Shown here: positions 1 to 37,771 of the stretch, piece after piece
Position numbering within the stretch: the first letter of the stretch is position 1
Layout: every line of letters starts with the position of its first letter
Made by a program: the position numbers and the translations under genes
Source of the DNA: Cochliopodium minus
Taxonomy: Eukaryota; Discosea; Himatismenida; Cochliopodiidae
NCBI GenBank assembly: GCA_024220525.1
Contig: JAMYWO010000220.1
Location: forward strand, 1,834 to 39,604
Length of the DNA: 37,771 nucleotides
Reading direction: 5' to 3'
Notes under the pieces: model-generated
What the model saw: only the letters and a program-made list of their open reading frames with translations
Database searches by the model: none
What the model was told of the DNA's origin: nothing

Positions 1-77
1 AAACAAAAATGAAAAGTTTTGATTTCATCTTTGGTGTCATTGGGCATGTAAATGTGGGTTTCGGGTGACCAAAACTT
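1..77. repeat. 77-nt segment identical to 23577-23653
   Basis: Every base from 1 to 77 matches 23577-23653. The match starts at the window's first base and stops exactly at the N at 23654. It lies in ankyrin-gene coding sequence. It is more likely a contig-end overlap than a biological repeat, because both copies sit at piece boundaries and the length equals a common assembly k-mer. Confidence 0.9.
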
Positions 78-751
78 TCCCATTTTAAAGTTTTTGAGAT
101 ATTTTTTGGACTTTGAGTCAGATAATTGGAAGGGTCTTTTATCCTTTTTGAGAAAAAAAAAAATATTTTTTTATAAGTTTATTTTTTTAAATGGTAATAA
201 AAAAGAAAAATAAACAAATCAATAATTTAACAACATTATTGAAAAATAAAAAAATAAAAAATAATTGATCTTTGAAAATAAATTCAAAATTTAAAAATTA
301 AAAATAAATTTAAAAATATTGATCTTTAAAAATATATTCAAAATTTAAAAATAAAATAAATTTAAAATTTTGATCTTTAAAAATAAATTAAAAAAATAAA
401 TATCTTTAAAAAAATAAAAAAAATAAAAATTTTTTAAAATATTGATCTTTAAAAAAGTTTTAAAAAAAAATAAAAAATTTAGATTCAAATAAAATTTTAA
501 AATTAAACCAAAATAAAAAAAAATTTAAATATTTTTTACATCATCATTGTTGATATAAGGATCAGCTTTGTTAGCCAACAAAAAGCAAACGATGGAATGA
601 GATTTATGGAAACAAGCGAGATGAAGAGGCGTATCTCCATTCTGGTTTTTACTGTCGATTAAAGCACCATACTCAAGCAACAGTTTCGAGACTTTCCAAT
701 CAAACATTATGGAGGTATGCAAAGATGAATAACGTCCCAAATGATTTGGAC
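1..751 (-). CDS. Ankyrin-repeat protein, internal exons (partial)
   Basis: Two minus-strand exons can be read: 751-540 and 143-1, separated by an AT-rich intron (539-144) with a GT donor and AG acceptor, phase 0. The first exon carries a clear ankyrin repeat (NGDTPLHLA, followed by a KADPYIN turn). The second starts DKRPFQLS, the expected opening of the next repeat, then leads into FWSPETHIYMP. That linker continues in identical sequence at 23653-23417, which supplies the C-terminus and stop, so this is most likely the same gene cut by the assembly. The 5' exons are not identified: the acceptor at 752 needs an upstream exon in phase 1 and I find no convincing one before the N at 1258. Ankyrin repeats mediate protein binding; the partner is unknown. 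Confidence 0.8.
264..460. repeat. Degenerate AT-rich tandem repeat in ankyrin intron
   Basis: The word GATCTTT followed by a run of A/T recurs at about 268, 321, 372 and 444. Two spacings are about 50 nt and one is about 72 nt. The units differ by small indels. It lies inside the intron at 144-539 and shows no coding potential. Confidence 0.5.
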
Positions 752-1257
752 CTAAAGTGATTGAAGATTAATTTTTTTAAATTAATATTTTATGTTTTTA
801 AAAATCAGTTAAAAAATGAAATAATTCAAAGTATTTTTTGTCTTTTATAAAAATTTTTTAAACAAAAAAAAAATTTTCTTTATCAAATTTACAAAAAAAA
901 AATGAATTTATTGTCATTGTCTTCATAAGTTTTTTTTTTAATAAAAGATATAAAATAATAAAAATAAATAAAAAATAAAAAATTAAAATGTACATTAAAA
1001 AAGTTGAAACAATTATTAAAAAGAAATTAAGGTTGGAAAATTTTCACTAAAAAACTTGAACAAAATAAAAGAAAAGTAACAAGAAAATAATAAAAAAATA
1101 AAAATTCTCACATTCACAAAAAAAAATTAAAAAATTAAAATGAAATAAAGAATTTAAAATAAAAAATTAAAAAATTAAAAAATTAAAAATAAATTAAATT
1201 AACAATTTTTTTTTTAACATTACGAGATTAAATATTTTCTTGTTGGAAGAATGAGGG
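752..1257. other. Low-complexity AT-rich sequence, no gene seen
   Basis: This stretch is poly(A)/poly(T)-rich with repeated AAATTAAAAA words. It should hold the upstream intron and possibly further exons of the minus-strand ankyrin gene, but I could not place an exon in a compatible phase. The right end (about 1220-1257) is slightly less AT-rich and runs into the N. Confidence 0.5.
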
Positions 1258-1258
1258 N
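1258..1258. other. Single N: contig join
   Basis: One ambiguous base separates the ankyrin piece from the sds22 3' half. Neither gene continues across it, and the sds22 exons to its right continue instead from the far end of the window. Confidence 0.85.
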
Positions 1259-1355
1259 CAATAATTCTTTTAATTTTGCAAAGTTCAACTGGGCCTTTTC
1301 ATCATTTTTTTCTTTAACAGTTTTTTTGGTATTTTTTTATTTTGTTTTTTATTAG

Positions 1356-2101
1356 AATTTGAACACATTCTCAAAATTGAAAGTGTTGAGTGTACAAAGC
1401 AACAGGTTGACGGAAATCAAAAATTTGGAGGATTTGAAGGAACTGGAGGAGCTGTACATAAGTCACAATGGAATCATTAAATTGGGCGGCAATCTTTCTT
1501 CTTGTTTAAATTTGCGTGTGTTAGATGTTGCTGGTAATAAAATGACCGAATTGGATGATATCAATAATCCCATTCTTGAAGATTTATGGGTGAATTTCTT
1601 TTATTTTTTGATATTTTGATAATTTTATTTCTTAAATCATTATAATTTATTTTTATTTAATTTTTATTTTATTTGCGTTCTTTGATTTGGAACTTTTATT
1701 TTTTATTTATTTTATTTTAAATTTTTGTTTTTTTGTTTTTCATTTTTTATCGTTTTTTATTTTCATTTATTTTTTAATTTTGATTTATATTTTTAATATT
1801 TTTTATTTTAATTTTAGATTTTTATTTTAGTTTTTTGTTTTTTTTTTCTTTACTAACAATTTAATCTTTTTTAATTTTTCAGTTAAATGATAACCAAATT
1901 GAGAGTTGGAAGGGGATAGAAAGTTTGGGAAAGCTGACAACTCTACAAACCGTTTACTTGGAGGGAAACCCCATCCACAAAAATGATCCTCAGTACAGAA
2001 ATAAACTGGCTGGTTTCATCCCTTCTCTAACTCAAATCGACTCTACTTTTGTCAAGAGAAACAACATCACTGCTCTTCTTTCTCAAAATACAAAAAATTA
2101 A
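1356..2101 (+). CDS. sds22: sds22/PPP1R7 leucine-rich repeat protein, 3' half
   Basis: Exons 1356-1589 and 1883-2101 (TAA) encode about 150 residues of SDS22-type leucine-rich repeats: KVLSVQSNRLTEI, EELYISHNGI, RVLDVAGNKM and LNDNQIESW, then the C-terminal cap DPQYRNKL...LTQIDSTFV, which is the family's LRR cap. Sds22 binds the catalytic subunit of protein phosphatase 1 and controls its localisation and activity, including in mitosis. No start codon is present. The first exon begins in phase 0 just after an acceptor at 1354-1355, and matches exactly the exon that should follow the donor at 37553. The two parts together make 356 residues, against about 360 in human PPP1R7. Only 153 bp separate its stop from the RasGEF start. 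Confidence 0.93.
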
Positions 2102-2254
2102 ATCTTTTTTTTTTATCTTTTGATTTTTAATTTTAATTTTTTTTAATTCATTTTTTTTTTTTAAAACTATTTATACAAATCTTAATGGAAACTATACCTT
2201 TAAAATTTTTGGTGTGAAAAAAACTCATAATTTCTAAGTTTAAAAAAAAAAAAA

Positions 2255-3218
2255 ATGGAACTGGATAACAATGAAAAAATTGAAGGTAAAGAGTTTTTGA
2301 TCAAATCGATTTGAAATGTCATATTTTACCCAAATATACCTTTCACAAAAGAGAATGAGGTTCTATCGAAATCAGAGTGGAAAGATAAATTTTTATCAGA
2401 AAATTATCCTCCCATCCATGATTTGTTGAGCAGAATAGATCCATTGATCAGAGCCATTCAGTTTTGTAAATTATATCATCCCAAGAGAGATCTCAACCAT
2501 AAATTGAATGAACAACAAATGTTGCAATTGATAAGTCAACATCTCGATTTTTCGGGATTACATGGCTCATTGCAAACATTGGAATTAGAATCTAATCTCA
2601 AATGTGACTAAATATATTTATTTTTTTTACAGTTAAAATTTATTTTTTATAATACGCTAAATAATCAGATGAAAGAAAAATTGAAATGCAAAATAGCAAG
2701 ATGTTGATATTATTGAGAGAATCTATAAAGAATATAGAGAGGATATATGATTGTGTATTGTGTAATAAAAAAAATATTTAATTCCACCCAAATAATATCC
2801 TCTTTTTGAAAACAATATATAGCCAAAGGAGGTGAACAAAAATTAGAGGATATTTTATATGATTTCAATTTGATCCCCTCAGATGAGAACACAGAGAACG
2901 ATGTAGATATATGGGAGAAGGATCAAGAAAAATCCCTCCAATTCACAGAAAACACTGATCAAGTGAAAGCTGGTAAAAAAAAAATTTTATTGCGCCATTT
3001 TATTTTAAATTAAAATCACTTTAAAAAAACTTGTCACAATTATTTTATTACAATTTTTATTTTATTTTTTATTTTTATCACTAATTTCCCTTTAAGTTTT
3101 ATTGTAATAATTTATTTTTCATTTTTTATTTTTTATTTTTTTTTTTACTTATCTATTATTTAAAAAAATATTTTCATTTAACTTTATTTTATTTAAACTT
3201 TATTTTATTTAAACTTTA

Positions 3219-3250
<32 letters not shown>

Positions 3251-3905
3251 ATTTTTTATTTTTTATTTAAACTTTATTTTATTTAAACTTTTATTTTTTA
3301 TTTTATTTAAACTTTTATTTTTTATTTTTTATTCATTTTTTTAAAAAAAAGGATCATTTAATGCATTGGTGATAGAATTGACGAACCCAGACACAACCAA
3401 CATGAATTTTCTAAAAACATTTCTGATGACATACCAATCATTCACCCAACCAATAAACTTACTCTTCAAGTTGTTCAACAGATTCAACGTTCCCCAAGAC
3501 TCGGAGAAGAAGCTCGGAGACAGCACTGTTTTGAAGATCAAGACTCGTGTTGTCAACGTTCTCAAGCAGTGGATGAGTTCTTATCCTGAGGACTTTGATC
3601 GTTCTATGTCTTTGACTTTGGGTAGTTTTTTTTATTTTTTTTTTCAAAGAACATATCAAAAAATTAAAAAAAACAAAACAAAAATTACATAAATATTTAA
3701 ATTTAAAAATAAATAAATAAAAATAAATAAATAAATAAATAAAAATAAATAACAAATAAATATCATATTTAAAAAACAAAACAAAAATTACATAAAAATT
3801 GAATAAATAGACAAAAAATTTTAATTCAAACAAAAATCAAAAGTAACTCAATAAAAAAATATTAAAAAATATTTCTTATTGATTTCTCTAAAATTAAATT
3901 ACAAT

Positions 3906-3980
<75 letters not shown>

Positions 3981-5365
3981 TGCTCATCTAAGACCTCTAA
4001 TATGTTTTTTATTTATTTATTTATTTAAAAAAGGGCAATTCATATCATCACTTTCGGGTACATTCGCAATGAGTCTCAAAAGACCTTTCGTTGCACTGAT
4101 TTCAGGAACGAAAGAGAAAATCTTGACGAAAACGGTGGAGAAAATAGAACACGAGCCCCTCGTAGACTTGTCCACAATTTTCAAAGAGAACCTTTCTCTC
4201 GATCAACTTAATGACGAAGAGATTGCTCGCCAACTCACTTTGGTCTCTCATGAGAGTTTTTGCCTTATTAATTCCACCGGTAAATATTTTTTTTATTAAA
4301 TTAATTTTTTTAAATATTTATTTTGTTTTTATCAACTTTTTTGTAAAAAAATTGTTTTTATTAACTTTTTAATTTTTTTTATTTTTTATTTTAACAAAAA
4401 TTTATTATTATTGATCCTTGAAAATTTTTTAGTAATAATGAATTCTTAACTTTCAATTATGAATTTAACATTTTTTAATTACAAAATTTTTCATTTGTCA
4501 CATTCATTAAAATTCAAAATTTATTTTCTTTTTAAAAAATTTTTTTTTTTGAAAGAATTTTTGAATCAGGCGTGGAACAATCCAAAATTGAAACACAAAG
4601 CAATTAACCTTATAAATGTGATTGACTTGTTCAACAAGATAGGAAACTGGGTCGTATCCACCATTCTCTCAAAGGGAGAAGTGAAGAAAAGGGCTCAGTA
4701 CCTTTCCAAATTCATCAACATTGCTTTCCACCTTAAAGAACTCAAATGTTACAACGTTTTGATGGCTATTATTGCAGGTTCGATTTTTTTTTTTAAACAT
4801 TTTTCATTTTTTCAATTATTCTGTTTTGATATTTTTTACTTCTTTTTTCACTAAATATAAAAATACTTAATAATTTAAAAAAGAATCTTTTTAGATTCAT
4901 TTTTTGCACTTTTATTTGTTTTGCTTTTTTGTAGGACTCAACAATTCTTCTGTATCGAGACTAAATTGGACCTTCAAAGAAGTAAAGCCCAACAAACTGG
5001 AAACACTGCACCAACTAGAACAATTCATGTCACGCCAACAATCCTTCAAAAACTACCGCGAAGCCATCGCCCAAATTTCCCCACCCTGCACCCCGTACCT
5101 CGGCCTCGTATTAACAGATCTAACCTTCATAGATGAGAATCCCAACCACATTGATCATCTCATTAATTGGACCAAACGTAAACTCATTTTCGATGCCATC
5201 CAAAAGGTCATTCAATTTCAAGATGTCCCTTACAATTACCTTGTTGTCCACCAGATCCAGTCATTCCTCAAACATCAGTTTGATAAACCTTTTACTGAAT
5301 CCGACGTTTATCGTCTTTCTTTGTCTCGTGAGCCCAGAAACTGCTCCCGTCACGAAATCAACTAG
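2255..5365 (+). CDS. Ras guanine nucleotide exchange factor (LisH, RasGEF_N, RasGEF)
   Basis: Eight exons (2255-2285, 2352-2603, 2669-2761, 2823-2972, 3352-3621, 4034-4279, 4556-4777, 4935-5365) sum to 564 residues plus TAG. Residues about 65-95 form a LisH-like segment (QLISQHLDFSGLHGSLQTLE). Residues about 175-265 are the RasGEF N-terminal domain (NFLKTFLMTYQSF), and about 266-560 the CDC25-type catalytic domain (DEEIARQLTLVSHESF, FIDENPN). Such proteins load GTP onto Ras at membranes. The LisH + RasGEF_N + RasGEF order is common in dictyostelid RasGEFs. Exon 2 leaves the frame at a weak GTGACT donor (2604); reading on instead gives an immediate stop, so splicing there is preferred. The large introns are almost pure A/T. 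It is followed in the same direction by a Rab gene. Confidence 0.92.
3905..3980. repeat. (TTTA)19 microsatellite in RasGEF intron
   Basis: Nineteen uninterrupted TTTA units lie in the intron between the RasGEF_N exon and the next exon (3622-4033). A shorter complementary AAAT-type run precedes it near 3710-3755, so the intron could fold back on itself. It is probably length-variable. Confidence 0.95.
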
Positions 5366-5628
5366 TTTTTGTGCACATTTGTATCTCTTTATATTTTTTG
5401 TTGTTTAAATTTTTCTTCAAAATTTTTTTTTTTTTCATAACCTGTTCACTGTTTTAAAAAATGAATTAATTCAAAAAAGGGATTATTAATATAATTCTTT
5501 TAAATTCCAATTATCTATCACCCATCCATAACATACTTTCCTATCAAAAGATCCATTAACTTTTTTGAAATATTATTTTTAATAATAAAAAAATTTCATT
5601 GTTTTGTTATCAGGAATAACATCATTAA

Positions 5629-6702
5629 ATGGATATATTCAAAATATTGATCATTGGGGGTTCATATATTTTATTCAATTAAGACTATCGATTTTCATTC
5701 AAAATATTTTGTATCATCAATAAAAGATTCAGGAGTGGGGAAAACAAATATAATGGAAAGGTAATAAATATATTGAATACTTTATAGAACACCCATATAT
5801 GAAAATAATTAAAACATAAATATCCAATTAATTAATATTTATTTCATTGCAAATAAAAGATTCACTAAAAATGAATTCAATGAGAATACAAAATCAACGA
5901 TTGGAGTTGATTTTTCTACTAAAGTGATGCAAGTCGCAAATAAGAAAATCAAAATTCAAATTTGGGATACTGTAAAAAAATAAAATACAAAAATTCGCCT
6001 TAATTTTAATTTTTCAATCAAAATATTAATATATTCAATGTCAGGCAGGGCAAGGTAAAAGAACCAAATCCATTCATATCGAGGTTATTAATCTAACATT
6101 TCCTAAATCCGCCAAAAGAAAAATATAGTATTTTGACTTCATCCTATTATAGAGGTAAAACTTTAGAATAACTTAAAAAAAAGAGAAAGAGAGTTCAAAG
6201 ATAATATATCATTTCGATGATTTCGAATAATAAAAGAGAAATTTCAATTTTTATTTTTTATTAACATCCCAAAGGGGCAAAGGGATGTATTATTGTTTAT
6301 GATATCACAGATATGAAATCTTTTGAGTCTGTTGAAAAATGGTTGAGCGAAATTAAACAAATAGGAGAACAAATAGAAATAATTTTAGTGGGAAACAAAT
6401 CTGACGAAACAGAGAAAAGAGTAGTTCAATATAGAGTAACTTTACTTTTTTTATTTTTTTTTTAAACTTTTTTTACATTTTTTTTTTTATTTTCTTAGCA
6501 AGCACAAGAATTGGCTCATAAAAATGAACTCACTTTTATAGAAACATCTGCTTTCACTTCTTCTAACGTCGAGGATTGTTTCAACAGTCTTGTGGAGCTC
6601 ATTGTGCAAAAACAGGGTTTAGATGAGAGGGAGAGGAATATTTCTAGCACTCTTTTGGATTTTCAGGAAGAAAAAAAACCTAAAAAAAATTGCGGTTGTT
6701 GA
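5629..6702 (+). CDS. Rab-family small GTPase
   Basis: Seven exons (5629-5659, 5727-5760, 5860-5971, 6045-6054, 6119-6154, 6275-6435, 6499-6702) give 195 residues plus TGA. All G-protein motifs are present: P-loop GDSGVGKT (residues 10-17, split by intron 1), switch I with STIGVDF, G3 WDTAGQE, the Rab-typical SSYYRGAKG, G4 NKSD and G5 ETSA. The C-terminus CGC is a double-cysteine prenylation signal, so the protein should be geranylgeranylated and act on membrane traffic. The exon at 6045-6054 is only 10 nt and encodes A-G-Q plus one base inside the G3 motif; without it the catalytic Gln would be lost. I cannot assign a Rab subfamily; the switch region resembles the Rab1/8/18 group. Confidence 0.93.
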
Positions 6703-7049
6703 AAAAAAATTTTGTTTTTTTTTATATTTGTCAAATAAAAAGTTTAAAAGATAAGTGTTTCATACCTCCTACTTGCTCAAAAACAAAACAATAAGAAAAC
6801 CACAAGTTTTAATGGTGGTACCCCCTCCTTGTGGCTCTCGGTTTTAACTCTTTAGTTTTAATAGATCCAACTTAATTTTTTATCTTTTCAATTCTAATAA
6901 AATGAGAAACAAATGATTCTTATGATGATTAAAATGTGTTTTGAATCTCTAATTAATTAAAATTAAGAACAAAAAAAAAAAGAATTGTTTATTTAAAGAG
7001 AACTAGTTAAAAACAATCATCAAATTTTTCTTTTCTTTAGTTTAGAAGT
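6703..7049. other. Convergent intergenic region with a GC-richer hairpin
   Basis: This is the shared 3' region of the Rab and F-box genes. It is AT-rich except for about 6765-6845. There AAAACCACAAG (6796-6806) can pair with CTTGTGG (6828-6834) and, after a 5-nt bulge, GGTTTT (6840-6845), around a loop containing GGTACC. In such an AT-rich genome a compact GC-richer hairpin may be a small ncRNA or a 3'-end element. It fits no tRNA or snoRNA consensus that I recognise. Confidence 0.35.
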
Positions 7050-8312
7050 TTAAAGATCAAAAAATTTAAAGGAAATCAAATCAAACAAACGATTTCTTAT
7101 TTCTTGGTGAGTCATAGCAACTTCCATGCATTCCAAACTGACTTTCTTGCAAATAGATTTCTTCCAGACTTCAATCTCATCACTTCCCATTTTCAATTTG
7201 CTCAAAAAATTGAAAGAATCTTTCGAAAACAAAGGCTGAGCAATTTCTTTAACAGAATCGTGACAACATCCCACTTCTTCTCCTTCTTCATTTGTGGTAA
7301 TTCTACTAATATTGTTACTAATGCTAATAAAGGAGAAAGGAAAAGAAACTTCTGGTTTTTGGCAAATTTCTTTGGATTCACTTTGAGTTTGTTCATCACT
7401 TTGAGATCTGGGAATTATGTTGATACCACATTCCATTGGGGCCCGTGGTCTTGAATTATTAGATTTGATTGAGAGGAGAATTTCGGAAAATTTGAAGTAT
7501 TCAAGGAAATAAGGTTTGTTTTCATCCACTTTGTATTTTTCAAACAATTCTGTGCAGATTATTTCATTCAAGGGTGTTTTGCGTCTTCTCCTTTTATCTT
7601 GTTCTGATTTTTTTTCGTAAGGATACCTCTCTTCATATCGATCCTTGATGTTGTGAAGGTGTATCTTCCAAAGAGCATCGTTCCTTGAAATTTCCAGCCA
7701 TTCTTTGCTCACCAATCCACATTTGAGGGTATCTTTCACGCTGAGATATTTGAAAATCATGGTGAAAATGGTCAATCTCAATCCTTTCTGTTCTGGTAAT
7801 TTGAAATTCTCCGAAAAGCTTATGGAGGTTTCTATCCTATCTTTTGTTGGAGTAGTTTTGATTTTTTTGATGTAATTCTTCTTGAAGATATCGTCTTCCC
7901 TCAATGTTATTTGATGAATTTCCAGTTCACTTGACAAATTGAATTTCGTATTTTTATATCCTCCATAAAGAGTATATTTTGCATAATTGTTCATCATTAT
8001 CAGAAATCCTTTCTCAAATTGGTAATAATTCAACATCTTTTGATTATTCAATCTTTTTTTGATATATTCAGTCAATTCCAAGGTTATTGTTTTTGATTTT
8101 ATTCTCCATTCTTTAAGTGCTTTCTCTTCATCTTCATATTTTGTGAAAGAAATTTTTTTATCGAGTTCAAATTGGTTGAGAAATTTGATGTAGAATCGAA
8201 TGCAATCAGATAAAGGCAATTCATCCTTTCCTTTAGATAAATCCTTGAAAATTTCCCTCAATTTATTTTTATTAATTTCATCTCCTTCTTTCAGTTTTTT
8301 TGCAATTTCCAT
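7050..8312 (-). CDS. F-box protein
   Basis: This is a single open exon of 420 residues ending in TAA at 7052-7050. Residues about 180-220 look like an F-box (LTIFTMIFKYLSVKDTL, CGLVSKEWLEISRNDALW), which binds Skp1 in SCF ubiquitin ligases. The flanking N-terminal 175 residues (helical, charged) and the C-terminal 200 residues belong to no family I recognise, so the substrate-recruiting part is unknown. The last 45 or so residues (LSKLKMGSDEIEVWKK onward) are duplicated almost exactly about 1.5 kb upstream at 8535-8750. The gene is intronless, unlike most neighbours. It converges on the Rab gene. Confidence 0.85.
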   Translation of the reverse strand: MEIAKKLKEGDEINKNKLREIFKDLSKGKDELPLSDCIRFYIKFLNQFELDKKISFTKYEDEEKALKEWRIKSKTITLELTEYIKKRLNNQKMLNYYQFEKGFLIMMNNYAKYTLYGGYKNTKFNLSSELEIHQITLREDDIFKKNYIKKIKTTPTKDRIETSISFSENFKLPEQKGLRLTIFTMIFKYLSVKDTLKCGLVSKEWLEISRNDALWKIHLHNIKDRYEERYPYEKKSEQDKRRRRKTPLNEIICTELFEKYKVDENKPYFLEYFKFSEILLSIKSNNSRPRAPMECGINIIPRSQSDEQTQSESKEICQKPEVSFPFSFISISNNISRITTNEEGEEVGCCHDSVKEIAQPLFSKDSFNFLSKLKMGSDEIEVWKKSICKKVSLECMEVAMTHQEIRNRLFDLISFKFFDL

Positions 8313-8534
8313 TTTTTTTTTTATTTTTATTTTTTATTTTTATTTTTTTTTATTTTTTTATATTTAACTGAAAACCATCTGAAAATAAATATATAAACTT
8401 TTATTCTTCAAGATCCCTTTTAACTAAAACTTGTTCTTACGTTTTCAACCAATATACGTTTAAAAAAACATTTTAAATCTTGCCAAAGTGAAGTGGTTGA
8501 AAACAATCATCAAATTATCTTAGTTTTCTTTAGT

Positions 8535-8750
8535 TTAAAAAGCTTGAAGATCAAAAAATTTAAAGGATATCAAATCAAACAAACGATTTCTTATTTCTTG
8601 GTGAGTCATAACAACTTCCATGCATTCCAAACTGACTTTCTTGCAAATAGATTTCTTCCAGACTTCAATCTCATCACTTCCCATTTTCAATTTGCTCAAT
8701 AAAGCAAAAGATTGTTTCGATAATAAAGTCGATAATTCTTTAAATCTTCA
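8535..8750 (-). pseudogene. Duplicated 3' fragment of the F-box gene
   Basis: The sequence matches the 3' end of the F-box gene at 7020-7260. Over about 150 nt (around 8555-8700 versus 7060-7206) I count only two or three differences, then similarity drops sharply to a recognisable but diverged KEL...LLSKQSF stretch before fading with an in-frame stop. The copy encodes SKLKMGSDEIEVWKK and reads three residues past the original stop before its own TAA at 8537-8535. No F-box, start codon or upstream exon accompanies it. It looks like a truncated tandem duplicate, with the 3' part kept similar by recent duplication or gene conversion. It lies between the F-box gene's promoter and the C2 gene's 3' end. 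Confidence 0.75.
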
Positions 8751-8912
8751 CAACAACAAACTTATAAAAATTAAAATTTTTCTAAAACTTTGAAGTTTCT
8801 AAAAATTTTTACAACTTTCAAATTTTTATAAAAAATTATCAAGGCAAAGAGTCATAACTAAATTAAAAATTATCAAGAAAAATTTTAATTTTATTGGACA
8901 AACTGAAAATAA

Positions 8913-10791
8913 TTATATTTGATCCACAAAACAGTTTGCTTTCTTTTTGGATTGTCCTCCTGTATCACAAAAAAATTAAAATTTTTTTTATTTTTTAAAA
9001 AAAAAAAAAACTAATTTACAGCCTCCACCGTCTCCGCCATCACCTCCATCACCTCCATCATCTCCTCCAATATCAACACTTATTACACCCTTTAAAAATC
9101 CACCTAAAAAAAAAAAAAAAATTAAAAAAAAAAATTAAAAAAAAAAAATTAAAAATAAAATTAAAAATAAAATTAAAAAAATTAAAAAAAAAAAATTAAA
9201 AAAAACAAAAAAAAAATTGTTACCAAGTTTTGACCCTACTTTTTTCATACCTTTACCAACATTCTTCTTGGTCTTCTTGGACTCTTCTTTCTTTTCCTTT
9301 TTCTTTTTTTCGTCTTTTTTATGGGAAATGGGATCGTAGTCTTTTCTGATTCCGGAGTAAAATCCTTGTGCTGGATAAAAAAAATAAAAATTAAAAAAAA
9401 AAAAAAAAGAAAAAAAGAAAAAAATTAATCGATTTTACATGAAACACTGTACACGATGGGGTCACATGGAGGAATGGTGAAGTTGGTAGTGATTCCTATT
9501 TCGATTTCTCCTTTGGTAGTCTTCTCCAACTTGTACCATTTGATGAGCTCCAGACCAGAGGTAACTCCAGCAAGGGGAACAGCTTTTAAAAAAAATTAAT
9601 CATAAATCAAATTAGATAAATGAGAAATTTGATAAAAGAAATAAATTTAAAAAAGAAATTTTTTTTTAATCCTCCGAGTTTCTCCGAGTATTCTTTTAAA
9701 AAATTTATTTTTACCAATTTTTCCAAGTGGATCATGTTTTCCCACTGCATCATGATCAAAGAGTTCGACAGGAATGATGGTTTTTTGATCAATATCCTTT
9801 AACTCAACAGAATAGGTTCTAATTAAAAAAATTTTTGTTGTTGAGAATAGATAATGGTGCATAAAAAAAAAACTTACTCATTCCATACTGGATTCAAGTT
9901 CTAAATTTAAAAAATGAATTAAAAAAATGATTTATAAATTTGGAAAAAAGAATTACTTTCTTTTGCACTTTAGATTTCCATTTTTTGTCTTGAAAATCAA
10001 TTTTTACGTATGGATCGCTTTTTCCGTTGGTATCCGCAGCTTTCTAATGAGTTTTGAGGAGAGTTATAATTTTAAAATTCATATTAAAAAATTAGTTGAA
10101 GAAATTTCTGATTAAGAAAATAAAATTATATCTTATTTCATACGAAAAAATTAAAAAATAAAATATTCAAATTAAATGTTGAAGAAAAGAAAAGGATATT
10201 TTTTTGATACCAGATCTCTGGCTTGCCTAATTTTGATAGTCACAGTACCCTTTTCGATTTTTCCTTGCATTTGAGGAGAATATCCTTGTTGTGGAGACAT
10301 TTGAGGGGAATATCCTTGTTGAGGAGGATATCCTTGTTGTGGTGGATAACCTTGTTGAGGTGGATAACCTTGTTGAGGAGGATATCCTTGTTGTGGTGGA
10401 TATCCTTGTTGTGGTGGATAACCTTGTTGAGGTGGATATCCTTGTTGAGGTGGGTATCCTTGTTGAGGATATTGTTGTGGAGACATTTGAGGTGAATATC
10501 CTTGTTGAGGAGGGTATCCTTGTTGAGGATATTGTTGTGGTGAATATCCTTGTTGTTGATATTGTTGGGGTGGATATCCTTGTTGAGGTGGATATTGTTG
10601 TGGTGAATATTGTTGTTGCCCAGGCATTTGTGGTGTATTATTTCCTGGCATTTGAGTATTATTGCCTGGCATTTGTTGACCGGTCATTTGTTGTCCAGGC
10701 ATCTGCTGTCCGGGCATCTGTGGTGATTGATCTTAAATTTAAATTGTTAAAAACCGTAATATATTTTTTAAGAGATGTTCTTACTATTCAT
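8913..10791 (-). CDS. C2-domain protein with GYPPQQ-repeat N-terminus
   Basis: Exons run 10791-10785, 10731-10211, 10043-9957, 9900-9878, 9818-9715, 9582-9439, 9370-9224 and 9103-9020, plus a terminal piece. The first coding exon is 7 nt (Met-Asn plus one base); its GTAAGA donor joins in frame to [10 protein letters not shown]. Residues 1-160 are MPGQQ and [11 protein letters not shown] repeats as in annexin VII-type tails. About 163-280 form a C2 domain ([46 protein letters not shown]) with the aspartates expected for Ca2+ binding. A Lys-rich helix and a GGDGG tail follow. It should bind membranes in response to calcium. The 3' end is uncertain: splicing 9019-8962 creates a TGA across the junction (372 residues), whereas a less canonical donor upstream would add [13 protein letters not shown] and end at 8913. 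Confidence 0.85.
10265..10640 (-). repeat. 18-nt coding minisatellite (GYPPQQ units)
   Basis: About 15 near-identical 18-nt units read on the minus strand as GYPPQQ or GYSPQQ, with a few SPQM interruptions. The DNA is as regular as the protein, so the array probably expands and contracts. It is part of the C2 gene's second exon. Confidence 0.9.
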
Positions 10792-11078
10792 TTTCAAATT
10801 CAAATAAATCAATGATTTTTTTTTTTTATTTTAAAATATAAAATAAACATATTTTGTTAATTTCATGAAATACCATTGATTATCAAAGATTATCAAAGAA
10901 AATCATTTGAATCATTGTTTTAAAGGGATCAATGAAATTTTACAAGTTCTGATTCACCATTTATACTTTTAAATCCAAACTTTTAATTAATTGATAAGTT
11001 ACAAAAAATAAATACATTATTTTCAATTAATTTAATATAAATCTAACAAAAAAAGAATCAAAGAAAAAAGAGATGAAA

Positions 11079-13355
11079 TTAATAAAAACCAACTCTTTTT
11101 AAAGATTGTGTAAGCTCTTTGGATACGAGGGACAATTTGGGGAAGTTGTTGAAGGGGGAAACTTTCAAGAGATCGTAGATCTGCTGGTAAAATTCGCAAC
11201 AAGAGATAACAGAGCCATTTTCATCCTTTAACTTGGAGTTAGGAACTTTTTTGATGGAAGTATTATGTACAACATTGATTCTCTTGGCCACTTGTAAACC
11301 AACAGAAATATAATCTTCAAAGTTAGACTTGATGAGATTAATGATAGAAGGTAAGATGACACTACAGGAAGAAAGGGAGAAATATTTATAAGAAGTTGAA
11401 GGGATGACGTTGAGAATGTCGTGTAAGAGGGAGAGATCGTTGGAGTTGGCCATTTGGGAGATGGCTTGGTCGTAGTTGCCTTGGTTCCAAAGTAACTTGA
11501 TGGCCTTGATGTTGTTGAGCCTGTTGAGGAGAAGGGAGCTGAGTTTGAGGTGGTCGGAGTTCATTTTCTCGATCAATTCGTTCTCGCTCTTGATAGGTTG
11601 GAAATGCTAAGTGAAAAATTCAATTTAAAACGAGAAATTACAAGTTAACTGAAATATTGAAAAATGAAATTAAAAATTCTTTTTTGCACCGAAATTTGAA
11701 AAGATTTTAAAATAATTAAGAAAAAGATTAAAAAAAAAATACTTTTTGAAAGGTTTGGAATGTTAATCCAACGGGATAGTCTCTTTCAGTTGGAACAATG
11801 CAAGAAGTAGACTCTTCTTTCGAGGAGGAGGATTGAGTGGTGTTGGATAGATCCTGCTTCTTGAGGGTAGAAGGAGACTTGGTGAGGTTTTGCAAAGGCT
11901 TCTCGTTCTCGTCTTGAAACGGTTTCTCACTCTTGCGAGTTTTTGAAGAAGTTTTCGATGACAAAGAAGAAGAAGAGGTTGTAGTTGTTTTGGAGGTTTC
12001 TTTTTTCTCAAGTGAATTTCTGGTCTCCACTTTTTCTCTGTTGTTGCTTTCCTCCTTTCTTTCTTGTTGGACTTCTCTTTTTGTGGAGAGATGCGAGTTT
12101 TCTTGTGGAGATTCTTTCTTTGAGTGTTGTGTTCTTTCTTGAGGAGAGATGTCTTCATTGTGATCAATTTTAATTTTTGGAGAAGGTTCTTTCATTTCTT
12201 TTTTTGTCATCTCCATTTTCTCTTGTTTTTGTTTCTCGATGGTTTCTGTATTTGGAAGATCCCTCTCCTTTTTAACGACTTTAGAAGAAGAACTGAAATG
12301 TGTATTGATCAATGAATCCAAAGAGGTGAAAGATGCAGACAAGTTTTGTTTGGATTTATCAGAGTACACAGTGATCAGTGTGTTTCGGGAGATCTTTGAA
12401 TCGAACACGTGTTCTTGCTCTGTTTTTACGTTTGTTTCGTTTTCAAGATTTCTCGTATTTCTCATTTTTGTCTGTTTATCATGCACTGAGAACAAGATGG
12501 ATCCATCTTTGCTGAACAACAGTGATTTTGATGATTCCTCTCTTGATTGGGAGGATGAATTCAATGTGAAGGATTTCACATCCCATAATCCTACTCCTCC
12601 ATTTTGAGATATGCTTGATAATATGAAATCTCTTGGATGAAAGGCCATGCTCTTTATTTCATTCAAATCTTTGTTGTGTAGGGTATTTATTATTTTTCCC
12701 GCGCAAACATCCCATATCTTTATTTGTCCAGATAGATCTCCTGATACTATCCATTTTGCATCTGGTGATATATTCAAGGAGGTGATAGCATTTGGTGAAT
12801 GTTCTTTGTATGATTGCAAACATTGCCTATTTTTCATATCCCACAATCTAATTGTACCCTCAGAATCTCCTCCAACCAACAATTGATCTCCAAATGGATA
12901 CCATTGCAAATAGGTGAATCCCTGATGATCGTTAAATGTTCTTACCACATTCTGCTGTTGAAGATCCCATACCTTTATAACCCCAGATGAGCTCGCAGCT
13001 ATCAAATTACACTTTTTATTGAAATTCAAATGATCTATTTCACCAACATGACCTCCCAACTTCTATAATTTGAAATTAGGTTTGATGAATTTAATTGGAT
13101 TTGTTTATCAATATTTAACTTTATTGTTGAGACAAAATATTTTTTTTTACCAATAATGGTTCCTTTTTATTTAATGACCATATATTGATTATAGATTGAG
13201 TATTGGCGGTTGCCAACAATGTACAATCCACACCGAGAGTTGCTGTTGTTATTGTATCATTCTTTTCCAAGTCAAAAGAAATATCTAGTTGAAAAGAAAT
13301 GGATAGATTAAAATAACCAATTATATAAGATTTGGATAAACAAACTTTGAAACAT
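11079..13355 (-). CDS. KATNB1: Katanin p80 regulatory subunit (WD40, con80)
   Basis: Exons 13284-13151, 13062-11743 and 11606-11079 (TAA) are solid. A first exon at 13355-13346 (Met-Phe-Gln plus one base, donor GTTTGT) is a candidate only. With it the protein is 663 residues, against about 655 in human KATNB1. Residues about 5-250 hold WD40 repeats (IKVWDL, IRLWDM, IKIWDV, VGLWDV). A long Ser/Lys/Glu-rich linker follows, then the con80 domain (about 485-660; DLSLLHDILNVI, FEDYISVGLQVAKRI). The con80 domain binds katanin p60 and targets the AAA microtubule-severing enzyme. Its presence implies dynamic microtubule arrays. The gene lies head-to-tail with PLAC8 (stop at 13608), both on the minus strand. 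Confidence 0.93.
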
Positions 13356-13607
13356 AATCAATTTTTTTTTTTAATTTATTCAAATTTTGGCGCCCAAACC
13401 ATAATTTAACGGAAAAAAACAAAAATTTTATTCTCAAATCATATACTTCTCTATTCAGAAAAGATTTAATCTGATTTTTGGAAAAGATAAAAATATGAAA
13501 GTTGAATTCGATTTATAATTTATTTTAATCACATAATATGTATGGTCTTTTAAGCTTTCAATAGATCACATACCTATGATAAAAAAGAAGGAAATGAGAT
13601 AATAATT

Positions 13608-14462
13608 TTAATTATGGAAATCTTTACAAAGTTTGGCAGGTAAACCAGCATTAACCAATTCACGGACCTATTTTGATTGAAAGAATTTGAATTCAATATT
13701 AGAATTTAAGAAATATTTTTTTACTTCTTGAATTTGACTGCAACATCCACAAAATAAAGAACAACAAAAATCGCTGCAACAATCTCCTTTGATATCTACT
13801 CTCTTTCTGACATCACCTCTTGTGCAGCATCTGTAAATCAATGCTCCAAATCCTGCACAAAAGAATACCAAGAGAAAACTCAAACAGCACTAGTATTAAT
13901 TTATAATTAATTAAAAATTGAGAATTTTTGGAAAATAATAAATTTGATAATAAAGTTGAATATAGATAATATAAATTTTTTTTTTGCCTCCGAACATCCA
14001 CATGTCTCTTTTCCATTTGCTACAGCATTTAGTTTACAATCTTGACCTAAAAAATATAAATTTATATTTTGACTATATCAGGTTTGGAAATAGATGAGAT
14101 CTAAATTAATTTCTTACATGGAAAACACCAATAACTGTAAGAAAGAATTCGATTATAAAAAAAACATTTTAATAGTTCATTGATTTACCTAACACAACCT
14201 TTGAAAGAAGAAAATTTAAGGAATTAAAAAAATTCTAAAAAAGTTACATTGACCACAGTCCTAGTATTCATATAATTGATTTCAATCTTTTGTTTATATT
14301 TAATTTTTTTACCTCACAACCTAATAATTTTATTGATATTGAAAACCCAAATAAAAAACTTTCTCTAATTTTTCTTACATCCACATGTTCCATACGTCCA
14401 TTCTAGAGATATTTTGAATCTTTTGAAAAATAAAATATGAAATTTTTAATACCTTTTCCCAT
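13608..14462 (-). CDS. PLAC8-family Cys-rich protein encoded by micro-exons
   Basis: Nine exons: 14462-14453 (10 nt), 14402-14379 (24), 14320-14313 (8), 14260-14248 (13), 14198-14189 (10), 14134-14118 (17), 14046-13988 (59), 13889-13725 (165) and 13667-13608 (60). They total 366 nt, or 121 residues plus TAA. Every junction keeps frame and rebuilds the PLAC8 pattern: EWTYGTCGC, then CFPCQDCKLNA, then a hydrophobic segment LSFLLVFFCAGFGALIY, then RGDVRKRVDIKGDCCSDF and CSQIQEVREL. PLAC8 proteins are small membrane-associated Cys-rich proteins linked to metal handling and organ-size control in other eukaryotes; the role here is unknown. Intron 13987-13890 starts with GC. No alternative reading gives a longer protein in this interval. 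Start choice: the ATG at 14462 follows an in-frame stop. Confidence 0.88.
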
Positions 14463-14934
14463 TTGTATCTGATTTGTTTAAACTTATAATAGAAACAATT
14501 TTTTTTTATTAATTTATATATTCCTTTTTTGCAGTGAAAGAATATTTGAAGAGAATATTTCGAATTCATTTTCTTCCAATTGCATATGGTCTTCAAACAA
14601 ATTTATAAGAAAGCAAATTCAAAGATTTTAAATTCAGAAAAATAAAAATTAATCTAATGAAATTTTACAACCCTTAAATCTTATTTGCCAAATTTACCAA
14701 TATGTTATCATTTCTCACATAAAAGAGTTTATAAATTGAAATACAAAAAATATTATATTCCAATTAAAAATTTAGGGAATCTGATAAAATTGAATATCTC
14801 ACAACAACCCTTTAATAACAAGAATTTATACGTATCAAAAAAATTTAGGATAAATTTAAATAAAATTCAAATAAAAAAAATTCAAATAGATATAAGTACA
14901 TATATCGAACAACAATAAGATTGTTCTATATTTT
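14463..14934. promoter_or_regulatory. Divergent intergenic region, PLAC8 and SAM-array genes
   Basis: This 472-bp stretch lies between two divergent start codons, so both promoters should be here. It is very AT-rich, with long A and T runs. A 77-codon open frame at 14685-14918 has a composition (Lys, Ile, Asn, Tyr) typical of chance AT-rich sequence and no recognisable motif, so I do not call it. Confidence 0.5.
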
Positions 14935-17579
14935 ATGTCATTAGAGTTTATTGAATTGGGAATATATAAAACAAAAGAACCTAAAATAAAAAATCTTGTA
15001 GAAATATTTGGAAAAAAACTGGAGAGACCACAAAAAGACATAAATGACGTCATTCAATTGTTGAATGACAATTGGATAGTGAGACTTTCAGATTGGAAGA
15101 ATCTATCAGAAAAATCAAAGGCATCTCTTGGGATCCCTGTGATGCTTGTTGAACAATTAGAAAATTTCATCAGTTCATTTGGGGATGGTATATGTTTTTA
15201 ATTATACTTCTAAATTTAACACGATGAATTAAATATGAAAAATAATTATTTTATATTTTTTTATTGTGTGCTCAATCTCCTAAATTTATTTTTATTTCCA
15301 GAATGGGATTTCTGTTATCTCTCAAAAGGATCCTCTAATTCCTATTTATCTTTGACTATTGATAAAGTGAGTTTCAAATTATCATATGAAGATACATTGG
15401 AGAAATTGTTGGAGATGATAGACAAGGAATTCGAAGAGAATAGTTGTTTATATACAGAGGCAGAAAACAAAATACATCAAGATACCAAATTGGTATATTG
15501 TTTGACACCTGGAAACATGTTCACCATAGGATCCAAATGTTTTGTAATCAAATCAGGATTTCCAATGATTGGTAAAGAATTAAATTTTCAAAAAAATTAA
15601 AAAATATTTTATTTGAAAGCTTTCAAATAAAATGAAAATTTTTGTGACAAAAAAATTAATTTGCAAAAAATTATAATTTTTATTTTAATTTATAGCTGTG
15701 CATTCATGGTTGAAATCATTGGGGATGGAAAAATATTCCATCTTATTTTCACAACACGATATAGAGGATTTTTTCACCCTCCCCTTCTTGAAGAGAGAGA
15801 TTCTAGAAGAGATGACAATTAAAGATAAAGCAGATTTGAATATCATCACTTCCGCTATTGAACAATTGAGAAAATATACGCCCGAAGAATGTATAACATC
15901 AAAATTTTATTTATCAATTTAGTATAGATATCAATTCTAGATTTGGAAGTTATAACCAATATCTTCATATGAAATGTTAAAATTTACAACATAATTTCAT
16001 TATTATTCCAACAAATATTTTAGTTGTATCAAATTGGCTCATATTTTTTGGATTGGAAAATCATGTGGAGATATTCATGGAGAAACAGATCAATCTCCAG
16101 AATCTTCGTTTCCTCAGGGAAAAAGAATTTGAATCGATGGGGATACAAGGGGAAGAAAGAACCAAACTCATGCAATTCATCGAAAAATACAAGGGCTTCT
16201 CATCAGTCGAAGGTATCAATTGAAACAATCCTTTATTCTTTTTTTCTTTTCAACTTTAAAATTCCCACCTTTTTTTTTTTATTTTCAAAACAGAAACATT
16301 TTTGTGGCTCAGAAACAATGGATTCGAAAAGTATTCTTTCCACTTTGCAAGATACAACATCCCCTTCTATGCTCTCCCATTTGTTAACTTTTTCATCATC
16401 GACGAGATGGGTGTGACGCAAGACGATCAGGTGCTGCTCACTGCTCTGCAGAACCTCAAGAAGACGCCCAACTACAAGGTGAAGGCCATCTCGTACTGGC
16501 TGAGGGACTTGGAGATGGAGAAGTACAACATCACATTTGTAAATAAAAACCTCACTGACCTTGAGAGCCTCACTATTTTGACTGACAAAGCTGTCGACAA
16601 GTTGATCACTGATACTTCCGATCGCAACAAGATGAAGACGGGCATCCAAGAGATGAAGGAGTTCCAGTTTTATTACAGCGCCACTGCTTCGCTCTTGCAG
16701 GAACTCGGCATGGAGAGATACTCTCAGCTTTTTTCTTTGCACGGCATTTCCATTGATGTCCTCCCTTTTCTCAACGAGAATCTTCTGATCGAAATGGGCA
16801 TCACCGAGGTCTCTGATCGCAAGAAAATCTTGAACGCCATCAACAAGATCAAGCACGAAATTCCTCTCAACCACAACTTTGATTCCTCCTCTTCCTCCTC
16901 TTCCATCAAGTCCAAGCTCAATTTCTCATCTCAGAAGGAGTCCACCTCTTCTTCCAAGTCTGGAAAAGACAATTACGAGAGTCGATCTGTCAAAGAATTA
17001 CTTTCTTTCATCAATCAAAACCAATCCAAAAATAACAACAAGCATTCTTCTGACAACAACAACTTTCTCCATCAAACTAAACCCTCTAAATCTCCTAACA
17101 ACAACGGAGAAACCAAAAGCAGATCTCCCAACAAAGACACCCCCTTGAATGGAAACCACTCGAGTGAGAGCAAAAACGGAAACACCAACGGCAAAAACTC
17201 CCTCCCAACAAAGTCAACCCAACCCCTCAGTCCCATTCCTAACAACTCCCCTTCCTCCTCCTCCACTGAAAAAAGGAAAAACAGAAAGAAGAAAAAGAAG
17301 AACAACAAAACTGTCCCTTCCTCTCCCAAAAGTAACGATGTTTCGGAGCTCATTCAGAAACAAAAGGTCATACCTTCCCCTCTTTCCAACAAAAAACAAA
17401 CTTCCCAACACAACAAAGATGATCTCCAGTTTGAAGAGGATCTTTCCGATGATGATCTTGATCCTGAGCTCAAGAGGCAGCTCGATCGCGAGGTGGAGGA
17501 GTTCAGGAGGCGCCTCGAGAATGTCAATTCGCATGGCACTAAGTCAAAGCTTGCTCCCATCTATTATCTCCCCAACTAA
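14935..17579 (+). CDS. Protein with five tandem SAM domains
   Basis: Exons 14935-15187, 15302-15571, 15696-15890, 16024-16212 and 16294-17579 give 730 residues plus TAA. Residues 1-174 are an N-terminal region I cannot name (NDNWIVRLSDWKNLSE, LGIPVMLVEQLENF). Five SAM domains follow at about 175-238 (WLKSLGMEKYSILFSQHDI), 240-301 (WLIFFGLENHVEIF), 303-363, 364-430 (WLRDLEMEKYNITF) and 431-497 (LLQELGMERYSQLF). The first two are each encoded by one exon. Residues 498-730 are Ser/Asn-rich, then a Lys run (KNRKKKKKNNK), then acidic (EEDLSDDDLDPEL). SAM domains self-associate head to tail, so a polymerising scaffold or RNA-binding role is possible; this is inference. The last exon is clearly richer in G+C than the rest. 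Confidence 0.92.
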
Positions 17580-17728
17580 TGAGAATCCCCATTTTGATCC
17601 CTTTTTTTATGCTTGTTTAAAGTTTCAATTAAAATTTATAGAACAAAACACTTTTCTTATTTTATAAATGAGGGAATAGAAATCAATTTTTCTTTTATAG
17701 CTTTTTTTAATTTCTTTGGAAAAAGTAC

Positions 17729-18768
17729 TTAGTCATCAGAAGATAGATCTGGTATCTCCTGATCATCAAAACTATTTTCAATTGGCCGTATGATTTTCTT
17801 ATCCCCTACATTTTTATTATTTTCTTTTTCCTTCAAATTGATTATTTTAGAATTGATCTGGCTCTCACTGAATTGAAAATCAAAAAAAGATTTTCTGTCC
17901 ACTTTCTTAATCACCTCAAACAAAACAAATTTAGGGAGTTTCATTAACAATCTTTTCAAGGCAAGAACCAAACAAAAAATAGCTCGTTGAAAATGGAAAC
18001 AGCATTCTTTGTGAAAAGAGGGGCTCCACTTTTTATTGCAATCCAGAAGATACTTGAACTCATTCTGGAAAATACCTTCAAGGTTGTTTTTCACATTAAG
18101 AAGGGAGTTGCTTTTCTTGTAAATTTGGAATAAGGAATTCACATCCTCCGATTTAAAGAGGCAGTTTTGGTTAAATTTAAGTGATTCCAACGAATAATTG
18201 TACTCAAGACATTCCGAAAGGGAGTCCAAGAAAACCCAGTTAATGTGGTTGTATGGCTCGATTTTGAGGGCAGACAAGCTCGTGTTTTCACTCAAGCTTT
18301 TGAAGAAGGATTTATGACAATTCCAGCTTTTTATTGTTATTCTTAGCTCTTTGAGTGTCTTGTTTTCTTTGATACAATCTGACAATTGTTCCAAGTTAAA
18401 TTCACTTAGGCATGATTTGAGGGAAAGTGAGGCGAGACTCTCCAGCTTATTTGATTTCAATTCTTTGAAAAAGTATCCCCATTGTTCATCGCTGAAGTGA
18501 TTCATATCTAGTATCAATTCTCTTACTTGTTTGTTTTCTTTCAGCTGATTTGTGAGGTAGATAAGATCAATTTCAAAATTATTTTCATGTTCATCGCTGG
18601 AATCTGACAATGATGGAAGCCCTTTCCAAAAAAATTAATAATTTGATTGTACTTTTATGTTATACCTTCTAAATCTAATATTCCATTATTATTTGCAGAT
18701 TCATCTATTTGCATTAGAAGAGAAATATTTCTATCTTGAAGATAATTTTGTGGACTAAAATTGTTCAT
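17729..18768 (-). CDS. LRR/RNI-like repeat protein
   Basis: Exons 18768-18666 and 18621-17729 give 331 residues plus TAG. From residue about 45 the protein shows repeats of the ribonuclease-inhibitor type (VRELILDMNHFSDEQW, LASLSLKSCLSEFNLEQL, LKELRITI, LSALKIEP, LESLKFNQN), roughly 28-30 residues apart. The N-terminus and C-terminus are acidic (SDSSDEHENN; DDQEIPDLSSDD). Such repeats form a curved binding scaffold with no enzymatic activity of their own. No F-box, nucleotide-binding or membrane segment is visible. The partner and process are unknown. Confidence 0.82.
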
Positions 18769-19055
18769 TTTTTTATTTTTCAAAAAAAAAAAAAAACTTA
18801 ACATCTTGAAAAATTTGTTTTTTTAAGTTTATTGCTTTTAATGAACTAAAAATCAATCTGATTTTAAGGAAACTGAATTTAAGAGATACTTTAGCATTCA
18901 AACTTCAAACTTTTATTTGAATGATTCTTTATTCCAATAACAATAAAAATTGATTTTCACATTAAATTTTCTTTTTTTTCAAGAATGTTCTTCATAATTA
19001 CTTTAATACAAAATACCAATTTTTTAAAAAGATGATTAAAATTAATTGAGGAAAT

Positions 19056-19919
19056 TCAAAGGTTGGCAGGAGTCCAATCAATCTCCTTGATATCAACACC
19101 AACCTTGGCGAGCAAATCAGAAGTGACAGTGTTGATATCGTTGCTGCAATCGATGGAAAGCTCGAACCAGCAATCACGCTCAAGACGCTTGTAGCGATTA
19201 CGAATGAAATGGAGGTAATTGTCATTCAATTCACCCAAACTCTTTCTAATCTCTTTCTCTTGATCATCTCCCTTATCATATCGATTCCTCAATCGATCGC
19301 GCATCGTTTCTTCGTTTGTCTGGCATAATACTACGGTAGATGGATAAGTTTGCTTCACCTCCTTCATCGCATCGAGCACATAATGATTGTTGAGTTGGCC
19401 ACGGGCGTAGATGTAGGGAGAGAGGAACGATCTGTCAATGAAGATTATCTTCTTGCGTATCGTTGCATCATAATTCTTCTTATCATCTTGTTCACTTATG
19501 CTCGTATCTTCATTATATTCTTTGTGATATCTCTCCAATGAAGATAATAATGTGCTCACAAATTTGATTGTCATTATACTTCCAGTGGGTGAATATAATG
19601 GATTCTAATATCATACAATGAGAATGATTAATTTATTTAAAGAAAGCTTTTTTTTTTTTACAGCATCACATAATTCCACAAATTTCTCATATCTTACATT
19701 AAACCTATTCTTTTCCAATAAATTACATATACTTGTTTTTCCAACACCTTTTGATTGATATTTGTCAATTTTTCATTCTTCATTTTTTTTTATTTTACCT
19801 GCAGGTCCCTCAAGAAAAACAAATTTAGGCCCTTTTTCAAGAGGTTGAGATGAATAATTCCTTTTTGTTATTTTGGTTAATAGCTTGAAATGTTTTGGTG
19901 AAATAATGCTCTTTTTCAT
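19056..19919 (-). CDS. Deoxynucleoside kinase (dNK family), possibly mitochondrial
   Basis: Exons 19919-19799, 19747-19662 and 19604-19056 (TAA) give 251 residues. The P-loop is GPAGVGKTS (residues about 38-46, across intron 1). The dNK signature DRS appears in FIDRSFLSPYIYA (about residue 126), and the Arg-rich lid in RDRLRNRYDKGDD. These enzymes phosphorylate deoxynucleosides in salvage of dNTP precursors. The first 30 residues are basic, Ser/Thr-rich and without acidic residues (KRNYSS), as in a mitochondrial targeting sequence. Substrate preference (purine or pyrimidine) cannot be told from these motifs. Confidence 0.9.
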
Positions 19920-20231
19920 TTTTTTTTTATTAATAAAAATATTATTCAAATGATGTTAAGTTTATTGTTGATCATGATAGGATGAAAATTGTTTGTCTCA
20001 ACTAGTAATTTATGATTTAACATTTTGAGATCAAAGATTTTTTTTTATTATAAATAATATATTTAAGAGAATAAGATTTGAAATTTGATATAAAAACTAT
20101 CAGTTAATAAACCTGAATATCTTCAACAAATGCAATTCATTATTTAAATTTTATAAAATTTGAGAAAATAAAAAAAATAAAATATATATACTGTATAAAA
20201 AATTAAAAAAAAAAATAAAAAGAGTATTAGT
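19920..20231. promoter_or_regulatory. Divergent intergenic region, dNK and TPR genes
   Basis: The 312 bp between two divergent start codons are AT-rich, with no coding signal and no motif I can name. Both promoters presumably lie here. Confidence 0.5.
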
Positions 20232-21407
20232 ATGGATCAAAATCAAAACAATACCCAAACAAAGAAATCAAATTTTCCCTTGAAAAATCCACTTGATTTG
20301 GTATCTGGTTTGACCACTATTGGAAAACAAAATTTTGGTATTTATAATTTTTTTTTTTTTTTATCCTCTTTTACATCTATTTGAGTAAATTTTTTGTTAT
20401 AACTTAATTGCATTCTCTTTTTCTAAATTGTAATATTTGGTTTTTTATAAATCATTTAAGAACAAAATATTTTTCAAACAAATATAAAATTTATATTTTT
20501 TTTTAATTTTTGTCGCATAATTAAATATTCCTCTGTATAGGTAATACACCACGTCCAACACAAGCTGCAGGACCATTTTTTGCATCCATTAGTGCATGTG
20601 ATAATGGAAATTATGAATTAGCAGAACAAAAGATTGTGGAGGCTGTAGAAATTGCAGAACAGGAATTTAAACAACAACCAAAAGTAACAGAGGCAAAAGA
20701 ACAAGTTGCAACATATCTCCACATGATGGGTTATATATTAGCACATAGAAAATCATATGATAAAGCTGCAATCGCATATAAAAGATCATTAGAAATGTGG
20801 GAATCTATAAATGGAGAAAAATCTAAAAAAAAATTGATTGGATTATGGTCTGATTGTGCCAAATTCTTTGAAATTAAAGGAGATCATGAAGAAGCTTTGA
20901 CTCTTCTCACCAAGTGTGAACAAGTCATCGTTGAAGAAAAAGGAAAAAATAATAAAGATTATAGTGCTTTGCTTGTTGCTAAGGCTCAAGTTTATTCTCA
21001 TCAAAAGAAATTTACTGAGGCTGAACAACTTTTCAAAGAATCTATCGAATGTGTTGGTGAAGGATTCAATCAAGTTGCTCCAACCAAACAGTAAAAAAAA
21101 AAAAAATAATTAATTTATATGCTTTATTGTAAAATTCAGTATAGAAATATCGTGCATTATTATTATTATTTGATCAAGGCTGATTATTTGCCTTTATAAT
21201 TTAATCCCATTCTCAATTATCATAATTTTATAAAATAAATATAAAATAAAAATGGATATAAATACAATTTTTTTGTTTCCAAAATAATATTTATACTTTA
21301 TTCTTAGATATGCACTTTGGTTGAAGCAAGTAGGAAGAAATGAAGAGGCTAAAGATAAAATGGAGGAAGCTAAAAACCTCAATGAGAAATTTAAGGAGAA
21401 AAAGTAA
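20232..21407 (+). CDS. TPR-repeat protein
   Basis: Exons 20232-20337, 20541-21090 and 21308-21407 give 251 residues plus TAA. From residue about 50 it is all helical, with tetratricopeptide repeats of the kinesin-light-chain type: GNYELAEQKIVEAVEIAEQ, LHMMGYILAHRKSYDKAAIA, KFFEIKGDHEEALTLLTKC, KAQVYSHQKKFTEAEQLF and LWLKQVGRNEEAKDKMEEA. The N-terminal 40 residues are polar and lack a signal or membrane segment. TPRs bind other proteins; no specific complex can be named. Confidence 0.9.
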
Positions 21408-21645
21408 GATAGTGGGATGACATTCATTATAATCAAACATAATTAATTCCATCTTTCTATATAAATTTACTTTCCCCTTATAATTATAAGATAAAAATTA
21501 TTGGATTAAATAAAAAAATATAATTTATAAAGAAACATTTCTTTTTTCACTCGAAAAGATCAGAATGATTGCAAATTTCAAATTTCCCTTTGCTTAAAGA
21601 TATTTCGAAGAAAAATCATTGTTATATTTAGTTTTCAAAAAAAAA

Positions 21646-22167
21646 ATGTCTTCCAATATGTCCTCCAATAAGAAAATCAAATTGAATCATCCCATAGTTG
21701 GAAATAATGAATACTATGGACTTCATGAAAAATTTTTTTGATCACCATGATCGTCTTTCCACTCTTTCTCATGACAAATTTGAATATGCGCATCGTATTG
21801 TGTATATGGTGGGGTTTACCTAAGATAATGGAGATACAGATATAAGGATTTCTGTGTTATCATGGAACAGGAATGTGTCAATAAATGTTTGATTATACAT
21901 TAATTTATTTACCTTTTATTTTAGAGAAGAGATAATTGATAAGAGAATAAATGTTCTTAAGAATGGATCCAAACTGAATTTGAAAGATCTCAAAAAACAA
22001 GAGGAAGACCTGGATTCTACGTCAACCTCGTGCACAAAGAGCTCTACATCATTGTGAAAGACAAAATTCTTTTCACAGCAAGAAAAATGAGTGGGGTGTA
22101 TGACTCACCAAAGCAGTTCTGTCACATTGTCTTTTCCAAAAGCTTTAAATTTTTAAAAGTGGAATAA
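21646..22167 (+). pseudogene. Decayed protein-coding gene, family unknown
   Basis: Protein-like sequence is spread over different frames. From ATG 21646, SSNKKIKLNHPIVGNNEYYG runs into a stop just after a T7 run. Dropping one T would continue as DHHDRLSTLSHDKFEYAHRI, then a TAA interrupts GFT/DNGDTDIRISVLSWNRN. After a probable intron (acceptor near 21925), EEIIDKRINVLKNGSKLNL runs out of frame with RPGFYVNLVHKELYIIV, which ends in TAA at 22165-22167. The amino-acid composition and the normal base composition suggest a once real gene now carrying about three lesions. Sequencing errors in homopolymers are an alternative explanation. I do not recognise the family. Confidence 0.5.
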
Positions 22168-22364
22168 AACTCGAAATTCCCTCCTTGTTTCACTCAAAAA
22201 GCTTTTCTTTTTCTTCATAAGGAAAGCTTTCTATTTCAAAAATCTCTTCAAATATTGGTCATGAGTTTGTCAGTCTGAAAGAAAAAGATTTTTATCTCTT
22301 CCACATAAAAGTTATTTGATTTGGCTGCCTATTTATTTGCTCAAAAAAAAAAAAAAAAGAGTCA

Positions 22365-23315
22365 ATGAATTTAGCTAATTTAGACCGTTTTTCTCTCACC
22401 AAAATTTTTTCTTTTCTTGATTTGAAAAGTGTGATTTGTTTATCAGAGGTCAGCAAAAGGATGAATGATGTTGGCAAACATGATATGATTTGGAAGAATT
22501 TGTTTGAGTATCATTATGGATCTTCTGATAATTGTTATGATTTAAAGTAATCTTCTTTTAAATTTGGTTCATTAAATCTATTTTTAATTTTCAGCTCAAT
22601 AAAAATAAAAGATTGACAATTATTAAATAAAAGCAAATTTATTAAATAAAAAGATGGAAAAAAATTTTCAAAGATCAATACTCAAAGGATGAATGGAACC
22701 CTAAAAGTAGCTCTTTCATAGTTTTAAATAAAAATAAAACACTAAAGATGGTGTCTAACGGATACCATACATGCCCTGCGAAAAGAAAGGTGTTGATAAG
22801 GGGCTCAAAATCAACTACAGAGAAGAAAAAGTTTTTGAAGAAGGTTTGGAATCTCAAGATTGAACACTTTACATATTTAGGGATCGGATTTATCCCAGCA
22901 AAATTTTCTGGGGAGAGCAAAAGAATCTTATTTACATCTGAACTTTCTTTGACAAAAGGGACATCTGTTATTTGTAAAAAAAATTTTTTTTTTATTTCAA
23001 AGTTTTTTTAAAAGTTAAACGAATTTAAAGTAAATATTTTTCATTTTATCCTTTTTTGAAAATTTTTTAATTTATTTTCATCGTTCGAAAGATCATACAG
23101 GGGTGTATTATTGTGATTCAGATCAAAAAGATATTTCTCCTATTAGGTTTGGGAATTCCAAAAATCAGATATTGACAATTAAACTGGATACTTTAAAAAG
23201 AAAATACGGAGTGAGTGTAGGCAAAGGGAAAAATTATGATTTTTTTTTCCCAGAAGTACAAGAAGACACTTATTATAATTTAGTGGCCATAATAAGCCTT
23301 GTCTCTAGTCAATAG
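22365..23315 (+). CDS. F-box protein with SPRY-like domain
   Basis: Exons 22365-22546, 22654-22973 and 23092-23315 (TAG) give 241 residues. Residues 1-50 form an F-box (LTKIFSFLDLKSVICLSEV, ending MIWKNLFEYHYG). The rest resembles a degenerate SPRY/B30.2 fold: SSSFIVLNKNKTLKMVSNGY, FTYLGIGFIPAKF, HTGVYYCDSDQKD, ILTIKLDTLKRKYGVSVGKG and YYNLVAIISL. The arrangement matches the better-preserved F-box/SPRY gene at 32974-33965. F-box proteins link substrates to SCF ubiquitin ligases and the SPRY-like part would bind the target. The second exon's acceptor at 22652-22653 was chosen because it alone keeps the frame open (WKKIFKDQYSKDEWNP). Confidence 0.85.
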
Positions 23316-23416
23316 ATCCAAACGCGTTGTTAATAAAAGACCAGCAACAAATAAAAGATGTGTATCTTTTTAAGAACTATTTTTTGAAATTTTTTAATTT
23401 TATTAAAATCTAAAAC

Positions 23417-23653
23417 TTAATTTGTTTTAATTTTCTTGTTTTGTGTTTTGTATCTTTTTTCATTTGATGAGAGCTCTTGGTGGGGTTTATTGGAAGTAGA
23501 AATGAACAAGTAATTGAGAATTATGTGAGTGATTGGTTTGGGAAATTTAGAAGGAAGCCTTTTTGAGAAGAACTTCAAACAAAAATGAAAAGTTTTGATT
23601 TCATCTTTGGTGTCATTGGGCATGTAAATGTGGGTTTCGGGTGACCAAAACTT
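23417..23653 (-). CDS. Ankyrin-repeat protein, C-terminal exon (partial)
   Basis: The open frame runs from the N at 23654 to TAA at 23419-23417. It encodes KFWSPETHIYMPNDTK, then CLKFFSKRLPSKFPKPIT, then HIILNYLF and a basic tail. The LPSKFPKPITHIILNYLF stretch resembles the short F-box/SOCS-box-like segment that ends many protist ankyrin proteins; that is a resemblance only. The first 77 nt on its upstream side equal window positions 1-77, where the frame continues through a linker into ankyrin repeats. The two parts are therefore very probably one gene. Confidence 0.85.
   Translation of the reverse strand, partial: KFWSPETHIYMPNDTKDEIKTFHFCLKFFSKRLPSKFPKPITHIILNYLFISTSNKPHQELSSNEKRYKTQNKKIKTN
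23577..23653. repeat. Second copy of the 77-nt segment at 1-77
   Basis: It is identical to window positions 1-77 and ends exactly at the N. See the entry at 1-77. Confidence 0.9.
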
Positions 23654-23654
23654 N
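23654..23654. other. Single N: contig join
   Basis: The ankyrin frame to the left does not continue to the right of this base. Its true continuation is at window positions 78 onward. Confidence 0.85.
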
Positions 23655-23975
23655 TGGAGCAAGAATTCTATTTTCATCAAAAACTTGTAAAATAGGAATT
23701 AATATTTAAGTACCAGAACAATACTACGACAAAAATTTAATCTGCAACTTGAAAAATGCCTCCACTTTAAGGCTGTTTCTAGAGCTGATGGAACTGATAC
23801 TACTCTAGATTTAGCAACATTTACAGTCACATAAAAAGGTTGAAGGGGAATGGCGGTTGTGCCTTTATTTTATCACTTGGGACTACTGCTTGAATAGCAG
23901 GAGGAGTTGAATGTGTGGGGCATAAGGCATAATTGAATATCTTCTCCACCAGTGCCAGAAAGAAAATAAAAAAAA
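23655..23975. other. Unexplained higher-GC stretch at the start of piece C
   Basis: From about 23740 to 23960 the G+C content is well above the surrounding intergenic DNA. No frame stays open for long and no motif is recognisable on either strand; on the minus strand short protein-like pieces such as PTHSTPPAIQAVVPSDK are broken by stops. It could be gene debris, a foreign or chimeric piece at a contig end, or the leader of the nuclease gene that starts at 23976. Confidence 0.4.
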
Positions 23976-25282
23976 ATGAAAATAGAAGCCAAAAAAATAA
24001 AGGTTCTCACATTCAATGTATTGGCCAAAGTATATGGGGATAAAAATATCAATAAAAATGAGGTCAATAATTATGATTGGGAAAAAAGAAAGACGATGAT
24101 AAGAGAAATCTTATTGGAAAAGAAGCCAGATATAATGCTCCTCCAAGAAGTAGATATGTTCAATGAGTTTTGGTTCGAAAATCAAATGTGTTTTAAAAAA
24201 AAATTTTATTAATTATCAATTTTCAAAAGGAACAATTTATTAGAGAAGGAGATGGATCACGAGAGTGTGTACGAAAAAAAAATCAGAAAAAAAGATGGAG
24301 TACTCATCAGTTGGAACAGGGAAAAATATTCAATGATCAGCAAAAAGAGGGTAGAGTTTGACGATCTTTTGAAAGAACATACAAACTTTAAAAAAAGAGT
24401 TTTGGGAGAAAACAATGGATGCATTATTTTTTTAAGGAGCATTCTTGACAACTCTCCTTTAATTGGTTAATTAGTATTAATCTTATTAATTTTATTAAAA
24501 TTTTTTTAAGTTTCAAACTTGCATCTTCAATGGAGACCATTAAAAGTACTGAATTTTTTAAAAATTAAAAAAAAATTATCAATAAATTGAACATCACAAA
24601 AAAAATGACAGACAGACGTGAAAATATTCCAGGTGTATTTTTTTCTGAAACATCTCAAAGAATTCTTGAACGAAATTTGTGAATGTGAAAATTTGAAAGA
24701 AGAAGAACTACCAATAATATTAGGAGGGGACGTAAGCAAACCTTTTTTAGTTTCAAAATAATCAAATTTTTATTTTCAATCAAGTTTAATAGCACACCAA
24801 ATTCGGGAGTAGTTGAATTTATTGAAGAGGGGAAATTAGGAATGGGAAATGAGGATTTTAACAAATATATTTTAAAAAATTATAAAGAATATTTAGTAAA
24901 AATAAACTCTGTAGATCTTGATAAACCCAAAATTTCTAAAGAAAAAGAGGTTGAAAACTATTTTATAAAACATGACTTTTCTTTTAGAAGTGGCCTCCTT
25001 TTTTCAAAAGAAATTAAAGAGACCAAAATTTCAATAAAGTTTGGAAACTGCACAAATTTTACCAAAGATTTTGTGGACATGATAGATTACATTTTTTTTA
25101 ACCAAAATGTGAAAGCAATAAAAGTCCAGCCCTTATTGACTGAAAAAATGAAAACAACTTTATCTGAATGGGATGAAGTTCAACCTAAAACCCCTAGAAA
25201 TCAACTTACCCCTCTCTTGCTTCCCAATGAAAATTGGCCTTCTGACCATCTCATGATTTGTGTTGATCTGGAAATTAATTAA
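23976..25282 (+). CDS. EEP-family nuclease/phosphodiesterase (CCR4/nocturnin/Angel type)
   Basis: Exons 23976-24187, 24230-24465, 24511-24545, 24612-24731 and 24785-25282 (TAA) give 366 residues. The conserved active-site blocks appear in order: LTFNVLA (Asn, residue about 14), LLQEVD (Glu, Mg2+ ligand), SNLHLQW (His), GGDFNSTPNS (Asp/Asn, split exactly by an intron after GGD), DMIDYIFF, and WPSDHLM (the catalytic SDH near the C-terminus). All key residues are kept, so an active Mg2+-dependent phosphodiesterase is expected, as in CCR4-type deadenylases, nocturnin or 2'-phosphodiesterase. No LRR or mitochondrial leader is visible. The exact substrate is open. Confidence 0.9.
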
Positions 25283-25469
25283 TGAAAATTGAAAATATAA
25301 ATAAATTGTGTCAATTCATTCAATTTTTTTAAAATATAATTAATTTTTGCAACAGGTTTATTCTCATTTTAATGAAAATTGAGAATTATTTGGACAAAGG
25401 AAATAATAATTAAAAATTTTTTTTTTATTTATTTTTTTTTATAATAATAATTGATTTGAAGCAAGGATT

Positions 25470-28400
25470 TTAGTTTGGTCTCTCCAAGATTTTGTTACGT
25501 TTGAGGAAAACAGCAACAAAACCAGCCAAAATAATGGAGGAGATGAAAAGTTGTGGAGAAAAAGGGAGAGAAGAAGAGGAAGAACCTTGATGATCAAGGG
25601 TGACGGTGAACAAAAGGGTTTCGTGGGTAGAGGAAGATTGTTGGTTGGTAGAACGAGATAAGTCTGGATAAAAGTTAAATTGGTAAGTTCCTTCTGGCAA
25701 GTTGTTGTGAGAGAAAGAAAGGGAAACTTGGTAAGAGTTACTGAAAGAAGCAACATTGACGTGAGGAACCAAAACAGTACCGTCGGAAGTTTGGAAAGAT
25801 GCATACAAAAGAGCATCACGCAATGCAACTCCTTGGCAAGAAAGAGAGAAGGTTGCAACAACGGTGGTCTTATCAGCTTCAGGGGCAGAAGAGGAGTAAA
25901 CGTTTTGGGAAACATCAATCTTTCCTCCAATTTCTACTTTGTAGGTAACTGCTTGTCCTTTTTCTCCCAAGATTTCAAATCTTTGGTTGTTGATTCCTTG
26001 AGCATACAAAATGATTTCAGCAGGACCAGAAATAGCATTAGGAGTGATTGCCCAGTCAATTTCAAAGAAGTCTCCACTTTGGGTAGCGCTCTTGGAGACA
26101 GAAGTAAAGGTGTTTCCAGAAGTAGAGTCCTTGTGAACCAAAGACAAGTAAACATTGCTTCCACCAGTTCCAGCTTTGATGATTTGACCACTGTTTTGAT
26201 CTCTCAATTTGAATCTGAATTCAACGTTGTTACCATAAGAGAGGGTGGTTGTTTTTGGTTCATCGGTCAATTCAAAGAGTCTCAAATCAGATGGGACAGA
26301 AAAGCTGAGTTGATTTACATCATCGAACAAATCGTTGTTTTCAGAATCATAAGGGCTGAGTTCAATGGATTCTCCAGCTGCAGTGAGATATCTGAAAGAA
26401 ATTGTGTTATGTCCAAAGTTGTCGAGTTTTGGGACGAGGGAAAGAGAAAAGAGATATCCTTCTGGTGTTTGATGTCCTATATTTTAAATATAATAAATTT
26501 ATGGATAAATATTTATGAAATTGATAAAATTTATGTTTACCTTTAATAGAATGTACAGTGGAACCTCCTGCAACAACATCCATAAAGTATTCTCTGGAGA
26601 TGTTTTTACCAAGAAAGTCAGTATTATCCAACAAGTGGACAGAACGAAGATCAAAAGAAGCAGGGACCATTCTTACATCAACTCTGTCACCAATTTTGTA
26701 AACAGATTTTCTAGAAGCTCCCAAGAAAGTGATTTCGGAAGCAACCATCTTGGATGAAACTTGGTAAACAACTTCACCTCTGGAGTGAGCTCCCACCTTT
26801 TCGTTGGAGACAACAAAGTTAAAGGTGAGGGAACCAGATGGGATGTTTTCTTTTTCGAGGTTGAATCTAAAAGTAACAGAATCAGTTTCAGTGCTGGATT
26901 CTTCTACTTGGATGACTGCACCAGAGGAATCAATTACGTTCATTTGTGCTGCGAATTTTTCGACTGCTTTTTCTGAATCCAAAGAAACTTCAAAGGTGAA
27001 AGAGGTACCAACAGATACGGTTTCTCCTACATTGATTTCTTTTCCGGCAGATTCTTGGTAAGCTTTTGGTGAAATTTTTAATTTATATCCAACAGTTCTG
27101 GAAGCACCAAAGTCAAGAGCAATTATACCGATATTAGCTACTTGATATCTGCAAATTACTTGAAATTTGATTTCTCCCAAATCTTTACGGGTATCAAAGA
27201 TGTCGATAGGGATATATTTGGATTTTTCCTTGGAAAAGTTCAATTGGAATTTTTCTTTGTTAGCTCCAAACAAGGTGTTGATTTCAACAGTAAATCTGTT
27301 TGAAGAAAGACCATTGTATCCAGTAACACGAAGAGTTGGTCTAAATCTGGTTCCAACAGTGAGACCTCCCTTGATAACTTCTCCTTGTTCATTTTCGAGG
27401 ATGAGTTCAGTGTTGAAGTGTTGGTTGATGAGACCAGCTGCGATGGAAGTTTGTTGTGCATAAGAGACATCGGTCAAAGTAGTTCCAACAGATTCAATGA
27501 AATCTTGAAGAGCCTCGAGATTCACTCTGTTAGTGATATAATCTAACTTAGATACACTTGAGAGAAGAGCGATAGCATAGATTGCTTCATGTGTATTTTT
27601 ATAGTTTCCAGAATCATCACCACTGGAGAATCCTCCTGATGGTTTTTGGAGAGATGCAAAATAATTTACCAATCCTTCAGTATGTTCAGTAATATCCATT
27701 TCAGTAACAACCGCAAGATAAGTAGCAAAAGAATTAGCAGTGATCTAAAAATAAAAAAAAAGATTAGAAATAAATAAATATTTTGGTTATTTGAAGAATA
27801 TCTCAAAAAATTGATTACAGCAGGCAAATCTTTATTTTGAAAAGAAAAAAAAGTTTCTCTATCCACAGTTGTCAATGCTTCTTTAAGAATGGAGTGGATT
27901 CTTGGGAAATTCTTTGTAACAAAGCTTGATTTAAGAGTTGCGAGAAGATTGAAGACTTGGAAAGCAGATACTGTTGCCTCAAGTGACCCTGATTCACCAA
28001 CACTATTTGCATACAATCCAGATTTTTCATCATAAAGAGATCTTACAAATCCAAGAATTTCTTGTGGATTTTGGACTTTGATTCCCAAAAAATTATAAAT
28101 TAAAAGAATATCCCTAAATTTAAGATCAGTTTAAGAAAAAATATATATATTTTTTAAATATCATTCTTGCCTTGTGGATGAAATATCAGAAGTTTCTGAA
28201 TTATCTGAAAATCCTCCATCTTTTCTTGTATTCTCTTTAATAAAATCTCCAATAGTGTGTAAAGTTAACTATAATTTTTGAAAAGATTTGAGATTATTAA
28301 ATTTGGAAAAAAAATTCTATTTGTCAAAGAGATTACTTTATCGATTTGATTAAATACAGTTGCAAGGAATACTCCTGATTTAGTTGATTCAATGTTTCCC

Positions 28401-28654
28401 CTTGCAAGTTGAAGTGCAGATGGTCTTAATTGTTCTTCTACAAGACCACCATCTCCAGCTTGATACATGGTCAATCCTCCCAAGGTATCTTTCAACTGTT
28501 GAAAAAATAATAAATGTTTAAGAATAAAATATTATTTGTAATTAACATTATATCTTGATATTAAAGGTAAAAAAAAAAAAATAATGGATCATACACTTCC
28601 AAATGCCAATGTGACAAATGCAAAGATGAAAAATAAGTAAATTATATTCTTCAT
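25470..28654 (-). CDS. Large type I membrane protein: toroid-like plus beta-sandwich repeats
   Basis: Exons 28654-28595, 28495-28337, 28268-28171, 28113-27819, 27744-26541 and 26476-25470 give 940 residues. Residues 1-19 are a signal peptide (KNIIYLFFIFAFVTLAFG). About 20-330 contain GG-F repeats (KDGGFSDN, PSGGFSSGDDSGNYKNTHEA, SGLYANSVGESGSLEATVSA) typical of an alpha/alpha toroid. About 330-880 look like successive beta-sandwich domains. About 910-930 is one membrane segment (LFISSIILAGFVAVFL) followed by KRNK. Ribophorin II (OST) and alpha-macroglobulins combine such folds, but ribophorin II is shorter and has three C-terminal helices, so I only call it a secretory-pathway protein. The codon use looks like that of a well-expressed gene. 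Intron 28170-28114 begins with GC. Confidence 0.88.
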
Positions 28655-28825
28655 TGGTTCAAATAAATAAATAAAAATTTTTTTTTATTATTTTTTTTTT
28701 ATTTATTTTTTTTTTTTTTTGTGATGATATATTTAAAAAAGAGAATGATGTAACAGTTTATAATACAACGTATCATGGTGTAACAAATAAAAAATTTTTT
28801 AATCAAAAAAAAAAATTGATGGATA

Positions 28826-29098
28826 TTAAATTTGAGAAGAAAATAGATTGGTAAATGTTGGATTTTCATGGATAAAATTAATATATATTCCTGCCATAAA
28901 AGTCATGGTTCCAAATAATGTTGTTGTTTTTAATCCTGGATGATTCTTTATTTGTTTCAATTTATTTCTTTCCAAAAATAACCACCCACTTATGGCAAAT
29001 GGAGATATTCTCCTCAAATATTCACAAGATGAGCATGGTTTTTTATTCACAATTTCATAAGAATCACCTATTGATTCATTTTCAGTCCTATTACTCAT
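28826..29098 (-). CDS. Small single-pass membrane protein
   Basis: This is an intronless 90-residue frame. It has a polar N-terminus, the motif KKPCSSCEYLRRISPFAISG and one hydrophobic segment (TTTLFGTMTFMAGIYINFI, residues about 58-76). The CxxC followed by a short hydrophobic stretch recalls the DUF4536/DMAC1-type mitochondrial complex I assembly proteins, but the match is weak. Its base composition is above background for intergenic DNA here, and it sits in its own 5'/3' space between two minus-strand genes. Confidence 0.65.
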   Translation of the reverse strand: MSNRTENESIGDSYEIVNKKPCSSCEYLRRISPFAISGWLFLERNKLKQIKNHPGLKTTTLFGTMTFMAGIYINFIHENPTFTNLFSSQI

Positions 29099-29222
29099 TT
29101 ATTCAAATATTTTTTTTATTATAAATATATTTTGAATAAAAATGAACCAATGCATCCGGAACATAAAATAAGTTTAACTAGATAGAATTATAGACAAAAA
29201 ATATTTTATTTTCACATTTATT

Positions 29223-29531
29223 TCATTTATCATTAAAAAATTTTGAAATCCATTTAAAATCACTTTTCATTTCTTCCTTTACACTATCAAAAAAATGTCC
29301 AGAATAGCCTTTATCTTTTATATCGAGCTCAATTTTATTTTTATCTTTCTTATTAGTTTTATCAGGGAGAGCTCTATCTTTATTCATCAATTTTTTACTG
29401 ATTTGCTTTGCTCTATCTTCAGTATTTACAATGAATTGCTGAAATTTTCTACTTTCGCTCAATTCTTTGACAATGAATTTCTTCATTGTTTCAATTATTA
29501 TTTTCTCAAATCCCTTAAAATTCATCTCCAA
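29223..29531 (-). CDS. Small charged protein, unknown
   Basis: An intronless frame of 102 residues. It is helical and Lys-rich, with ESRKFQQFIVNTEDRAKQIS and a C-terminal amphipathic segment (GHFFDSVKEEMKSDFKWI). There is no signal or membrane segment. I recognise no family. Its stop lies about 120 bp from the small membrane protein gene and its start about 90 bp from the SGNH gene's stop, all on the same strand. Confidence 0.6.
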   Translation of the reverse strand: MEMNFKGFEKIIIETMKKFIVKELSESRKFQQFIVNTEDRAKQISKKLMNKDRALPDKTNKKDKNKIELDIKDKGYSGHFFDSVKEEMKSDFKWISKFFNDK

Positions 29532-29618
29532 TTTTTTTTAATTTATATCACGACTAATGGGATAATTAATCCTCCAAAATCTGATACTTTTTGTTGATGA
29601 GATAATATATTTGATATT

Positions 29619-31002
29619 CTAAAAAATTAATTTTATTAACAAGAAGAATAAGATAACCACAATAAAAATAGATATAGATTTTAAAAATTTCATTTTTTGC
29701 ATCATTTTTTTCTCCATTCCAGTAAAACTTTCTCTCCATTCTCTTTGATGAACCTTTTTTCCTCTCATCCACATTTTGTTGACATGATCGTAAGGGTTGA
29801 AACCTTCAGAGTAGTTTCTCTCTTTGAAAACAGTAAATTCATTTACATTGGCCTTAATGCAACTCAGCAAGTTGTTTGTGATTTTGTCACCTCCAGAAAC
29901 GCCTTCAATGAAACAAAATATATATATAAGATTTGAGGCGAAAAAGAAAACATGAAATCAAAAAAAAAATTAAAATTAATTACCAGGTTCAATAGAGTTG
30001 GCATAGTCAATCATTTTGTCAAAAACGGTTGCCCTGAAAAAATTAAAAATAAAAGAAGAAACAAAAACAAAATAAACAATACAAATCAATGACATTGAGT
30101 TTATTGTTGTGGGCAATTCTAAGGATGAATTTGTTAAGGAGAAATACACCAAAAGATGCGAGTATTTGAACCCAAACATTTGTGAAAACAGGGTAATAGA
30201 TGCTACACATTATAATCTTTGCATTGGGAACTCTTTCTTGGATTGCTTTGATTGCTCTTTCGTAATTTGCTTTGAATTGAAGAGGGACTTCGTAGAAGAT
30301 GCTTGGTCTGAATCTTGAATAGATTCTGGAGAGTGCATGTAGCCCATCATTTCCTCCTATTGAAATCAAAATGTGTGTTGCATCCAATGGAATCTTTGCT
30401 GAAAAAATAATTGAAAAATGATTGATTATATTATTGATTATAGTATATGCAACCATATACTGAAATATCAATTGTATATGTTAAGAAGATATATCTCGAA
30501 TAGAGATGAATGATTTTTTATCGTGTTAAAAAATATTTTTTACATGAAATTTGTCAGTAAATGATCGTTAATTGGATCAATATAAATCTGCATACAAATG
30601 ATTATATGTTAATTTGGGTACCATTGATCAATAATAAAGCATCTTATGTTGAGATATAAAAATTGATCCAAATTATATGGCGCAAAATTAAATTCTTGCA
30701 AAAAAATTTTCAATATGTGGATATCAAAAAAAAAAATTTCCCTTATGTTGATATATAGGTGTATACTCAATAAACATATGATAATTAATTCTAAATTTAC
30801 GTATTTGAAAATCGATCATCCCATTTGTTATTTGCCCATCTTGTGCCAATAAGGTCACTTTCTTTTTATCCCCAATCTTTTTCATCAAAATATCTGTGAC
30901 AGACTCATTCTTCTCAACATAACGCATATTATCTAAAATACTATCCCCCAGTAATATAATGTGGTCTTTATCATTCTGTTTAGTGGAATTTTCTTTGCTC
31001 AT
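29619..31002 (-). CDS. Tail-anchored SGNH/GDSL-like hydrolase
   Basis: Exons 31002-30801, 30398-30083, 30033-29984 and 29902-29619 (TAA) give 283 residues. Block I is ILLGDSILDN (nucleophile Ser about 21); block III is ISIGGNDG (about 82-86). The region where the catalytic DxxH usually sits reads YANSIEPGVSGGDKI and lacks that motif, so the catalytic His/Asp pair is not obvious. There is no N-terminal signal. The last 20 residues (SISIFIVVILFFLLIKLIF) form a C-terminal tail anchor, placing the enzyme on the cytosolic face of a membrane. Intron 1 (30800-30399, 402 nt) is the longest in this part and holds nothing I can identify. Confidence 0.87.
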
Positions 31003-31118
31003 TTTTTTTTTTTTCTTTTCAAGAATTATAATATTTATTTCATTCTTAAATTTAATTAAATAAATACCAAAAAAAAAAAAAAAGAAAATGAAAAAAAGAC
31101 ACAAATAAAAAGAAAAAA

Positions 31119-32958
31119 TTAGTTTTCGAGATCAATTTTGATTTCATCGCTAGAGATACTTTCATTATCTGGTAGGAAGTAGTTTCTAGGAACCAATTGT
31201 CTAAATTTGTGATAACTGATATAATTGGGGCCAAAAACTTGAAAACAAAAGTTTTTGAATCTTTTGATATTGTTTTGAGGAGACTTCGTAAATCCTTTAA
31301 GCTAAAAAAGTATTAATTAATTTTATTTTTAATTTTTAATTGAAATATTTTATTTTTGAAATTTTTTTTTTTTTGTTCATTGTTTTTACGTCTTCGTTTG
31401 TGGTGAGGCTTCGGCAAACAAGTGAAAGATGATAAGTGGCCAAGCCTGAAAAAAAAAAAATAAAAAAAATTCATACAAAAATAAAAAAATTACCAAAAAC
31501 TACCAATCCTAAATAAAATGAATTAATTCAAAATTTTTTTTGATTTTTTTTTATTTTTTTTTTTTAATTTTTTGATTTATTTTTTGATTTTTTTATTTTT
31601 TATATTTTTACCCATCAAAGCACAGTAGATGATCAAAGCGCAAGCAGGGACAGACTGAGTGGTGGCCTCAAAAAAAGAAATGTTGCTTTTGACAGAGATG
31701 AGGTAAGGTTGCAAAAAAGAAAAGACGCAGGTAGCCAAACACACTGTTGGCACACCCCAAACGAAAAAAAGAAAATACTTGTAATTTTTTTTTCCGATGC
31801 AATTTCCTGTCCAAGGGCCTATCAAAAAAAAAAAATATTAATGTTAAATTTTAAATTTTTGATATATTTAAAGAAAATATGATTAAAAATAAAAAAAATG
31901 AGAATAAAAAATTAAAATGAAAGATAGTGATAAGACTTGATTTAAAAAAAAAAATAAAAAAAAAATAAAAAAATTGTTGAATAAAACTAAAATTTAAAAA
32001 AAAATAAATAAGGGTTAAAACAAATTAAATATAAATTTGAAACAGAAAAAAAAATATCTCTTAAATAACTTTTAAAATAATTTTTAAAATTTACAATGGT
32101 GGTCGAAGTTTTCAACGCAATTATTACACAAGCTACAGTGGGAAGATCTTGGGGGTCTCCAGATACGGCATGTTTGACAATACTTTACTTTAAAATTTTC
32201 GAGATCGAGGATTTGATATTCTTTGGTAATTATTTTGTCACTGATGTTTTCCATTTGGACTATAAAAAAAAAAACAATAATAAAATAAAAATTCTCTGAA
32301 ATTTATTTATTTTATTATTGCCTATCTTATTGTGCTCCTCCCTTTTTTTTGCCGTCTCCAACTTGTTTCTTGGTATGATCCCTGGATCTGTCATGCTGCA
32401 TACTATCAGTGAAGAAAGCAGGGATCCTCCCAAAAAGAAATAGATCACATTCAAAGCTATTCCCCATCCAAAACTCCATAAATATCTCCCACTAAGAAAA
32501 TTGATAATCAAATATTTCTGTGATTATAAATTTATATAGTAAAAATGCATTTCTTAATCTTATAGAAATTTATTTGTCTTTTGAATATTTGATGTGATCA
32601 TAATTTTTGAGAAAAATGTTTACGGGAAAGCGAAAAATAAAGCTATTGGGGAAATTACCAAAAATAAAGTGATGTAGAATGCAGATCTCTCATCTGATCC
32701 TAAAATTACATGATTTAGGTTTTAAAATGTGAAAATATTTTTTGAAAATAGCCAAAAAATATCACCAATGAATCTTCCACAACAAAAAAATTTATTTCTT
32801 GCAGGCCATATTTTGTATAATTGAATGTTATTTATGTGTTCAATGTTATGATATTCCATTTCATTAAATACAATCTTATTTTTTTTTTTTTTTGATTGTC
32901 TATTAATAGAATAAATAATTATTTGTGCGTCATATGTATGTAAAAATGTTTTATTCAT
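31119..32958 (-). CDS. DHHC protein S-acyltransferase
   Basis: Seven exons (32958-32766, 32699-32624, 32492-32332, 32259-32095, 31818-31612, 31445-31390, 31301-31119) give 346 residues plus TAA. The order is canonical: [13 protein letters not shown], two membrane segments, the DPG motif in TDPGIIPR, the Cys-rich domain [17 protein letters not shown]...FDHHC (active Cys about 198, its codon split by an intron), [12 protein letters not shown], two more membrane segments and the TTxE motif (TTNE). Such enzymes palmitoylate proteins at Golgi or plasma membrane. Intron 32331-32260 begins with GC; no GT donor keeps the frame. The stop of the next gene is only about 15 bp upstream of this start. Confidence 0.93.
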
Positions 32959-32973
32959 TTGTGAAACGATTCT

Positions 32974-33965
32974 TTAATTTTCCTCATTTTTGTACTCTTC
33001 GGTTTTTTTCATTTCATTTTCTCCAAATTGATAAAGAGATTTCATTTTTCTCATTTTCTCGGTTAAATGAGGACGTCTTGTTGGGGTTATAAACTCACAC
33101 TCGGAGCTGTTACCTAATGCTAACAAAGGGTAGAAATAAATATTGGGATGTTTGATGTTGGAGACTGCTTTTGCAAAAAATACCTTTCAAAAGTTTTTTT
33201 AATTTGAGATAATATTCGAAAAATGAAATTTACAGAATCACAAAAAAAATAAATGGAGTTGGTATCTTCGAAATCTAACAAAACACCAATTACAGAGCCA
33301 TCTTTACATTTGGTGCTAAGTTGAATTTTTTCTGACAAATTTTCATTCCTTTGACAAATTTTCTTTTAGAAAAAGAAGAAAATATTTTTTAAAAAACTAC
33401 CAAATATTTGAGGAATAAGGATTGTAATAGTAATTTACACCTTGAATCTTAGGCGGAAACAAAAAAATAAACAAAATAAACAAAAATTAAAAAATTAATG
33501 TACGTGATCGGATCTAAATATCTTTTTATAATGTGTTTGAACACCTATACAAACAGCACCATCTCCACTTTGATTTACTTTGACTTCAAAGTATTTTCCT
33601 TTGTTGTAACCCTTTATGGCAGTAACTATTGTCATGCTTGTTGCTTTATTCAAAATTTTTCTGTTGCTGACTTCGTAATCTTTATTGTTGATATGGCAAT
33701 CAAATTGGGGAGTAATAAACTCTCTCTTAAAGAAATTTTCTTCATTTTTTTATTTTAAAATAAAATTAAAATTTCATTTATTACCCCATGATTCATTAAT
33801 TTCCAAATTTTTATCTATTACAAGGAAATGTTTTGATAATTCAAACCAAAATTCTTCATTGAACCAACTTTTATATGTCTTATTTATTCTCCTCAACATT
33901 ATTATTTTCTCCACACTCAAATTGAATAATATTTTCCATCTCAAATATTTAGGAATATGATCCAT
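32974..33965 (-). CDS. F-box protein with SPRY domain
   Basis: Exons 33965-33785, 33721-33504, 33447-33401, 33348-33234 and 33183-32974 (TAA) give 256 residues. Residues 1-50 are F-box-like (DHIPKYLRWKILFNLSVEKI). The rest is a SPRY domain: FDCHINNKDYEVSNRKILNK, KGKYFEVKVNQSGDGAVCIG, YYYNPYSSNIW, KDGSVIGVLLDFEDTNSIYF and ALGNSSECEFITP. The terminal part is Lys/Glu-rich. It is probably an SCF substrate adaptor. The second exon uses the third of three consecutive AG dinucleotides (start 33721), the one that keeps the frame after phase 1. The architecture is the same as the gene at 22365-23315, but the sequences are well diverged. Confidence 0.87.
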
Positions 33966-34244
33966 TTTGCGTTTATGAAAATATGTTTATGAAAGGCTTG
34001 GCAAATCTGAATTTTTTTTTATATTCTTCTGGAAAATTATATATTTTTACCTTCTTATCTCTTTGGGAACAAATTTAAGAACAAATGATTGTTGAAAATT
34101 GCTATTTAATTTTGCTTATTTCTTTTACTCTAATATATTATTTTGAATTAATTTTATTTTATCAAATAAAAAATTGAGAAAAAAATAAAAATAAAATCAA
34201 ACTCTCATTCAAGTGATATATATCTCCTCAACAAATAAATCACT

Positions 34245-36461
34245 ATGGATTTGAATCAATATGAAACATGCGTTACAAATGGATTAGAATGTGAATCATA
34301 TGTATTTATTTATCCAGAAAATTTTAAATAATTCCTAATTTTTAAAAATTTCCTGAGAGGAAAAATATAAGAGAAAATTAAAAGATGGTGTTAATAATAA
34401 GTGTATAAGAAAAATTCTCTTCGAATTATTATGGCTCACCAAAAATATGCTCCAAACGTTTATTATATCTTTTTTCTCAATTTTTTTCTTACAAATAATT
34501 AAAAAATTAGGATTTGAAATATAATTTGTTGATCACAAGGACAAAACAACTATTGGAACACAAATATGAATTGATACAAATATTGCCCATCTTTTTGAAG
34601 CATTATAGACTATTCAAACCTTGTCATTTTGGTCTGATAGATCTGATATTCGACAGAATAAATTGGTTAAAGGATGATAAGATATATGAAGAATTTATCT
34701 TAAAAATAATTTCTGAAAGCTCCTTTACGGAGATATGTGTCTATCATTTGCTCAAAGCATTGAAGCCACAATTCATAATAGATCCAACAAACAAAAATGA
34801 TACAAAAATGGGAAAAGCAGAATTGATTAAAACATTAAAATTCGATTATAAGCTTTCTGTTGCAATCGCAAAGAAAGTGCATGAATTATTGAAAAAAATA
34901 TTGAATTTTGTGCCAACCGCAATTTCTTTGTTGCTCAAATTGATTGATAATCTCTATCCTGTTCCCTCTTCTGACACTATCTATCATTCATGGTATGTAA
35001 AAAATCTCCTTCAAATTTCTAATTGGTGCCAAATTACAAGGAAGGCAGTATATTCATCCATCTTTTCTTCTCTATTAAAAATTGATGTAAGAAAAAAGCA
35101 AAAAAAAAAAACTTCCTCTTTAAAAAATTGTTTTTAAATTAACAGGCATTGGAAGATATCGCCGATGATGAAGAAGAAGAAAACCATAGAGATCAATACG
35201 CAGTAGACCTTGACGATGAAAATGAGGAGGAAGAGGAGTCGAGCATTCATAATTCTCATTCCTTTGACAATATACACAAAGCAGAATCCATTTTGCTCCA
35301 AATAATAACGCATCTTGACAACATGGATATCAATTGTTTTGATGATAAATATTTCTTCGATCTTTTGTTTATATTCGAAGAAAGAATCATCAATTCTTTG
35401 CATTCAAGAAATGCACAGTTTGTATTATTTTATTTTTGCACCAAGAGATCCGATTACTATCCTCAAAAATTCATGGCCTACCTCCTCAACAAGATCATCC
35501 GCACCAACAGTCCAACTCAATCTCGTATCGCTGCAATGGGTTGCTTATCCTCTTTTGTCGTAAGATTTGCAAAGATTCCAAGCAATCTTATCGTCGAATG
35601 CTTTGATCTCCTCATCAAATGGTCGATTGATTACACTGAAAAAAATTCCAAGAACAATACTACCCAATACAACACCCCTCCTGATGTCACTGCCCATTCC
35701 ATCTATTATGCTCTTTGTCAATGCATCATTTATATTTATATTTGGAAGAGTAACATTCTCACTTCTCAACACAATTCACAAGAGCTTCAAAACAACTTTA
35801 GAAAGATTATCATCCATCACTTCAATCCCCTTATTGTAAAAAAAACAAATTTTTTTTTCTTTTTATTTATGTTTATGATTGTGATCATCCCTATATTTTA
35901 AAAATTATTCTAATAAGAATATATCTTTATTGTTTCACATTTTCTTGCGCATGCTCTTTGATTTCCAATACCTTTTTTATTTTTTTGTTTTAATTTATTT
36001 TGGAATTGAAGAAAAATTAAATTTCATAAGTACTTAATAGTATTAAATGATCAGACTTTTTTTTTCTTATAATTTTCTCACAATAAATCTTTCTTTCAAA
36101 CTATCAGGTATGCAAGAGAAGAGTGGTGGAAGAATTCATCAAAATAACTTCCAGAAAAAACATTTGCAAAGAATTAGAATCCTATTACAATGAAATCTCC
36201 AATGTCTTGTCACATGTCAAGTTTGATACCAAATTCAACTTTCATTTCGATCCTTTGGAAGATTCAAAATGTTTTGATCTCTATATTTCAAAACATTATA
36301 ACACATGGGAGGATATCAATGACTATGAAGATGAATCAGACGATGATCTAAAGAATAACATGTCTGAAAATTCTTACAATTCATTCAATGAGCCCAGTTC
36401 TTTGATTCCCAAGAATGAATCTTCATTGAATTTCGAGATTGATGCAAACATTGATCTTTAA
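34245..36461 (+). CDS. RRN3: RRN3, RNA polymerase I initiation factor (TIF-IA)
   Basis: Exons 34511-35086, 35146-35835 and 36108-36461 (TAA) are firm. A first exon at 34245-34301 joins in frame (GTATTT donor) and gives 558 residues, somewhat shorter than the 651 of human RRN3. The HEAT-like helical fold is recognisable: YVKNLLQISNWC, LLKIDV, then an acidic loop (DDEEEENHRD, DDENEEEEES) as in the family, then QSRIAAMGCLSSFVVRFAKI and SIYYALCQCIIYIY. RRN3 bridges Pol I and the promoter-bound core factor, so this is an essential gene for rRNA synthesis in the nucleolus. The C-terminal 40 residues are acidic and Ser/Asn-rich. The 5' exon is the least certain part. Confidence 0.9.
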
Positions 36462-36621
36462 AAACATCTTCATAGAGGATTTTTCAACATCTCCTCTCTT
36501 TTTTTGTCTAATAATAATTTTTTTCATCTGTTTGTTTATTAAAAAATAAAAAATTCAAAAAAAAAAAAAATTGACGATTCTTTTCTTATTTATAATTAAA
36601 AAAAGGAAATAACTTTAAAAA

Positions 36622-37440
36622 ATGGAACTTAATCTCAATAAAAAAGATAATGGAAACAATAATAACAATGGAGACAATATAGAAAAGGAAATGAACATCC
36701 AAAAGAAATATCAATACATCAACGACGATGAGAATATTTTGGATCGTACCAATATACCTTATCCTGGTGGGATATCTACCATCAAAGATTTGAATTCCAA
36801 TTTAGTTGAAATACATCTTGTGCATTGCTCTTTGAAATCCATGCAGGGCTTCCCAGAGATCCCCAATCTCAAGAAATTGGTATTGAGGGACAATCTCATT
36901 GAGAAGATCGAAGATATCGAAAAGTTTCCCAAATTGGAAGAATTAGATCTCTATCTCAACAAATTAAAAATCATGGAGAATTTGAATATTCCCTCCCTCA
37001 CGTAATATAATATTATAATATATATAGAAATCCATTTTTGAACAAAATTTATTGAATAGTTACATTTTTTTTAATACATTTCTTTTATTTAGTCATTTAT
37101 TTGTTTAATATATTAATAAATCTAAAAATTTTTTTTTAATTAAAGCTTCTTGGACTTGTCTTTCAACAAATTCAAGGAGATTAAAAACTTGGACAATCTC
37201 ATCTTATTGAAAGAACTCTATCTCATCAATAACAAAATTAGCTCCTTAGCAAACATCAGCCATTTGACCAACCTCACTCTACTGGAGCTTGGTGATAATA
37301 GAATAAGAGTATATTCTCATTTGATTTTATTTTTTCGAATTATCATATATTTTTTTTATTTTTTTTAAATATTTTTATTTCATTTTTTTTACTATGTTTC
37401 ACTATTTTTTATATTTTTATACTTTTATTGATTATCATTT

Positions 37441-37472
<32 letters not shown>

Positions 37473-37552
37473 GAAAGAAAGTTGAAAATATTTCTTCGCT
37501 TGTAAATTTGGGATCTCTTTTTATTGGTAAAAACAGGATCACTGAACTTGAG
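36622..37552 (+). CDS. sds22: sds22/PPP1R7 leucine-rich repeat protein, 5' half
   Basis: Exons 36622-37001, 37146-37308 and 37478-37552 give 206 residues in frame. After an Asn-rich N-terminus come SDS22-type LRRs of about 22 residues: VEIHLVHCSLKSMQGF, LKKLVLRDNLIEKIEDIEKF, LDLYLNKLKIMENL, LDLSFNKFKEIKNL, LKELYLINNKISSLANI, LLELGDNRI and LGSLFIGKNRITELE. The last exon ends at a GTAAAA donor (37553) in phase 0. The next exon is missing from the end of the window but is present at 1356, giving a complete gene. The protein regulates protein phosphatase 1. Confidence 0.93.
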
Positions 37553-37771
37553 GTAAAAATTTCAATTTTTAAATTATTTTTTATTTTTTATTTTTTATTT
37601 TTTATTTTTGATTTTTATTTTTTATTTTTTTATTTTATATTTTTTATTTTTATTTTTTTATTTATTTTTTATTTTTTATTTTTTATTTTATTTTTTATTT
37701 TCTGTGATCAACCTTCTCAAAATTAAAAATCCAACCTTATTTTTTCTTTTGATATTCGTCCTCTAATAGGA
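37553..37771 (+). other. Intron of sds22 cut by the window end
   Basis: It begins with GTAAAAATTT and consists mainly of TTTATTTT-type repeats. The final 70 nt are less repetitive and contain no acceptor followed by an in-frame sds22 exon. The intron should continue into the sequence left of 1356. Confidence 0.8.

Follow-up and report, generated by a model that had tools for sequence, protein, structure and literature searches.

Discussion of micro-exons usually centres on animals (neurons) and plants, where their recognition is held to need special help. A PLAC8 gene of Cochliopodium minus raises the question of whether a run of exons of 8–24 nt can build part of a conserved protein in a protist, and how such a run would be spliced. 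The gene lies in a window of 37,771 nt (the whole stretch of DNA that was analysed; positions 1,834 to 39,604 of contig JAMYWO010000220.1, with 17–41% G+C per kb), which belongs to a genome of 44.65 Mb in 598 contigs. An earlier note on this DNA had proposed that the N-terminal half of the protein was encoded by six exons of 8–24 nt. Analysis of the exon/intron anatomy confirmed five consecutive internal micro-exons (24, 8, 13, 10 and 17 nt; each no longer than 25 nt and with splice sites on both sides, as judged by homology and splice signals) in the N-terminal Cys-rich part of the gene, while the initial 10-nt piece, counted before among the six, is no whole exon but the coding end of exon 1.

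In the DNA, the gene comprised 121 codons and the stop codon, split into nine coding pieces that run from 14462 to 13608 on the minus strand. They are listed below with the introns that separate the micro-exons; L003 and L009 are paralogues on other contigs, and score losses are in units of the spliced alignment.
14453..14462, minus strand: coding part of exon 1, 10 nt, ATGGGAAAAG, encoding M-G-K-; intron site and phase as in the L009 model
14379..14402, minus strand: micro-exon 2, 24 nt, encoding -E-W-T-Y-G-T-C-G-C-; 3' boundary recovered de novo with each of the two paralogues, 5' boundary resting on intron 1
14313..14320, minus strand: micro-exon 3, 8 nt, GTTGTGAG; spliced alignment, score loss 30.3 if barred
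14248..14260, minus strand: micro-exon 4, 13 nt, GACTGTGGTCAAT; spliced alignment, score loss 38.7 if barred
14189..14198, minus strand: micro-exon 5, 10 nt, GTTGTGTTAG; spliced alignment, score loss 52.3 if barred
14118..14134, minus strand: micro-exon 6, 17 nt, TTATTGGTGTTTTCCAT; spliced alignment, score loss 49.0 if barred
13988..14046, minus strand: exon 7, 59 nt, followed by a GC-AG intron whose site and phase equal those of a GT-AG intron in L009
13725..13889, minus strand: exon 8, 165 nt; spliced alignment
13608..13667, minus strand: exon 9, 60 nt including the stop codon; intron site common to L003
14047..14452, minus strand: stretch of introns 1–6 with micro-exons 2–6 between them; introns all GT-AG, 15–20% G+C

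Introns 1 to 8 measured 50, 58, 52, 49, 54, 71, 98 and 57 nt, and both the lengths of about 49–71 nt and the AG and GT boundaries that had been predicted around the tiny exons held for introns 1–6. Intron 7 (13890–13987, minus, 98 nt) was of the GC-AG type (GAG/gcaaaa ... ctag), a call supported by the GT-AG intron of L009 at the same site; the other seven of the eight introns were GT-AG, and six of the eight donors started with GTAA. With GT(GC)-AG ends and donors complementary to U1, which is known in this genome as a candidate only, these introns are predicted to be of the U2 type. In the unspliced frame before GAA-TGG, a TAA lies 15 codons upstream with no ATG between, and intron 1, or another upstream exon, is therefore needed.

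The next gene downstream on the same strand (window 11731–13062, minus) encodes a WD40 protein with a long low-complexity tail, which we take to resemble katanin p80. At window 10172–10732 (minus), QGYPPQ- and QMPGQ-type motifs are repeated many times in tandem within an open frame, and a match to the RNA polymerase I initiation factor RRN3 (4.9e-17) lies at window 34511–35134 (plus).

PLAC8 family members are small Cys-rich proteins, often membrane-associated, and carry a Cys-rich motif of the type CC-x(4)-C-x-P-C. The full product of the window gene matched the Pfam PLAC8 profile (PF04749) with 60.8 bits and 2.6e-16 over positions 1–101 of 101 (curated cut-off 34.4), which bears out the family assignment made before; the product without the micro-exon part scored 43.6 bits and covered positions 36–101. 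Its motif CCVSYWCFPC, like CCTSLWCFSC in L003 and CCCSLWCCPC in L009, is close to the family pattern. The frame was intact across all 121 codons, in agreement with the chaining phases and the 121-residue product of the earlier proposal.

Spliced alignment was performed with a program that allowed introns from GT or GC to AG with a minimum of 35 nt and set no minimum exon, and the translated paralogue L003 or L009 alone was given as reference. Either paralogue returned the exons of 8, 13, 10, 17 and 59 nt exactly, at the coordinates first assigned to them, plus the 3' boundary of the 24-nt exon. The 5' boundary of this exon fell at the Trp codon with L003 and one base before the annotated position with L009 (models began at 14400 or 14403), and the exon was recovered at 24 nt with L009 at the lowest intron cost; this end is imprecise because neither reference forces intron 1. 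For the chance level, the 654 bases upstream were dinucleotide-shuffled with the last 6 bases, including the acceptor AG, kept. Whichever paralogue served as reference, and at all four intron costs used, the real score was reached by 0 of 1000 shuffles (z 16.1 to 38.3).

The score losses listed above for the 8-, 13-, 10- and 17-nt exons were obtained with a profile of the other three PLAC8 genes. A false 10-nt piece inside exon 8 arose with L009, where the program bridged an indel in the reference by a false intron, and with the three-paralogue profile; barring it cost 39.3 because that profile lacks the segment, so that score loss alone is no proof where a segment is missing from the reference. 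Donors were ranked with a matrix from the Ras introns described below. Those of introns 1–6 took ranks 1, 2, 3, 4, 5 and 7 among the 23 GTs of the stretch, ranks that are not wholly independent since a GTAA-leaning prior had been used to find the introns behind the matrix, and the acceptors, which were less sharp, took ranks 1, 2, 4, 6, 9 and 13 among 19 AGs. The donor of intron 4 was weak (2.8, versus a 5th percentile of 3.7 for Ras donors). Since the micro-exons were modelled by homology, full-length products are favoured and alternative forms would be missed.

In AT-rich DNA any GT and AG can be chained, and spurious tiny exons did appear in shuffled Ras loci (0.51 per locus) and, as one false call, inside exon 8; a decaying gene, with a micro-exon chain that is a by-product of search freedom or a set of remnants, might give such a picture. 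However, no shuffle matched the real score, the spurious Ras exons lost at most 15.6 units when barred, the 121-codon frame is intact and the Pfam profile is covered end to end, and a pseudogene is almost certainly the wrong reading. Alternative splicing, by which the micro-exons would vary the N-terminus or switch the gene off through nonsense-mediated decay, could make use of the 24-nt exon, which is frame-neutral and could be skipped, and of the frameshifting micro-exons, which might act as on/off switches. We consider it quite improbable, since skipping of the 8-, 13-, 10- or 17-nt exon leads to a stop at codon 12, 29, 30 or 26, respectively, the micro-exons encode the Cys motif that is kept in L003, L009 and L007, and the MEG exons of schistosomes are, in the available part of PMC10526429, mostly multiples of three between introns of 0.1–5 kb. 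Retention of any one of introns 1–6 leads to a stop at codon 16–33 (codons 16–74 for introns 1–7 overall); with intron 8 retained, the stop falls at codon 121, its own last codon, and the C-terminus is replaced.

In worm and mouse cells, the splicing of microexons has been linked to PRP-40/PRPF40A. The splicing machinery of this genome looks ordinary, as far as can be predicted from sequence: a U1 snRNA candidate (L094, C134:43488-43650, minus; 5' end ATACTTACCTG) scored 36.7 bits versus an Rfam cut-off of 69.5, and a locus on C128 (L092) with two WW and two FF domains is a PRP40-like gene. In C. elegans, according to the available text of PMC8378409, the only two microexons found to be PRP-40-independent have introns as small as 49 nt, a 58-nt intron swapped in freed another microexon from PRP-40, and intron definition was proposed for microexons, short introns removing the need for PRP-40. 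The two introns flanking a plant microexon were inferred to leave consecutively in the accessible part of PMC8831610.

On the basis of the short introns, the ordinary-looking machinery and these two partly available papers, we propose that the micro-exons are spliced serially and constitutively by intron definition. U1 and the branch-site/3' splice-site factors would pair across each short intron, and exon length would consequently matter little. Since only 8–24 nt separate neighbouring 3' and 5' sites, both are unlikely to be occupied at once, and adjacent introns would probably leave in turn. The micro-exons would be constitutively included, since skipping of the 8-, 13-, 10- or 17-nt exon breaks the frame and retention of any of introns 1–7 creates a premature stop. 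That the ordinary major spliceosome would handle the run in this way, and that high turnover of short introns would have produced the arrangement, is in our judgement very probable. The intron-definition splicing suggested at the outset fits the 49–71-nt introns and the C. elegans data, the mode itself being predicted. As an interpretation of the PLAC8 gene the earlier note was essentially right, the splicing being a prediction from DNA; the GC-AG intron 7 and the micro-exons in other genes of the same genome are additions to it.

The origin of the arrangement was approached through the paralogues. Profile or protein search found further PLAC8 loci on C31 (L003), C106 (L009), C1 (L007) and C82 (L004), and a weak match (E 0.016) on C159 (L013). 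Identity to the window protein was 56/110 aligned residues for L009, 51/106 for L007 and 55/113 for L003. The region of the micro-exons is one exon in the paralogues, of 73 nt in L003 and 127 nt in L009. The aligned models of four PLAC8 genes held 18 distinct intron sites, and four of these were common to two genes: (6,1) and (50,0) to the window gene and L009, (7,2) to L009 and L003, and (105,0) to the window gene and L003. Five sites between columns 14 and 30 occurred in the window gene only and were absent from L003, L009 and L007, which have other introns nearby. Tiny exons were also modelled in the paralogues, namely one of 19 nt in L009 (loss 69.3) and two of 13 and 17 nt in L007 (losses 18.8 and 38.0), each loss standing without its own null. 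A 4-nt exon (AATG) in L009 is probable and was returned only by the reference translated with that exon; when the reference was the window protein or the three-gene profile, AAAGAATG was read without the first intron. The first two exons of L007 (ATGG and 16 nt) were assigned by eye, with matching phases and no null. Its 15-nt exon and its intron of 263 nt are also uncertain, as the model became a 42-nt exon at this place with two references and may still lack an exon. The L003 model starts at its Trp codon, the N-terminus of L004 is doubtful, and no model of L013 passed the score cut of 90.

The five-intron arrangement suggests that short introns turn over rapidly in this genome and, as the simplest reading, that they were gained in the lineage of this gene: gain in one lineage is simpler since three about equally distant paralogues lack all five sites, in a comparison made without an outgroup. 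If instead the ancestor had all these introns, the paralogues would have lost them together by recombination with cDNA, and plant microexon genes are indeed known, from the available part of PMC8831610, to lose all introns by reverse transcription. Such a loss would account for L003, L009 and L007 being without the five introns, yet it would have to explain why three of three paralogues, all about equally distant from the window gene, lack every site; we regard it as unlikely, though deserving some weight. The five introns are unique to the window gene among the four compared, measure 49–71 nt and fall within 17 alignment columns, and three of the five split a Cys codon into T and GT, features that would suit one recent burst of introner-type insertion. 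However, when the genome was searched at the DNA level with the entire region, by a method that skips very common words, no clear intron copies turned up elsewhere and, within these limits, no near-identical ones. Apart from the region itself, the hits were a 50-base AT-rich one on C11 (84%) and one of 20 bases to the region's own opposite strand. The match on C11, the sole one at another locus, lies in AT-rich DNA in which no gene or intron was seen by eye. An introner burst is thus rejected as very improbable, and gain through high short-intron turnover is the reading that we retain.

Ras genes of the same genome also carry tiny exons. At least 164 Ras-family matches were found (150 of 771 candidates scored), many of them incomplete pieces, and there is a large expansion of predicted GTPases in the 44.65-Mb genome. 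Twenty loci (L071–L090) were picked because their Pfam match lacked an end, and they were aligned to a profile of 19 Ras proteins from the same genome; L054, L060, L063 and L069 were spliced-aligned also, outside this count. Of the alignments, 18 started at profile position 1 and one at position 2, and that of L081 stayed partial. Among 42 internal exons, 14 were no longer than 25 nt (11–24 nt), a share that overstates the genome average because of the way the loci were chosen. The 298-nt exon of L075 is internal only through a doubtful 20-nt end piece. Tiny-exon counts alone were rejected as evidence, since shuffled Ras loci gave 0.51 per locus versus 0.70 in the real ones; score loss on barring separates real from spurious exons. 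Thirteen of the 14 tiny exons, in 10 of the 20 loci, lost at least 25 units when barred and the other (12 nt, L075) lost 14.9, whereas the 550 spurious tiny exons of 1000 shuffled loci lost at most 15.6.

An 18-nt Ras exon between offsets 147 and 165 recurred in L074, L075, L082 and L087. When L082 and L087 were compared, their consecutive exons of 18 and 20 nt were identical at 16/18 and 19/20 positions, a higher share than in the larger adjoining exons (38/57 and 199/300), whereas none of the five introns exceeded the top identity of 50 shuffles. The Ras introns of the 20 loci (n = 62) had a median of 68 nt with quartiles of 58 and 95. Exons of 13–20 nt encoded, wholly or partly, the P-loop (L083), WDT (L074, L075, L082, L087) and AGQE (L082, L083, L087) motifs. 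A further Ras match (C1:633782-634150, minus) lies inside an open frame of 14711 codons, which, if real, would be a giant uninterrupted gene. On the same contig, a [FeFe]-hydrogenase large subunit (C1:398263-399345, minus; 1.1e-32) points to a possibly anaerobic lifestyle. Together with the many Ras-family matches it would tentatively fit an anaerobic protist of the kind of Anaeramoeba, in whose genomes numerous Rab GTPases are encoded (PMC11550330).

Proteasome genes were represented by 15 loci, one per listed gene, and contained one supported tiny exon (13 nt, L030, loss 30.5); four internal calls of no more than 30 nt lost 1.0–4.5, and alignments were poor at several loci (L024, L029, L032, L038). 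The Prp8 domain lay within a single open frame of 1653 codons. With one supported proteasome exon and Prp8 in a single frame, tiny exons recur yet are far from universal. For the genome as a whole we lean towards the view that many conserved genes are built from frame-asymmetric, constitutive micro-exons of about 8–25 nt with introns of about 50–70 nt, in runs of up to five, that the spliceosome would have no practical lower limit of exon size, and that introns would be gained and lost fast. If this is true, such a genome lets the lower exon-size limit under intron definition be measured, could serve to test the in-turn splicing of adjacent sites and could show the speed of intron gain. Gene models of such genomes can miss conserved motifs, for example the P-loop, WDT and AGQE of Ras.

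Several features of this gene have counterparts in systems known from the available parts of the literature. Exons down to 1 nt are already known (PMC8831610, PMC12940212), and the protist Creolimax was screened for microexons of 3–15 nt (PMC4739763). Among the literature matches listed, judged by title and the start of the abstract and with most subscription papers outside the scope, no report of micro-exon runs in a protist was found. The schistosome MEG genes, as described in the accessible portion of PMC10526429, resemble the window gene in their long series of very short exons and their small proteins. The MEG proteins are secreted and come from exons that are mostly multiples of three and introns of 0.1–5 kb, whereas four of the five micro-exons here are not multiples of three, the introns span 49–71 nt and the product is a PLAC8 domain. 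Plant microexons are likewise coding exons of 1–15 nt in conserved domains, often missed by annotation, but where adjacent they form pairs (e.g. 5 and 12 nt), in contrast to the five in a row of the window gene (PMC8831610 and PMC12409088, as far as their text was available). Mammalian RPS24 has three microexons between two exons, although these are alternatively spliced and in an animal gene (PMC11162997, in part), and the 4-bp exon of MPC1, also an animal gene, is a constitutive microexon that is not a multiple of three (PMC9929638, in part). By its full-length profile match, and probably by its Cys motifs, the window product is like other members of the PLAC8 family (PF04749). What sets its gene apart from the systems above is the combination of five consecutive micro-exons, four of them frame-breaking, between introns of 49–71 nt.
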